Shown piece by piece: positions 1-64,000 of a stretch of 64,000 bases of DNA; within the stretch, counting starts at the first letter, position 1; each line of letters begins with the position of its first letter. The DNA lies in contig JADCJL010000023.1 of the NCBI GenBank assembly GCA_020247055.1, positions 25,296-89,295 of the forward strand. The letters are read 5' to 3'. The position numbers and the translations under genes are program-made. This DNA comes from Acidobacteriaceae bacterium. Its GTDB lineage: Bacteria; Acidobacteriota; Terriglobia; Bryobacterales; Bryobacteraceae. The notes below the pieces were generated by a model, which did not search any database, was not told where the DNA came from, and saw nothing but the letters and a program-made list of their open reading frames with translations.

Positions 1-2657
1 TGCAGGCGATGCCGCCCGGCGAGGACCGCGAGATTCTGCTCAGTCTGGCCGGATCGCGCGGGGTAGTGTCGACGTTTGCCACCTACACCCCGGAGGATAT
101 CCCAACCGCTTACGAACTGACGGCGGCGTTGGGCCACAAGCTGCTGCCGGTGCTTTGCGGCACCGGGCGGTGTTTCTTAAAGAGTCCGGCATCCGAGGAC
201 CGCTTCCTGCAGCAGCCGCTCGCGTGGGATCCGGAGCCGTTCTCCTTCCGGCTGCTGTGGCAGCAGGGCGGTGATGGCGGCTGGCAGGTCTCCTCGGAGT
301 ACTGCCGGGAGGACGAGATGCTGGCGCTCGATGCCTCGACGCAGATCATCGCCGGGGCGTTCCTGCTGCGCGGGCACACCCTTGGCCCGCTGTCCGCGGC
401 CAAGGCGCTGCCGTGGATTCAGTTCTTCCGCGTGCAGGGGCAGATTGCCATCAGCGCGGCCGACACCGATGAGTTTGTGCGGGAGGCGATGAAGCGGCTG
501 CCGGAAGCGGTGCTGCACCTGCCGCTGGCGCTGCGCTACGAACGGGTGGCGGGCGAGCCGCATCCGAGCCTGAAGCTGCGGCAGGCGCAGCGGCGGATGG
601 AACAGGACCCGTTCACGGGCCGCCCCGAGTTTGTGTACGCCGAGGGGGTGGTGGCGCACGCCGAAACGCAGTCGGAGGTGCTGTTTCATCCGGCGGAGCG
701 GAAGCTGATTGAGCGCGATCTCGAGGCCGAACGGGTCGCCCTGCAGGTGTTGACCGATGCCGGATTCCGGCCGACGCAGTACGTGGGCGTCGAGGGGCAG
801 AGCTGGGATATCGCCCCCGGCAAGCTGCTGCCGGCGCTGCGCCGGCTGTTTCAGGCGGGCTGGTACGTTGAATTGCAGGGTCTGCCGATGCGGTCGGCGA
901 CGAAGATGAACGCCGCGGTCAGCACGGGTATCGACTGGTTCGAACTGACGGGAGAGGTCCAGTTCGACGACCTCTCCGTACCGCTGCCGCAGCTGCTCAA
1001 GGCCATGCAGCAGGGCGATTCGATGTTCAAGCTCGACGATGGCAGCATCGCGATTCTCGACGAGGGGCAGTTGGGGCGGCTGAAGTCGCTGCTGCAGCTG
1101 GCGGACATCGAAAAGGGGCAGGTCCGCTTCCAGCGCAACCAGGTGGCGCTGCTCGACGCGCTGTTGGCATCGCAGCCCGAGATCGCGGTCGATGCGAAGC
1201 TCGAACACGCCCGTGAGGAGCTGCGCAACTTCAAGGGCATCGGCATGGCGGAGCAGCCGGCCGGGTTTACCGGCGAGCTGCGCGGCTATCAACGGGAGGG
1301 GCTCGGCTGGCTCCAGTTTCTGAACCGTTTCCAGTTCGGCGGCTGCCTGGCGGACGATATGGGCGTCGGCAAGACCGCGCAGGTGCTGGCGCTGCTCGAG
1401 ACGCGGCGGGCGGCGCGGGCGGCCGGCGAAGCGATCGGCCCTTCGCTGGTCGTGGCGCCGCGGTCGCTGATCTTCAACTGGCAGCGGGAGGCCGCGCGGT
1501 TCACGCCGCAGATGCGGACGCTGGACTTCACGGGCCTGGGCCGGTCGCTCGAACAGATCGGGGAGGTCGATGTCATCCTGACGACCTACGGCACGCTCCG
1601 GCGGGACATCGTAACGCTGCAGAGCCAGCCGTTTGATTACGTGATTCTCGACGAGGCGCAGGCGATCAAGAACTTCGGGTCGGCCTCGGCCAAGGCGGCG
1701 CGGCTGTTGAAGGCCACTCACCGGTTGACCATGACGGGCACGCCGGTGGAGAACCATCTGGGCGAGCTGTGGAGCCTGTTTGAGTTTCTGAACCCGGGCA
1801 TGCTGGGCAAGGCGTCGGTGCTGCGGCTTTCGGGCGCCGGTTCGCGCACCGTGGCGCCGGAGACGCGGGAGCTGCTGGCGGCCGGGCTGCGGCCGTTTCT
1901 GCTGCGGCGGACCAAGGAGCAGGTGGCCCGGGAACTGCCGGCGAAGGTGGAGCAGACGCTGTTCTGCGAACTCGAACCGGACGAGCGGAAGCTCTACAAC
2001 GAACTGCGGGACCACTACCGGTCTTCGCTGCTCGGCGGTAACTCCCGCACCTGGAACAAGCGAAAGCTGCAGGTGCTCGAGGCGCTGCTGCGGCTGCGGC
2101 AGGCGTCCTGCCATCCGGGCCTCGTCGATAAGAAGCGCGCGACCGGGTCGAGCACGAAGCTCGATACGCTGCTGAGTCAGCTCGAAGAGGTCCTGCAGGA
2201 GGGGCATAAGGCGCTCATCTTTTCCCAGTTCACCTCGCTGCTGGCCCTCGTCCGGGCGCAGCTGGACGCGCAGGGGGCGACCTACGAGTACCTCGACGGC
2301 AAGACGCGGGACCGGCAGGCGCCCGTCGAACGATTCCAGACCGACCCCGATTGCAAGCTTTTCCTGATCAGTCTGAAGGCGGGCGGGGTGGGCCTGAACC
2401 TGACCGCGGCCGACTACGTGTTTCTGCTCGATCCCTGGTGGAACCCGGCCGTCGAAGCGCAGGCGATTGACCGGACGCACCGCATCGGGCAGGATAAGCC
2501 CGTTTTTGCCTACCGCCTGATCGCCAAGGATACCGTGGAGGAGCGGGTACTCGAACTGCAGAGCTCCAAGCGGGAGCTCGCCACGGCGATCCTCAACGAG
2601 GACAATGCCCTCGTGTCCAACCTGAAGCCGGAAGATCTCGAACTCCTGCTTTCCTAA
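1..2657 (+). CDS. SNF2/DEAD-like helicase (5' end probably outside window)
   Basis: ORF with Walker A-like DDMGVGKT, DEAQAIKN (DExx box), TMTGTPVENHLGELWSLFEF, and C-terminal LISLKAGGVGLNLTAADYVFLLDPWWNPAVEAQAIDRTHRIGQ. The frame is open upstream of the ATG at 9. Confidence 0.93.
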   Translation, partial: QAMPPGEDREILLSLAGSRGVVSTFATYTPEDIPTAYELTAALGHKLLPVLCGTGRCFLKSPASEDRFLQQPLAWDPEPFSFRLLWQQGGDGGWQVSSEYCREDEMLALDASTQIIAGAFLLRGHTLGPLSAAKALPWIQFFRVQGQIAISAADTDEFVREAMKRLPEAVLHLPLALRYERVAGEPHPSLKLRQAQRRMEQDPFTGRPEFVYAEGVVAHAETQSEVLFHPAERKLIERDLEAERVALQVLTDAGFRPTQYVGVEGQSWDIAPGKLLPALRRLFQAGWYVELQGLPMRSATKMNAAVSTGIDWFELTGEVQFDDLSVPLPQLLKAMQQGDSMFKLDDGSIAILDEGQLGRLKSLLQLADIEKGQVRFQRNQVALLDALLASQPEIAVDAKLEHAREELRNFKGIGMAEQPAGFTGELRGYQREGLGWLQFLNRFQFGGCLADDMGVGKTAQVLALLETRRAARAAGEAIGPSLVVAPRSLIFNWQREAARFTPQMRTLDFTGLGRSLEQIGEVDVILTTYGTLRRDIVTLQSQPFDYVILDEAQAIKNFGSASAKAARLLKATHRLTMTGTPVENHLGELWSLFEFLNPGMLGKASVLRLSGAGSRTVAPETRELLAAGLRPFLLRRTKEQVARELPAKVEQTLFCELEPDERKLYNELRDHYRSSLLGGNSRTWNKRKLQVLEALLRLRQASCHPGLVDKKRATGSSTKLDTLLSQLEEVLQEGHKALIFSQFTSLLALVRAQLDAQGATYEYLDGKTRDRQAPVERFQTDPDCKLFLISLKAGGVGLNLTAADYVFLLDPWWNPAVEAQAIDRTHRIGQDKPVFAYRLIAKDTVEERVLELQSSKRELATAILNEDNALVSNLKPEDLELLLS

Positions 2658-2676
2658 AATTCGCTACCGTATCTGT

Positions 2677-3918
2677 ATGCAGCTTACGCGCCGGCAGATC
2701 CTCGCTTCGGCGGCACTCCCCTGGGCTCCCAACCGGCCCAGGATCGCCGCCCTCGTCACCGAATACCGCAAGTTCTCCCACGGCCAGCATATCGTCGACC
2801 GCTTCCTCGAAGGCTACGGCTGGGACGGCGAACACCACCATCCCGCCATGGACCTGGTGGCGCTCTACGTCGACCAGCATCCCAATGGCGACCTGACCGC
2901 GGACCGCGCCAAGCGCTTCCCCGGCATGAAGGTCTACCCGACCATCGCCGAGGCGCTCACCGGCGGCACGGGCAAGCTGGCCGTCGATGGCATCATGCTC
3001 GTCGGCGAACACGGCAAGTACGAACGCAACGAGAAGGGGCAGACGAAGTACCCGCGCTACGAGTTTTTTAAAGAGATCGTCAAGGTGTTTGAGTCGAGCG
3101 GGCGCGTGGTACCCGTGTTCAACGACAAGCACCTGTCCTGGAACTGGGAGTGGGCCAAGGAGATGTACGATACGGCCCGGCGGATGAAGTTTCCGCTGAT
3201 GGCGGGCTCGAGCCTGCCGGTGACGTGGCGGACGCCATCGCTCGAGTTCCCGGCGGGCGTGAAGGTGGAAGAGGCGATGTGCGTCTGTTACGGCGGCGTC
3301 GATAGCTATGACTTCCATGGCCTCGAAACCGCGCAGTGCATGGTGGAGCGGCGGCGCGGCGGCGAGGCGGGCGTGGAATGGGTGCAGGCCTACCGCGGCG
3401 AAACCTTCTGGAAGGCCTATCAGGATAAAGTGTGGCCCACGGAGCTGGTCGAGGCCGCGCTGTGCCGCAGCCACACGCTCGTGCCGGCGCGCGAGGGCTT
3501 CAACAACATCTTCCCCACCGTCGACGACATGAAGCGCATCGTGAAGAACCCGGTGGCCTACCGCTACCGCCACGCCGATGGGTTGCACTCGACGATGATC
3601 CTGATGAGCGGACTGATCCGCGACTTCAACTTCTCGGCCAAAATCAGCGGGCAGAAGGACCTCTTCTCGACGCAGATGTACCTGCCGATGCCGGACGGCC
3701 GCACCACGCTCGCCAACTTCTTCAGCCCGCTTGTCTACAACGCCGAGCTGATGTATCTGACGGGCAAGGAGACCTATCCCCTCGAACGGACGCTGCTGAC
3801 CACCGGGCTCACCGCGGCCGGCGTCGAGAGCCTCTATCAGGGCCAGAAGCAGCTGGCCACGCCCCACCTCGGTATCCGCTACCAGGCGCCGAAAGAGTCC
3901 ACCTTCTGGAGAAGCTAA
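2677..3918 (+). CDS. Conserved protein of unknown function with Tat-like N-terminus (paralog of the next gene)
   Basis: 413 aa ORF; N-terminus MQLTRRQILASAALPWA; shares many blocks with the next gene (PRYEFFKE, VPV(F/Y)NDKHLS, LAGSSLPVTWR, ATPHLG(I/V)RY). Confidence 0.8.
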   Translation: MQLTRRQILASAALPWAPNRPRIAALVTEYRKFSHGQHIVDRFLEGYGWDGEHHHPAMDLVALYVDQHPNGDLTADRAKRFPGMKVYPTIAEALTGGTGKLAVDGIMLVGEHGKYERNEKGQTKYPRYEFFKEIVKVFESSGRVVPVFNDKHLSWNWEWAKEMYDTARRMKFPLMAGSSLPVTWRTPSLEFPAGVKVEEAMCVCYGGVDSYDFHGLETAQCMVERRRGGEAGVEWVQAYRGETFWKAYQDKVWPTELVEAALCRSHTLVPAREGFNNIFPTVDDMKRIVKNPVAYRYRHADGLHSTMILMSGLIRDFNFSAKISGQKDLFSTQMYLPMPDGRTTLANFFSPLVYNAELMYLTGKETYPLERTLLTTGLTAAGVESLYQGQKQLATPHLGIRYQAPKESTFWRS

Positions 3919-5078
3919 TGAAGCGCATTGCCATTGTCTCGAGTATCTATCGCTATCTGTCGCACGCGCAGCACATGGGCGACCGCTTCCTGATCGGCTA
4001 TCCGCACGAAGGCAAGTGGCACAAGCCGGACGTGCAGGTGGTCTCGCTCTACGTCGACCAGAAGCCCCCGGGCGACCAGAGCGCGGAGCGGGCCAAGGAG
4101 TTTGGCTTCACGGTCTATCCCACCATTGCCGAAACGCTGCGCTGCGGCACCGACAAGCTCGCCGTCGACGGCGTCGTGATCATCTGCGAGCACGGCGAGT
4201 ATCCCCGCAACGAACTCGGTCAGGTGCTCTACCCGCGCTACGAGTTCTTCAAGGCCTGCACGGAGGTGTTTGAGAAAGACGGGCGGGCCGTGCCGGTCTA
4301 CAACGACAAGCACCTCTCGTTCAGCTTCACCAAAGCCAAATGGATGCTCGACGAGGCCCGGCGGCTGAAGTTCCCCGTCCTGGCGGGCTCCTCGTTGCCG
4401 GTGACCTGGCGGCTGCCCGATATCGAGATTCCGCTGGGCAGCCAGATTGACGAGGCGCTGATGGTCGGCGTCGGCGGGTCGGACCCGATGGACTACCACG
4501 CGCTTGAAGCCATGCAGTGCATGATTGAGCGGCGCAAGGGCGGCGAGACGGGGATCAGGTCCGTGCAGTTGATCGACGGCGAGGCGGCGTGGAAGGCGCC
4601 GTATTCGCAGGAGCTGCTCATTGCCGCGCTGTCGCGCAGCGACACGCCCCTGGGGCTCACCGACAAGGACGGGCGCACGCAGGACCTCGTCCGGACAGGC
4701 GAACTGAAGCGCCTGGTGGCCAAGCCCGCGGCCTATCTGATCGAACACAACGATGGCCTGAAGACGACGCTGCTGATGCTGAACGGCGCCGTGAAGGACT
4801 ACACCTTCGCGGCCAAGGTGCGGGGCCGCGGAACGATGTCGACGCAGTTCCTGCTGACGCCGGTGCCGAACGTGACCTACTCGGCGTGTCTCGTCAGCAA
4901 GATTGAAGAGATGATCGTCACGGGCCGCGCGCCGTACCCGGCCGCGCGGACGCTGATCGTCTCCGGGACGCTCGAAAGCTGTCTGCAGTCCCGGCAGAAG
5001 GGCGGCGAAAAGCTGGCGACCCCGCACCTGGGCGTTCGCTACAACGCTCCGGCGCAGAGCCAGCACGCGCGGCGGTAA
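3918..5078 (+). CDS. Conserved protein of unknown function, no evident signal peptide (paralog of the upstream gene)
   Basis: Start ATG at 3918 overlaps upstream stop (TAATG); MKRIAIVSSIYRYLSHAQHMGDRFLIGYPHEGKW...; the 5' extension in the ORF track is spurious. Confidence 0.85.
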   Translation: MKRIAIVSSIYRYLSHAQHMGDRFLIGYPHEGKWHKPDVQVVSLYVDQKPPGDQSAERAKEFGFTVYPTIAETLRCGTDKLAVDGVVIICEHGEYPRNELGQVLYPRYEFFKACTEVFEKDGRAVPVYNDKHLSFSFTKAKWMLDEARRLKFPVLAGSSLPVTWRLPDIEIPLGSQIDEALMVGVGGSDPMDYHALEAMQCMIERRKGGETGIRSVQLIDGEAAWKAPYSQELLIAALSRSDTPLGLTDKDGRTQDLVRTGELKRLVAKPAAYLIEHNDGLKTTLLMLNGAVKDYTFAAKVRGRGTMSTQFLLTPVPNVTYSACLVSKIEEMIVTGRAPYPAARTLIVSGTLESCLQSRQKGGEKLATPHLGVRYNAPAQSQHARR

Positions 5079-5089
5079 GCTAAGAAGCT

Positions 5090-6646
5090 ATGAAGCTCCC
5101 CGCTCTATTCTGCCTGGCGAGCGCGCTGCTGGCGCAGACGCCTACCCTTGAGCAGTTGAAGAAAGAGGCCATCGCCGGCGTCGAAGCCCGGCAGAAGATG
5201 GTGCAGGAGATCGTCGATTCGGTTTTCAGCTTCGGCGAACTGGGCTTTCAAGAGGTAGAGACGTCGAAGTATCTGACGGGGATCCTTGAAAAGAACGGGT
5301 TCACCGTGCAGCGGGGCGTGGCGGGCATGCCCACGGCGTGGATCGCCACCTACGGGCAGGGCAAGCCGGTGATCGGGTTCATCACCGATCTGGACGGCAT
5401 TCCGCGGGCGTCGCAGAAGCCGGGCGTGGCCTATCACGATCCGCTGATTGAGGGCGCGCCGGGCCACGGAGAGGGGCATAACACGGGCAACGCCGTGAAC
5501 GTGGTGGCCGCGATTGTTTTAAAAGAGCTCATGATCAAGTACAAGATCAAGGGGACGCTGAAGCTGTTTCCGGGCGTGGCCGAGGAGCTGGTGGCCACCA
5601 AGGCATACTATATCCGCGCCGGGCTGATGAAGGATCTCGACATCATGCTGGGCTGCCACGTCGGACACGAGCTGGCGACCGACTACGGCCATGCGCACAA
5701 CAACAGCGGCCTCATCTCGATTCAGTTCACCTTCAAGGGCGAGTCGGCGCACGCGGCGGGGGCGCCGTGGCGGGGGCGGAGTGCGCTTGACGCGGTCGAA
5801 CTGATGAACACGATGTGGAACTTTAAGCGCGAGCATCTGCGGCCGGAGCAGCGGTCTCACTACGTGATCACCAACGGCGGCGACCAGCCGAACGTGGTGC
5901 CGCAGGAGGCAACGGTCTGGTATTACTTCCGCGAGGAGGATTATCCGCGGATCAAAGAGCTGCAGGAGTTCGGGGCGACCATGGCGAAGGCGGCTTCGAT
6001 GGCGACCAGCACGACCTTTTCGCAGCGCGTGGTGGGGCAGGCCTGGCCGACCCACTTCAACAAGCCGCTGGCCGAGACGCAGTACAAGAACATGCAAATG
6101 GTGGGCATGCCGCAATGGAGCGAGGCCGACCAACTGCTGGCGCGCGAGCTGCAGCGCGAAATCCGGGCGCCGAAAGTCGAACCGTTGAAGGATAAGCCGC
6201 AGGAGCTGAAGCCGCCGGAGGCGTGGAAGGGCGGCGGGACCGATGACGTGGGAGACATCTCGTGGGTGGTGCCGATGACCTATCTGCGTTACCCGGCCAA
6301 CATTCCGAACCTGCCCGGGCACCACTGGGCTAACGCGATTGCCGAAGCGACGCCGATTGCGCATAAGGGCTCGGCGGTGGGGGCCAAGGTGCAGGCCGCG
6401 ACGGCGCTCGACTATCTGCTGCGGCCGGAGTTGATCACCGACGCCTGGAAGTACTTCAACGAGGTGCAGACCAAGGAGCTGAAGTATCAGCCGCTGATGG
6501 CCGAGACGGACCAGCCGGCCGTGGAACTGAACCTCGAGAAAATGACCAAGTACCGGGAGCAGATGCGGAAGTTCTACTACGACCCGACGAAGTACGGGAC
6601 CTATCTCGAACAGTTGGGCATCACCTATCCGACGTTGAAGAAGTAG
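5090..6646 (+). CDS. M20-family amidohydrolase/peptidase (p-aminobenzoyl-glutamate hydrolase AbgB-like)
   Basis: 518 aa; signal peptide-like start; TDLDGIPRASQ, GAPGHGEGHNTGNAVNV, LGCHVGHE, FKGESAHAAGAPWRGRSALDAVELMN typical of the AbgB-like M20 group. Confidence 0.85.
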   Translation: MKLPALFCLASALLAQTPTLEQLKKEAIAGVEARQKMVQEIVDSVFSFGELGFQEVETSKYLTGILEKNGFTVQRGVAGMPTAWIATYGQGKPVIGFITDLDGIPRASQKPGVAYHDPLIEGAPGHGEGHNTGNAVNVVAAIVLKELMIKYKIKGTLKLFPGVAEELVATKAYYIRAGLMKDLDIMLGCHVGHELATDYGHAHNNSGLISIQFTFKGESAHAAGAPWRGRSALDAVELMNTMWNFKREHLRPEQRSHYVITNGGDQPNVVPQEATVWYYFREEDYPRIKELQEFGATMAKAASMATSTTFSQRVVGQAWPTHFNKPLAETQYKNMQMVGMPQWSEADQLLARELQREIRAPKVEPLKDKPQELKPPEAWKGGGTDDVGDISWVVPMTYLRYPANIPNLPGHHWANAIAEATPIAHKGSAVGAKVQAATALDYLLRPELITDAWKYFNEVQTKELKYQPLMAETDQPAVELNLEKMTKYREQMRKFYYDPTKYGTYLEQLGITYPTLKK

Positions 6647-6651
6647 CGCGG

Positions 6652-7896
6652 TTACTCGCCGCGGACCAGGTCTTCGTAGGTTTCGCGGCGACGGACCACG
6701 CGCCAGTGGGCGCCGTCGACGAGCACTTCGGCGGCGCGGGGGCGCGTGTTGTAGTTGCTCGCCAGAACGAAGCCGTAAGCGCCGGCGGTGACGAGCGCGA
6801 GGAAGTCGCCGGGCAGACACTGCGCCATCTCCCGGTCGCGGGCAAAGAAGTCGCCGGATTCGCAGACGGGGCCGACGACGTCGGCGACAAAGGTCCCGGG
6901 GAAGGCGCGGCGCAGGGGCACGATCTCGTGGTGCGCTTCGTAGAGGGAGGGGCGGATGAGGTCGTTCATCGCGGCGTCGACGATGACAAACTCTTTGGTT
7001 TCGGTCTTCTTGCGGTAGAGCACGCGGGTGAGCAGCACGCCGGCGGGCCCGACGATGGAGCGGCCGGGTTCGGTGAGCAGGATCAGGCCCAGGCCGGCGC
7101 AGCGGGCGCAAACGGCGGCGAGATGCTCGGAAACGACGGGTTCGACCTGGCCTGCGCGATAGGGCACGCCGAGCCCGCCGCCGATGTCGAGGTGGGTGAT
7201 GGGGACGCCGGCCGCGCGGAGGCGCGCAATGAGGGCGAGCAGCGCGTCGAGGGCGGCGAGGAGGGGTTGGGTGTCAAGGAGCTGCGAGCCGATGTGGGCG
7301 CTGACGCCTTCGAGCTGGAGGTGGGGGAGCGTGAGCGCGCGCTGATAGACGGCTTCGACGGCGGTGATGTCGATGCCGAACTTATGGTCGCGGAGACCGG
7401 TGGAGATGTAGGGGTGCGTGGCGGCGTCGACGTGGGGGTTGACGCGGAGCGCGACGCGGGCGACTTTGTTCAGGCGGGCGGCGATGGAGCTGAGCAGGGC
7501 GAGTTCGGCCTCGCTCTCGCAGTTGAACGAGTGGATGCCGGATTCGAGAGCGTATTCGATCTCCTCGCGGGTTTTACCGACACCGGAGAAGACGACCTTG
7601 GCCGGGTTCCCGCCGGCCTGGAGCACTCGGTAGAGTTCGCCGCCCGAGACGATGTCGAAGCCGGCGCCGGCCTCGGCGAGCAGGCGCAGGATGGAGAGGT
7701 TCGAGTTGGCTTTGACGGCGTAGCAGACCTGATGGGGGAAGCTGCCGAAGCCGGCCTCGTAGGCGTGGTACCGGGAGAGGATCGCCTGCTTCGAGTAGAC
7801 GTAGAGCGGGGTGCCTTCGCGGCGGGCGATGGCTTCGAGGTCGCAATCTTCAACGAACAGATTCTGATTGCGGTAGGCAAATGGAGGCAGGAGCAT
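6652..7896 (-). CDS. lysA: Diaminopimelate decarboxylase
   Basis: GTPLYVYSKQAILSRYHAYEAGF, CYAVKANSNLSILRLLAEAGAGFDIVSGGELYR (PLP lysine), HIGSQLLD, DIGGGLGVPY, EPGRSIVGPAGVL, CESGDFFARDR. Start placed at MLLPPFAYR. Confidence 0.95.
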   Translation of the reverse strand: MLLPPFAYRNQNLFVEDCDLEAIARREGTPLYVYSKQAILSRYHAYEAGFGSFPHQVCYAVKANSNLSILRLLAEAGAGFDIVSGGELYRVLQAGGNPAKVVFSGVGKTREEIEYALESGIHSFNCESEAELALLSSIAARLNKVARVALRVNPHVDAATHPYISTGLRDHKFGIDITAVEAVYQRALTLPHLQLEGVSAHIGSQLLDTQPLLAALDALLALIARLRAAGVPITHLDIGGGLGVPYRAGQVEPVVSEHLAAVCARCAGLGLILLTEPGRSIVGPAGVLLTRVLYRKKTETKEFVIVDAAMNDLIRPSLYEAHHEIVPLRRAFPGTFVADVVGPVCESGDFFARDREMAQCLPGDFLALVTAGAYGFVLASNYNTRPRAAEVLVDGAHWRVVRRRETYEDLVRGE

Positions 7897-7931
7897 GAAA
7901 AGGGGTAAATCCCATGGTAGCCGAGGGCGGG

Positions 7932-8579
7932 CTAGCGGCGGACGAGGGCGGTGGCGGCGCCGGTGCCGGTGAGGCGGGCGCCGGCGGGGAGACGGAGCGG
8001 TTCGCGGAGCAGAAGCCAGCGGGGGCTGGGGCGGAGTCCCCAGACGAGGGGCGTCGCGGCGGTCCAGAGTTTGCCGGGGCGGTCGATGCGGAGGGCGAGG
8101 ATGGTGGTGGGTGACGGCAGGGTCAGGCCGGGGCGGAGCGCGAGCATCTCGCCGCGGGGGAGTGCGGCGGGGCTTGGCGCGGGGGAGAAGTTCGGCGGTT
8201 TGAGAAAGGCGGGGTCGCCTTCGGGCGCGCCGCCTTCGACCCATTCGGCGATGCGGACGATCTCTTCCTGCGTGAGCGAGAGGTCGCTTGCGAACTCGCC
8301 AAAGCCTTTGGCGGCGGGCCAGGGCGGCATTTGGCGGGTGAGCACCGCCTCTTTGATGGCGACGGCCCAGGGTTTGGCGTCGGCGAAGGATTCGAGGGCC
8401 ATCGGGGCGGGTCCGCCGGCGCGATGGCAGGACTGGCAGCGTTTGGCGAAGAGGCGGGAGATCTCGCGGGTCCAGGTGAGGGTGGTCGAGACCGGGTCGT
8501 GGGCAAAGACAAGGGCGGGCTGCAGCAGAAGGATGCTGAGCCCGCCCTGGCGGAGGAGACGGTGGAAGGGATTAGTCAC
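7932..8579 (-). CDS. Monoheme cytochrome c-like secreted protein
   Basis: Signal peptide-like start; LFAKRCQSCHRAGGPAPMALESFADAKPWAVAIKEAVLTRQMPPW with one CxxCH; similar to N-terminus of adjacent 8572..9870 gene. Confidence 0.7.
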   Translation of the reverse strand: MTNPFHRLLRQGGLSILLLQPALVFAHDPVSTTLTWTREISRLFAKRCQSCHRAGGPAPMALESFADAKPWAVAIKEAVLTRQMPPWPAAKGFGEFASDLSLTQEEIVRIAEWVEGGAPEGDPAFLKPPNFSPAPSPAALPRGEMLALRPGLTLPSPTTILALRIDRPGKLWTAATPLVWGLRPSPRWLLLREPLRLPAGARLTGTGAATALVRR

Positions 8580-9870
8580 CGGAAGGTTTTTTCTTTGGCT
8601 GGAGCAGGTCGCGCTCGGTGGTGCCGGGCGGGACGGAGACGTCGAAGAAGCCGATCATCATCTCTTCCCAGCTTTGTTCGCCGAAGCGCACGGACTGGGT
8701 GGGATCGGGGTTGGCCTTGTTGTTGGCCGAGTTGTCGAAGTGAGCGACGGCGTGGATTCTGGTTCCCTTCGGCAGGAGTTTCTCGCCGGCGGGTTCGTAG
8801 ATGAGCTGCCAGGCGAAGTCATAGCGGGGCACGCTGAGCAGGACTTCGGATTCGCCGGTGGGGTAGGTGGCGCGGAACAGGAAGTCTTTGCCACGGAGGT
8901 GCATGTGGGGCATGAGGGCCGAGAGCTTAGCGTCCTGCTGGAGGACGAGTTCGGCTTTCACCTCGTGGTTGGCGTCGTGCGGGGGAATCGTGAAGCGATT
9001 GTTTTGGACGGCGAGGGTGACGACCTGTTCCTGCGGCGGCTGTTTGGCGAAGATGAGGCCGACTTTGGAGGCGTCGGTCTGCTCTGTGCCATTGGCGGTG
9101 TAGTGCATTTGCAGGACGATGTCGGAGCCGGCCGGGAGTTTGCGGGCCTTGCCGGGGGCGAGGATTTGGGGAGGCATGCCGGGGGCGTAGGCGGTAAGCC
9201 ACTGCCCGCCGAAGATGCTTTCGCGCTGCTGCTGGCCGCGGGTGTTCACGGTGACGGGAGGAATAAACGGTTCGCCGGGGACGGCGTTTTTGAGCCAGCG
9301 GCTACCCGGAGGGCGGACGAAGGCGATGACATGGTGGAGGACGACACGATTGCCGGGGCGGACCTCGGCGCGTTCCACCCAGACGTCCTCTTTGTTCCCC
9401 ACGGGGATGACGTAGTGGACGTACTCGATCGTGCCTTTGGCGGGAACGGTAAAGGGTTTCGGCATTTCGAGGACGAGGTCGGGTTTGCCGATGTTCCAGC
9501 CGTCGACGAAGGCGGCGGGTTGGGGGGCGTCTTTCGGGGTGCCCTCTTTGGCGCCGGAGTCGGCCCAGGCGACAAGGGTATTGATTTCGGCCGCGGTCAG
9601 GGACTTGTCGTTCGAGAATTTGCCGAAGTGAGGGTCGGCGTGCCAGGGGGGCATACGGCGCGTGGAGGCGGCTTCTTTGATGGCTTTGGCAAAGGGGCGG
9701 GTGGATTTGTAGGTGAGGAAGGACATCGGGGCGGCCTCGCCGGGGCGATGGCAGCCTTGGCAGTTCTTTTGCAGAATCGGCTGGACGTCCTTGTGGAACG
9801 TCACTTGCAGGGATTTAGGTGCCGCCAGCGCGGCGACGGATAAGGATAGGATGGCTAAGAGAGATCGCAT
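8572..9870 (-). CDS. Cytochrome c / copper type II ascorbate-dependent monooxygenase-like protein
   Basis: 432 aa; CQGCHRPGEAAPMSFLTYKSTRPFAKAIKEAASTRRMPPWHADP, VLHHVIAFVRPPGS, LQMHYTANG, LMPHMHLRGKDF histidine motifs. Confidence 0.8.
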   Translation of the reverse strand: MRSLLAILSLSVAALAAPKSLQVTFHKDVQPILQKNCQGCHRPGEAAPMSFLTYKSTRPFAKAIKEAASTRRMPPWHADPHFGKFSNDKSLTAAEINTLVAWADSGAKEGTPKDAPQPAAFVDGWNIGKPDLVLEMPKPFTVPAKGTIEYVHYVIPVGNKEDVWVERAEVRPGNRVVLHHVIAFVRPPGSRWLKNAVPGEPFIPPVTVNTRGQQQRESIFGGQWLTAYAPGMPPQILAPGKARKLPAGSDIVLQMHYTANGTEQTDASKVGLIFAKQPPQEQVVTLAVQNNRFTIPPHDANHEVKAELVLQQDAKLSALMPHMHLRGKDFLFRATYPTGESEVLLSVPRYDFAWQLIYEPAGEKLLPKGTRIHAVAHFDNSANNKANPDPTQSVRFGEQSWEEMMIGFFDVSVPPGTTERDLLQPKKKPSGD

Positions 9871-9932
9871 AAACGGACACTACTTTCCATCATACGGATT
9901 CACGGACCGGATAGTTCCGGCCCAAAAAAAGT

Positions 9933-9959
9933 TCAGGCTTCGCGCTATCCTTCCGATTA
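9933..9959 (+). promoter_or_regulatory. Putative sigma-28 (FliA)-type promoter upstream of flgM
   Basis: TCAGGCT (9933-9939) - 13 nt - CCGATTA (9953-9959), about 40 nt before the flgM start; resembles the FliA -10 core CCGATAA. Confidence 0.35.
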
Positions 9960-10000
9960 GCGCTATGAAGGCGTACTAGGTATCCGAGTCGAGGTGCTCT

Positions 10001-10312
10001 ATGAAGATTAATGATTTGTATACGAGTTCACAGGCGGCTGCGACGTACCAGAGCCAGACCCAGAAGACTGAGGCTGTGCAGGGTGCGGCGACGGCAAAGG
10101 TCAATGGAAACAAGGGAAACAGCGGCTCGGATGAGGTGAACTTATCGAGTTTGGCGAACGTGTTGCAGGATGCGATCACGGAGTCTCCCGAAAAGGCGGC
10201 CTATCTGGAGAAGTTGGCGGCGCAGTATGCGAAGGGATCCTATCAGGCGGACCCTCGGGCCGTGGCGAAGTCGCTGATCGGCGAAACTTTGGCGGACAAC
10301 AAGATCAAATAG
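10001..10312 (+). CDS. flgM: Negative regulator of flagellin synthesis, FlgM-like anti-sigma-28 factor
   Basis: 103 aa; disordered N-terminus and C-terminal DEVNLSSLANVLQDAITESPEKAAYLEKLAAQYAKGSYQADPRAVAKSLIGE; directly upstream of flgN/flgK/flgL. Confidence 0.8.
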   Translation: MKINDLYTSSQAAATYQSQTQKTEAVQGAATAKVNGNKGNSGSDEVNLSSLANVLQDAITESPEKAAYLEKLAAQYAKGSYQADPRAVAKSLIGETLADNKIK

Positions 10313-10339
10313 GTCGGCACTGGACTGCCCGGTAAAGTT

Positions 10340-10371
10340 CATTTGTGTGGGAAGACATTTGTGTGAGAAGG
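10340..10371 (+). repeat. Tandem 16-bp imperfect duplication immediately upstream of the flgN-like start
   Basis: CATTTGTGTGGGAAGA | CATTTGTGTGAGAAGG (2 mismatches). Confidence 0.85.
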
Positions 10372-10376
10372 CACTT

Positions 10377-10742
10377 ATGAGTGATGTATCGAGTTCCAAT
10401 CCCACCCGCGTTCCCGATTTGGAACCGGTAATTGGGGACCTGTCCCGTTTTGAGACGGCCTCGGCACTCCAGCACCTGGAGTCGGCGCTGGGGGCGTTGC
10501 GCGGATTGGCTGGGGAGTTGGAGCGGGGCGGGGAACTCGACCCGGCTGAGCAGCGGGCCACAGAGCGGGCGTTACTGGCGTTTCGGGAGCAGTTGCAGGT
10601 GGCTAATCTGCTGACGCGTCAAGGTTTGGCTTACTGCCGGAACTGGTCCGATGCACTCGTGCCGCCGGCGGGCTCCTATGGGAGCCAGGGTCAGGAATGT
10701 CAGAAAGACCTGGCCTTTCACGCCGTGAGGCTGGACGGTTAG
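10377..10742 (+). CDS. FlgN-like flagellar export chaperone candidate
   Basis: 121 aa helical protein between flgM and flgK; assignment mostly from gene position. Confidence 0.5.
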   Translation: MSDVSSSNPTRVPDLEPVIGDLSRFETASALQHLESALGALRGLAGELERGGELDPAEQRATERALLAFREQLQVANLLTRQGLAYCRNWSDALVPPAGSYGSQGQECQKDLAFHAVRLDG

Positions 10743-10743
10743 T

Positions 10744-12108
10744 ATGGGCAGTATCTCCTCAGCAATGATATCGACCGCAGAGGCGATGCGGGTGATTCAG
10801 CGTCAGGTGGGTGTTGTGCAGAACAACATTGTGAACGCTTCGACCCCGAACTACGCCCGCCTCGATCAGGCGACGATGGCCAACCGATACAACCCGAACA
10901 CGGACTCCTCTTCGGGTGGTATCAGCTCGGGGCCATTGATTTCGGGACGGGACCGGTTTCTCGAAGGGGCCGTGTGGGAGCGGCAGTCCGCGGCCGGGTA
11001 CTCCGATCAGTCGTTGCGTGGTCTGCGGGCCATTGAAGCGGCCGTGCCGGTGACGGCCGAGAACGGAATCCCGGGAGCGCTGAACAGGTTCTATAACAGC
11101 GCCGCCCAACTGGCGCTCTCGCCAAATTCGGATCTGGCCCGGCAGGCGGTGCTCGACCGGGCGCGGACGGCCGCGCTGAGTTTTAATGAGGCGGCTCTTG
11201 AGTTCGGGACCTTAACGGCCAGAGCGGGGACCGAACTGGGCTACGCGGTGCGGGATATCAATGCCGTAGCCAAGGAGATTGCCACCATCAACGGGCAGCG
11301 GAAGGGGGATTTTCGCAATGTCACCGACGCTGGGCTCGATTCCCGGTTGCACGAAGCCCTCGAGAAGCTTTCGACGCTGGTCGATCACAACACGCTGACC
11401 CAGGAGGACGGGTCCGTGGTTGTTTTTGTCTCCGGGCAGGTTCCGCTCGTGACGGGAGATCAGACCTATCCGCTCTCCACCTCTTTCAACAATGGGCAGT
11501 ACCAGATTGTCGATAGCCGAGGGGAAAACGTTACGGGCAATATCGCGACCGGCAAGCTGGGCGCTTTGCTCGAGATGCGCAACGAAACCATGCCGGCGTA
11601 CAGCGCGCAGCTCGATACGCTGGCCCGAGGCTTCGCTGACCAGGTAAACGGGATCCTGGCCGGGGGCCTTGCGTCCAACGGGTTGCCGCCGGTGCAAAAT
11701 CTGTTCACGTACGATGTCGTTGCCGGGGCGGCGGGTACTCTGGCGGTTACCGGGCTGACGACCGGGCAATTGGCCGCGGCAGGAGCCGGGGAGCCCGGCG
11801 GAAACGCCAATGCCAATCGTCTGGCTCAGCTTTCGAACAAACCAGCCATCAACGGTCTGAGCCTGGCCGGCTATTACGGTGCCATGGCCACCGGGCTCGG
11901 AACCCAGGTTGAGTCGGTGCGGGCCCGGAACTCGTCCGATCAACAACTTCTCCTGCAGGCGCGCACCTTGCGCCAGCAGGTCTCGGGAGTATCGGTGGAC
12001 CAGGAGGCAGCCAAGCTGCTGGAGTATCAGCGCGGATTCCAGGCCGTCGGACAAGTGATGGGAATCCTCAATGAGATGACCGACACCCTGTTTACCATCA
12101 TGCGCTAG
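10744..12108 (+). CDS. flgK: Flagellar hook-associated protein FlgK
   Basis: N-terminal MRVIQRQVGVVQNNIVNASTPNYAR and C-terminal SGVSVDQEAAKLLEYQRGFQAVGQVMGILNEMTDTLFTIMR. Confidence 0.93.
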   Translation: MGSISSAMISTAEAMRVIQRQVGVVQNNIVNASTPNYARLDQATMANRYNPNTDSSSGGISSGPLISGRDRFLEGAVWERQSAAGYSDQSLRGLRAIEAAVPVTAENGIPGALNRFYNSAAQLALSPNSDLARQAVLDRARTAALSFNEAALEFGTLTARAGTELGYAVRDINAVAKEIATINGQRKGDFRNVTDAGLDSRLHEALEKLSTLVDHNTLTQEDGSVVVFVSGQVPLVTGDQTYPLSTSFNNGQYQIVDSRGENVTGNIATGKLGALLEMRNETMPAYSAQLDTLARGFADQVNGILAGGLASNGLPPVQNLFTYDVVAGAAGTLAVTGLTTGQLAAAGAGEPGGNANANRLAQLSNKPAINGLSLAGYYGAMATGLGTQVESVRARNSSDQQLLLQARTLRQQVSGVSVDQEAAKLLEYQRGFQAVGQVMGILNEMTDTLFTIMR

Positions 12109-12122
12109 GGGGGGAAACCTTC

Positions 12123-13028
12123 ATGATCAAGAATCTCAATATCCGGGACGAGCAGTTCCTGAGCAATCTGCAGCGGATTCAGGGCCGGATTGACAAGGCG
12201 AACGCACAGGTCTCGAGCGGGCTGCGGGTGACGGCTGCTTCCGACGCGCCGGACGAGATCGGCCCGCTTCTGCAGAGCCGGGCAGAGCTTGCGCTCACCG
12301 AGCAGGCCAAGTCCAACCTGAACCGGGTGAAGGGCGAAGTAGACTCCGCCGAAGGCGCCCTGCGCAGCGTGATTCAATTGGCCGAGCGGGCCAGGGTTTT
12401 GGGAACGCAGGGGCAAACCGGCACGCAGACGGCGGTAACGCGGGAGACGATCGCCGCGGAACTGCAGGGCATTTTCCGGCAGATCGTCGGCGCTGCCAAC
12501 TCGAACTACGATGGACGGTTCTTGTTTGCCGGTAACAACGATCAGGTGGAGCCCTACACCTTTGATCTCTCGCAGCCGGATGGGGTCACCCCCTATGCCG
12601 GCTCGGCGGCCACGCGAAGTGTGCCGGACGCCAATGGCGTGCTGATTCCCATTGCGCGCAGCGGACAGGAGATCTTCAATTCGCCAACCCCTGGAAAGAA
12701 CCTGTTCGGGGCCATCAATTCGCTCCGCCTTGCTCTGCTCGCCAATGACGACGCGGCCCTGTCGGTCGCCAATGACAACCTCGGTTCGGCGCTGAACCAC
12801 GTCAACGTCCAACTCACCCGGTACGGACACACCCAAAACGATATTGCCACCGCGATGGAGATTGCCACCAAGCGCAGCCTCGATCTGAAAAGCAAAATCT
12901 CCACAATCGAAGACACGGATCTGGCGGATGCGATCCTCGAATTGCAGACCGGCCAGACCGCCCGCCAGGCAGCGTTGCAGACCAAAGGCCAGGAGGATCG
13001 CCGCACGTTGTTCGATTTTCTGCGCTAA
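12123..13028 (+). CDS. flgL: Flagellar hook-associated protein FlgL (flagellin family)
   Basis: Flagellin-type N-terminus (FLSNLQRIQGRIDKANAQVSSGLRVTAASDAPDEIGPLLQSRAEL), NSNYDGRFLFAGN, C-terminal DLADAILELQTGQTARQAALQT. Confidence 0.9.
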   Translation: MIKNLNIRDEQFLSNLQRIQGRIDKANAQVSSGLRVTAASDAPDEIGPLLQSRAELALTEQAKSNLNRVKGEVDSAEGALRSVIQLAERARVLGTQGQTGTQTAVTRETIAAELQGIFRQIVGAANSNYDGRFLFAGNNDQVEPYTFDLSQPDGVTPYAGSAATRSVPDANGVLIPIARSGQEIFNSPTPGKNLFGAINSLRLALLANDDAALSVANDNLGSALNHVNVQLTRYGHTQNDIATAMEIATKRSLDLKSKISTIEDTDLADAILELQTGQTARQAALQTKGQEDRRTLFDFLR

Positions 13029-13046
13029 AGCGGCTTCGCCTCGCTC

Positions 13047-14093
13047 ATGTTGCTTCTCCTCGCCCTACTGCTGGCCCCCGTGTTCCGGGTTGACGTTCCC
13101 TCGCCGACCGCCGATAAGCCGCAGTCCAAGATCTGGTTTGCGCAGGGTGTATGGTGGGCTTGGCTGCCGGTCCAGGGCGGGAGCAGTATCTGGCGCCGGG
13201 GTGACGACGGCGTCTGGATTCGCCAGACGATGCTCGACGAGGCACTGCGGGGCACCCCCGGGCGGGCCGATGTTTGGGCCGAGGAGCGAAGAGTGTGTGC
13301 CGTGCTGGTGGACGAACGGCGTCTGGCCTTTGCTTGTCTTGAATGGCGAGGCGGTGGCTACTCGCTGGCGCGGCGGCCGGTAGAGATCCTGATCGAGGGA
13401 CGCTTGGAGACGGCGACGCTCGCTCGGGACGGTCGGGGCGAGTGGTGGATTGCCTATGGCCTGGGCCGGCAGATGTGGGTGCGGACTTCGCGTGACGGCT
13501 GGCGGCGGGCCGTACAGGTCAGTGCGACGGCGGCCACGGAAGATGATATCTGCGCGGTCGTCGCCGTGGGCGGTGGCGTGGGGGTCATCTGGTCCGATCA
13601 GGCCGCCGATACGGTCTGGTTTCGTTGGCGGCGCGACGGAGCGCCGCAATGGGGGCCGATCGAGGCGATTGACCAGGGTGGAAAGACTGCGGACGATCAT
13701 ATCCGGGCTTCGGTATCCGCCGATGGTCGCCTCCTGGTGGCCATGAAGAACTCCGTGGATCGGGTAGGCGTCCCGCAGTTGGTTCTGCGGGAGCGGAGCC
13801 CCGCGGGAAAATGGAGCAGCCGGCCGTATGCGCCCCGGACGAGCGACGGGGAGCCGACCCGGCCCGCCGTGCTACTGGGAGGAGTACCCGAACGAACGTT
13901 TCTCTTGCACAGCCGGTACACAAAAACGGGTAGCGAACTTGTCCGCTGGGAAGAAGGCCGCGAGGTCGTGCTGCTTCCCGTCAGGGGCCTCAATGACATT
14001 ACGGGGCCGAAGGCCCGTCTCCCGGCCGGGCATCCGTGGATTGTGCTGGCCTCTGACCGGGACGGCAACCTCTACGAGGCCCTGTTACGTTAA
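13047..14093 (+). CDS. Hypothetical secreted protein, possible BNR/beta-propeller-like fold
   Basis: 348 aa; N-terminal hydrophobic segment and repeated W/D/G-rich blades (SADGRLLVAMKNS, VLASDRDGNLYEALLR). Confidence 0.6.
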   Translation: MLLLLALLLAPVFRVDVPSPTADKPQSKIWFAQGVWWAWLPVQGGSSIWRRGDDGVWIRQTMLDEALRGTPGRADVWAEERRVCAVLVDERRLAFACLEWRGGGYSLARRPVEILIEGRLETATLARDGRGEWWIAYGLGRQMWVRTSRDGWRRAVQVSATAATEDDICAVVAVGGGVGVIWSDQAADTVWFRWRRDGAPQWGPIEAIDQGGKTADDHIRASVSADGRLLVAMKNSVDRVGVPQLVLRERSPAGKWSSRPYAPRTSDGEPTRPAVLLGGVPERTFLLHSRYTKTGSELVRWEEGREVVLLPVRGLNDITGPKARLPAGHPWIVLASDRDGNLYEALLR

Positions 14094-14296
14094 CCCAAAT
14101 CCTCACCGAAGCCAAAAGTAAGTTCCCGCCCGAGGCTCCGCCCGGCGCCCTGCTGCGCTAGCGGCCCGCGCGGAGAGAAACTGCTTGGCCGCTTGCGTCC
14201 CGTTCGGAAGTGAAGTCCGCCGGGCCACCGGCCCACGTTGGCTCTCCCGGCGTCGGGCCTTCCAAGCCCAGCTCCCCGGCGGTTTGCCTTGAGACG

Positions 14297-15145
14297 CTAC
14301 ACCGTGCAGGCCTCAATGGCCTCGAGCAGCGCCTCCCGAGCACTCTTCACCACCGGCGTGTACTCGTGGCAAATATACCCCGCGTAGCCCAAATCGGCAA
14401 TTTTCTTGCAGACAGCCTTATAGTTGATCTCCTGATCGACACTCAACTCATGCCGCCCCGGATTGCCCGCCGTGTGGAAGTGGCCGAACCACTGCATGTT
14501 CTGCTCAATCGTCCGGATCAAGTCGCCTTCCATGATCTGCATGTGGTAGATGTCATACAGCAGCTTCACCCGCGGCGACGCCACGCGCTTACAAACTTCG
14601 ACGCCCCACGCCGTCCGGTCGCACTGGTAATCCGGATGGTTCACCTTGCTGTTCAGTAACTCCATACACAGCGTGACGCCCTTATCCTCAGCGTATTTCT
14701 TCACGGCGTTCAACAGCTTCACCGTGTTCTCAATCCCCTGCTCATCCGTCTTGCCCCGCCGGTTGCCCGACAGCATGATCAGATTCGGCGCCCCGGCCGC
14801 CGCCGCCGCATCGAGCAGCTCCCGCGTGTTCTTGATAATCTCCGGGTGCAGCGCCGGATCGTTGCAGCCATCGCTCAGCTTGCTGCTGCCCGGCACGAGC
14901 GTCGGCACAATCCCGTACTTCTTCAAGGTCGGAAACCGGTCCGGGCCCACCAGGTCATAACCCACCAGCCCCAACTCCGCCGCCAACCGGCATTGGCCGT
15001 CAAAATCCAGGTTCGATCCGCGGAAAACCCCGCCGCAAACCCCCTGCTTCAACCGCCCCTTTTTGGCAGGAAGCGTCTGCGCCGATCCCGTCGTTGCAAG
15101 CGCCGCGCCCGCGGCCACCGCAGTGGCAAAACTCCGTCTGTTCAT
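14297..15145 (-). CDS. Sugar phosphate isomerase/epimerase (hydroxypyruvate isomerase-like), Tat signal
   Basis: MNRRSFATAVAAGAALATTGSAQ Tat-like signal; LCMELLNSKVNHPDYQCDRTAWGVEVCKRVASPRVKLLYDIYHMQIMEGDLIRTI, HFHTAGNPGRHELS, GYICHEYTP. Confidence 0.88.
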   Translation of the reverse strand: MNRRSFATAVAAGAALATTGSAQTLPAKKGRLKQGVCGGVFRGSNLDFDGQCRLAAELGLVGYDLVGPDRFPTLKKYGIVPTLVPGSSKLSDGCNDPALHPEIIKNTRELLDAAAAAGAPNLIMLSGNRRGKTDEQGIENTVKLLNAVKKYAEDKGVTLCMELLNSKVNHPDYQCDRTAWGVEVCKRVASPRVKLLYDIYHMQIMEGDLIRTIEQNMQWFGHFHTAGNPGRHELSVDQEINYKAVCKKIADLGYAGYICHEYTPVVKSAREALLEAIEACTV

Positions 15146-15164
15146 GCGCTCGATAATATCATTC

Positions 15165-15428
15165 ATGGGCTTCGCACTCTGGATCGACAATCAACAGGCC
15201 TGGGCCGCCGGCACCCACGAATACCGCCCCATGGGCGCCGCCGTCATCGCCGAAAACGGCTGCTTCCGCGCTCGCGACTTCTCCCGCGACCGCCGCGCCC
15301 CCGGCCGCCGCCACCCCAGCTTCATTGGCCTGTTCGGCTCGCTCGAAGAGGTCAACGTCTACCTCCGCAAACGCCCCGCCGCCCGCCGCCCCCCGAGCGA
15401 CCCCATCCGCCAGCTGCTCGACGACTAA
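15165..15428 (+). CDS. Small hypothetical protein (87 aa)
   Basis: MGFALWIDNQQAWAAGTHEYRPMGAAVIAENGCFRARDFSRDRRAPGRRHPSFIGLFGSLEEVNVYLRKR...; composition looks protein-like, not an antisense artefact; lies between two minus-strand genes. Confidence 0.6.
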   Translation: MGFALWIDNQQAWAAGTHEYRPMGAAVIAENGCFRARDFSRDRRAPGRRHPSFIGLFGSLEEVNVYLRKRPAARRPPSDPIRQLLDD

Positions 15429-18400
15429 GCCTCTGCCCGCACCTCCTCCTCAAAGCTCTCGGCCGGACCCACCATCTCCCGGCCCTCAAAAATGCCGTAC
15501 AGCGTCGGCACCACAATCAGCGTCAGCAGCGTCGAGGTGATCAACCCCCCAATCACCACAATCGCCAGCGGCCGCTGCACCTCGCTCCCCGGCCCCGTCG
15601 CAAACAAAAACGGCACCAGCCCCAACGCCGCCACCGTCGCCGTCATCATCACCGGCCGGAACCGCAGCTTGGTCCCTTCGGCTATCGCCGTCCGCTGGTC
15701 CATGCCCTCCTCCCGCAGCTTCCGGATGTAGGAAACCAGCACGACGCCATTCAGCACCGCAATCCCCCACAGCGCAATAAACCCCACCGAAGCCGGCACC
15801 GACAGATACTCGCCCGAGACGAACAACGCCACAATCCCGCCAATCGAAGCAAACGGCAGCACCGTAATGATCAGCCCGGCAAACCGTAGCGAACCAAACA
15901 GCAGGAACAGCAGGAAGAAAATCGCGCCGATCGTGATCGGCACAATAATCCGCAAATGGTTCAGCGCCCGCTCCATGTTCTGAAACTGCCCGCCCCACTC
16001 AATTGTGTACCCCGTCGGCAGCTGCACCTCCCGCTCCACCCGCTCCTGCAGCTCCTTCACAAAACCCCCCAGGTCCCGGTCCTGCACATTGATTCCGATC
16101 ACAATCCGCCGCTTCGCCGTATCCCGGTTGATCTGCGCCGGACCTTCCTTCACGCTCACCGTCGCCAGCGCCTTCATCATCACCTTCGATCCGGACGGCG
16201 TGTTGATCAGCAGATTCTCCACATCCTCCCGGCTGTTGCGCAGCGTCTCCGGGTAGCGCACCACCAGTTGGAATCGCCGCTCGCCCTCGTAGATCTCCGT
16301 CGCCACCTTGCCGCCAATCGCCGTCTCAATCACATCGTGAATGTCGGCCGCGTTCAGGTCATGCCGCGCAATCGCCTGCCGGTCGATATCGATATTCAGA
16401 TACTGTTGGCCCCCCACCCGGTCCACCCGCGAATCGCGCATGCCCCGAATCGTCGACGCCACCTTCGCCACCTCGTTCGCCTTCCGGATCAGCATCTCAA
16501 GATCATCACCAAAGATCTTCACCGCCACATCCGCCCGCACCCCGGTCACCATCTCGTCCACCCGGTCCGAAATCGGCTGCGCCATCACCAGATTCACCCC
16601 CGGCACGCTCGCCAGCCGCCGCCGGATCTCCTCGGCAATCGTATCCTGCGTCATCCCCTTCGGCCGCCGCTCCACCGGGGTCAGCGTCGCAATCACGTCC
16701 GCCTCGTTCTGCCCCGCCGCGTCCGCCGGCGACTCGCCCCGCCCGATCCGCGACACCAACCGCTCCACCCCCGGCACCCCCCGCACCGCTCGCATTGCCG
16801 CCATCTCCATCTTGATTGACTCTTCAAGCGAGATGTTCGGCACCCGGTCGATGTTCGGCGAAATCGACCCCTCTTTCATCTCCGGAATAAACGCCGTCCC
16901 CAGATAAGGGAACAACGAAACCGACGCGACAAAAGCGACCATCACTGTCCCGATCGTCTTGTACGGGTTCCGCAGCGCCACCCCCAACAGCCACTCAAAC
17001 GGCCGCTTCAGCATCCGCAGCAAAAACGTATCGTGCTCGGCGCCCCCCTTCAGCAGCAGGAACGACAGCACCGGCGACAGCGTCAACGACAACACCAGCG
17101 AAATCCCCAGCGCAATAGCGATCGTATACGCCAGCGGCGAGAACATCTTGCCCTCCATGCCCTCCAGCGTCATCAGCGGCAGGAACACGAGAATGATGAT
17201 GCCAATGCCGAAGATCACCGGCGTACCCACCTCCATCACCGCCTCCCGCACAATCTGCAGCCGGTCCTGCCGCCCGCCGTGCGCCAGCTTGGCGAACACA
17301 TTCTCCACCACCACCACCGACCCGTCCACCATCAACCCGATCGCAATCGCCAACCCGCCCAGCGACATCAGGTTCGCCGACAACCCGTACTGATTCATCA
17401 CGAGAAACGTCAGCAGCGGCGTCAATACCAGCGTCGCAATCACAATCACGCTGCTCCGCAAATCCCCCAGAAAAAGGAACAGGATCACGATCACCAGCAC
17501 AATCCCTTCGACGAGCACCTTCGCCACCGTCATCAGTGCCGCGTCCACCAGCTCCGACCGGTCATAGTAAGGCACAATCCGCAGGCCCGCCGGCAGCATC
17601 CCTTTCTCGTTGATCTCCTTCACGCGGGCCTTGATCTTCTCGACCACCGCCTTGGCGTTGCCGCTCGCGATCATGATCACAATGCCCCCGGCGGCCTCCG
17701 TGTAGGCGCCCTTGATCATGGCCCCGTAGCGCACCTCCTCCCCCAACTGCACCGTCGCCACCTGCCGCAGATAAACCGGCGTGCCCCGCACCTCTTTCAC
17801 GATGATCGAGCGAATATCGTCCAAATTCCGCACCAGACCAATGCCGCGAATCAGATACTGCTCGGCGTGCTGCCGCAGAATCCCGCCGCCCGCGTTCGCG
17901 TTGTTCCGCGCCAGCGCCTGCGGCACCTCCTGCAAAGCGATGCCATAATGCAGCAGCCGGTCCGGGTCCACCAGCACCTGATACTGCCGCACGTACCCGC
18001 CCGTCGAGTTGATCTCCGCCACCCCGGGAATCGAACGCAGCAGCGGCCGCACCACCCAGTCCTGCACCATCCGCCGGTCTACCAACTCCTCCTTCGTCAG
18101 CGCCCGCTCCCCGTCATCCGGCTTCTCCAGCGTGTACTGATACACCTCGCCCAGCGCCGTCGAAACCGGCCCCAGCACCGGCGTCACATCCTCCGGCAGC
18201 CGGCCCCGCACCTCCGCCAGCCGCTCCATCAGCAGCTGCCGCGCAAAGTAAACGTCGGTTGCGTCCGTAAACACCAGCGTGATCAGCGACAGGCCCGGCT
18301 TGTTCAGCGACCGCATCTCCGTCAACCCCGGCAGCCCCGTCATCGCAATCTCCACCGGCACCGTGACAAACCGCTCCACCTCCTCCGGCGACCGCCCCGG

Positions 18401-18559
18401 CGCCTCGGTCGCAATCTGCACCTGCACGTTCGTTACATCCGGAAAAGCATCCACCGACAGCTTCCGCGATGCATCGAGACCAAACACCAGCAGAATCAGC
18501 GCCACCACCACCACGACAATCCGCTGCCCTAAACACGCCCGAACCAGCGCTCCCACCAT
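15425..18559 (-). CDS. CusA/CzcA-family heavy-metal efflux RND permease
   Basis: 1044 aa; VDAFPDVTNVQVQIATEAPGRSPEEVERFVTVPVE, AIAIGLMVDGSVVVVENVF, LFGSLRFAGLIITVLPFASIGGIVAL, FRPVMMTATVAALGLVPF. Confidence 0.95.
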   Translation of the reverse strand: MVGALVRACLGQRIVVVVVALILLVFGLDASRKLSVDAFPDVTNVQVQIATEAPGRSPEEVERFVTVPVEIAMTGLPGLTEMRSLNKPGLSLITLVFTDATDVYFARQLLMERLAEVRGRLPEDVTPVLGPVSTALGEVYQYTLEKPDDGERALTKEELVDRRMVQDWVVRPLLRSIPGVAEINSTGGYVRQYQVLVDPDRLLHYGIALQEVPQALARNNANAGGGILRQHAEQYLIRGIGLVRNLDDIRSIIVKEVRGTPVYLRQVATVQLGEEVRYGAMIKGAYTEAAGGIVIMIASGNAKAVVEKIKARVKEINEKGMLPAGLRIVPYYDRSELVDAALMTVAKVLVEGIVLVIVILFLFLGDLRSSVIVIATLVLTPLLTFLVMNQYGLSANLMSLGGLAIAIGLMVDGSVVVVENVFAKLAHGGRQDRLQIVREAVMEVGTPVIFGIGIIILVFLPLMTLEGMEGKMFSPLAYTIAIALGISLVLSLTLSPVLSFLLLKGGAEHDTFLLRMLKRPFEWLLGVALRNPYKTIGTVMVAFVASVSLFPYLGTAFIPEMKEGSISPNIDRVPNISLEESIKMEMAAMRAVRGVPGVERLVSRIGRGESPADAAGQNEADVIATLTPVERRPKGMTQDTIAEEIRRRLASVPGVNLVMAQPISDRVDEMVTGVRADVAVKIFGDDLEMLIRKANEVAKVASTIRGMRDSRVDRVGGQQYLNIDIDRQAIARHDLNAADIHDVIETAIGGKVATEIYEGERRFQLVVRYPETLRNSREDVENLLINTPSGSKVMMKALATVSVKEGPAQINRDTAKRRIVIGINVQDRDLGGFVKELQERVEREVQLPTGYTIEWGGQFQNMERALNHLRIIVPITIGAIFFLLFLLFGSLRFAGLIITVLPFASIGGIVALFVSGEYLSVPASVGFIALWGIAVLNGVVLVSYIRKLREEGMDQRTAIAEGTKLRFRPVMMTATVAALGLVPFLFATGPGSEVQRPLAIVVIGGLITSTLLTLIVVPTLYGIFEGREMVGPAESFEEEVRAEA

Positions 18560-18563
18560 GGCC

Positions 18564-19730
18564 TCAGCTCCCTTGCGTCGCCAGGCGCCGCCGCTCGTTG
18601 TTCAAGTGAAACGCCCCGTCCAGCACCAGACGCTGCCCGGCCGGCCACGCTTCTTCGAGCACGCGCGCATCCGCATGCTCGGCCCCCAGCTTCACCATCC
18701 GCATTACAAACTCACCCGGCGCCTTCTCGATAAAGACGTAGTCCTTGTCCTCCTCCCGCACCACCGCCGTCAACGGAATCACCGTCTCCTGCCGCGGGTT
18801 GTCTTTGAGCTCCATCACGGCCAGCATCGCCGGCTTGTACCGCCCCCGCAGGTTGGCCAGATCCATCCGCGTCCGCACCGTCCGCGTCTCGGGGTCGATG
18901 ATCGAACTGACGAAACTCAACCGCCCCCGGATCTTCTCGCCCGGAAACGCCGAAACCTCCGCCTCCACGGACTTGCCCAGCTCAATGGCGCCCCCCTGCT
19001 GCTCCGGCACATCGGCCACCAGCCACACCCGCGACAGATCCGCAATCACAAACAACGTATCCGCCGGCTGCACCACCTGGCCGGTTGTCACCTTCCGCTC
19101 GAGCACCGTGCCGTCAATCGTCGCTACGATCTGTGTCAGGCTGTTCACCGTCCGCCCCTGCTGCAGCTGCGTAATCGCCTCTTCACTCATCCCCAGAACC
19201 CGCAGCTGATCGTGCGCCGAAGAGAGCTCCGCGTTGGCCTCGAGCAGCTCAGCCTCCCGCCGCTGCACCTCGGCCGCGGCAATCACATCGGCCTTCAACA
19301 GCTGCTGGGCCCGCGCCGCCGCCCGCTGCATCAGCCCCTGCTGCGAAACCGCCTTGACGAAAGCAAACTGCGCCGTCGATAGCTCCGTGCCGTAAAGCTT
19401 CGCCAGCACCTGCCCCCGCTTCACCGTCTGGCCCGGAAACACCTCCAACTCCATCACCCGGCCCGTGGCCGGCGCGCTCACCCGCGCCATCCGCGTCTCG
19501 TCCGCCTCCACGCGCCCGGAAACCCGCAGGCTCGCCGTCGTCGCCTTCACCACCGGTACCCCCACGGTCAGCTGCCGCAACAGATCCCCGTTCGGCCTCA
19601 CCGCCATCGGGTCCTTCGCCGGCGCCGGCGCCTCGGCCGGCTTGGCCGCCTCCTTGGGCAACATCCCACAACCCGCCAGCAGGGCACAAAGCCCCCAGCC
19701 ACCCAACCATCCCGCCGATCGTTTCCTCAT
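18564..19730 (-). CDS. RND efflux periplasmic adaptor subunit (CusB/CzcB-like lipoprotein)
   Basis: Lipobox LLAGC; SGRVEADETRMARVSAPATGRVMELEVFPGQTVKRGQVLAKLYGTELSTAQ; TLFVIADLSRVWLVADVPEQ. Confidence 0.92.
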   Translation of the reverse strand: MRKRSAGWLGGWGLCALLAGCGMLPKEAAKPAEAPAPAKDPMAVRPNGDLLRQLTVGVPVVKATTASLRVSGRVEADETRMARVSAPATGRVMELEVFPGQTVKRGQVLAKLYGTELSTAQFAFVKAVSQQGLMQRAAARAQQLLKADVIAAAEVQRREAELLEANAELSSAHDQLRVLGMSEEAITQLQQGRTVNSLTQIVATIDGTVLERKVTTGQVVQPADTLFVIADLSRVWLVADVPEQQGGAIELGKSVEAEVSAFPGEKIRGRLSFVSSIIDPETRTVRTRMDLANLRGRYKPAMLAVMELKDNPRQETVIPLTAVVREEDKDYVFIEKAPGEFVMRMVKLGAEHADARVLEEAWPAGQRLVLDGAFHLNNERRRLATQGS

Positions 19731-20977
19731 TTCTGCTCCGGATCCACTGCGCGCAACTGTTCAATCTCAATCAGCGCGGCCTGCAGGTCGTACTGCGCGT
19801 TCAAGTAGTCCGTGCGCACCGTACGCAAAACCCGCTGCGCGTCCAATACGTCCAGAATGCCCCGCTCCCCAAACCGGTAGGCCGCCTCCGCCGCCTTCAC
19901 CGCCGCCTCGGCCTCTCGCAGCACGCCATCTTCAAACGCCACCAATTGCTGCGTAGCAACCTCGTACATCCCGTACGCCCGCTCCAGGTTTGCGTTGATC
20001 TCCAGCCGCCGCAGATCGGCCAGCGCCGCAGCCTGCCGCAACCCCGCCGCCGCCTCGCCAATCGGGCCCTCCCGCTTGTTCCACAACGGTAGCGGCACCG
20101 AAATCCCGGCGCGATAAAATTGCAGATCCGGCTGGTGCTCGTACTCAGAGTGTGCCGTCAACCCCGGCCGCCGCAGCGCCTGCTCCGTCCGCAAACGCCC
20201 CTCGGCCCGCCGAATCTCCGCCTTCGCCAGCGCGAGAGACGGATGGCGCGCCGCCACCTCCTCGCGCAGCGACTCGAGCGCCGGCAGCGGCTGCCGCGTG
20301 TCCAACTGCCCCTCCAGTTCCACGCTCGGACCCAGCGGCGCCCCCACCACCGTCCGCAAATACGCAAACGCGTTCGTGTACCGCAGCTGCGCGCTGGTGG
20401 CCAGCGTCCGCGCCGTCGCCACCTCCGCATCCGCCCGGATCAACTCCAGCTTCGCCGCCTCCCCCACCTCCACCTGCACCTGAATCCGTCGGCGCAAATC
20501 TTCAATCAACTTCAGGTTCTCCATCGCCAGAACAATTTCGTTCCGCCGCCGCAGCACCTGGAAAAAGGCCTGCTTCACCATCGCCCGCACCGCCAACCGC
20601 GCCTCCTGCAACGCGTGCAGGCTCCCCTCCCGTCCCGCCTCCGCCGTGCGCAGACGCGCCGCCCGCACCGCCGGCAGCTCAATCGGCTGGTGAATGCTGT
20701 AGTGCTGCAGCAAGCCCCGTGCCCCCGGGCCCGTCAACGCGTTCGGCCGCGAAAACTGCGGACCCACCATCGTCGTCATCTCCGGGTTCGGATAGGCGCG
20801 AGCCGTTACGATTCCCGCCTCAGCACCATCCCGCTGCGCCGACGCCACCCGCAATTGCGGATTATGCTCCAAAGCCAGCGCCAAGGCCCGCTCTAACGTC
20901 AACCGTTGCGGTGCCTGAGCAACGATCAGTCCTGCCCCGGAAAGGCAAACCACCGCAAGGCGGGAAAGAAATCGCAT
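19727..20977 (-). CDS. TolC-family outer membrane efflux protein (CusC/CzcC-like)
   Basis: LTLERALALALEHNPQLRVASAQRDGAEAGIVTARAYPNPEM; RFGERGILDVLDAQRVLRTVRTDYLNAQYDLQAALIEIEQL; 4-nt overlap with adaptor gene. Confidence 0.92.
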   Translation of the reverse strand: MRFLSRLAVVCLSGAGLIVAQAPQRLTLERALALALEHNPQLRVASAQRDGAEAGIVTARAYPNPEMTTMVGPQFSRPNALTGPGARGLLQHYSIHQPIELPAVRAARLRTAEAGREGSLHALQEARLAVRAMVKQAFFQVLRRRNEIVLAMENLKLIEDLRRRIQVQVEVGEAAKLELIRADAEVATARTLATSAQLRYTNAFAYLRTVVGAPLGPSVELEGQLDTRQPLPALESLREEVAARHPSLALAKAEIRRAEGRLRTEQALRRPGLTAHSEYEHQPDLQFYRAGISVPLPLWNKREGPIGEAAAGLRQAAALADLRRLEINANLERAYGMYEVATQQLVAFEDGVLREAEAAVKAAEAAYRFGERGILDVLDAQRVLRTVRTDYLNAQYDLQAALIEIEQLRAVDPEQK

Positions 20978-21082
20978 AGATAAAGAAAAAACTTTAACTT
21001 ACGGCCTACTTACAAGCGTAACCTATCCACTGCTCTCCACGCCACCGGCACCCTCGACAAGCGAACCCATTACAATGAAGCG

Positions 21083-21520
21083 ATGACCCCCCAACAACGC
21101 GCCGAAAGCCTCGGCCTCGTCTTCGAAAAACAGACCCCCGGCTACCTCAACCTCTGCATCCGCTCCGGCAATCAGCTGCTTAGCTCCGGCCACGTCAGCA
21201 CCCTCAAAGGAAAGCTCGGCGCCGGCGTCACTACCGAAGAAGGCTACGCCGCCGCCCGCGACTGCGCCTCCAAAATCCTCAACTCCGTCTGGAACACCCA
21301 CGGCACCCTCGACGGCCTCCGCGTCCTCAAAGTCCTCGGCTGCGTCAACTCCGCCCCCGAGTTCATTGAACAGCACCTCGTCATCAACGGCGCCTCCGAC
21401 CTTCTCCACGAAATCTTCGGCAAAACCGGCGACGGCTTCCACGCCCGCTCCGCCCTTGGCTTCGCCTCGCTGCCCACCGGCGCCGCCGTCGAAGTCGAAG
21501 CCATCTTCGAAATCCTCTAA
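21083..21520 (+). CDS. RidA/YjgF family protein
   Basis: 145 aa; CIRSGNQLLSSGHVSTLKGKLGAGVTTEEGYAAARDCASKILNSV...LGFASLPTGAAVEVEAIFEIL. Confidence 0.9.
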   Translation: MTPQQRAESLGLVFEKQTPGYLNLCIRSGNQLLSSGHVSTLKGKLGAGVTTEEGYAAARDCASKILNSVWNTHGTLDGLRVLKVLGCVNSAPEFIEQHLVINGASDLLHEIFGKTGDGFHARSALGFASLPTGAAVEVEAIFEIL

Positions 21521-22872
21521 CGCAGAATCGCCTGGATCGGCCCGGTGCCTTCCTCGATCAGATGGAAGGCCCGGCCGTTCGTATGGAAGTCCATCTTCTT
21601 GTAATTCAGACCCATCTGCTGCAGAATCGTCGCCTGCAGATCGCTGATGTAGTGCGGCCGCTCCACCGCCTTGTAGCCCACCTCATCCGTCGCCCCTTCC
21701 ACCACCCCGCCCCGCACGCCGCCCCCGGCCAGCAGCGTCGAAAACCCCTTGCCGTTGTGGTCCCGCCCGGTCGTGTTCTGCGACCACGGCGTCCGCCCGA
21801 ATTCGCTCGTAAACACCACCAGCGTCTCATCGAGCAAGCCGCGCTGCTTCAGGTCCTGAATCAGCCCCGCCACCGGCTTATCCACCGCCCGGCACAGCGG
21901 TGCGTGCGTCTCCATGTCCCCGTGCGCGTCCCAGGATCCGTTGCCGCCCCCGGCGTGACACAACTGAATGAACCGGACCCCATTTTCCACCAGCCGCCGC
22001 GCCAGCAGTAGCTGCCGGCCGAAGTCGTCCGTCTCCTTCTCGCCTATCCCGTAGAGCGCCTTCACATGCCCCGGCTCTTGCGCGAAATCGACAATCGCCG
22101 GCGCCGTCCGCATCAGGCTCCCGGCTAACTCGTAGGCCTGCACCCGCGCCGCAATCTCCGCGTCCAGCGCGTACTCGGCCCGGAACTCCGCGTTCAACGC
22201 AGTCAGCGCCTCCATCTGCCGGTCCCGCTCGGCGCGCGTGGCCGAAGCCGGTGCGGCCAGGTTCGGAATCGGCGTATCCCCCGGCTGAAACGGCGTCGCC
22301 GAGTAGCGCGCTCCCAAGTAGCCGCCCGTCAGCTGCACCGGCGACGAAGGCCGCCCGATGTTCACAAAACTCGGCAGGTTCTTGTTCGCCGATCCCAGCG
22401 CATACGTCACCCAACTGCCGAGCGACGGGTGTTCAAACTGCCGCAGCGGCTTGCCCGTGCTGTGCTCAATCACCGCCGGAAAATGGTTCGTCTGGTGGCA
22501 GTACATCGACCGCACCACGGCAAACTCGTCAATCACCCCGCCCACGTGCGGAAACCAGTCCGACACCGGAATCCCCGCCTGGCCGTACCGCTTATAGGTC
22601 CGCAGAATCGGGATCACCGGCCGCTTCATCGGCGCGTTGTTGTCGCCAAAGCCGATGGCATCCATCATCGTTCCGGCGTACTTGTTGTCCTTCGGGTCAA
22701 AGGTGTCGATGTGGCTCATGCCGCCGCACAGGAAGATGTAGATGACCGATTTGGCCCGCGGCGTCCCCGGCAGCAGCGCGGCGGGCATCCGGCCGTCGGC
22801 CGCCCACAGGCTGCCCACGGCGGTGCCGAGAAAACCGTTGGCCAGGCGGAGGAGTATGCGTCGGGTTAGCAT
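21517..22872 (-). CDS. DUF1501 domain-containing protein
   Basis: AKSVIYIFLCGGMSHIDTFDPK, FPAVIEHSTGKPLRQFEHPSLGSWVTYALGSAN, GRQLLLARRLVENGVRFIQLCHAGGGNGSWDAHGD, FTSEFGRTPWSQNTTGRDHNGKGFSTLLAGGGVRGG. Confidence 0.92.
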   Translation of the reverse strand: MLTRRILLRLANGFLGTAVGSLWAADGRMPAALLPGTPRAKSVIYIFLCGGMSHIDTFDPKDNKYAGTMMDAIGFGDNNAPMKRPVIPILRTYKRYGQAGIPVSDWFPHVGGVIDEFAVVRSMYCHQTNHFPAVIEHSTGKPLRQFEHPSLGSWVTYALGSANKNLPSFVNIGRPSSPVQLTGGYLGARYSATPFQPGDTPIPNLAAPASATRAERDRQMEALTALNAEFRAEYALDAEIAARVQAYELAGSLMRTAPAIVDFAQEPGHVKALYGIGEKETDDFGRQLLLARRLVENGVRFIQLCHAGGGNGSWDAHGDMETHAPLCRAVDKPVAGLIQDLKQRGLLDETLVVFTSEFGRTPWSQNTTGRDHNGKGFSTLLAGGGVRGGVVEGATDEVGYKAVERPHYISDLQATILQQMGLNYKKMDFHTNGRAFHLIEEGTGPIQAILR

Positions 22873-22885
22873 TGGCTTCGTTTCG

Positions 22886-25009
22886 TCAGCGGACAAACAG
22901 GAACTCGTCCAGGTTATAGAGCATCCACGCCAAGCCCTTCAACTTCGCGGCATCCCCGCCCAGGTAGCTCAGCGCCCGGTCCAGCTCCCCCGGCGAGGGC
23001 GGCCGGCCGATCGTTTCGCGATACGCCAGCTGCACCGCCGCCGGCAGCTCCCCTGCCTTCTGCGCCCGCGCGGCCAGCTTGGCCGTCGCGTCTTCAATCA
23101 GCGGATCGTTCATCGAGAAGAGCGCCTGCGGCGCCGTCACGGTCTGCGTCCGCACCGGGCACGGCGTCCGGCCGTCATCGACGTCGAACGACTGCAGGAA
23201 GTGCGCCATCACCTCGGTGCTCGGGATGTAGCCGCGCGTCATGTACGCCGCCCGGCGGTTCTTCCTTGCTTCAAACGTGCCGTCCTTCGGCAGAAAGATG
23301 CTCTGCTTGTTGTCGGTCTTCACGATCTGAAAGGACTTGCCGCCCACGGTCCGGTCGAGTTCGCCGGCGCTCGACAGAATCGCGTCCCACAGCGGCTCGG
23401 CCTCGAGGCGCTGGAGCCGGAAGCGCCACAGCAGGTCATTGGCCGGGTCGATCTTCTGGTTCGCCTCCCCGGGCTTCGAGTCCATCCGGTAGGCGGCGGA
23501 AGTCATCAGGAATTTGTGCAGCCACTTCATGCTGAAGTTGTGGCGCGTGAACTCGCTGGCCAGGTAGTCGAGCAGCTGCGGATGGCTCGGCCGGCCGCCG
23601 AGCAGCCCGAAGTCGCTCGGCGACTTTTGCAGCCCCTGGCCGAAGTGCCACTGCCACACCCGGTTCACCGCCACGCGGGCAAACAGCGGATTGTCCTTAT
23701 CCGTCAGCCAGTCGACGAAGCCTTCCCGGCGCCCGTAGCGGAAGTCCGTGTCCGGGGGCTGAAAGGGAAAGCCCGGGGCTACCGGCTTGTCCTTCTCCGG
23801 CTTGGTCGGATCGCCGGAGGTGAGAATGTAGGTCGGCCGCTGCAGGCGCGCCGCGTCCTCTTCGACAATGACGTGCGACTCCAAGCCCGCCGGCGCCTTG
23901 ATCTCCCGCTGCTCTTTGAGCAGCGCATCGTAGGCCTTCACCACCTCGGCCGGCATGATGGCCTTCATCTTCGGCGGATCGATGCGGAGCACCGGAAAGT
24001 AGTCGTCGGCAATCTTCTGTTCGGCCTCGGTGCGCTTGCGTTCGGGCTTCAGCACAATCGCCCGGACGTCGGGCGGCAGCATCGACACGCGCTCGGCATA
24101 GAGCTTCTCGTGGTAAGGGGCAATGAGCTGTTCAATCGCCTGGTCCACCGGCTCCTTCCGCCGCCGGTAGGCGGCCACCGCCTTGCCGTAGGCGTAGATC
24201 TGTTCGGGAGTCGCCAGCGAAACGGTGCGCAGCACCAGCGGATCGAACAGCGCCTTCATGGCGTAGTAGTCGGACTGTTTAATCGGATCGAAGCGATGGT
24301 CGTGGCACTTGGCGCAGGCGACCGTCATGCCCAGGAAGGCCGCCGAGATGGTTTCGACGGCTTGGATGGCGATGTCCTGATCGCGGTCGTTACCGGTGAG
24401 CGCGGCGCGGGAGAGAAAGCCCAGCGCGAACTGATCCTGCGGCATCGCCTCGGCGCGGGTACGCGTGCCGAAAACGGTCAGCGCCGGCCGGCCGCCGTGG
24501 CGGTTGCCCAGGATCTGCGCCCGGACAAACTGATCGTAGGGCAGATCGTCGTTGAGCGCCTGAATCATCCAGTCCCGCCAACGCCAGATGCTGCCGCTCG
24601 CCGGCATCACCCCGCCGTCGTTGCCGTCCATATCGGCGTAGCGCAGCACGTCGAGCCAGTGGCGGGCGTAGCGAACGCCGTGCTGCTCGTCGGCCAGCAG
24701 ACGGTCGAGGAGCTTTTCGTAGGCCGCGGGGGAGTCGTCGGCCAGGAAGGCCGCCTGCTCGGCTGCGGTCGGCGGCAGCCCGGTCAGGTCGAACGTCGCG
24801 CGGCGCAGCAGCGTCAGTTTATCGGCCGGGCCGTTGGGCCGCAGGCCTTTGGCCTGGTGCTGCTCGGCGAGAAAGGCGTCCACCGGGTGCGCGGCGTCGG
24901 TCGGAACGGCGGGCCGGGCCACCGGCTGCAGCGACCACAGCTTCAGCTTGGGAGGCTGCGCCGGAAGGGCGGCGGCAAACAGGACAAGGCTGAAAATCCG
25001 CGGGTTCAC
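22886..25009 (-). CDS. DUF1549/DUF1553 domain-containing secreted protein
   Basis: LLRRATFDLTGLPPTAAEQAAFLADDSPAAYEKLLDRLLAD, VACAKCHDHRFDPIKQSDYYAM, RVAVNRVWQWHFGQGLQKSPSDFGLLGGRPSHPQLLDYLASEF. Confidence 0.92.
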   Translation of the reverse strand: MNPRIFSLVLFAAALPAQPPKLKLWSLQPVARPAVPTDAAHPVDAFLAEQHQAKGLRPNGPADKLTLLRRATFDLTGLPPTAAEQAAFLADDSPAAYEKLLDRLLADEQHGVRYARHWLDVLRYADMDGNDGGVMPASGSIWRWRDWMIQALNDDLPYDQFVRAQILGNRHGGRPALTVFGTRTRAEAMPQDQFALGFLSRAALTGNDRDQDIAIQAVETISAAFLGMTVACAKCHDHRFDPIKQSDYYAMKALFDPLVLRTVSLATPEQIYAYGKAVAAYRRRKEPVDQAIEQLIAPYHEKLYAERVSMLPPDVRAIVLKPERKRTEAEQKIADDYFPVLRIDPPKMKAIMPAEVVKAYDALLKEQREIKAPAGLESHVIVEEDAARLQRPTYILTSGDPTKPEKDKPVAPGFPFQPPDTDFRYGRREGFVDWLTDKDNPLFARVAVNRVWQWHFGQGLQKSPSDFGLLGGRPSHPQLLDYLASEFTRHNFSMKWLHKFLMTSAAYRMDSKPGEANQKIDPANDLLWRFRLQRLEAEPLWDAILSSAGELDRTVGGKSFQIVKTDNKQSIFLPKDGTFEARKNRRAAYMTRGYIPSTEVMAHFLQSFDVDDGRTPCPVRTQTVTAPQALFSMNDPLIEDATAKLAARAQKAGELPAAVQLAYRETIGRPPSPGELDRALSYLGGDAAKLKGLAWMLYNLDEFLFVR

Positions 25010-25033
25010 CCGACCATTATTTCATGGCGCGCT

Positions 25034-26017
25034 TTAGCCGCGAATGCGTAAATGGGGTTCCATCACCGTCTGCTGAAACGGCCGCTCCGGCTGCCGGATA
25101 CGCTGCAGCACCATCCGTGCGGCCTCTTCCCCCAGGTTGTAGTTGTGCTGGATGATGGTCGAAATCGGCGGATGGAACAGGTCGAGCCAGTCGTAGTCGT
25201 CCGAACAGGCCACCTCGACGTCCTCGGGGCAGCGCAAGCCCGCCTCGCGAATCGCCCGCAGCGCGCCGGTCAGCATGGGAAAGTTCACGGCAAAGATCGC
25301 CGTGGGCCGCTCCGGCAGCCGCAGCAGCCCCTGCGTCGCGGCGTAGGCCGAGGCCTCGCTCCAATCGCCTTCGATCACCAGCTCCCGTCGCGCTTTGATG
25401 CCGTGCCGCTTCATCGCTTTCTTCCAGCCCTCGACGCGTTCGGTGACCGTCGAGAGCGAATGGTGGCCGAGCAGCAGGGCGATGTCGCGGTGCCCTTTGC
25501 CGATCAGATGATCGAGCATGAGTTGGACACCCTTCACGTTATCCACCGTAATCGAATCGGCCGTGTAGCCGCGCGGAAGCCGGCCCACGAAGACCACCGG
25601 CTTGCGCGCCTCGACCAGACGCTGCACCTCGGCCTGGTCACCGGCGGCGATGTAGATCAATAACCCGTCAATCAGCTTGGACCGGAACACGCCCAGATAC
25701 CGCGCCTGCTCTTCGACATGGTCGTAAGTGCTGCCGAGGATCAGCGAGTAACCCTCTTGGCGGAGCGTATCTTCTACCCCCTGCGCGACGATGGCATAGA
25801 AGGGGTTGCCGATGTCGGGGATCAGCATGCCGATGGTGCGGGTGTTCCGCGTTTGCAGGCTGCGGGCCACGGCGTTGGGGGTGTAGTCGAGTTCCTGGAC
25901 GGCCTTCTCGACACGCGCCGTGAGTTCGGGACTGACGAAGGCCGATTTGTTGAGCACGGAACTAACTGTGTAAGTCGAGACGCCCGCCCGCTTGGCGACG
26001 TCATAGATAGTCGGCAT
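25034..26017 (-). CDS. LacI-family transcriptional regulator
   Basis: MPTIYDVAKRAGVSTYTVSSVLNKSAFVSPELTARVEKAVQELDYTPNAVARSLQTRNTRTIGMLIPDIGNPFYA. Confidence 0.95.
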   Translation of the reverse strand: MPTIYDVAKRAGVSTYTVSSVLNKSAFVSPELTARVEKAVQELDYTPNAVARSLQTRNTRTIGMLIPDIGNPFYAIVAQGVEDTLRQEGYSLILGSTYDHVEEQARYLGVFRSKLIDGLLIYIAAGDQAEVQRLVEARKPVVFVGRLPRGYTADSITVDNVKGVQLMLDHLIGKGHRDIALLLGHHSLSTVTERVEGWKKAMKRHGIKARRELVIEGDWSEASAYAATQGLLRLPERPTAIFAVNFPMLTGALRAIREAGLRCPEDVEVACSDDYDWLDLFHPPISTIIQHNYNLGEEAARMVLQRIRQPERPFQQTVMEPHLRIRG

Positions 26018-26091
26018 CGTTACCTCGTAGTATAGCGAGGCGGCCGGCCCTCCCACGCGGCGTCCGGATGGGGCATTATGGATGGTTGATC

Positions 26092-26484
26092 ATGTTCTTC
26101 ATTCCCGTTGGGGTCAAACACGAGATCGAGCTCACGGTGGACGACAAAAACGCCATTCGTTTTCTGGGCCACGAAAATGCGCGGGTCCTGGGCACGCCGT
26201 GGATGATCGCCTCGATGGAGATGACGGCGCGGGACGCCATCGTCGAGCTGTTGCCGGAGGGTTACGACACGGTGGGCACGATGGTGAATGTGCGGCATGT
26301 CTCGGCCGCGCCGCTGGGGGCCACGGTCCGCTTTACGGCCGAGGTGCTCGAAGCGCGGGAGCGGCGGGTTTACTACCGCGTCGAGTGCCACGGCCCGCAC
26401 GGGATCGTGGGCGAGGGTACGCACGAACGGTTCATCGTTAACGTCGAGCGCTTCGCTGCTCGCCTGGTGAAGCAGTCTGCGTAA
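26092..26484 (+). CDS. Thioesterase-family protein (fluoroacetyl-CoA thioesterase-like hotdog)
   Basis: FFIPVGVKHEIELTVDDKNAIRFLG...VLGTPWMIASMEMTARDAIVELLPEGYDTVGTMVNVRHVSAAPLGATVRFTAEV...GIVGEGTHERFIV. Confidence 0.82.
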   Translation: MFFIPVGVKHEIELTVDDKNAIRFLGHENARVLGTPWMIASMEMTARDAIVELLPEGYDTVGTMVNVRHVSAAPLGATVRFTAEVLEARERRVYYRVECHGPHGIVGEGTHERFIVNVERFAARLVKQSA

Positions 26485-26527
26485 CCGGCGAAGCATTGGC
26501 GCCGGGCCGTAGCGGCAAGGAGGCGCG

Positions 26528-26755
26528 CTAATAAGCCGGGGTGAAGGGTAGGAACTCGTACTCGCCGGGGTTCAGCCCGCGCTGCTGGAGCTGCCGGGCG
26601 CAGTCGGCGACCGTGGGCCCAATCGCGGCAATCTCCCGTAGCGCCAGATTCTGGGGCGTGTAGAGCAGATACGCCCCCCACAGCCCCGTCAAGGCCCGAC
26701 GCTGGGCGATCGAAAGCTGCTCGGGCGAGGTTCCAATGAGGCTCGAAAAGTCCAC
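26528..26755 (-). CDS. Small hypothetical protein, GTG start
   Basis: (M)DFSSLIGTSPEQLSIAQRRALTGLWGAYLLYTPQNLALREIAAIGPTVADCARQLQQRGLNPGEYEFLPFTPAY; follows the 26760..27902 gene by 4 nt. Confidence 0.6.
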   Translation of the reverse strand: MDFSSLIGTSPEQLSIAQRRALTGLWGAYLLYTPQNLALREIAAIGPTVADCARQLQQRGLNPGEYEFLPFTPAY

Positions 26756-26759
26756 GCCT

Positions 26760-27902
26760 CTATTTTCGCAGGTCGGCCAGCAGCGCTTTGAGGCCGAACT
26801 TCCGGTATAGCTCCACCAACCGCTGCTCTTCAGGCGACGGCGGAAGCAGCCGGGCCAGCCGGGGATCTTCGAGCGCCGCCCGCGACGGAATCCACAACTG
26901 GCCATCGGCAAACTCCACCGAGTGGGCAAAACCCACCAGATTATCGATGACCACCCGCGAACCCGTCCGGCTCGTCAACCGCAACGCCGCCTCGTCCAGA
27001 ATCGACGTCCGGCCGTTCCCGGCCAGTTGGACATCGGCCGGCAGCGTTCCGGCCAGAAACTCCACACCATCGCGCGTCCCCACCACCCAGCCGAGTTCGA
27101 GATGGCGAATCGCCTTGCCCTGCCGGTTGACAATATCAATGCTCGGAGCCTTGGCTTCGTTGCCGGCGACCTTGGCCGCGCCACCGGTCAACTCAATCGG
27201 GGCGTCCGGCAGGCGGAGGAAGGAGAACTGCACGGGCCGCTCCGGCTCAAAGACCGTCGCCGGCGCTCCGGCCGGGCGCGGCAGGCGGCCGCGCCGGGAG
27301 ATCTGCACGTCCAGCCGCGGCCGCTCCTGCAGGCGGCTGACGGAAGCCACCAACTCCCGCTGCAGCGCCTCCGGCCCGCGGGCTTCGAGCAGTTGTTGAA
27401 AATGCCTGCGGTCCCGCCGGGCTTCGAGCTCCCAAACCGTCAGCGAACGGCGCGAGTTCAGCCGGTTTTCCCCAAAAAACGATAAATCCTCAAACAGCAC
27501 GCCATCGAGCAGCACCTGCACCAGGGGCCCGTTGCCCGCCGCGAGCGGCCGCAGCATCCGCAGGTCGATCCGGACCGGAAAGTTTTCCCCCGGCGCCACA
27601 TCCACCGCCGGCACCGCCACCGAACCCCGCCCGCCCGGCGAAAAGTCCTGCGCCAGCACGAGCAGCGTCACGCCCCGAATCCGCTTGCCCGAACTGTTCC
27701 GTAACAGCAGACCGGAGTTGAGGTCCAGCGCCATCGCCCCGCCGCGCACCGTCGCCTTCGAACCGCCCAGATCGAAGCTCACCAGCGTCACCGGCGAATC
27801 CTGCGGGAAGTTGATTTTGAACGAAGACGCCGGGTCCAGCGCCGTCTCCTGCCCGAGGGCGGAGACGGCCAGGAGAAGAGCGACGAGGAGGATTCTAGTC
27901 AT
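26760..27902 (-). CDS. Secreted hypothetical protein in ECF sigma/anti-sigma operon
   Basis: MTRILLVALLLAVSALGQ signal peptide; 8-nt overlap with the upstream anti-sigma gene. Confidence 0.7.
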   Translation of the reverse strand: MTRILLVALLLAVSALGQETALDPASSFKINFPQDSPVTLVSFDLGGSKATVRGGAMALDLNSGLLLRNSSGKRIRGVTLLVLAQDFSPGGRGSVAVPAVDVAPGENFPVRIDLRMLRPLAAGNGPLVQVLLDGVLFEDLSFFGENRLNSRRSLTVWELEARRDRRHFQQLLEARGPEALQRELVASVSRLQERPRLDVQISRRGRLPRPAGAPATVFEPERPVQFSFLRLPDAPIELTGGAAKVAGNEAKAPSIDIVNRQGKAIRHLELGWVVGTRDGVEFLAGTLPADVQLAGNGRTSILDEAALRLTSRTGSRVVIDNLVGFAHSVEFADGQLWIPSRAALEDPRLARLLPPSPEEQRLVELYRKFGLKALLADLRK

Positions 27903-28476
27903 CCAGATAGACATGATTGATCGTAATTTGGCCGGTTTCGGCGTCTGTATACCGCGTGGCCGCGGCGCCGCGGGTGGTCACGGTGACAAACGAGGCTCGC
28001 GAGGCGGGCGTCCGCAACTCCAGCGTCAGTTTGCCGTCCGTAATTTCGACCCCGGAATCGCTCGCCTCCACCACCGGCGCCGCCTCGGCCACGGCGACCG
28101 GCTCGGTGAGTTTCTTCGCGCTCACGGCAAACCACCAGCCGGTGCTCGCCACCACGGTGAGCGAAGCAACCAGCGCGGCCGCGCGCCAGTTCAACCAGCG
28201 CTCCTCGGCCGGCTCCGGGTGCCGGTAGGCGGCGATCGCCTCGGACGCCTCGAGGCCCAACCGAATATTGGCGCTCATCTCGGACGCGAGCGGCTCCCAG
28301 GCGACCGGCGGCAGCATCTCGCCTTTGAGCTCCGTCGATAGCATTTTGCGAAACGAAGCCAACTCGGCCGTACAGGCCGGACAGCCGGAGACGTGGCGGC
28401 CCACCGTCCACTGCTTGAACCACGGAAGGTCTCGGCCGGCAAACAGGGCCAGATCGGCAAGATCGGGATGTTGCAT
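27895..28476 (-). CDS. Zinc-finger anti-sigma factor (one TM helix)
   Basis: HPDLADLALFAGRDLPWFKQWTVGRHVSGCPACTAEL (HxxxCxxC ZAS motif); AAALVASLTVVASTGWWFAV TM segment; start overlaps sigma stop (TGATG). Confidence 0.85.
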   Translation of the reverse strand: MQHPDLADLALFAGRDLPWFKQWTVGRHVSGCPACTAELASFRKMLSTELKGEMLPPVAWEPLASEMSANIRLGLEASEAIAAYRHPEPAEERWLNWRAAALVASLTVVASTGWWFAVSAKKLTEPVAVAEAAPVVEASDSGVEITDGKLTLELRTPASRASFVTVTTRGAAATRYTDAETGQITINHVYLDD

Positions 28477-29027
28477 CAGGCTCTCCTCCTTTCCATATAC
28501 CGCTTGAACTTGATGCGGGCGTTGGCGATGTGGCTGCGGACGGTCGCCATCGAACAACCCAGGTGCTGCGCCACCTGCTCGGCGGGAAGATCTTCGACGT
28601 CGCGCAGCAGCAGCGCGGTCCGTTCCTTCACCGTCAGCAGCCGCAGACCGTCTTCGAGATACTGCTGTTGTTCGCCCCGGAGCAGCTGGCTCTCCGGACT
28701 CCGCTCGGCGGGCACCCGCAGGGGATCGACCAGAGCGTCAATTTCGGTGAAATTCACCCGGCCGTGGCGCCGGAGAAAGTCAATCGCCGTGTTGTGCGCA
28801 ATACGCGACAGCCATTGGGCCGCCTTCTGCGTGTCCTTCAACTGGTCGCCGCGCTGCAGCGCCTTGATGAAGGCCTCCTGCGTTAAGTCCTGCGCATCCG
28901 CCACGTTACCGACAATGCGATAGATGATTAAAAACACGCGGCGCAGGTTCTCCTGCACGAAGCGGTTCTGCCGCTCCGCCTCCTCCGGGCTGTTCACGCC
29001 GGTTGAGTCGCGGGTGGGGTCGGGCAT
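28476..29027 (-). CDS. ECF-type RNA polymerase sigma factor
   Basis: VFLIIYRIVGNVADAQDLTQEAFIKALQ (region 2) and LPAEQVAQHLGCSMATVRSHIANARIKFKRYMERRR (region 4). Confidence 0.92.
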   Translation of the reverse strand: MPDPTRDSTGVNSPEEAERQNRFVQENLRRVFLIIYRIVGNVADAQDLTQEAFIKALQRGDQLKDTQKAAQWLSRIAHNTAIDFLRRHGRVNFTEIDALVDPLRVPAERSPESQLLRGEQQQYLEDGLRLLTVKERTALLLRDVEDLPAEQVAQHLGCSMATVRSHIANARIKFKRYMERRRA

Positions 29028-29124
29028 GCGGATGTTTTCCTGAGCCGTATGAATCACCTTACACGCCGAGACGGTTACGGTCCCGGAAGCGTGGAGGCAT
29101 TTTTTCCGGCGCTATTCTGAGTAT

Positions 29125-30213
29125 ATGAGACCCGTCGGTATTCTCGGGACCGGAAAAACCCGCTTTGGCGCCTTCGCCGACCAAGGCATCCGCTCGCTGG
29201 CCCAAACCGCCGTCGCCGCGGCGCTCGCGGACGCAGCCGTTACCCCCGCGCAGGTGGAGGCTTTTTACCTGGGGAACTTCGCCGGGCCTAGCTTTACGGG
29301 ACAAAGTCATTTGGCGCCTTACGTAGCGGGTGCCTGCGGGCTGGCGGGGATCCCGGCCACCCGGTTTGAAGACGCCTGCGCCTCCTCCGGGGTCGCCTTC
29401 CACCACGCCTGGCAGGCGGTGGCGGCCGGGGTGTACGACGTGGTCGTCGTCTGCGGCGTCGAAAAGATGACCAACCAGCCGACCGAGCGCGTCGGCGAGA
29501 TTCTCGCCATGGCCGGCGACGTCGAACAGGACCGGCAGACCTTCCCGGAGCTGTTCGCCCGGATCGCCCGCGCCCACATGGACCGCTACGGCACGACGCG
29601 GGAGCAGATGGCCGCCGTGGCCGTAAAAAACCACCGCCATGGCTTTGCCAACCCCTACGCGCACCTGCGCAAGCTGATTACGATTGAACAGGCGCTGGCC
29701 GGCCGCGTCATCGCCGACCCGCTGACGCTCTATGACTGCTCGCTCGTCTCCGATGGCGCCGCCGCCGTCGTCCTGGCGCCCGAAGGGCGCTGCCGCGTGC
29801 TCGGCATCGCGCAGACCTCGGACACCGTCGCGCTGGCCGGCAAGCCGGACCTGACGAGCCTGCCCGCCGTGGGGCGCTCGGCCGAGAAGGCCTACCGGAT
29901 GGCCGGCGTTACCGCCGCCGAGATCCAGTTCGCCGAAGTGCACGACTGCTTCACCATCGCCGAGATCCTCGCCATGGAGGAGCTCGGCTTCTGCCCGCGC
30001 GGCGAAGGTGGCGCCTACGCCGCCAGCGAAGCCCGGCCCGTCAACCGCAGCGGCGGCTTGAAGAGCAAGGGCCACCCGGTGGGCGCCACCGGGGTGGCGC
30101 AGATTGTCGATGTCGTTGGGCAGCTGCGGGACGGTCTCGGCGAACTGGGCCTGGCGCAAAATCTGGGCGGCACGGGCGCCACCAGTGTGGTGACGGTATT
30201 CGGAAAGGTATAA
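29125..30213 (+). CDS. Thiolase-domain protein (SCP2-thiolase-like acetyl-CoA acetyltransferase)
   Basis: DACASSGVAFHHAWQAVAAGVYDVVVVCGVEKM, EVHDCFTIAEILAMEELGF, NRSGGLKSKGHPVGATGVAQIVDVVGQLRD. Confidence 0.9.
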   Translation: MRPVGILGTGKTRFGAFADQGIRSLAQTAVAAALADAAVTPAQVEAFYLGNFAGPSFTGQSHLAPYVAGACGLAGIPATRFEDACASSGVAFHHAWQAVAAGVYDVVVVCGVEKMTNQPTERVGEILAMAGDVEQDRQTFPELFARIARAHMDRYGTTREQMAAVAVKNHRHGFANPYAHLRKLITIEQALAGRVIADPLTLYDCSLVSDGAAAVVLAPEGRCRVLGIAQTSDTVALAGKPDLTSLPAVGRSAEKAYRMAGVTAAEIQFAEVHDCFTIAEILAMEELGFCPRGEGGAYAASEARPVNRSGGLKSKGHPVGATGVAQIVDVVGQLRDGLGELGLAQNLGGTGATSVVTVFGKV

Positions 30214-30223
30214 CTAAAAGCTG

Positions 30224-31384
30224 ATGAAACTCGCATCGCGGATGGACCGCATTCTCATCGAGACGGCCTTTGAAGTTCTGGTGAAGGCCCGGGCCCTGGA
30301 AGCGCAGGGCAAGCACATTGTGCACCTCGAAATCGGCGAACCGGACTTTGAAACCCCGGCGCACGTCCTCGCCGCCGGCAAGCGGGCGCTCGACGAGGGC
30401 TGGACGCACTACGGCCCGACGCAGGGCTACCCCGACTTCCGGGAGGCCATTGCCGCCCATGTCAGTGAGACCCGCGGCATCACCGCCCGGGCTTCGCAGG
30501 TTTGCGTCGTGCCCGGCGGCAAGCCCATCCTCTTCTTCCCGATGATGGCGCTGCTCGAAGAGGGCGACGAGGTGATCTACCCCAATCCGGGCTTCCCGAT
30601 CTACGAGTCGATGACCCGGTTTCTGGGCGCGACGCCGGTGCCGATTCCGCTCGTCGAGAGCCGGGGCTTCAGCTTCGACCTCGACCGGTTCCGCGACAGC
30701 CTCACGCCGCGGACCAAGATGGTGATCCTCAACTCGCCGCAGAACCCGACCGGCGGCGTGATCCCTCCCGACGACCTGCGCGTGATCGCCGACCTCGTCC
30801 GCGACCGCGACCTGATCGTGCTCAGCGACGAGATCTACAGCCGCATCTACTACAACGAGCCCCCGCTGTCGATCGCCTCGTTGCCCGGCATGCAGGACAA
30901 GACGATTATCCTCGACGGGTTTTCGAAGATCTACGCCATGACCGGCTGGCGCCTCGGCTACGGCGTGATGCCCGAATGGCTGGTGGAGGCCGTCAATAAG
31001 CTGATGGTCAACTCCAACTCCTGCACGGCGAGCTTTACGCAGCGCGCCGGGCTGGCCGCGCTCACCGGCCCGCAGGACGAGCCGCTGGCGATGGTGGCCG
31101 AGTTCCACCGCCGTCGCGACGCCTTTATCGACGGTCTGAACACCCTGCCCGGCTTCCGCTGCGCCAAGCCCGCGGGCGCCTTCTACGCCTTCCCGAACAT
31201 TGAAGGCACGGGCCGCACCTCGAAGCAGCTGGCCGACGAACTGCTGTACGAAGCCGGCGTTGCTTCGCTCAACGGCGGCTCGTTCGGCGAGTTCGGCAAC
31301 GGGTACCTGCGCTTCAGCTACGCGAACTCGCTCGAAAATCTGATGGAAGCCGTGGACCGGATGCGGCGGCACCTGACGCGCTAG
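30224..31384 (+). CDS. PLP-dependent class I/II aminotransferase
   Basis: HLEIGEPDFETP, NSPQNPTGGVIP, LSDEIYSRIYY, ILDGFSKIYAMTGWRLGYGVMP, NGYLRFSYANSLENL. Confidence 0.94.
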   Translation: MKLASRMDRILIETAFEVLVKARALEAQGKHIVHLEIGEPDFETPAHVLAAGKRALDEGWTHYGPTQGYPDFREAIAAHVSETRGITARASQVCVVPGGKPILFFPMMALLEEGDEVIYPNPGFPIYESMTRFLGATPVPIPLVESRGFSFDLDRFRDSLTPRTKMVILNSPQNPTGGVIPPDDLRVIADLVRDRDLIVLSDEIYSRIYYNEPPLSIASLPGMQDKTIILDGFSKIYAMTGWRLGYGVMPEWLVEAVNKLMVNSNSCTASFTQRAGLAALTGPQDEPLAMVAEFHRRRDAFIDGLNTLPGFRCAKPAGAFYAFPNIEGTGRTSKQLADELLYEAGVASLNGGSFGEFGNGYLRFSYANSLENLMEAVDRMRRHLTR

Positions 31385-32718
31385 CGTTTGCGGCCGATGC
31401 GGTCCATCACTTTATAGATCATCTGCATCACCCGGTCCTCGACGTCTTCGGCGAAGGGGCCGGGCTGGCCGTAGTAGATCATGCTGTCGTTGGCCTCGTA
31501 GCCGCCTTCCTTCAAAACGCGGAGCGAGGGGATGTAGCACATCACGTCGTTCGAGTAGCCGGCGACAATCAGCTCTTCGCCGGGGAACTCGCGTTTGAGG
31601 CGCAGGTTGTAGTCCACCACCACTTCGCCGCCGAGGGCGACCAGCGTGAGCGACTTGCCGAGGCGGATGCCCTGCACCGGGTAGGGAATGGCGCGCACGG
31701 GGGCGCGGCGGTCGTAGGCGGCGAGCATCTCGGCGGCGCGCTGCTGCTTGAACCAGTTGGACTCTTTGCTTTCGGCCTCAAAGGTCTCGCGGGTGTGGGG
31801 GGCGAAGGCGAGTTCGGCCGTCTGGAAGGCGCTGCGGAGCTGGCCGGTGACCGGGGTGAGCTTGCCGGCGAGCACGCGGGTGACCTCTTTGGCGAGCGAG
31901 GCGCCGTGCTGCTCGGCGAGGGCGACGGTGCCGCGCGGATTCGGATTGGCGTCGGCGCCGCACAGGAGCATGAACATGGCGGTGGCGTTCGGGTGGGCCG
32001 CTTCGAAGTTGGCCTGCGCGAAGCCGGCGTAGTCGCCGTTGACCTTATACAAATCGCCGCCGAGAGTCGTATTGTGGCAGGCGTAGCCGAACAGGACGCC
32101 GAGCAGTTGGCCGTTCACCCCGGCCACGCGGAGGACGGGAACATCCTGGTCGACGGGGCCGGCCGGGTTGACGCCGCCTTTGACGCCGGTGGGGGTGAGC
32201 ACGCGGCGGTTCACGGCGAAGCTGCCGGTGCCGTGGCCGAGGTCGAGGCGGGCCACCTGCATGTTGCCGAGCGCGGCGCCGACGACGTCGGCGATCTGTT
32301 TGGCGAGCGTCTGGGTGTAGTCGGTGATGGCCCGGCGCTGGTCGACGGTCAGGTCGAACATGGTCATCAGGTTGTCGCGGACGACCGGGCCGCTGTGCGT
32401 GTGCGAGGAGTTCAGCAGCAGCTGGCTGCGGCGGAGGCGGTAGCGCTTTTCGACCTCAGCGCCGATCTGATCGGCGAGAGGGCGGGGCAGGCCGATCAGG
32501 TCCGTCGTGACGATGACCACACGGTTGCCTTTGTTGTCCTCAATGGCGAGCGCCTTGGCCCAGATCTTCTGCAGCACGCCCTCGCTCGGCTTTTTGCGGG
32601 CGGCGTAGCCGGACAGATAAATCGGCTGGGCCGGGGTGATGTCCATGCGGCCGAAGCCGGCTTTGTAGTCCGCCGCGAGCAGGGGCAGCGAAAGGAGAAG
32701 GAAGACGAGGGCTTTCAT
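31381..32718 (-). CDS. Neutral/alkaline non-lysosomal ceramidase-like protein
   Basis: GFGRMDITPAQPIYLSGYAAR, NRVVIVTTDLIGLPRPL, LLLNSSHTHSGPVV, GYACHNTTLGGD, YAGFAQANFE, GADANPNPRG. Confidence 0.88.
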   Translation of the reverse strand: MKALVFLLLSLPLLAADYKAGFGRMDITPAQPIYLSGYAARKKPSEGVLQKIWAKALAIEDNKGNRVVIVTTDLIGLPRPLADQIGAEVEKRYRLRRSQLLLNSSHTHSGPVVRDNLMTMFDLTVDQRRAITDYTQTLAKQIADVVGAALGNMQVARLDLGHGTGSFAVNRRVLTPTGVKGGVNPAGPVDQDVPVLRVAGVNGQLLGVLFGYACHNTTLGGDLYKVNGDYAGFAQANFEAAHPNATAMFMLLCGADANPNPRGTVALAEQHGASLAKEVTRVLAGKLTPVTGQLRSAFQTAELAFAPHTRETFEAESKESNWFKQQRAAEMLAAYDRRAPVRAIPYPVQGIRLGKSLTLVALGGEVVVDYNLRLKREFPGEELIVAGYSNDVMCYIPSLRVLKEGGYEANDSMIYYGQPGPFAEDVEDRVMQMIYKVMDRIGRKR

Positions 32719-33329
32719 GCGCGGATAATCTCCACCGGGCGGTCCGGATACTTGAGGCTGTTTTTGGTGGCGTCGAACAGGTAGAGCGGATCGAGCGTGG
32801 CCAGCGAGTAGACGGGAATGGGGGCGAAGTCGGGGCAGCCCGGGGCGGGCTGAGCGACGATGACGGCGATGCCGACCACTTCGGCGCCGGCGTCCTCCAC
32901 CATTTTCTTGAGTTCGAGCAGTTTGGCGCCGGTGCGGAGGATGTCGTCGACGAGCAGGACCTTTTCGCCGGGGTCGATATCGAAGAACTGGCGGAGCTGC
33001 AGCGGTTCATCGGCGTTCTGGCGTTCGGCCCAGTAGACCTCGTAGGCCCGCAGCGCTTCACAGACGCCGAAGGCCACGGGGAGGCCGCCGCCGGCGGGGG
33101 TGAAGATACTGAGCTTGTCGATGTTGGCGCGAATTTCCGGGTTGGCGCGCACCTTGCGGCTTAGCGCCACGCTGAGCATTTTGGCGTGCTGGAAGTAGCG
33201 GAAGGCGAGGGGGATCTGCAGGAACTGGTCCGAGTGGAGACCGTTCGGATAGACGAAATTGCCCTCGCGCAACGCGCCGGTCTGGCGCAGCAGCTTCAAT
33301 ACCTCTTCCTGAGTGGGAATCAGTTCCAT
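32715..33329 (-). CDS. pyrE: Orotate phosphoribosyltransferase-like
   Basis: LRQTGALREGNFVYPNGLHSDQFLQIPLAF, FTPAGGGLPVAFGVCEAL, EKVLLVDDILRTGAKLLELKKMVEDAGAEVVGIAVIV (PRPP loop). Confidence 0.78.
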   Translation of the reverse strand: MELIPTQEEVLKLLRQTGALREGNFVYPNGLHSDQFLQIPLAFRYFQHAKMLSVALSRKVRANPEIRANIDKLSIFTPAGGGLPVAFGVCEALRAYEVYWAERQNADEPLQLRQFFDIDPGEKVLLVDDILRTGAKLLELKKMVEDAGAEVVGIAVIVAQPAPGCPDFAPIPVYSLATLDPLYLFDATKNSLKYPDRPVEIIRA

Positions 33330-33332
33330 AGT

Positions 33333-34766
33333 TTAATGAGCTCCTCGGCCGATGACGACCTGGGGGATGGTGCGCAGAATGATTTTCCAGTCGAGGGCTA
33401 AAGACCAGTTATCGATGTAACGCATGTCCAGGGTCATCCAGGTTTCAAAATCGACGGTGTCGCGGCCTTCGACCACCCACAGGCAGGTTAAACCCGGGCG
33501 CATGCGCAGACGGCGCCGCTGCCACCGCTTATATTGTTCCACTTCTTCGGGGATCGCCGGCCGGGGGCCGACCAGGGACATGTCGCCGGCGAGGACGTTC
33601 CACAGCTGCGGGAGTTCGTCGATCGAGAACTTGCGCAGCCACTTGCCGATGGGGGTAAGCCGCGGGTCGTTGCGGATTTTGAAGACGAGTTCGCGTTCGT
33701 TGCGGCTCATCAACTGCTGCTTCAGCGCTTCGGCGTTGGCGACCATGGAGCGGAACTTGTAGAGCCGGAAGCGGCGGCCGTTGAGGCCGCAGCGGATTTG
33801 TGAAAAGATCACCGGCCCGGGCGAGGTGAGCTTGACGGCGAGGGCGACGGCGAGCAGCAGTGGCGCGAGCGCCACAAGGGCGAGCGCGCTGCAGGCGATG
33901 TCGGTGGCGCGCTTGAGGAGCAGGCGGAGTTCGTCGTGCGGGGCGCCGGAGAAGGTGAGCAGGGGGGCGGGGCCGAGGCGGTCGAGATAGACGCTGCTGT
34001 GGACGTGGGGGCCCTGGAGGTGGGGGAAGATATCGAGCGCGACGCGGGTGCGGACGCCCTCTTCGTCGCACAGCAGGAGGGTCTCTTCGAGGCGGGGCAG
34101 GTCGGCGGCGGGGACGGCGAAGATCACCTCGTCGATGACGCGGCGGCGGAGGATCTGCGGCAGTTCGTCGAGGGGGTGCACGGGATACTCGTGAGCGAGT
34201 TGCAGAGCCGCGACGGCGGGCCGCTCTTCAAGAAAGCCCAGCAGGCGCATGCCGAACGATTCGGCCTCTTCGACCAGGTGGGCCAGGCGGCGGGCGCTTT
34301 CGCCGGTACCGGCGATCATCACATAGTGCTGCGCCCCGAACCGCTGGCGGAACCAGCGCAGCAGGGGGCCGGCGTTCCAGCGGAAGACAAGCAGGCCGAG
34401 GCAGGCCAGGGCGCCGAACAGGCCGAGAAAGGCGCGGCTGACGTCGAGCCGGAGCAGAAACTGAGTCAGCACGACGATGACGACGGCGAACAGGGTCTGC
34501 CGGAGGGTCTCTTTGACCACGTCGCGGCGGCGGGCGGATTCGAGGCGCTCGTAGGTGCCGAACCAGGCGGCGGCGCCAAGAAAGGCGAGGGCGGCGACGA
34601 GCAGCAGCAGGTACTTCATCGGGGTATCGATGTAGAACTGCCGGGCGAGGTGCCAGCCGCTGCGGGTCTGGTAGGCCAGTTCATATGCCGCCCAGACGAG
34701 GGCGGCATCGGCGAGTCCAAAAAATAAACGGAGCTTTCGCTGACGCCGGGAGTACACTTCGCTCAT
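33333..34766 (-). CDS. Sugar transferase (exopolysaccharide biosynthesis polyprenyl glycosylphosphotransferase)
   Basis: N-terminal TM helices, NAD-like domain, C-terminal RATDIACSALALVALAPLLLAVALAVKLTSPGPVIFSQIRCGLNGRRFRLYKFRSM...LRKFSIDELPQLWNVLAGDMSLVGPRPAIPEEVEQYKRWQRRRLRMRPGLTCLW. Confidence 0.95.
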   Translation of the reverse strand: MSEVYSRRQRKLRLFFGLADAALVWAAYELAYQTRSGWHLARQFYIDTPMKYLLLLVAALAFLGAAAWFGTYERLESARRRDVVKETLRQTLFAVVIVVLTQFLLRLDVSRAFLGLFGALACLGLLVFRWNAGPLLRWFRQRFGAQHYVMIAGTGESARRLAHLVEEAESFGMRLLGFLEERPAVAALQLAHEYPVHPLDELPQILRRRVIDEVIFAVPAADLPRLEETLLLCDEEGVRTRVALDIFPHLQGPHVHSSVYLDRLGPAPLLTFSGAPHDELRLLLKRATDIACSALALVALAPLLLAVALAVKLTSPGPVIFSQIRCGLNGRRFRLYKFRSMVANAEALKQQLMSRNERELVFKIRNDPRLTPIGKWLRKFSIDELPQLWNVLAGDMSLVGPRPAIPEEVEQYKRWQRRRLRMRPGLTCLWVVEGRDTVDFETWMTLDMRYIDNWSLALDWKIILRTIPQVVIGRGAH

Positions 34767-34797
34767 CAGACTAACAGATTGGGCCCTGCGCCCGTTA

Positions 34798-34827
34798 CCT
34801 AGCAAATGCTAACCTAGTGAATGCTAA
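34798..34827 (+). repeat. Tandem 15-bp imperfect duplication at the TetR start, containing TAGCA-AA-TGCTA dyad
   Basis: CCTAGCAAATGCTAA | CCTAGTGAATGCTAA (2 mismatches). Confidence 0.85.
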
Positions 34828-35441
34828 TGGCCGGAAAAACCAAGCTCAATCGCGCCGAGCGGCGGCAGGTGATTGTCGATACGGCCTCGGCGCTGTTTGC
34901 CGAACGGGGCTTTCGCGGCGTGACGACGCGCGAGTTGGCGCGGAGCGCCGGCGTCTCCGAGCCGGTGCTGTACGAGCACTTCCGCACTAAAGAAGAGCTC
35001 TACTCGGCCATCATTGACCGCTCGCAGCAGAAGGTGGCCGGCGAAGACCCGCACGCGCTGCTCGACGCGCTGGCGGTGATTGAAGACCCGCGCGTTTACT
35101 TTCAGAAACTGGCTCATCTGATCGCCGAGTTTCACACGAGCAACCCGGAGTACATCCGGCAGGTACTGTTTGCCGCGCTCGAGGGGCATGCGCTGGCCGA
35201 TTTGTGTTTTGAGCGGAACTCGGGCCCCGTCTACGCCAAAGTATCCGCCTATTTGAAGGCGCGGATGGCCGCCGGCCAGCTGCGCCGGCTCGATCCGACC
35301 ATTGCTGCCCGGGCGATTGTCGGGGCCGTGATGCAGTACTGCCTGTTTGAACTCCACTTTGGCTTCCGCACGGTGCGCGCGAGTAAGAAGCGCGCCCTCG
35401 AAGGCATTGTGGACCTCTTTTTGAATGGAATTCTGAAATGA
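34827..35441 (+). CDS. TetR-family transcriptional regulator (alternative start at 34821)
   Basis: LNRAERRQVIVDTASALFAERGFRGVTTRELARSAGVSEPVLYEHFRTKEELYSAIID. Confidence 0.93.
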   Translation: MAGKTKLNRAERRQVIVDTASALFAERGFRGVTTRELARSAGVSEPVLYEHFRTKEELYSAIIDRSQQKVAGEDPHALLDALAVIEDPRVYFQKLAHLIAEFHTSNPEYIRQVLFAALEGHALADLCFERNSGPVYAKVSAYLKARMAAGQLRRLDPTIAARAIVGAVMQYCLFELHFGFRTVRASKKRALEGIVDLFLNGILK

Positions 35442-36649
35442 AACTCTCTCTTGCTTTGTTGTGCGCGTTGTTTGGTTTGCTGGCGGCCGGCTGCGGCCGC
35501 CAGGCGGCTCCGGCGGCGGCCGGAAAAACCGAGGCGGCCCCCCGGCCGGAGGCGGCGCCGCTTGCGGTGCGGACGGCAGCGGCCGAGCAGCGGAGCGTGG
35601 AACGCTCGATGGTGGCGACCGGTTCGCTGTTGCCGGACGATACGGTGACGATTAGCTCGGAGGTGCAGGGCCGCGTAGCGAAGATTCACTACGATTTCGG
35701 CCAGAGTGTCCGGCAGGGCGCCGTGCTCGTGGAGCTCGACCCGACCGAGTACGACCTGCAGATTGAGCGGGCGCGGGGGGCGCTGAACCAGGCGCTGGCG
35801 CGGTTGGGTCTCCCGGCGTACGCGGGAAAGATGAGCCCGCCCGAGTCGACGCCCGCCCTCCGGCAGGTGCTGGCGCAGCTCGAGGACACGCGGTTCAAGT
35901 ACGAGAGCGCGGCCAAGCTGGTGAAGACCGGCGACGTGTCGCAGGAGCGATTCACCGAGGCCGAGAAGGCTTACCGCGCCCGGCAGGCGGCCGTCGAACT
36001 GGCGCGGGACGAGATGCGGGTGGCGTGGATGAGCGTGACGGCGCTTGAAGCGGATTTGAAAATCGTCCAGAAGCGGCGCAACGATACGGTAGTGCGAGCA
36101 CCGTTCGACGCCGAAGTGGGCGAGAAGGTGGCGGCGGTGGGGCAGTTTGTCAAAGACAACACGCCGCTCATTCGGCTCGTCAAAACCAATCCGCTGCGCT
36201 TGCGCGCCGAGATTCCGGAGGCGGCTTCGAGCGCCGTGCCGTTGGGCACGCGGCTGACCTTTACGACCGATGCGCTGCCGGGGGCCGAGTTTACGGCCGT
36301 CGTGCGGCAGCGGAACCCGGCGCTCGACGCGCGGTCCCGCACGCTCTCCGTCGAAGCCCGGCTCGAGCGGGGCGACGCGCGGCTGCGGCCGGGGATGTTC
36401 GTGCAGGTGAAGCTGGTGACGCAGGCGGCGGCCGCCATGGTGGCCGTGCCGCGGCAGGCGCTCTACAGCGTCGCGGGTTTGACCAAACTGTTCGTGATTG
36501 AAAACGGGGCGGCGCGGCTGGTGACGTTTACCCCGGGGCTCGAAACCGATGGCTGGGTGGAGGTGCCGGACGGAGCGGTGAAGCCGGGCGACCGCGTGGC
36601 GGTCTCCGAACTCGGCACCCTGACCAACGGCACCAAGGTGAGGATGTAG
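35438..36649 (+). CDS. RND efflux periplasmic adaptor (lipoprotein)
   Basis: Lipobox LLAAGC; VQGRVAKIHYDFGQSVRQGAVLVELDPTEYDLQIERARGALNQA; VVRAPFDAEVGEKVAAVGQFVKDNTPLIRLV; ATGA overlap with TetR gene. Confidence 0.93.
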   Translation: MKLSLALLCALFGLLAAGCGRQAAPAAAGKTEAAPRPEAAPLAVRTAAAEQRSVERSMVATGSLLPDDTVTISSEVQGRVAKIHYDFGQSVRQGAVLVELDPTEYDLQIERARGALNQALARLGLPAYAGKMSPPESTPALRQVLAQLEDTRFKYESAAKLVKTGDVSQERFTEAEKAYRARQAAVELARDEMRVAWMSVTALEADLKIVQKRRNDTVVRAPFDAEVGEKVAAVGQFVKDNTPLIRLVKTNPLRLRAEIPEAASSAVPLGTRLTFTTDALPGAEFTAVVRQRNPALDARSRTLSVEARLERGDARLRPGMFVQVKLVTQAAAAMVAVPRQALYSVAGLTKLFVIENGAARLVTFTPGLETDGWVEVPDGAVKPGDRVAVSELGTLTNGTKVRM

Positions 36650-36652
36650 ACC

Positions 36653-39600
36653 ATGCAGAGACTTGCTGAGATCTGCATTAAACGCCCGGTGTTCGCGACG
36701 ATGCTCATTCTGATGCTCGTCGTGCTGGGCCTGGACGGCTACCGGAAACTGGGCGTCGACCTGTTTCCGAAGATTGAGTTTCCGATCGTCTCGATTACGA
36801 CCACGCTGCGCGGCGCCTCGCCCGAAGAGGTGGAGACGCAGCTATCGAAGCGCATTGAAGAGGCCGTCAATACGGTCTCCGGCATCGATGAGCTGTTTTC
36901 GAACTCCTCGGAGGGCCTGTCGCGGGTGACCATTCAGTTCACCCTCGAAAAAGATGCCGAGGTGGCCGCGCAGGAGGTGCGCGATAAGATTTCGACCATT
37001 CTCGGCCAGCTGCCGCAGGACGCCGATCCGCCGGTGGTCGAGAAGGTCTCGACCGACGCTTCGCCGGTGATCAACGTCGTCGTCTCGGCTAACCGCGATC
37101 TGCGGGAGACGACCAAGATGGTCGATGACCGGATCAAGAAGAGCATCGAGTCGCTTGATGGCGTGGGGCAGGTGCGTTTTATCGGTGACCGGGAGCGGGC
37201 GATTCAGATCTGGCTCGACGGCCAGAAGCTGTACTCCTACAACCTGAATATCGACCAGATTCGCGCCGCGATCGGGGCGCAGAACGCCGAGATTCCGGGT
37301 GGGCGTCTCGACCAGGGCAACCGCGAGTTGAGCGTCCGGACGCTGGGCCGGATCCTGCGGCCGGGCGATTTTTCGACTCTGATTGTGGCTAATACCCCGG
37401 GTGGACCCATCCGGGTGGAGGACATCGGCGCTGTGCAGGACGGCTTCAAGGAGCAGCGGACGCTGGCGCGCCTCGACGGCCGGGAAGCCGTGGTGCTGCA
37501 GATTCGCAAGCAGGCCGGGACGAACACCCTGTCCGTGATTGAAAAGGTAAAGGAGCGCATCGACGAGATTCGTCCGCTGCTGCCGCCGGACTTCGAGATT
37601 GCCTATGTGGGCGATCAGTCGTTCTTCATCGTCGAGTCGTTCCACGCCGTGCAGGAGCACCTGATTCTGGGCGGCTTGCTGGCCGGGGTGGTCGTGCTGC
37701 TGTTTATGCGGAGCTGGCGGTCGACGCTGATTGCGGCGGTGTCCATTCCGACCTCAATTATTGCCACCTATACGCTGATGAACCTGATGGGTTTTACGCT
37801 CAATCAGATTACGATGCTGGCGTTGACGCTGATGGTGGGCATTGTGATTGACGATGCGATTGTGGTGCTCGAAAACATCTTCCGGTTTCTTGAAGAGAAG
37901 CGGATGACGCCGATTGAGGCCGCCATTGAGGGCACGCGCGACATCGGTCTGGCCGTGCTGGCGACAACGCTGTCGCTGGCTGTCGTCTTTCTGCCGGTGG
38001 CGTTTATGAGCGGCATTGTCGGCCGTTTCATGTCGAGCTTCGGGTTCACGGCCGCCTTTGCGATCATGGTGTCGCTCGTCGTTAGCTTCACGCTGACGCC
38101 GATGCTCTGCTCCCGCTTCCTGAAGCTGACCCCGGGCCACGACGCGAGCGCCACCAAGCAGACGCTCATCTTCAAGATGGTGGATGTGCCGTACCAGGTG
38201 ATGCTGCGTTGGTCGATGCGGCACCGGTGGGTGATTGTCACCATTTCGCTGGTGACCTTTCTTTCGACGGGGCTGCTGTTCCGGTTCCTGGGCGTCGATT
38301 TTCTGCCGCAGGATGACCAGTCTGAGTTTGAGGTGACGGTGCGGATGCCGCCGGGTTCGTCGCTGGCGGGTACGGATGAATTGATGCGGCAGGTGGAGGC
38401 GGACCTGCGGCGCTTGCCGGGCGTAAAGAACCTGCTGACGCAGATTGGTAGCGACCCCCGGCAGCAGGTGGACCGCGGCACGATTCTGGTGGCCCTGGTG
38501 CAGCCCGGCCAGCGGCGCGAAAACCAGTTTCAGGTGATGGATATGGCGCGGGAGACGCTGCGGAAGTATAAGGACCTGATCATCGCCGTGCAGCTGCCGG
38601 CGGTGATTCAGGGGGCCGGGCCCAACCGCGACTTTCAGTATTTTCTGCAGGGGCCGGACCTGGCGCAGCTGGACGGTTACGCCCGCAAGCTGATGGCGAG
38701 GCTGGCGGCGACACCGGGCGTGGCGGACCTGGAAAGCTCCTACGAAGCGGGCAAGCCGGAGGTGCGCGTGCTCGTCAACCGCGAAAAGGCGGCCAATCTG
38801 AACGTGAATGTGGCTTCGATTGCGACGGCGCTGCGGACGCTGGTAGCCGGCGATGAGCAGGTAACCACCTACCGCGAAGGCGACGACCGCTACGACGTCG
38901 GCCTGCGCGTGACGCGTGAGTTTCGCAACTCGCCGGACGCGATGAGCCGGCTGTATGTGCCGTCGGCCACGCTCGGCAACGTGGCGCTGTCGAACGTCGC
39001 CACGCTGCGGGAGGAAACGGGCCCCATCGGCATCGACCGGCGGAACCGGCAGCGGCAGATTCTGATCAGCGCGAGCGTGGTGGGCGGGCAGTCGCTCTCC
39101 GAGGTGCTGGCCGTGGCCGATAACACCATGAAGGAGCTGCAGATGCCGCCGGATTACCGCAACGGCACCATCGGACGCAGTAAGGAGCTGGGCCGCGCGG
39201 GCGCGAGCTTCGTCATTGCGTTTCTGCTGTCGATCATTTTCATGTACATGATTCTGGCGGCGCAGTTTGAGAGCTTCGTCGACCCGATTGTGATTCTGCT
39301 CAGTCTGCCGTTGTCGATGCCGTTTGCGCTGCTGTCGCTGATCATCATGCGGGAGAACTTTTCGATTATCTACAGCTCTGTGGGGATTCTCGTGTTGTTT
39401 GGCATTGTGAAGAAGAACTCGATCTTGCAGTTGGACCATATTAAGGCGCTGCGCCGCGAGGGCCTGCCGCGGCTCGAGGCGATTCTCAAGGGTTGCGAGG
39501 ACCGGCTGCGGCCGATTCTGATGACGACGGCGGCGCTGGTGGCCGGCATGCTGCCGCTGGCCCTCGGCCAGGGCGCGGGCGCGGGGACGCGGCGGACGGT

Positions 39601-41398
39601 GGCGATTGTCGTCATCGGCGGCCAGACGCTCTGCCTGCTGCTGACGCTGTTGATTACGCCCGTCTCCTACAGTCTGTTTGACGACCTGGCGAGCACGTCG
39701 TGGCTCCGCCGGTGGAGCCGGTGGTTGCCGTGGCGGAAGGCGGCCGGCCCGACGGCGGCGCTGCTGGCGCTCGTCGCCGTGCTTGCTCCGGTGGCGCACG
39801 GGGCCGAGGAGTTGAACAAGCAGCGGGTGGGCGTGACGGTGGCGGCGCGGAAGCTGACCTTGAAAGAAGCCGTCGAAGCCGCGCTGCAGAACAACCTCGA
39901 GATCGAGATCGAACGCACCAACATCGCCACCGCGCAGCAGCTGCTGAACGCGGCCAAGGGCGTCTTCGACCCGGTGTTCTCCTACACCCCCAGCTACGAG
40001 CGGCGCGACACCCCGGCCGCCTCCGTCCTGCAGGCGGCGACGGGGAAGCTCGAAGAGCGATTCCTCAACAATAACGCCGGGGTCCGCACGCGGGCGCCCT
40101 GGCAGGGCATGAGCCTGGGCGTGAGCTTCGACAACACCCGGACGCAGACCAACAACCCGTTCGTGAACCTGAACCCGTTTTTGAGCTCGCGGCTGCTGTT
40201 GACCTACACGCAGCCGCTGCTGCGGAACCGGTTGATTGACCGCGAACGCGCGCAGATCAAGATTCGCAGCAAGCAGGTGGGGATCTCGGAGACCGACTTT
40301 GAGCTGCGCGTCATCGACGTGGTCGCCCGCGTCGAGCAGGCCTACTGGGACCTGGTGGCCGCCCGGCAGGCGGTGCAGGTGGCCGAAGACGGGGTGAAGC
40401 TGGGGCAGGAGCAGTTGGCGCGGACGGAACGGCAGATTGCGGCGGGGACGCTGGCGCCGGTGGAGATTTCGCTCGCGCGGTCCGAGTTTGAGCGGCGCCG
40501 GGACTCGTTCTATGCCACGCAGGACATTCTGACCGCCGCCGAAAACAACCTGAAACTGCTGATGGCCAACGGACGGGCGAACGCCGTTTGGAGCGAGGAG
40601 CTCGTGCCGGCTGATGCGGAGACCACCGGCAAGCCGGAGGCTGAGGAGCTGGGCGCCGTCGTCGAGACCGCCCTGGCCAAGCGGCCCGAACTGCGGCTGT
40701 TGAGCCAGCGGCGGACCGTAAACGACATCGAAAAAGAGCTGAACCGGGACCAGTTGAAGCCGCAGGTGAACCTGGTGGCGGGCTACGCCAACAGCGGGTT
40801 GGCGGGCACGCTGAGCACGGCGCCCAATCCGTTTGAAGGCCAGAGCGCGGGCATCTACAGCCGGTTGAACCAACTGAGCGGCCTGGCGGGTCTGGCGCCG
40901 GTGCTGCCGCCGGTGCAGGGTTCGCTGCCGCCGTTTCTGCTGGGCGGGTACGGGTCGGCGCTGTCGAACGTGTTCACGGGCCGGTTTCCGACCGTGCAGG
41001 TAGGCATGCAGTTTGAACTCAATCTGCGCAACCGGACCGCCGAGGCGGCGCTGGCGCAGACGGCGATTGCCGAAAAGCGGCTGGGCCTCGAACGGACGCG
41101 CCTTGAACAGGCCATTGACGCCCAGGTGCGCAACGCGCTGCAAGGGCTGGTGGCGTCCCGTGAGCGGATTGCGGCGGCCGAAGCGTCGGCCAAGGCGGCC
41201 GAAGAGAAGTTGAACAGCGAAGTCCGGCTTTTTCAGACGGGCGAATCGACCAACTTTTTCGTCCTGCAGCGGCAGAACGAGCTGCTCGAATCGCGCCGCC
41301 GGGCCGTGGTGGCGCATTTGGAGTACAACAAGTCCGCCGCGCGCCTTGAACAGGCGCGGGGGCGGACGCTTGAAACCAAGGAGATCCGGCTGCGGTAG
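36653..41398 (+). CDS. Fused HAE1-type RND permease and TolC-family outer membrane efflux protein (1581 aa)
   Basis: N-terminal part is a complete RND permease (VDLFPKIEFPIVSITTTLRGASPEEVETQLSKRIEEAVNTVSGI ... GAGAGTRRTVAIVVIGGQTLCLLLTLLITPVSYSLFDDL). It continues in frame through a hydrophobic signal-like segment (PTAALLALVAVLAPVAHGAEE) into a TolC protein (LTLKEAVEAALQNNLEIEIERTNIATAQQLLNAAKGVFDPVFSY ... RLFQTGESTNFFVLQRQNELLESRRRAVVAHLEYNKSAARLEQARG). Confidence 0.92.
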   Translation: MQRLAEICIKRPVFATMLILMLVVLGLDGYRKLGVDLFPKIEFPIVSITTTLRGASPEEVETQLSKRIEEAVNTVSGIDELFSNSSEGLSRVTIQFTLEKDAEVAAQEVRDKISTILGQLPQDADPPVVEKVSTDASPVINVVVSANRDLRETTKMVDDRIKKSIESLDGVGQVRFIGDRERAIQIWLDGQKLYSYNLNIDQIRAAIGAQNAEIPGGRLDQGNRELSVRTLGRILRPGDFSTLIVANTPGGPIRVEDIGAVQDGFKEQRTLARLDGREAVVLQIRKQAGTNTLSVIEKVKERIDEIRPLLPPDFEIAYVGDQSFFIVESFHAVQEHLILGGLLAGVVVLLFMRSWRSTLIAAVSIPTSIIATYTLMNLMGFTLNQITMLALTLMVGIVIDDAIVVLENIFRFLEEKRMTPIEAAIEGTRDIGLAVLATTLSLAVVFLPVAFMSGIVGRFMSSFGFTAAFAIMVSLVVSFTLTPMLCSRFLKLTPGHDASATKQTLIFKMVDVPYQVMLRWSMRHRWVIVTISLVTFLSTGLLFRFLGVDFLPQDDQSEFEVTVRMPPGSSLAGTDELMRQVEADLRRLPGVKNLLTQIGSDPRQQVDRGTILVALVQPGQRRENQFQVMDMARETLRKYKDLIIAVQLPAVIQGAGPNRDFQYFLQGPDLAQLDGYARKLMARLAATPGVADLESSYEAGKPEVRVLVNREKAANLNVNVASIATALRTLVAGDEQVTTYREGDDRYDVGLRVTREFRNSPDAMSRLYVPSATLGNVALSNVATLREETGPIGIDRRNRQRQILISASVVGGQSLSEVLAVADNTMKELQMPPDYRNGTIGRSKELGRAGASFVIAFLLSIIFMYMILAAQFESFVDPIVILLSLPLSMPFALLSLIIMRENFSIIYSSVGILVLFGIVKKNSILQLDHIKALRREGLPRLEAILKGCEDRLRPILMTTAALVAGMLPLALGQGAGAGTRRTVAIVVIGGQTLCLLLTLLITPVSYSLFDDLASTSWLRRWSRWLPWRKAAGPTAALLALVAVLAPVAHGAEELNKQRVGVTVAARKLTLKEAVEAALQNNLEIEIERTNIATAQQLLNAAKGVFDPVFSYTPSYERRDTPAASVLQAATGKLEERFLNNNAGVRTRAPWQGMSLGVSFDNTRTQTNNPFVNLNPFLSSRLLLTYTQPLLRNRLIDRERAQIKIRSKQVGISETDFELRVIDVVARVEQAYWDLVAARQAVQVAEDGVKLGQEQLARTERQIAAGTLAPVEISLARSEFERRRDSFYATQDILTAAENNLKLLMANGRANAVWSEELVPADAETTGKPEAEELGAVVETALAKRPELRLLSQRRTVNDIEKELNRDQLKPQVNLVAGYANSGLAGTLSTAPNPFEGQSAGIYSRLNQLSGLAGLAPVLPPVQGSLPPFLLGGYGSALSNVFTGRFPTVQVGMQFELNLRNRTAEAALAQTAIAEKRLGLERTRLEQAIDAQVRNALQGLVASRERIAAAEASAKAAEEKLNSEVRLFQTGESTNFFVLQRQNELLESRRRAVVAHLEYNKSAARLEQARGRTLETKEIRLR

Positions 41399-41404
41399 GC
41401 GGCC

Positions 41405-41413
41405 TGTGGAAAA
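41405..41413 (-). promoter_or_regulatory. DnaA-box-like 9-mer upstream of dnaB
   Basis: TGTGGAAAA on +, i.e. TTTTCCACA on -, matching TTWTNCACA. Confidence 0.35.
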
Positions 41414-41466
41414 CCTGAGGACAGCCAGCTTTTGCGCCGCGCGCCGGAGTCGGCTACTTTCGTTTT

Positions 41467-42843
41467 ATGGCTGCCAATGATCTTGTCCTTCAGAAAGGCC
41501 TACCGGCCAATCTGGAGATTGAACGCTACCTGCTGGGCGCGATCCTCGTCGACCCCTCGGCGTTTCTCAACGTCGCCAGCCTGATTCAGCCCACCGACTT
41601 TTCCGTACAGTCCCACCAGCTGATCTTCACGCGGATGATTGAGCTGTCGGAGGCCAACAGCCACATCGACCGCGTCACGCTGGCCAATGAGCTCATGCGC
41701 CACGGGGAGCTGGAAACCGTGGGCGGGCTGAGCTATCTCGTCTCGCTCGACGACGGGATGCCCAAGCTGTACGATCTCGAACGCTACGCGATGATCGTCC
41801 GCGAGCATTCGCTGCGGCGGCGGCTGATTCTGACCAGCCAGGCTCTGATTGACCGGGCCGTCGGCGGGCAGGAGAGCGCCGATGAGATTCTGGCCAGCGC
41901 CGAGACCGATCTGCTGCAGTTGGGCGAATCCCACGTTGCCAATAAGCTGCTGCACGCCCGCGACATTCTGAGCAAGGCCGAAGGCGGCGTCAATGCCTTT
42001 CTCGACCCCACCAAGCGCATCCGCGGCACGGCCACCGGCTTCTTAAAGTTGGACGAGATGACCGGCGGCTTCCGCCCCGGCGAGCTGATCATTCTGGCGG
42101 CGCGGCCGGCGATGGGCAAAACGGCGCTGGCCCTGAACGTGGCCCAGCACGTGGCCATGAACCCCACCAATCCGCGGGCCGTGGCCGTGTTTTCGCTCGA
42201 AATGTCGAGCGAATCGCTGCTGCAGCGCATGGTGTGCGCGCAAGCCCGGGTTTCGCAGACCAAGTTCCGGGAAGGATTCCTCGACAACGACGAACGCCGC
42301 CGGTTGCAGAAGGGTCTTGTCGATATCGTCAAGGCGCCGATCTTTATCAACGACAGCTCGACGATCGGCCTGATGGAGATCCACGCCGAACTGCGGCGTT
42401 TGAAGTCGCAGGCTGATCTGGGCCTGGTGGTGGTCGACTATCTGCAGCTGATGACGAGCAAGGGGCGCGTTGAGAACCGCAACCAGGAGGTCAGCGCGTT
42501 GTCGCGCGGCCTGAAGCTGCTGTCAAAAGAACTGGAGTGCCCGTTCCTCGTGCTTTCGCAGCTAAGCCGCGCGAGCGAGACGCGCCCCGGAGACCATCGG
42601 CCGGTGCTGAGCGACCTGCGCGAATCCGGGTCGATCGAGCAGGACGCCGACATGGTGGCCTTCGTCTTCCGCGAAGAGTACTACAAGCGCTTTGACGCCT
42701 CGCTGCACGGACTGGCCGAGCTGATTCTCGCCAAGCAGCGCAACGGCCCCACCGGCATCGTCAAGCTGAGCTTCATGCACGAATTCACCCGGTTTGAGAA
42801 CCGCCTCGACGATATTCCGGGTGAGGACGGTCCGCCGAATTAG
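41467..42843 (+). CDS. dnaB: Replicative DNA helicase DnaB
   Basis: NLEIERYLLGAILVDPSAF, LIILAARPAMGKTALALNVAQHVA, VVVDYLQLMTSKGRVENRNQEVSALSRGLKLLSKELECPFLVLSQLSRASETR, LSDLRESGSIEQDADMVAFVFREEYY. Confidence 0.97.
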   Translation: MAANDLVLQKGLPANLEIERYLLGAILVDPSAFLNVASLIQPTDFSVQSHQLIFTRMIELSEANSHIDRVTLANELMRHGELETVGGLSYLVSLDDGMPKLYDLERYAMIVREHSLRRRLILTSQALIDRAVGGQESADEILASAETDLLQLGESHVANKLLHARDILSKAEGGVNAFLDPTKRIRGTATGFLKLDEMTGGFRPGELIILAARPAMGKTALALNVAQHVAMNPTNPRAVAVFSLEMSSESLLQRMVCAQARVSQTKFREGFLDNDERRRLQKGLVDIVKAPIFINDSSTIGLMEIHAELRRLKSQADLGLVVVDYLQLMTSKGRVENRNQEVSALSRGLKLLSKELECPFLVLSQLSRASETRPGDHRPVLSDLRESGSIEQDADMVAFVFREEYYKRFDASLHGLAELILAKQRNGPTGIVKLSFMHEFTRFENRLDDIPGEDGPPN

Positions 42844-43283
42844 CTTTCGCAGAGCCGTTTGGTGACGGCGTGGCGGTGACGGAACATGAGGGTCAACTGC
42901 AGCTTGGCGGCCCAGCCGAACAGCAGATCGGCCAGCGGCCCGCCCTTGAGCCGGAACTCGATCCGGTCGGCGAGTACGGAGCCGGCGCCTTGCGGGAGGA
43001 ACTCGTGGCGGTGTTTCCAGTAGGCGAACGGGCCGCTTTCCTGCTCATCAACAAACAGGCGGTTTTTCTGGTAATCGGTATGGACGGCGACCCAGGTGAC
43101 GGGAAAAGGGCCCAGAAACGCCCGGAAGACCACGCGCGCGCCGGCTTCGAGTCCGCCCTGGCGGCTGACGAGCCGGACCTTCTGCCAGGGCGGCGTCAGC
43201 AGGGTGAAGATGTCGGCGCGCTCGTGGAAGGCGAAAACTTTCTCCGCCGGGGCGTTAATTTGCGTGATCATTTCGAAACGCAT
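42840..43283 (-). CDS. SRPBCC-family (polyketide cyclase/START-like) protein
   Basis: MRFEMITQINAPAEKVFAFHERADIFTLLTPPWQKVRLVSRQGGLEAGARVVFR...GPLADLLFGWAAKLQLTLMFRHRHAVTKRL. Confidence 0.85.
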   Translation of the reverse strand: MRFEMITQINAPAEKVFAFHERADIFTLLTPPWQKVRLVSRQGGLEAGARVVFRAFLGPFPVTWVAVHTDYQKNRLFVDEQESGPFAYWKHRHEFLPQGAGSVLADRIEFRLKGGPLADLLFGWAAKLQLTLMFRHRHAVTKRLCES

Positions 43284-43303
43284 TGTAAACTGGGGAATTC
43301 GTT

Positions 43304-44803
43304 ATGTTGCTGCAAATGAAGGGCGTCGAGAAACGCTTCGGCGGGGTGACGGCACTCCGGCAGGGGGATCTCGAAATCCGGGCGGGGGAGGTCCATCTGG
43401 TGATGGGCGAGAACGGCGCCGGTAAGTCTACGATGATGAAAATCATCGCCGGGATGCAGAAGCGCGATGGCGGCGCGATGATCTGGCAGGGCCAGACCGT
43501 CGATTTCGAAAACCCGAAGCAGGCAGCGCAGATGGGCATTGCGATGGTGCACCAGGAGTCGCTGCTGGCGCCGCACTTGAGCGTGGCGGAAAACATTTTT
43601 CTGGGGCGGGAGATCCCCGGGCCGCTCGGGACGGTGAACCGCCGCAAGATGCTGGCCGAAGCAACGCGGTTGATCGCCCAGTACGGCTTTCGCCTGCAGG
43701 CCGACTGGATGGTGGGGCGGTTGAGCCCGGCGGGCAAGCAGCTGGTGGAGATCTGCCGGGCGATTCAGAACGGGACGTCGCTGCTGATCTTTGACGAACC
43801 GACCTCGTCGCTCTCGGAAGCCGAAACGCACGAGGTCTTCCGCATCGTCCGGGAGCTGCGCGAGCGCGGGACGGGGGTGATCTACATCACCCACCGCATG
43901 GAGGAGTTGCGCAGCGTGGGCGACCGCGTGACCATTCTGCGCGACGGCGCCACGGTGCACACCGAGGCGCTCGCCACGCTCACGCGGGACCGGATGATTC
44001 AGTACATGGTGGGCCGGGCGGTAAATTCGATCTACAGCCGGGAGCCGTTGCCCCCGGGTGAGCCGCTGCTGACGGTCACCGGGGTTTCGACGCCCTCCCT
44101 GCTGCGCCACGTCAGCCTGACGCTGCGCGCCGGGGAGATCGTGGGCCTCGGCGGCCTGATGGGCGCCGGGCGGACGGAGCTGTGCCGGGCGATTTTTGGC
44201 TTGGACCCGGTAAGCAGCGGCACGGTGGAGGTGGACGGCCGCCCGCTGGCGCTCCGCAACCCCCGCGAGGCTGTCGCCGCTGGAATTGCGCTGATTCCGG
44301 AAGATCGCCAGCGCACGGGCCTCGCCCGCGACTTGCCCATCGGCTGGAACGTCACCATGGCGAACCTGGACGCCGTCAGCCCCGGCGGGGTGATCCGGCA
44401 CCCGGAGGAGGAGCGCGTGACGCGCGAGGCGATCGACCGCCTGCGCATCCGCTGCGAAAATGGCCGGCAGCGCGCCGGCCGGCTGAGCGGGGGCAACCAG
44501 CAGAAGGTGGTGATTTCGAAGTGGGTGAACCGCGGGGCGCGGGTGTTTTTGTTCGATGAACCGACGCGGGGCATTGACGTGGGGGCGAAAGTCGAAGTTT
44601 TTGCCGTCATGGACGAGCTGGCGCGCCAAGGCGCCGCGATCCTGATGGTGAGTTCCGAACTGCCGGAACTGTTGCAGGTGGCCGACCGGATTCTGGTGAT
44701 GAGTCAGGGCCATCTGGTGGGCGAACTCCCGCGCGGCTGTTCGCAGGAAGACATTATGCGGCTGGCCACGGCGCCGCCGGAGTCGGGAGATCTGTTGCAA
44801 TGA
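43304..44803 (+). CDS. Sugar ABC transporter ATP-binding protein (RbsA/MglA-like, two ABC domains)
   Basis: VMGENGAGKSTMMKIIAGMQKRDGG, LSPAGKQLVEICRAI, IFDEPTSSL, GLMGAGRTELCRAIFGLDPVSSGTVEVDG, LSGGNQQKVVISKWV, FDEPTRGIDVGAK. Confidence 0.95.
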   Translation: MLLQMKGVEKRFGGVTALRQGDLEIRAGEVHLVMGENGAGKSTMMKIIAGMQKRDGGAMIWQGQTVDFENPKQAAQMGIAMVHQESLLAPHLSVAENIFLGREIPGPLGTVNRRKMLAEATRLIAQYGFRLQADWMVGRLSPAGKQLVEICRAIQNGTSLLIFDEPTSSLSEAETHEVFRIVRELRERGTGVIYITHRMEELRSVGDRVTILRDGATVHTEALATLTRDRMIQYMVGRAVNSIYSREPLPPGEPLLTVTGVSTPSLLRHVSLTLRAGEIVGLGGLMGAGRTELCRAIFGLDPVSSGTVEVDGRPLALRNPREAVAAGIALIPEDRQRTGLARDLPIGWNVTMANLDAVSPGGVIRHPEEERVTREAIDRLRIRCENGRQRAGRLSGGNQQKVVISKWVNRGARVFLFDEPTRGIDVGAKVEVFAVMDELARQGAAILMVSSELPELLQVADRILVMSQGHLVGELPRGCSQEDIMRLATAPPESGDLLQ

Positions 44804-45723
44804 TTAAGCGTTTGCTGCCTTTTCTGGCGTTGCTCACCCTGTTTGTGGCGTTGAGCATTGCCAGCCCCTCGTTTCTGACCTCGCAAAACCTGTCGAGCGT
44901 GGTGCGGCAGACGGCGGTCTTCAATACCCTCGCGCTGGGGATGACGCTCATTATCATTTCGGGCGGGATCGATCTTTCGGTCGGTTCGATTGTGGCCCTC
45001 GGCGGACTCGGCGGCACGATGGCCATGGCCAAGGGCGTTCCCATCCCGCTGGGGGTGCTGCTGGGCATCGCCACGGGCCTGCTGTGCGGCTTGCTGAACG
45101 GGATTTTGATTACGCAGCTGCGGATTATTCCCTTCATCGTGACGCTTGGCATGATGGGGGTGCTGCGGGGCTTGGCGCTGATCATCTCGGACGGCATGCC
45201 TGTCCATGACGTGCCCAAAGGCTTCCAGTTTCTGGGGGAGGGAACGGTGTTTGGCTTCCCCTTTGTGCTCGTGGTGCTGATCGCCTGCGCCGTTCTGGTG
45301 CACTTCATTCTCGAACACACGAGGCTGGGCCGCTATGTGTTTGCAATTGGCAGCAATGCGGAGGCGGCGGTGTACGCGGGCATTCCAGTGAACTTTCACA
45401 CAGTGGCCATCTATGCGCTGTGCGGCGGTCTGGCGGGTCTGGCCGGACTGATTGAAGCCAGCCGGCTGTCAACCGGGCAGCCCACCGCGGGCCAAGGCTA
45501 TGAGCTGCAGGCGATTGCCGCGGTCGTCATCGGCGGCGGTTCGCTGCGGGGCGGTGAGGGTACAGTGATCGGGACGCTAGTGGGCGGCTTCATCATGGGT
45601 TTACTCGCGAATGGCAGCGACCTGCTCGGCATCAACCCGTATGTGCAGCAGGCTTTGATCGGGGCGATGATTATTGTTTTTGTGGCCGTCGATGAGCTCC
45701 GCAAGCGCCGGGTGCCTTCCTAG
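44800..45723 (+). CDS. Sugar ABC transporter permease (RbsC-like)
   Basis: TLALGMTLIIISGGIDLSVGSIVALGG, PFIVTLGMMGVLRGLAL, GRYVFAIGSNAEAAVYAGIPV, GGGSLRGGEGTVIGTLVGGFIMGLLANGSDLLGI; 4-nt overlap with ATPase gene. Confidence 0.95.
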   Translation: MIKRLLPFLALLTLFVALSIASPSFLTSQNLSSVVRQTAVFNTLALGMTLIIISGGIDLSVGSIVALGGLGGTMAMAKGVPIPLGVLLGIATGLLCGLLNGILITQLRIIPFIVTLGMMGVLRGLALIISDGMPVHDVPKGFQFLGEGTVFGFPFVLVVLIACAVLVHFILEHTRLGRYVFAIGSNAEAAVYAGIPVNFHTVAIYALCGGLAGLAGLIEASRLSTGQPTAGQGYELQAIAAVVIGGGSLRGGEGTVIGTLVGGFIMGLLANGSDLLGINPYVQQALIGAMIIVFVAVDELRKRRVPS

Positions 45724-45727
45724 CGCT

Positions 45728-47050
45728 TCAAGCCACCTCATCGAGACTCTTGAGTTTTGCGCTCAGCGTTGTCCGCTTCAGCCGCAGCATATCCGCCGCC
45801 TGCTTCTTGTTTCCGTTACTGCGGCGGAGCGCCTGTTCAATGAGCGTTCGCTCCAGGCGTTGAATGGTGGCCGTGAAGTCCAACCCCTGCTCCGGCAGGT
45901 TTGGCGCCGACTCCGGCTGCGGCGCCGGGGGGCTAACGTTAGCGTTAACGCTAACGCTGGCGCGCACCGGCAGACTAAAATCGCCGCAATGCAGCATCGG
46001 CCGGTCTCCGCTCAGCGCCACCGCCCGCTCAACCGTATTCTCCAACTGGCGCACGTTGCCCGGCCAACCATACTCCTGCAGCCGCTCGAGCGCATCGGCG
46101 GCCACCCGTTTCCGCGGCAAATCCTCGGCGCGGCAAACCTTGTCGACGAAGTGCTCGAGCAGCATGGGGATGTCGTCCGCACGCTCCCGCAGCGGCGGCA
46201 GCTGCAGCGGCACCACGTTGAGCCGGTAGTAGAGATCTTCCCGGAACCGCCCCCGGTCGATCCGCTCTTCGAGATTGGCGTTGGTGGCCGAAACGACGCG
46301 CACGTCGAGCTTGACCATTTCGCTCGACCCCAGCCGCTGGCACTCCCGCTCCTGCAGCACCCGCAACAGTTTCGCCTGCGTCTCAATCGGCATATCGCCG
46401 ATTTCGTCGAGGAAGATCGTCCCCTTGTCCGCCTCTTCAAAGCGCCCTTTGCGGGCCTGAAAGGCTCCCGTATACGCCCCCTTCACGTGGCCGAAAAGTT
46501 CGGCCTCGAGCAGCGCCTCCGGCAAGGCGGTGCAGTTGACCGAGACCATCGCCTCCCGCGCCCGCAGGCTGGCGGCGTGGATGGCCTTGGCGACCACCTC
46601 TTTCCCGGTCCCGGTCTCCCCGGAGATCAGAACCGTGCTCCGGCGCGGACCCAGCAACCGGATCGTGTCCAGCACGGGCCGCATCGCCGCGCTGTCCCCA
46701 ATCAACAGCCGCCGCCACGGCTCGGGTGCCCGTGGGGGGGGCGCGGGCATCCGCGCCGCCGAAGCCAATGCCGCATCCCGGCTGTCCACGTAATCGCTGG
46801 CGCCGGACCGCAGTAGGACCACCGCCTCCCGCACATGCCGGCCAACAAAGATCACCCGCAGCGCCGGCCGCAGCCGCAACGCGGCCCCCAGCCAGTCCTC
46901 CGGGCTCATCCCGGCAACCGGCAGCTCCACGATCGCCACGGCAAAGCCATGCTGCTGCAGGAGTTGCAGCCCCTGCCAGCCGCTCGTACCGCATTCCCAC
47001 CCCGGCGGCGCCGGGAGAGATCCGTCCAGGTGAAGGTACAGATTCCGCAT
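45728..47050 (-). CDS. Sigma-54-dependent Fis-family transcriptional regulator with degenerate receiver-like N-terminus
   Basis: LISGETGTGKEVVAKAIHAAS, GHVKGAYTGAFQARKGRFEEADKGTIFLDEIGDMPIETQAKLLRVLQE, YGWPGNVRQLENTVERAVAL, C-terminal Fis HTH (NKKQAADMLRLKRTTLSAKLK). Confidence 0.94.
   Translation of the reverse strand: MRNLYLHLDGSLPAPPGWECGTSGWQGLQLLQQHGFAVAIVELPVAGMSPEDWLGAALRLRPALRVIFVGRHVREAVVLLRSGASDYVDSRDAALASAARMPAPPPRAPEPWRRLLIGDSAAMRPVLDTIRLLGPRRSTVLISGETGTGKEVVAKAIHAASLRAREAMVSVNCTALPEALLEAELFGHVKGAYTGAFQARKGRFEEADKGTIFLDEIGDMPIETQAKLLRVLQERECQRLGSSEMVKLDVRVVSATNANLEERIDRGRFREDLYYRLNVVPLQLPPLRERADDIPMLLEHFVDKVCRAEDLPRKRVAADALERLQEYGWPGNVRQLENTVERAVALSGDRPMLHCGDFSLPVRASVSVNANVSPPAPQPESAPNLPEQGLDFTATIQRLERTLIEQALRRSNGNKKQAADMLRLKRTTLSAKLKSLDEVA
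45938..45957. repeat. 20-bp perfect palindrome inside the sigma-54 activator CDS
   Basis: CGTTAGCGTTAACGCTAACG reads identically on both strands. Confidence 0.85.
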
Positions 47051-47247
47051 GCTTGCTATCTCAACCATCGGCCCCGGCGGCCAACCCCAGGAGATCAGAT
47101 TGTCCTGAGTGCTAAACTACAGTTTGCGTGGTGGCCTTCTGCCAAGCTCCGGATTCCTGTGCTAAACCTGTTCCGTTCCGCTCCACCCCGAACCCGTCCT
47201 CGCGTTCGGCCCGTCCTCGGTTGGCAGGACGGCCAGCAGGCAGGATA

Positions 47248-48873
47248 GTGTCCGGAAGTTTGCGCCTGCTTACTGGCGCCCTCCTGCTCTGCTCCACTTT
47301 GGCTCAGGCCAGCCAGACCGATCCCAAACGCTCGCAAAAGGCCTATGAACTCGGGGTAGCCGCCGCGGCCCAGAACCGCCCCGCCGAGGCTCTCGAGGCA
47401 TTCACCACCGCCATCCTCTACGCCCCCGACTTCGCCGATGCCTACCGCGAGCGCGGCAAAGCCTTCCTCCAGCGCAAAGAACCCGCCCGCGCCGCCACCG
47501 ACCTCGAACAGGCGCTCCGCCTCAAACCGGCCGACGCCGAGACCCTCCAGGCCCTCGGACTCCTGCATCTTGAGCGCGGCCGCTGGGAGCTCGCCATCAA
47601 CCGCCTCACCCAGGCCATCGAAGCCGGCGCCGCGAACACCCGAACCTTCTACGGCCGCGCCCAGGCCCGCCTCCAGCAAAAGCAGTACCCCGAAGCCATT
47701 ATCGATCTCACCGCCGCCATCCGCCTCCGCCTCGACGACCCCCAACCCTACTTCGACCGCGCCAAAGCCGCCATGGAACTCCAGCGCTGGCGCGACGCCA
47801 TCGACGACCTCAACCGCTGCATCGACTTCCGTCCCGACTGGGCCGAACCCTTCCTCGAACGCGGCTTCTCGCACGGCCAGATGGGCCTGTTTGAAAACTC
47901 CGTCGCCGACCTCTCCCGCGCCATCCAGATCAATCCTCGCCTCGTCCGCGCCCTCTTCCTGCGCGGTGAAGCGCGCAAGCGCCTCGGCCAGTGGCAGGAG
48001 TCCGTCGACGACCTCTCCGCCGCCATCGAACTCACCCCCAACGACGCCAATCTCTTCATGGCCCGCTCCGGCGCCCTCGTCCAGTTGGGCAAAATCGAGG
48101 CCTCCCTCACCGACCGCTCCGCGGCCATTCGCCTGCAGCCCGATAACCCTCGTGCCTACATCGCCCGCGGTGGCTCCTACCACCTGCTCGGCCGCCACGA
48201 AGAGGGCTTCGCCGATCGGACCAAAGCCATCGAACTCGCCCCGCGCCTCGCCGAAGGCTGGCTGGCCCGCGGCAGCGCTTACTACCTCACCGGCGCCTTC
48301 GACAAGGCCAAGGAAGACCTCGAAGAGGCGCTGCGCCTCGACCCGGACAGCACAGAGATCCCCCCGATTCTCGACCGTACCGTCGAGCGCCTCGCCGCCA
48401 GCACCACCCCGCCACCCCCCGCGGAGCCCACCCCCGCTCCCACCCCCGCCATCAACCCCGAACCCGCCCCGGCTCCGCCCCCCCCAACACCGGAGGTCGC
48501 CAAAACCGCCCCGCCGCCTTCCCGCCCGGCCCCGGCAATCAAGCCCGCGCCCCCGGCTCCCCCCACCGCCGATAGCGCTCATGAACGCGCCCGCGCTCTC
48601 TCCCAGGCCAACCAGTTCGCCGAAGCCATCGTCGAATTCGACCGCGCCATCTCCCTGCGCCCCAACTTCTCCCTCGCCTTCAACGGGCGCGGCTACGCCA
48701 AAATGCGCCTCGGACAGTACGACAAAGCAATTCCTGACTTCACCGAAGCCATCCGGCTGAATCCCCGATACGCCAATGCCTATCGCAATCGCGCCGCCTC
48801 CCACCGCGCCCTCAAGCAGGTCGATCGCGCCGATGAGGACCTCGCGAAAGCCGTCGCGCTCTCGGCCCCATAG
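47248..48873 (+). CDS. Secreted TPR-repeat protein with Pro-rich interdomain linker (GTG start)
   Basis: (M)SGSLRLLTGALLLCSTLAQAS signal; many tandem TPRs; linker TTPPPPAEPTPAPTPAINPEPAPAPPPPTPEVAKTAPPPSRPAPAIKPAPPAPP before a final TPR pair. Confidence 0.88.
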   Translation: MSGSLRLLTGALLLCSTLAQASQTDPKRSQKAYELGVAAAAQNRPAEALEAFTTAILYAPDFADAYRERGKAFLQRKEPARAATDLEQALRLKPADAETLQALGLLHLERGRWELAINRLTQAIEAGAANTRTFYGRAQARLQQKQYPEAIIDLTAAIRLRLDDPQPYFDRAKAAMELQRWRDAIDDLNRCIDFRPDWAEPFLERGFSHGQMGLFENSVADLSRAIQINPRLVRALFLRGEARKRLGQWQESVDDLSAAIELTPNDANLFMARSGALVQLGKIEASLTDRSAAIRLQPDNPRAYIARGGSYHLLGRHEEGFADRTKAIELAPRLAEGWLARGSAYYLTGAFDKAKEDLEEALRLDPDSTEIPPILDRTVERLAASTTPPPPAEPTPAPTPAINPEPAPAPPPPTPEVAKTAPPPSRPAPAIKPAPPAPPTADSAHERARALSQANQFAEAIVEFDRAISLRPNFSLAFNGRGYAKMRLGQYDKAIPDFTEAIRLNPRYANAYRNRAASHRALKQVDRADEDLAKAVALSAP

Positions 48874-48925
48874 GTTGACTTCCCCCTTGGCCTCTGCGGA
48901 CAATTAGAAAACAAACTCACACTTG

Positions 48926-48951
48926 GGAACCATTTGCCTGCAGGGTGCGTC
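48926..48951 (+). promoter_or_regulatory. ECF-type promoter-like motif upstream of 49048..49977
   Basis: GGAACC (48926-48931) - 16 nt - CGTC (48948-48951); read by eye. Confidence 0.3.
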
Positions 48952-48961
48952 TGCCTTGACG

Positions 48962-48975
48962 GGAAACAAGTTTCC
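48962..48975. repeat. Inverted repeat GGAAAC-AA-GTTTCC upstream of 49048 gene
   Basis: Perfect 6-bp arms with 2-nt spacer in the leader between an ECF-like promoter motif and the start codon. Confidence 0.6.
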
Positions 48976-49047
48976 TCCCCTTGCCCGCTCTCCAATCTAT
49001 CTTAAGCTTTCTGCTCAAACTGCCGATTGATCCCTAGAACGACGCTG

Positions 49048-49977
49048 ATGTCAACCTCTTGCGCCTCTTACACGCGACGCCTGTTCCTGAAGGCTCTCGC
49101 CGTCGCTTCCGCCCCGGTTCCCGCCGTGCTTGCCATGACGCCGCTCCTGCGCCGCGACTACCGCGCCGATGCCGTCATACTTCTCTTCTCCCTGCCCATC
49201 TACACCCGGGAGGGCGTGGGCGGTGGATTTGCTGCTGCCCGCCTGCAGGATGAGTCCGGGCAGACCATCGAATCGCTCCAGTTCGCCGCCGGTTCCGACC
49301 CGGAACGCGCCCGCGGCTTGAACCGGCTCGGCTTCATTCAGGAGACGGTAAAGTCCGAAGGCGGCGCCCCCGCCGAAACCGTCTACACCGGTTTCATGAC
49401 CGCCTCCGATGAACAGAGCTTCGCGCAGGCCAAATCGGCTCTCGAAGCCAGCGCCGAAAAGCTGCAGTACCAGGCCATCGAAGGTCAGATCCAATCGGGT
49501 GCCGCCCGCTCCCGCTCCGTCCGCTTTGAAACCCCCGCCGCGTGGAATTGGACCCGTTTTGAAGAGCTGTACCCCTTCGCCGAACAGATGATCCGCCAGG
49601 CCGCGCCCAAAGGTAAAGAGGTGGTTCTCTACGCCCGCAGCGCCTCGCGGTCCTTCCTGTCCGCGATTATGCAGACCATCCGCGACCCGGCTGAAAAGAC
49701 CGAATGCACCTTTGTCTACGGCGGCGGCGAGCACAAACTGGTCGCCGAAAAGCGCGGGGACGAAAAGGTCGCCAAACGCCTCGCCGCCCGCGGCCTAACC
49801 CGCTTCCCGGAGCGTATCATCGCCGTCCACGGCCGCCTGCAGGAGCTTCGCGGCTCCCGCGGCAGCAAGTTCCGCCTCTGGTTTGAGAAAGGATCGGACA
49901 ATCCGCTCCCGCTCCGCATCGAGTTCCAACCCAAAGCCTTCCTCGCGCTCGCCTTCGAAGCCAAAACGGCCGGATAG
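49048..49977 (+). CDS. Tat-signal-bearing hypothetical protein
   Basis: MSTSCASYTRRLFLKALAVASAPVPAVLA; 309 aa, protein-like composition; no family recognised. Confidence 0.72.
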   Translation: MSTSCASYTRRLFLKALAVASAPVPAVLAMTPLLRRDYRADAVILLFSLPIYTREGVGGGFAAARLQDESGQTIESLQFAAGSDPERARGLNRLGFIQETVKSEGGAPAETVYTGFMTASDEQSFAQAKSALEASAEKLQYQAIEGQIQSGAARSRSVRFETPAAWNWTRFEELYPFAEQMIRQAAPKGKEVVLYARSASRSFLSAIMQTIRDPAEKTECTFVYGGGEHKLVAEKRGDEKVAKRLAARGLTRFPERIIAVHGRLQELRGSRGSKFRLWFEKGSDNPLPLRIEFQPKAFLALAFEAKTAG

Positions 49978-50017
49978 GGAAGAAGGCCGGGTCGGGAAGA
50001 CGGCCTGATCTCCCGGC

Positions 50018-52282
50018 TCAATACCGCGCGTTCGTCCGCCGGCCAGCCGTTTCGCCCCGCAGCCAGATAAAGAGCGGCGCGTGCGGCGCCGGCGATGGCC
50101 AAGGCACCGCCAGCCGCAGCCGCTGCCGGCCCTCGACGTTAGCCGGCAGCTCCGTCACCGCGACCCCTTCCCGCTCATTCCAGCCCACCCGGACAATCCG
50201 CTCGAGGCCGTTACCCGTCAGTTCGCCCCAGTACTGACTCGGCCCCGCCGCCTCGCCGCTCAAAGCAAATCCCAACACCTCCGGACGCCGGACCAGCGCC
50301 CCCAGCTCCACCACCGCTCCCCCGGGCTCCACCTCCAACGTCACCGGACACCCGTCGGCCCCCTCCGGTCGCACCACCACAAACCACTCCCGGTCGCTCA
50401 ACCGGTCGGCCCGCTCCAGCTTGGCGCACTGCCCCGCCCGCGGAGCCTCCGCCAAGGCACCCGAAAGCCGGAGCGCCACGCTCACCGGTCCCCCGGCGTC
50501 CACCTCCTTCTCCCGCAGTTCCACCGAACCGGCCGGCGGCGCGGCCCGCTGCACACTCTGTACCGTCACCGCCGGAGGCAGCACCTGCACCGCATTCGGC
50601 CACTTCACCGGCAGGTTCCTGCCGCCTACCCAGGCCTGCAGCTCCCAGCTCGTCCCCGGCTGCGCCTGCGGATGCAGCCGTACCTCGACCTCCTGCCGCT
50701 CCCGCTGCCACTGCACCGTTCCGCCCGCAAACTCCCACCGCTCCACCTGCTCAAGACGCTCCCCTGTTAACCGGATCCGCTGCGCCGAACCGTCCTGCCG
50801 GATCCGCCACGGGCCCCCGGTCAGCTGCGGCGCCGGGCCGTGCACCATCGCCGCAAACGCATGGGTCGCCCCGTCGGCGCGCGTCAGCCACACCCGGTGC
50901 GCTCCCGGCCGCAACCGGTCCGTGTCCACCTCCAGCTCTAACTCCAGTCCCGGCCCCGCCAACGGGACAAACCGCGCCGCCACTCGCTCGGCCAGCGCAT
51001 CAGCCGCCGATTCGAGCTCGACTTTGGTCACAAACTGCAGGTCTGCCCCGTGCAGGCGCAGCCGCACCCGGCCCCGCCCGGCCTCCAACGCATCCGCCGA
51101 CGCCTCCGTCAGCCGGATCGCCGCCAAATCCGGCAGCTCATGCACCGTCACCGCCTGCGGCGCCCGCAACTCCTGCCACTCCCAGTCCCCCGCCAGCGCA
51201 TAGCGCCCCGGCGCCGGCGGCTTGGCCAACTGCAGCGTACCGCCCTGCACCGTTCCCCCCACCGGCGCCGAACCCCCCGCCGCATCCACCCAACGCCACT
51301 GCCGTACCTGGCTCCACGCCGCCGCTGGCTCAGCAAACTCGACGCGCGCCGGCAAGCCCGCCGCCAGATGCAGCGGCGCGCGCAGCGCCAGCGCCGGCGT
51401 CTTCGCCTCCGGCAGCCGCCGCGCCCACAAATAAGCGAACCGCACCCCGCTGCCCGACTCCCGCTTGGCGCACAGCGCCGCGTCCCGGCGCAGCGCGCTG
51501 CGGAACTCCGTCCGCGGAAACGCCACGCTACGGAGATTCAAAAACAGCGAGGCGCTCGTCGCCGCCACCGCCACCGTGTTCCCCAGAAACAGCCCCGCCA
51601 CCGCCGCCGCCAGCCCCGCCGATTGCTGCCAGCGCACCCGCGGCTCCGGCGACAGCGGGTCGTAGGCCGCCAGCGCCGGGTTCACCGCCCGCAGCATCGT
51701 TAGCGTCTGCTGGTCGAGCGTCGCATTGCGATCAAGACGCGTGCCGCCCGCCCCGCTCGTCGCAAAGCCCCGCAACGCCGCCTCCATCGTCTGGGCATCG
51801 GTCGAAGGCCGGCTCATGGCCGCCAGCAGCGTCTCCACCTGCGTAGTCCGCTCCCCGTACTCGGCCAGTTGCACCACCAACTCCGGATCCTTTTTGACCA
51901 TGTCGCGGACCCGCTCCGCCCGCAGCCCCGCCGGGCCGTAGGCGAGCGCCACCACCGCGGCATCGTAGCCCAACTCCCACCGCTGCCGCCCCAGCGCCGG
52001 CTTCCGCTCCATTACCTGCAACTCCTGCCCCTCTTTCGGCGCCACCAGCAGCACGACGTCGGCCTTGTCGAGATCCTCGCCCGGCACGGGATCGCCGGGC
52101 ACATAGACCACCGTATCCCCCTTCCGCAGCGTGTTAACGTCCTCGATCGGTAGGGCGCCCGTCTCCCCGGGCCGCTCGACCCGCAAACGAAAATGCGCCA
52201 CGGCCGAACCACCCGGACAGACCGGTTCGGCCGTGGCGTATACACAGGAGAACGTTATCAGGAGAAGAACAGTTTCACGCAC
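50018..52282 (-). CDS. Large secreted hypothetical protein
   Basis: MRETVLLLITFSCVYATAEP signal peptide; 754 aa; internal hydrophobic segment (SAGLAAAVAGLFLGNTVAVAATSASLFL). Confidence 0.75.
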   Translation of the reverse strand: MRETVLLLITFSCVYATAEPVCPGGSAVAHFRLRVERPGETGALPIEDVNTLRKGDTVVYVPGDPVPGEDLDKADVVLLVAPKEGQELQVMERKPALGRQRWELGYDAAVVALAYGPAGLRAERVRDMVKKDPELVVQLAEYGERTTQVETLLAAMSRPSTDAQTMEAALRGFATSGAGGTRLDRNATLDQQTLTMLRAVNPALAAYDPLSPEPRVRWQQSAGLAAAVAGLFLGNTVAVAATSASLFLNLRSVAFPRTEFRSALRRDAALCAKRESGSGVRFAYLWARRLPEAKTPALALRAPLHLAAGLPARVEFAEPAAAWSQVRQWRWVDAAGGSAPVGGTVQGGTLQLAKPPAPGRYALAGDWEWQELRAPQAVTVHELPDLAAIRLTEASADALEAGRGRVRLRLHGADLQFVTKVELESAADALAERVAARFVPLAGPGLELELEVDTDRLRPGAHRVWLTRADGATHAFAAMVHGPAPQLTGGPWRIRQDGSAQRIRLTGERLEQVERWEFAGGTVQWQRERQEVEVRLHPQAQPGTSWELQAWVGGRNLPVKWPNAVQVLPPAVTVQSVQRAAPPAGSVELREKEVDAGGPVSVALRLSGALAEAPRAGQCAKLERADRLSDREWFVVVRPEGADGCPVTLEVEPGGAVVELGALVRRPEVLGFALSGEAAGPSQYWGELTGNGLERIVRVGWNEREGVAVTELPANVEGRQRLRLAVPWPSPAPHAPLFIWLRGETAGRRTNARY

Positions 52283-52318
52283 TCACTTCTAGCAGACGCG
52301 CCCGGCCGGAAAAAGGTT

Positions 52319-53203
52319 TTACTGTGGTTGCGGTTTCTTAATAAAAGCGACGGTTCGCTCCAGCGCATCGAGCGTGGCGTCCAGCAGCGGCTCGTCGCGG
52401 CCGGCGTGGCCCTGCGGTCCCATGACGAAGTCGTGGTAGCCGTTTTCGTAGATCAGCATCCGCACGGGTTTCCCCAGGGCGACGGCCAGGTCGTGAAAGG
52501 GTTCGTCCACCGCGATTAGATTATCCTTGGTTCCCACGAGCAGCAGCACGGGGCACTGCAGCGCGGCGAGGTTCTTCCGGGCGATGGCCTCGTTGACCGG
52601 CACAGTTTTGGCATCGCGCGTCCACCCCTGCACCCCGAGGAACTCGATGACGGCCGGAGCGCCGAGCACGGCGGCGTGGAGTTTCGTTCGTCCGGCCGGA
52701 TGCGCCACCAGGTTCCCGCCGAGGCTGACGCCGTAGGCGGAAATCCGCGCCGGGTCGACGTAGGGTTGCTTCCGCAGCCACTCCACCACGGCCAGCCCGT
52801 CGTCGACGTAGGTGGGGCTTTTGGCCTCGGCCACGCTGGCCATCATGGGGGTGGGGTGGCGATAATCGGCCACTACGACCACGTAGCCTTCCTGGAGAAA
52901 CCGCTCCCAGACGGGTCCGCCGGTATCGCCCCGCACCCAGGTGACCAACTTCTCCATGCCCCGGCCGCCCGGTGCGCCGTGAAAGTGGACCAACACGGGG
53001 AAGGGCCCCGGGCCCTTCGGTTTACGGAGCGCCGCGGCCACATACAGGCCGTCTTTGGATTTGATGTAAACCTGCTCCACCGGCGAATCAGCCAGGCTTA
53101 CGGCGTGAACGTAGCTTTCATGCGGCAGCACTTTGCCCCCGGGCAGCCGCTCTTTTTCGGCGAGCAGGGGCAGGGCAAGGAAAATCCAGGCACAGGTTTT
53201 CAT
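52319..53203 (-). CDS. Alpha/beta hydrolase, prolyl oligopeptidase (S9)-like
   Basis: PFPVLVHFHGAPGGRG, GYVVVVADYRH, ISAYGVSLGGNLVAH (GxSxGG nucleophile elbow), CPVLLLVGTKDNLIAVDEP, ENGYHDFVMG. Confidence 0.9.
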   Translation of the reverse strand: MKTCAWIFLALPLLAEKERLPGGKVLPHESYVHAVSLADSPVEQVYIKSKDGLYVAAALRKPKGPGPFPVLVHFHGAPGGRGMEKLVTWVRGDTGGPVWERFLQEGYVVVVADYRHPTPMMASVAEAKSPTYVDDGLAVVEWLRKQPYVDPARISAYGVSLGGNLVAHPAGRTKLHAAVLGAPAVIEFLGVQGWTRDAKTVPVNEAIARKNLAALQCPVLLLVGTKDNLIAVDEPFHDLAVALGKPVRMLIYENGYHDFVMGPQGHAGRDEPLLDATLDALERTVAFIKKPQPQ

Positions 53204-53224
53204 GCTACGTTACGATATCAGCCA

Positions 53225-53893
53225 ATGGACCCCGCCCCCCAACCGGCCTTGCTCCTCGGCTCCACCGGCCTCATCGGTCGCGCTCTCCGCGACCTCCTCC
53301 TCGCCCACTCCCCCTTCCACCCTCTCACCGCCCTCGTCCGCCGTCCCTCCGGCCTCTCCCACCCCCACCTCGTTGAAATCGTCTCCAACTTCGCAGACCT
53401 CGACGCCCTCCCGCCCCCCGTTACCCTCTTCTGCTCCCTCGGCACCACCCTCAAAGCCGCCGGCTCCCCCGCGGCCTTCCGCCGCATCGACTACGAAATC
53501 CCCCTCCGCCTCGCCCAATGGGCCCGCCGCCACGGCGCCCAACACCTCCTCCTCGTCTCCTCCATCGGCGCCGATCCCCACTCCTCCAACCTCTACCTCC
53601 GCGTCAAAGGCGAACTCGAACGCGACCTCGCCGCGCTCCACTTTCCCTCCCTCGATATCTTCCAGCCCAGCGTCCTGCTCGGCCCCCGCCCCGCACTCCG
53701 CCCCGCCGAATGGATCAGCCAGCGCGTCCTCAAGGCCCTGCCCTTCCTGCTCCCCGGTCCGCTCCGGCCCTACCGCGCCATCCCCGCCGCCACCGTCGCC
53801 GCCGCCATGGCCGCCGCCGCCCGCTCCCCCCTACCCGGCCTCCGCCGCCACCGCTACGACGAAATCCTCAACTTAGCAGCACGCGCCACGTAA
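53225..53893 (+). CDS. NAD(P)H-binding / oxidoreductase Rossmann protein
   Basis: ALLLGSTGLIGRALRDLLLAHSPFHPLTALVRR; TLFCSLGTTLKAAGSPAAFRRIDYEIPLRLAQWARRHGAQHLLLVSSIGADPHSSNLYLRVKGELERDL. Confidence 0.9.
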   Translation: MDPAPQPALLLGSTGLIGRALRDLLLAHSPFHPLTALVRRPSGLSHPHLVEIVSNFADLDALPPPVTLFCSLGTTLKAAGSPAAFRRIDYEIPLRLAQWARRHGAQHLLLVSSIGADPHSSNLYLRVKGELERDLAALHFPSLDIFQPSVLLGPRPALRPAEWISQRVLKALPFLLPGPLRPYRAIPAATVAAAMAAAARSPLPGLRRHRYDEILNLAARAT

Positions 53894-54770
53894 CCACCAC
53901 CAGCGCGTGGCACACCATCGCCGCCCGAATGCTCCCCGCCTCCAAAAACGCCCGCCCATACACCCAGTGCGCCAGCGCGGCCAGCAACGCAAACCGCCAG
54001 TTCGGAAACTGCCGGAACGGCAAATGCGCCGCCCCGCACAACAGCGCCACCCCCACCTGCGCCCCCCGCCAACTCCCCATCCACTCGGCAAACCACGGCA
54101 GCAGCATCCCCCGAAACAAAAAATTCTCCCGCAGCGCCACGAAAATATAGATTCCGAAAAACGTCCCCACCGCGTTCAACAACAGCTTTTCCCAAATCCA
54201 CGGCCCCTGCCGCAACCCCGTAAACCCGATCGCCCAACCCACCGCCGCCCCCACCGGCAAAAACAGCCCATACCACCGCAGCCCAATCCCCACCTCCCGC
54301 CAGCTCGGCACAAACCCGAAACCCACCCCCGTTTGCCCCCGCACCTCCAGCACCGCCCAGATCAAAATCCGCGCCCACGCCAGCTCCCCCAGAATCGCCA
54401 GCGGCAGCTTCGCCAGCGGCGCCGGGTACAGATGCTCGCTCAGCTTGCCCAGCGTAATCGCCCCGTATAGCAGCGCGTACAGCGCATCCGTCCACCGGCT
54501 CGCCGGCAGCACGACGAACCAGAAGGCCATCACCCCGGCTACCGCTAGCACGAGAGGATGCGCCCCCACCAGCAGCGCCGGCACCGCTACGCTCACCGCC
54601 ATACTCCACGGCCGCCACCACCGCCGCGCCGCCTCGTTCCCCATCGAAAGGAACATCGCCGCTTCCAGGATCAGCGCCGCCAGCGCCGGCCCCGCCTCCT
54701 CCCAAGCGATACTGTGCGTAGAGAGATAGATTCCGCCGCCGGCCGCCAGTACCGGCAGCAACACCGCCAT
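53868..54770 (-). CDS. CPBP-family intramembrane metalloprotease
   Basis: Multiple TM segments; ALRENFLFRGMLLPWFAEW, LLCGAAHLPFRQFPNWRFALLAALAHWVYGRAF, MVCHALVVVTWRVLL. Confidence 0.82.
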   Translation of the reverse strand: MAVLLPVLAAGGGIYLSTHSIAWEEAGPALAALILEAAMFLSMGNEAARRWWRPWSMAVSVAVPALLVGAHPLVLAVAGVMAFWFVVLPASRWTDALYALLYGAITLGKLSEHLYPAPLAKLPLAILGELAWARILIWAVLEVRGQTGVGFGFVPSWREVGIGLRWYGLFLPVGAAVGWAIGFTGLRQGPWIWEKLLLNAVGTFFGIYIFVALRENFLFRGMLLPWFAEWMGSWRGAQVGVALLCGAAHLPFRQFPNWRFALLAALAHWVYGRAFLEAGSIRAAMVCHALVVVTWRVLLS

Positions 54771-55515
54771 GCTAAGCCCGTACGTCCTCATCCCCGCCCT
54801 CGTCTGCACCTCCCTAGTATCGCCAATCCGCGCCGCCGATCCGCCCCGCGACCTCGCCAAACGCATCGCCGAACGCGAGTCCGCCTCGGAAGCGGTCCGC
54901 GCCCAGTACCTCTACAAACAGCAGCTCCTCCTCGAAGAGTTCGACCAGCGCAACGTCCGCGCCGGCTACTACTCCGAACAACGCGAAGTCATCTTCTCCC
55001 CCTCCGGCGAACGCACCGAAAAACTCACCCAACCCGCCACCAACCGCCTCGTCCGCCTCCAACTCACCCCGGAAGACTTTCGCGACATCCAGGAAATCCA
55101 ACCCCTCCTCCTCACCAAAGAGCGCCTCTGGCTCTACCAAACCCAACCCCGCGGCGAAGAGACCATCGACGGCGTCCCCTGTTGGGTTCTCGCCGTCCAG
55201 CCCCGCCAGCTTCTCGACGGCCAGCGCCTCTTTGAAGGCCTCCTCTGGGCGACCCAGTCCGATTTCTCCGTCATCCGCACCGAAGGCCGCGCCGTCCCCC
55301 AGATCATCACCAAAAAAGAGGAGAATCTTTTCCCCCGTTTCACCACCATCCGGCATCGAACATCCCAGGGTTACTGGTTTCCGCAAATCGCGTTTGCCGA
55401 CGACACCCTGCCCTTTCGCTCCGGCCCCCTCAGGTTGCGTATGAAGTTAACTTTTTCGAACTATCAGCGTTTCGGCGCCGATTCCACCATTCAATTCGAG
55501 GCTCCCAAACCTTGA
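54769..55515 (+). CDS. Secreted hypothetical protein (outer-membrane lipoprotein-sorting-like fold possible)
   Basis: MLSPYVLIPALVCTSLVSPIRA signal; VRAQYLYKQQLLLEEF, EVIFSPSGERTEKL, DGVPCWVLAVQPRQ, LRLRMKLTFSNYQRFGADSTIQFE. Confidence 0.75.
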   Translation: MLSPYVLIPALVCTSLVSPIRAADPPRDLAKRIAERESASEAVRAQYLYKQQLLLEEFDQRNVRAGYYSEQREVIFSPSGERTEKLTQPATNRLVRLQLTPEDFRDIQEIQPLLLTKERLWLYQTQPRGEETIDGVPCWVLAVQPRQLLDGQRLFEGLLWATQSDFSVIRTEGRAVPQIITKKEENLFPRFTTIRHRTSQGYWFPQIAFADDTLPFRSGPLRLRMKLTFSNYQRFGADSTIQFEAPKP

Positions 55516-55685
55516 AGGTCGATCCCGGTCTGTGCGCGACGTGCCAGTACAGCCGCCGGATTGAAACCGCCCGCGGCAGCTGTTTCTTCCTCTGCGAAGT
55601 CGCCCTCACCAATAGCTCCTTCCCCAAATACCCTCCGCTGCCCGTCCTGCGCTGTCCGGCCTTTATCCCCGCGCCCGCCCCCTGA
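55512..55685 (+). CDS. 57-aa Cys-rich small protein, TTG start (absent from the supplied ORF track)
   Basis: TTG at 55512 overlaps upstream TGA (TTGA). Translation MKVDPGLCATCQYSRRIETARGSCFFLCEVALTNSSFPKYPPLPVLRCPAFIPAPAP*; CxxC, RGSxFxxC and FPKYPPLPVxxC pattern. Confidence 0.75.
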   Translation: MKVDPGLCATCQYSRRIETARGSCFFLCEVALTNSSFPKYPPLPVLRCPAFIPAPAP

Positions 55686-55727
55686 CGCCACCCCCTCCGT
55701 TTCTGATACATTGACGCGGACCGCCCT

Positions 55728-57515
55728 ATGCGCAATGTCATCTTCCTAATCCTTCCCGTTCTCCTCTCCGCCCAACCGGGCGCCCCCCAAGAGTGGCGCT
55801 CCTGGTCCGGCGGCAACGACGGCAACCGCTACTCCCCCCTCACTCAAATCAACCGCGCCAACGTCAAGCAACTCAAAGTCGCCTGGGAGTTCCAATCCGG
55901 CGACGCCGACCCCCGCGGCCGCACCGCCATCCAGTGCACCCCCATCATGGTCAATGGCGTCCTCTACGCCACCACCCCCACCCTCGACGCCGTCGCCCTC
56001 GACGCCGCCACCGGCAAACTCCTCTGGCGCTTCTCTCCGCCCTCCTCCCGCTTCCGCGGCGTCAGCCGCGGCGTCATGTTCTGGCAGGATAAATCCGAAG
56101 CCCGCGTCTTCTACGCCGCCGGCACCCAGCTCCTCGCCATCGACGCCAAAACCGGCAAAGCCATCCCCTCCTTCGGGGATAACGGCGCCGTCAACCTCGC
56201 CAAAGATCTCGACCGCGATCCCCCCGGCGCCATGAACGGCTCCTCCTCGCCCGGCGTCATCTACAAAGACCTCATCATCATGGGCTCAAGCGTCGGCGAA
56301 GGCCCCCGCATGGCCGCCCCCGGCCACATCCGCGCCTACGACGTCCGCACCGGCCAGCGCCGCTGGATCTTCCACACCATCCCCCACCCCGGCGAGTTCG
56401 GCTACGATACCTGGCCCAAGGACGCTTGGAAAACCTCCGGCGGCACCAACGCCTGGGGCGGCATCAGCGTCGACGATAAGAAAGGCGTCGTCTTCGTCTC
56501 CCTCGGCTCCCCCTCCTACGACTACTACGGCGCCGACCGCATCGGCGACAACCTCTTCGGCAACTCCATCGTCGCCCTCGACGCCAACACCGGCAAACGT
56601 CTCTGGCACTACCAGACCGTCCACCACGACATCTGGGACTACGACCTTCCCGTCAACGCCAACCTCTTCACCTGGAAAGGCAAGCCCGCCCTCGCCCAGA
56701 TCACCAAACAAGGCTACGTCTTCGTCCTCGACCGCAACACCGGCAAGCCCCTCCTCCCCGTCGAAGAACGCGCCTTCCCCGCCTCGGAAATCCCCGGCGA
56801 AGTCGCCTCCCGCACCCAGCCCGTCCCCCTCAAGCCCCCGCCCTTCTCCCCCCAGCGCTACGAACCCAGCGACGTCACCCCGGAACTGAAAGCCAAGTTC
56901 ACCGAAATGTCCAAAAACTGGATCAACGAAGGCATGTACATCCCCCCCGGCAAACGCGGCACCGCCGTTGTCCCCGGCACCGTCGGCGGCGGACTCTGGG
57001 GCGGCGCCGCCGTCGATCCCGCCAAAGGCATCCTCTACGTGAACTCGCAGAACCTGCCCACCATCATGCAGATCGTCGACGCCCCGCCCGGCAGCCCCTA
57101 CCCCTACCAACTCGGCGGCATTCGCAAACTCCGCGACGAAAAAGGCAACCCCGGCATCAAGCCCCCCTGGGGCCAGCTCACCGCCATCGACCTCAACAAA
57201 GGCGTCTTCCTCTGGCAAAAGGTGCTCGGCAAAAACAGCACCACCGAAAAAGAGGTCGGCACGGAAAACTTCGGCGGCCCCGTCCTCACCGCCGGCGGCC
57301 TCGTCTTCATCGGCGCCACCAAAGACGAAATGTTCCGCGCCTTCGACGCCGCCACCGGCGCTATCCTATGGGAAGCCAAGCTCCCCGCCGGCGGCTACGC
57401 CACCCCCGCCACCTACTCGGTCAACGGCAAACAGTACGTCGTCATCGCCTGCGGCGGAGGAGCCCGCCTCGATACGAAATCCGGAGACTCCTACGTTGCG
57501 TTTGCTCTGCCTTAG
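55728..57515 (+). CDS. PQQ-dependent (quinoprotein) dehydrogenase
   Basis: EWRSWSGGNDGNRYSPLTQINRANVKQLKVAWEF, SSPGVIYKDLIIMGSSVGEG, GTNAWGGISVDDKKGVVFVSLGSPSYDYYGADR, WHYQTVHHDIWDYDLPVNANLF, GGGLWGGAAVDPAKGILYVNSQN. Confidence 0.94.
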   Translation: MRNVIFLILPVLLSAQPGAPQEWRSWSGGNDGNRYSPLTQINRANVKQLKVAWEFQSGDADPRGRTAIQCTPIMVNGVLYATTPTLDAVALDAATGKLLWRFSPPSSRFRGVSRGVMFWQDKSEARVFYAAGTQLLAIDAKTGKAIPSFGDNGAVNLAKDLDRDPPGAMNGSSSPGVIYKDLIIMGSSVGEGPRMAAPGHIRAYDVRTGQRRWIFHTIPHPGEFGYDTWPKDAWKTSGGTNAWGGISVDDKKGVVFVSLGSPSYDYYGADRIGDNLFGNSIVALDANTGKRLWHYQTVHHDIWDYDLPVNANLFTWKGKPALAQITKQGYVFVLDRNTGKPLLPVEERAFPASEIPGEVASRTQPVPLKPPPFSPQRYEPSDVTPELKAKFTEMSKNWINEGMYIPPGKRGTAVVPGTVGGGLWGGAAVDPAKGILYVNSQNLPTIMQIVDAPPGSPYPYQLGGIRKLRDEKGNPGIKPPWGQLTAIDLNKGVFLWQKVLGKNSTTEKEVGTENFGGPVLTAGGLVFIGATKDEMFRAFDAATGAILWEAKLPAGGYATPATYSVNGKQYVVIACGGGARLDTKSGDSYVAFALP

Positions 57516-57954
57516 CCTCCTCGGCGCGCTCCTGCTCCTCGCCCAGGACCAGCCGATTCCCTACAGCCACAAAACCCATCTCAAGATGGGGCTCAAATGC
57601 AACGAGTGCCACACCATGCCCGGCAAAGGGGAAGCCGCCACCTTCCCCGCCGAATCGAAGTGCATGACCTGCCACACGGCCATCAGGAAGGAGAGCAAAC
57701 ACATCCAGCTCCTCGCCGAATACGCCGCCAAAAAAGAGCCCGTCCCCTGGGTTCGCGTCTATAAGTTACCCGGCTTCGTCTGGTTCTCCCACAAAGTCCA
57801 CACCGCCGTCGTCGATTGCGCCCAATGCCACGGCAATGTCGCCGAAAGCGAAGTCATCAAGAAGGAAAAACCCATCACGATGAACGCCTGCATGGCCTGC
57901 CACGACGAACACAAAGCCCCCAACGAATGTAACTTCTGCCACAACCCGGCCTAA
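57496..57954 (+). CDS. Multiheme cytochrome c (cytochrome c3-like), TTG start
   Basis: MRLLCLSLLGALLLLAQ signal; five CxxCH motifs (CNECH, CMTCH, CAQCH, CMACH, CNFCH); overlaps the upstream gene by 20 nt. Confidence 0.9.
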   Translation: MRLLCLSLLGALLLLAQDQPIPYSHKTHLKMGLKCNECHTMPGKGEAATFPAESKCMTCHTAIRKESKHIQLLAEYAAKKEPVPWVRVYKLPGFVWFSHKVHTAVVDCAQCHGNVAESEVIKKEKPITMNACMACHDEHKAPNECNFCHNPA

Positions 57955-59105
57955 GCGATCCGGTACCGCTCCACGACGTCCTCATCCACGTCCACCCCCA
58001 ACCCCGGCCCCTCCGGCACCCGCAGGTAACCCTCCTCGAGCCGGATCGGGTTCCTCACCAGCGCCCGGCTCAGCGGCCCCTGCGACGTGTTGAACTCCAC
58101 AAACTCCGCCCGCCGCGCGAACGCGGTCAGGTGCAGCGACGCCGCCGTCAACAGGTCCGACGACCACGAATGCGGCACCACCAGCCGGTTGGCCCGCTCC
58201 GCCATGTGGACAATCTTCCGCCCCACCGTAAACCCGCCGCACCGCGTCAAATCCGGCTGCAGAACATCCACGCCCCCGCGCTCAATCAACTGCTGAAACC
58301 CCCAGTCCGTCGCCTCCTGCTCACCGCACGCAATCGGCACCCGCACCGCTTCGGCCACCTGCCGGTATCCGTCGTAGTTCTCCGGATGCAGCAACTCCTC
58401 GACAAAATACGGCCGGTAAGGCGCCAGCGAATCCACCAGCCGGATCGCCTCCTTCGGCGTCCGCTCCACAAACCATCCCGTATCCACCAGCAAATCCCGC
58501 TCCGCCCCCAACGCCTCCCGCGCCGCCTCCACCAACGCCACGTCCCGCCGCTCGTTCTGCCCAAAGCCGCCCCAGCCGAACTTCACCGCCGTAAACCCCT
58601 GCGCCGTATAATGCGCCACCGCCTCCGTCATCGCCTCCGGCCGGCCCCGAAACAGCGTCGACGCGTACGCCCGCACCCGCTCCCGCCACCTCCCGCCCAG
58701 CAGAATATGCACCGGCTGCCCGTACGCCTTACCGCAAATGTCCCACAACGCAATATCCAGCGCCGAAATCGCCTGCAGCGCCACCCCCCGCCGCCCGTAG
58801 TAAATGCTGCCCCGGTACATCCGGTACCACAGCCGCTCCACCTCCAGCGGATTCTCCCCCACCAGCAGCGTCGCCAGCCCGTCGAAACACTCCATCCCCG
58901 GCTCCAAACTCCACTTCGGCGCATCCACGCACGCCTTCGCCACGGGCGCGCACGTCTCTACATCGCTCCACCCCGTCAGTCCCGTATCGGTCGTCACCTT
59001 CACGAGACCCATGTAAGTCGGCCCCTCCGGCTCCGCCGCCGAATCGGAGTTGTTATACAACCCCGGCGACTTCAACACCAGTAACTCCACGCTCGCTATC
59101 TTCAC
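57951..59105 (-). CDS. Mandelate racemase/muconate lactonizing enzyme (enolase superfamily) protein
   Basis: ALQAISALDIALWDICGKAYGQPVHILLGG, GFTAVKFGWGGFG, LLVDTGWFVERTP, PYFVEELLHPENYDGYRQVAEAVRVPIACGEQEAT, VDVLQPDLTRCGGFT, VVPHSWSSD. Confidence 0.93.
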   Translation of the reverse strand: MKIASVELLVLKSPGLYNNSDSAAEPEGPTYMGLVKVTTDTGLTGWSDVETCAPVAKACVDAPKWSLEPGMECFDGLATLLVGENPLEVERLWYRMYRGSIYYGRRGVALQAISALDIALWDICGKAYGQPVHILLGGRWRERVRAYASTLFRGRPEAMTEAVAHYTAQGFTAVKFGWGGFGQNERRDVALVEAAREALGAERDLLVDTGWFVERTPKEAIRLVDSLAPYRPYFVEELLHPENYDGYRQVAEAVRVPIACGEQEATDWGFQQLIERGGVDVLQPDLTRCGGFTVGRKIVHMAERANRLVVPHSWSSDLLTAASLHLTAFARRAEFVEFNTSQGPLSRALVRNPIRLEEGYLRVPEGPGLGVDVDEDVVERYRIA

Positions 59106-60115
59106 CGCACCACCTCCTGCGCAATCACGAATAACGTCTGCCCCTTCACCGGCCGGGCGCTCCGGTGCGTCATCAGTAGATAACCCGCCCGGTCCGCCCG
59201 AATCTCCCGCGGCGCCTCCCCCTGATCGGAAAAGTCATGCAGCCGCCCCAGCAACTCCCCCGCCTCCACCGCCGCGCCCAGCTCCGCCAGCGGCTCCCAA
59301 ACCCCGTCCCGCGGACACGGCACGTACGCCGACAGCTCCGCCGCCGCCACCAGCTTCGCCGGCCCCGCACCCGCCGGCCGGATCGCCCGCACCGGACCCT
59401 CCAACAGCCCGTAATGCCGCAGCACGTTTCCAACCCCCTCGTACGCGTGCCGTATCCCCACCGGGTCCGCCGTCTCGCCCGCCCCGAACTCGCCGCCAAT
59501 CGCAATCTTCCCCAACGCCTCCGCCTCGTCCGTCAACAACCCGGAAGCCATCGCCGACGAGTAGATGAACAGAAAAGGAGTATCAAACAGCCGCGCCACC
59601 GTCTCGATCTCGGCCGCCTGCGCCGCGTCCGCAATCGGGTGAAACGACGTGCACAGCGGAAACGCCCCCTCCCGCCCCCCCGCGTGGATGTCAATCACCA
59701 CCCGCCCCAGCGGAAACACCCGCGTCGTCACAAAATGCGCAATCCGCGACGATAGCGTCCCCCGCGCACTCCCCGGAAACGCCCGGTTCATGTTCACCCC
59801 GTCCACCGGCGAAACCCGCGTGTTCGCCACGCATGCGGTCTCCGAAAGCTGCGGCATCAGCACCACCCGCCCCGCCATCCGCGCCGGATCCAGATCCCGG
59901 CACAACCGCTTCACCGCAATCTGCCCTTCGTACTCATTCCCGTGCGTCCCCCCAAACACCAACACCCCATGAGGATTCTCCCCCCGTAACCCGTTCACCA
60001 CCGTCAACGGCACCAGCGAATACCCCCACGTCCCGTCCAACGGAAACGCCACCTGATAATGCGTCACCCCGGGACGCGCAAAATCCACTGCCTGCGGCTC
60101 CACAATCATAGCCAT
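59102..60115 (-). CDS. Succinylglutamate desuccinylase/aspartoacylase family protein
   Basis: GVLVFGGTHGNEYEGQIAVKRLCRDLDP, MPQLSETACVANTRVSPVDGVNMNRAFPG, VVIDIHAGGREGAFPLCTSFHP, IAIGGEFGAGE. Confidence 0.93.
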   Translation of the reverse strand: MAMIVEPQAVDFARPGVTHYQVAFPLDGTWGYSLVPLTVVNGLRGENPHGVLVFGGTHGNEYEGQIAVKRLCRDLDPARMAGRVVLMPQLSETACVANTRVSPVDGVNMNRAFPGSARGTLSSRIAHFVTTRVFPLGRVVIDIHAGGREGAFPLCTSFHPIADAAQAAEIETVARLFDTPFLFIYSSAMASGLLTDEAEALGKIAIGGEFGAGETADPVGIRHAYEGVGNVLRHYGLLEGPVRAIRPAGAGPAKLVAAAELSAYVPCPRDGVWEPLAELGAAVEAGELLGRLHDFSDQGEAPREIRADRAGYLLMTHRSARPVKGQTLFVIAQEVVR

Positions 60116-60237
60116 AGCCTACGGACCCGCACGGCCACGGTCAACCCCACCTCGCATTTCGTCCACCATCCCGAACAATTCGCCCCTATGCATTGCCCTG
60201 CGCCCACTATCCGTTCAGAATGCGGGAAGGAGAGAAT

Positions 60238-61014
60238 ATGTCCGCCAACGCTACCGCGGTCGAACGGGCCCTCGCCATCCTCGAGTATCTCGACGGCTCC
60301 CGTCGCGGCCTGAACATCTCGGAGATCAGCCGCAAACTGAGCATCCCCAAAAGTTCGGCCCACGTCATCATCATCACCCTCGAACGCCTCGGCTACATTC
60401 AAAAACGCACCGACTCCCTCCACTACACCCTCGGTCTCAAAGCCTACGGCCTCGGCCAGGGCATGGTGCGCGGCCTGTCCATCTCCGAACTCGCCCTGCC
60501 TCACCTCCGCGCCCTCGCCGACCAGCTCCGCCTCCCCGTCCACCTCGCCGTCCCCGACGGCGACCAGGGCGTCTACATCCAGAAAGCCGACGCCCCCGGC
60601 CTCATCAAGTTCGACACCTACGTCGGCCGCCGCATGGACCTCCACTGCACCGGTGTCGGCAAGGTCCTCCTCGCCTGGGGCCCGCCCGAGATCCTCGAAC
60701 GCCTCCTCGTCAAGCCCACCTACATCCGCTACACCAAGAACACCATCACCAACCCCAAGGCCCTGCAGCGCGAAATGGCCATCGTCCGCAAACAGCGCTG
60801 GGCGCTCGACGACGAAGAGGAAGAAATCGGCGTCCGCTGCGTCGCCGTCCCCGTCTTCCAGGAATCCGGCCGCTTCGTCGCCGGCCTCTCCGTCACCGGC
60901 ACCACCGGCCAGATCCCCATGCCCGACGCCGAGGCGATCGCCAAACGCCTCCACCTCACCGCCGCCGCCATCTTCGCCCCCGCCGGTCTAGAGGTCGATC
61001 CCCAGCAGACTTAG
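60238..61014 (+). CDS. IclR-family transcriptional regulator
   Basis: AVERALAILEYLDGSRRGLNISEISRKLSIPKSSAHVIIITLERLGYIQKRTDSLHYTLGLKAYGLG; LHCTGVGKVLLAWGPPE. SD GGAAGGAGAG before the ATG. Confidence 0.95.
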   Translation: MSANATAVERALAILEYLDGSRRGLNISEISRKLSIPKSSAHVIIITLERLGYIQKRTDSLHYTLGLKAYGLGQGMVRGLSISELALPHLRALADQLRLPVHLAVPDGDQGVYIQKADAPGLIKFDTYVGRRMDLHCTGVGKVLLAWGPPEILERLLVKPTYIRYTKNTITNPKALQREMAIVRKQRWALDDEEEEIGVRCVAVPVFQESGRFVAGLSVTGTTGQIPMPDAEAIAKRLHLTAAAIFAPAGLEVDPQQT

Positions 61015-61839
61015 CGAGTCCCGCGTAAACATCTCCTCCATCCGGTCCAGGTTCAGCCGCGGCAGCCGCGTCCCTTCGAGCATATCGTTCAACGCCCGCA
61101 TCCCCGCGATGGTCTTGTCGATCGTCGTAAATGGATAATCGCTCCCCAGCAGCAGCTTGTGCCAAACGCCGTACTCCTGCAGCAACATCAGCGAGTGATA
61201 GTTCTGAAACGGCCGGTAATGCAGCGCCGAGCAGTCGGCGTACACGTGCGGATGCTTCCGGATCGTCGCCACGCACTCGCCCTCGTAGGGATGCCCCAGG
61301 TGCGCCAGAATCATCCGCACCTCCGGAAACCGCGTCGCTACTTCGTCCAGATGCCGCGGCAGCGTGCAGTCCAGCGAAGCCTGCGCCACAAATGTCGTCC
61401 CCGTATGCAGCAGCACCGGCAAGCCATGCTTCTGCGCGTACGCCCACAAATCATCCAGCTTCCGGTCCTGCGGATAAAACCCGGCGTACATGGGCATTAA
61501 CTTGATGCCCTTTAACTTCAGGTTTCGATGGCCCTCTTCTAACTCCTCCCGCCATCCCGGCTGCGTCGGGTCGAGCGCCATAAACCCAATCAACCGGTCC
61601 GCATGCTGCGCCACGTAAGCGGCTACTTCCTGGTCCGAGACCCACAAACCCGATAACTTCGCCTTCCCGCCAAACACGATGGTCTTATCCACTACCGTGG
61701 CTCCGGCCCGGTAGTCTTCGTAGCGAACCGTCAGATCCACATCCTCCCCGTTGCCTCGCGCCCGCCGCGCCTGCGCCTTGAAGTCATCGGAAAAGTGGCG
61801 GGGGTACTCCCACCAGTGGCTATGAACGTCAATGATCAT
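60988..61839 (-). CDS. Amidohydrolase (TIM-barrel metal-dependent hydrolase)
   Basis: MIIDVHSHWWEYP, GFMALDPTQPGWREELEEGHRNLKLKGIKLMPMYAGFYPQD, LPVLLHTGTTF, RMILAHLGHPYEGECVATIRKHPHVYADCSALHY, KLLLGSDYPFTT. Confidence 0.92.
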   Translation of the reverse strand: MIIDVHSHWWEYPRHFSDDFKAQARRARGNGEDVDLTVRYEDYRAGATVVDKTIVFGGKAKLSGLWVSDQEVAAYVAQHADRLIGFMALDPTQPGWREELEEGHRNLKLKGIKLMPMYAGFYPQDRKLDDLWAYAQKHGLPVLLHTGTTFVAQASLDCTLPRHLDEVATRFPEVRMILAHLGHPYEGECVATIRKHPHVYADCSALHYRPFQNYHSLMLLQEYGVWHKLLLGSDYPFTTIDKTIAGMRALNDMLEGTRLPRLNLDRMEEMFTRDSLSLLGIDL

Positions 61840-61890
61840 GCCGCCAGCATACCCCAACCCCGTCCCCCGCCGCGCCGGCCCGCCTCCGGA

Positions 61891-64000
61891 TCAAGGCAGC
61901 CCCTCCGCCATCACCAGATCCGCATCGTCAAACTCATACTGCGGAATCAAAACATCCCGCTCATCCGGCGAAACATCCATCCCCCACCCTGGCGGCTTGT
62001 CCAGCCCAAACAGAAACTCGTTCTTCCCGTCGCTCTCCCGCTGCCGGTAAACCCCCTGCCGCGGCAGCGGACTCGCGTAGTAAATCCACCCGTTCCGCAG
62101 CGTAAACGTCGTTCGGTGGCTCAGCGAACCCACCACCTGCTCCACCGCCCCGCCCCCCCGCCGCAGGCGATAAATCCCGTTCCTCTCGTTCCGCTTCGTA
62201 AAGTAGATCCACTCGCCGTCGTCAGTCTCCCGCACAAACGCCGCCTCCACCGCGGCCACCGCCTCCCGGCGCCCCTCTCCGGAAAGCGGCCAGCGCTCGA
62301 GCAACGGACTGTTCTCCCGCAGAAAGCTGATGTATGCCGCCGTGCCGTCCTTGGCCACGCCCACCAGTCGCGCCCCTTGCGGAACCCGCAGCTTCGCCGT
62401 CAATGGCGCACCTCCCACCCCTTCGGCCTGAAACAACGCCGCCCCCTGCTCCGGCTGCTGGGCAAATACCGACAACACCGCCGCTGGCCCCCACGCCAAC
62501 CAAGCCTTCTCCGCCCGGTCAAAACGGCTCACCTGCACCGGGTTCGCCCCGTCCGCCCCGCTCACCCACGCCTGCAGCGCCCCCGATCGCTCCGATAAAA
62601 ACGCCACTCGCCTACCGTCCGCCGAATACCTCGGCTCTTCGTCCAGCGCCGTCGTCGAAAGCAGCCGCTCCCCCGCGTACCCCCCTGCCACGCCCCTGCG
62701 AAATCGCCACAGGTCACAATCCTCCCGGTTCCGCACCACCACCAGACCGGACTCCTTCACCCGTACCACCCCCTCCTCCACCGCCTCGGCAAACTCCGGT
62801 ATCGCCTCCGGCTCACGCCCTATCCGGACTCTCCATAGCCCCCGCCGCGTCAAAGTCCCCGCCGTGAAAACCACGCCATCCCCATCCGCGAACCAGCTCG
62901 GATGAAACACCCGCCGCTCCAGCCGGGTCACCCGTCGCATCTCGCCCTCCGGTCTTCCCGCCGGACTCACGGCCGTCACATACACGTCCCCCTTCTCCCG
63001 CGTCTGGTAACGGCAAAACGCCAGTTGCCGCCCATCGCGGCTTACCGCTACGTCAATATCATCCACAAATCCAGGTGGCGCCGGGAAAATCTCCCGCTTC
63101 CCGGTCGCCAATTCCAAGGTTTGCAGCGTGTAGGCCCCTCCCGGAATCGCGGCTTCCGTCAAAATCAGGTGCCGTCCATCGGCGCTGTAGGTGAAACTCT
63201 GGATCTCCCCCGCATGCACCGGATGAGGCGTTCCGCCCGCCGCGGGCATGCGCAGCAGCGTCTGCGGACCCTTCATTCTCCGCCTCCGGAACACCACCCA
63301 CTGCCCATCCGGCGAAACCGCCGGCCGGTCGTCCTTGCTGTCACCGGACGTCAGCGCTCGCGTCTCTCCGCTTGCCAAATCCAGCACGTACAAACTGCGA
63401 TTGCCCTCTTGATACACACCATGGGAGAAGTAAAGCAGCTTGCCGTCGGGGGAAAACGCCGGGTCAGACTCCACCCCCTTCAACTGCGTCAACACCCGTA
63501 ACGCCGCCGGCTTCCGCAGCGCACTCCCCGTATTCCACCAAACTCCCCCCACCACCACCGCCGCCAACCCCACTCCGATCGCCACCCGGCTCCACCGCTG
63601 CCGCCGCAACCCCGCCTCCACGCCCTCCCGAAAACGCCGCACCGACTCCGGCCGCGCCCCCGGGTCCGCCGCCATCCCCCGCTCCATCATCCGCCGCACC
63701 CCGCCCGCCGCCCCCGGAAACAGCTCTCCCGCTATCCGGGCCAGCGCATAGATATCGGAACCGACGCTAACCCTCCCCGTCAACTGCTCCGGCGCCCGGT
63801 ACCCTCCCGTCCCCCACGAAACCTCCTCCCCCCCGCTCCCTAACGCCTGCGCAATCCCGAAATCCACCACCGTCACCCGCGGCTCCGCGCCTCCCCCCTC
63901 GTGCACCAGAATGTTCTCCGGCTTCAAATCCAGGTGCAGCACCCCCGCCTCATGACACGTCTGCAGCACGTCCGCCAACTGCCGGAAGATCGCCAGCGCC
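61891..64000 (-). CDS. Serine/threonine protein kinase with C-terminal WD40-like (TolB/PD40) propeller, N-terminus outside window
   Basis: Frame is open to the window edge (ALAIFRQLADVLQTCHEAGVLHLDLKPENILV...VVDFGIAQALG...GTGGYRAPEQ...), TM segment VAIGVGLAAVVVGGVWW, repeats such as ESDPAFSPDGKLLYFSHGV and DRPAVSPDGQWVVFRRR. The track start at 63978 (TTG) is not the real start. Confidence 0.92.
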   Translation of the reverse strand, partial: ALAIFRQLADVLQTCHEAGVLHLDLKPENILVHEGGGAEPRVTVVDFGIAQALGSGGEEVSWGTGGYRAPEQLTGRVSVGSDIYALARIAGELFPGAAGGVRRMMERGMAADPGARPESVRRFREGVEAGLRRQRWSRVAIGVGLAAVVVGGVWWNTGSALRKPAALRVLTQLKGVESDPAFSPDGKLLYFSHGVYQEGNRSLYVLDLASGETRALTSGDSKDDRPAVSPDGQWVVFRRRRMKGPQTLLRMPAAGGTPHPVHAGEIQSFTYSADGRHLILTEAAIPGGAYTLQTLELATGKREIFPAPPGFVDDIDVAVSRDGRQLAFCRYQTREKGDVYVTAVSPAGRPEGEMRRVTRLERRVFHPSWFADGDGVVFTAGTLTRRGLWRVRIGREPEAIPEFAEAVEEGVVRVKESGLVVVRNREDCDLWRFRRGVAGGYAGERLLSTTALDEEPRYSADGRRVAFLSERSGALQAWVSGADGANPVQVSRFDRAEKAWLAWGPAAVLSVFAQQPEQGAALFQAEGVGGAPLTAKLRVPQGARLVGVAKDGTAAYISFLRENSPLLERWPLSGEGRREAVAAVEAAFVRETDDGEWIYFTKRNERNGIYRLRRGGGAVEQVVGSLSHRTTFTLRNGWIYYASPLPRQGVYRQRESDGKNEFLFGLDKPPGWGMDVSPDERDVLIPQYEFDDADLVMAEGLP

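Follow-up and report, generated by a model that had tools for sequence, protein, structure and literature searches.

The window analysed here is a stretch of 64,000 nucleotides from the genome of an Acidobacteriaceae bacterium (contig JADCJL010000023.1), in which a short open reading frame lies between two longer genes on the same strand. The features of this region are as follows.

54769..55515, + strand: 248-aa gene preceding the microprotein, with a weak LolA-like match (PF17131, E 0.08, below the cut-off)
55498..55501, + strand: GAGG, 10 nt ahead of the TTG, a candidate Shine-Dalgarno element; the motif recurs in TTG-start relatives
55512..55515, + strand: TTGA, in which the stop of the upstream gene and the TTG start overlap, read from the sequence and repeated in relatives
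55512..55685, + strand: gene for a 57-aa microprotein, TTG start, TGA stop at 55683-55685 (sequence, homologues, dN/dS)
55533-55535, 55542-55544, 55593-55595 and 55653-55655, + strand: codons of the conserved cysteines C8, C11, C28 and C48
55581-55583, + strand: codon of the non-conserved cysteine C24
55728..57515, + strand: PQQ-type dehydrogenase (PF01011, E 3e-190), 42 nt past the microprotein stop

The TTG at 55512-55514 overlaps the TGA (55513-55515) of the 248-aa frame, and the coordinates, start codon, overlap and peptide given in the initial annotation proved exact, as did its count of five cysteines (C8, C11, C24, C28 and C48). In two relatives (L003 and L004), an in-frame stop precedes the TTG by five codons and the interval contains no further start codon, which leaves the TTG as the sole usable start. 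A GAGG/AGAGG-type motif was present about 10 nt away, upstream of the TTG, in every TTG-start relative examined and was missing upstream of the start in the three ATG-start relatives, which suggests that the motif accompanies TTG as compensation for a weak start codon; this comparison comprises ten phylogenetically nested relatives (L001-L009 and L015). Other overlaps were observed in the vicinity. A CPBP/Rce1-like protease gene on the - strand (53868-54866) overlaps the LolA-like gene head-to-head by about 98 bases when both are read from their first ATGs, and the protease start probably lies further in. The PQQ-type dehydrogenase gene overlaps a TTG-start gene for a multihaem cytochrome c7/QrcA-like protein (57496-57954; NF041781, E 1e-25, below the cut-off), and the two likely constitute a periplasmic dehydrogenase-cytochrome pair.

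Taken alone, the cysteine pattern of the microprotein is no more than expected by chance in such a GC-rich window, as similar C..C-C-C spacings were found in 10 cases among the 769 window open frames of at least 45 residues. It is homology, namely the relatives, the invariant cysteines and the dN/dS values, that sets this frame apart from chance. The initial annotation had proposed dN/dS as a check, and all within-genus pairs with a finite estimate yielded values of 0.04-0.23 in the coding frame, indicative of purifying selection, while the frames shifted by +1 and +2 displayed the reverse pattern (pN > pS). The notion that the frame is open by chance in GC-rich DNA, for which the recurrent spacings would speak, is refuted by this selection together with conservation across phyla, and we regard it as virtually untenable. 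On these comparative grounds 55512-55685 is a genuine gene; the proposal of a genuine small protein gains strong support from the homologues, the purifying selection, the conserved start overlap and a confident predicted fold.

A search of 61 related genomes retrieved 24 strong places including the window's own, the relatives in the 23 further genomes having identities from 96% down to 43% (E 5e-35 to 6.5e-9). The microprotein was found in 13 of the 19 genomes of the genus and, as lower bounds, in at least 48 of 121 sampled genomes of the window's family, at least 37 of 297 in the sample of its phylum, at least 64 of 150 for Gemmatimonadota, at least 46 of 95 for Methylomirabilota, at least 18 of 201 for Chloroflexota and at least 15 of 297 for Actinomycetota, the phylum names of the last four samples being those of the named contigs from which their centre genomes came. 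Since it is missing from more than half of the sampled genomes, the microprotein is not generally essential. A cross-phylum contig scan with the pattern KYPxLPVLxC gave 357 confirmed loci, and the best 80 of these 357, which were kept, came from Acidobacteriota, Rokubacteria/Methylomirabilota, Latescibacterota, Gemmatimonadota, Chloroflexota, Myxococcota, Actinomycetota and Ignavibacteriae; by these assignments the family spans at least eight bacterial phyla. Nannocystis pusilla and Catenulispora pinisilvae are two cultivated species with members. No match was found in viral contigs or in the phage and plasmid collections, and thus nothing marks it as a phage or plasmid gene. Genomes that have the gene almost always have one copy. 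A rare duplication was seen in one Acidobacteria contig (L107), which carries two nearby copies at 1492-1689 and 3420-3617.

Alignments of 23, 123 and 107 members, and of a combined set of 183, revealed C8, C11, C28, P41, P44 and C48 to be present without exception, and G6, L7, S23, F25, K/R39, Y40, L43 and V45 to be nearly fixed. All four cysteines C8, C11, C28 and C48 occur in 183 of 183 members, and the YPxxP turn is invariant or nearly so among them; for the loci from the contig scan, selection with the search pattern KYPxLPVLxC imposes part of this motif, while C8, C11 and C28 lie outside it. The window protein carries every feature of this GLCxxC-RGSxFxxC-KYPxLPVxxC family. The RGSxF-xx-C ... 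KYPxLPVxxC pattern, which the initial annotation had described, is a real family signature, and the homologue search it had suggested for conserved cysteines and YPxLPV recovered the same four cysteines in at least eight phyla. The SCFFLC cysteine pair that it had listed is not conserved, as position 24 is occupied by R, T, K, L, V or others elsewhere; C24 was seen in the window's species and in its nearest relative (L002) alone, and already the next relatives lack it. A divergent branch was observed in other Acidobacteriota (L257:2619-2789, L258:2458-2598 and L259:2240-2410), with the motif CxxCxAPP...RGSxFxxC...KYPxQPVxxC and a shortened loop linking the third cysteine to the fourth. In addition, the frame runs on without a stop into a GNAT-like (L159), a TfoX-like (L253) or an aldose-1-epimerase-like (L116) domain, these names having been read by eye. 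Such possible fusions were rejected as a clue to function, as the three domains differ and do not agree, and they may represent joined frames.

The window protein matched no Pfam or NCBIfam family above the curated cut-off, and searches of PHROGs and of PDB sequences returned no usable match. Among 107 members searched, sporadic profile hits were obtained for one or two members each (E 0.004-0.1); these sub-threshold hits include the zinc domains FLYWCH, zf-RING_2 and Zn_ribbon_recom, a weak hint. A literature search for the family gave nothing specific. Judged against the collections searched, the family has no match in Pfam, NCBIfam or solved structures, and members may well be listed as hypothetical proteins in the public databases. 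AlphaFold models computed separately for two members showed the same secondary structure (pLDDT 87.7 and 84.2), with a predicted fold consisting of a CxxC turn, a beta-hairpin (14-18/24-28), C28, a short helix (30-33) and an extended YPxLPV-C48 tail. Foldseek comparison of the models with PDB and BFVD produced nothing significant, and no solved zinc fold was matched in PDB, where all E values were above 1.

The invariance of the four cysteines in 183 of 183 members renders the metal or Fe-S binding suggested by the initial annotation plausible. A chain of 57 residues with so little core would presumably need a cross-link. As the sequence has no hydrophobic N-terminal stretch, the microprotein would be cytosolic and its cysteines reduced, which would favour a metal over disulphides. 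HVO_0758 of Haloferax volcanii binds zinc and needs all four of its cysteines to fold (PMC10716476), and given this precedent among small four-cysteine proteins and the invariance of the four cysteines here, zinc is the metal that we propose. We thus lean, somewhat above even chances, towards a cytosolic microprotein folded on one Zn(II) through four cysteines, with a basic KYPxLPV face for a general partner. C8, C11, C28 and C48 would bind the single Zn(II) and hold the tiny fold together, while the conserved, basic R15, R21 and K39 along with the KYPxLPV segment would form the binding face. Against the zinc reading, the spacing CxxC-x16-C-x19-C differs from the classical paired zinc-ribbon pattern, and Foldseek matched no solved zinc fold. 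C8/C11 form the sole conserved CxxC in the 183-member alignment, in which C28 and C48 have no conserved nearby partner cysteine; the paired knuckles of classical zinc ribbons, including Ruc/FmdB, and of the Haloferax micro-proteins are therefore lacking. As far as can be judged from the alignments, the microprotein resembles known four-cysteine microproteins but departs from zinc ribbons in this feature. HVO_0758 and HVO_2753 are likewise stand-alone proteins of fewer than 70 aa with four cysteines, but have two C(P)XCG motifs in place of the CxxC-x16-C-x19-C and YPxLPV of the bacterial family, and the likeness is one of description (PMC10716476). Ribosomal chains such as 8hku_L24E, which we take to be eL24, a treble-clef zinc protein, recurred among the insignificant Foldseek hits (E 2-4). 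The hairpin followed by F-x-x-C is shared, whereas the fourth cysteine lies in a distant tail in the microprotein versus a C-x3-C in eL24; eL24-like homology was rejected (hhalign probability 0.2%, with an approximate archaeal L24e query sequence).

Among the alternatives to zinc with a general partner, an iron-sulphur cluster ranks first in likelihood, followed by a Ruc-like redox switch and then by a neighbour-specific role. Four invariant cysteines within about 57 residues, starting with a CxxC, would suit an iron-sulphur cluster as in the HiPIP-like BssC/MasC subunits of benzylsuccinate-type glycyl radical enzymes, which are of similar size (about 60 aa) and also have four cysteines with a CxxC near the N-terminus; moreover, the P-V preceding a final C near G-[YF] is superficially BssC-like. 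Nevertheless, profile similarity to BssC is absent (hhalign probability 0.4%, with a BssC query verified against PDB 4pkc), and BssC-like homology was rejected for this reason. No glycyl radical enzyme appeared among the most frequent neighbour families listed (best 25 of 45-58), and many carriers belong to groups generally held to be aerobic. We consider iron-sulphur binding unlikely.

A thiol redox switch, in which oxidation would release Zn and form disulphides that turn on a chaperone-like or binding activity, has a precedent in Ruc (Rv0991c), a small four-cysteine zinc protein that occurs patchily across bacterial phyla and whose gene is repeatedly linked to chaperone genes (PMC7448276). 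A gene for the methionine sulphoxide reductase PMSR is a close same-strand neighbour in three loci, which would fit such a switch, but this association is limited to a small set of Acidobacteriota loci. Unlike ruc, the microprotein gene has no chaperone link among the listed neighbour families. Ruc furthermore combines a zinc-ribbon domain with a disordered tail, whereas the microprotein family differs in its cysteine pattern and gives no match to zinc-ribbon models. We thus deem a redox switch of this kind improbable.

The genomic neighbourhood bears on the partner. The start/stop overlap (TTGA, ATGA or GTGA) recurs in the genus relatives L002-L009 and L015 and, at the same junction, in L050 and L051; within the genus, as in a second genus of the family (G030), the gene follows a LolA-like gene with overlap. 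The coupling to the upstream gene put forward in the initial annotation thus stands as an overlap in these two groups, whereas a family-wide functional link does not. In three genomes (G007, G013 and G018) the LolA-like gene is still present, at about 60% identity, yet nothing of the microprotein follows it, and the PQQ-type dehydrogenase is conserved downstream in the closest relatives only. Outside its own clade the neighbours change completely: in Gemmatimonadota the gene comes after a YfiH-type (PF02578) or UvrC gene, in Methylomirabilota after a Nudix or enoyl-CoA hydratase gene, and in some Actinomycetota and Chloroflexota after a tRNA synthetase gene. In 70 of 166 distinct loci, the stretch of about 65 nt that precedes the first cysteine codon contains the end of a same-strand frame, not all of these frames being real genes in GC-rich DNA, and the 52 upstream frames scanned hit 45 Pfam families. 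Synteny, suggested earlier as a check, therefore offers no clue to function, and a conserved neighbourhood was rejected as family-wide evidence because each clade has its own neighbours. A partner specific to the LolA-like gene, such as an assembly or stability factor, would account for the overlap conserved in the genus and G030, but the LolA-like gene persists without the microprotein, unrelated genes (YfiH, UvrC, Nudix, tRNA synthetases) precede it in other clades, and the hydrophobic N-terminus of the LolA-like precursor suggests export, for which the microprotein has no signal; we hold this to be very improbable.

As neighbours differ by clade and the LolA-like gene persists alone, the function is not tied to a neighbour, and the occurrence of the microprotein gene as the 3' cistron of many operons that are otherwise unrelated points to a general role. 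For the preferred Zn(II)-bound microprotein, we surmise that the partner is general, probably RNA or a housekeeping protein complex as opposed to an enzyme tied to one neighbour, and that within the genus translation of the microprotein may be coupled to that of the LolA-like gene, at whose end it starts. Genes of 57 codons with a TTG start are easily dropped by gene finders, and one such gene here is a member of a strongly constrained family of at least eight phyla, for which the alignment and signature suffice to build a family model. It is possible, albeit doubtful, that this unnamed family, carried by about 40-50% of Gemmatimonadota, Methylomirabilota and this Acidobacteriota family, is anciently widespread, has a small metal-dependent fold of its own and serves a general cellular role, in translation or RNA handling for instance.
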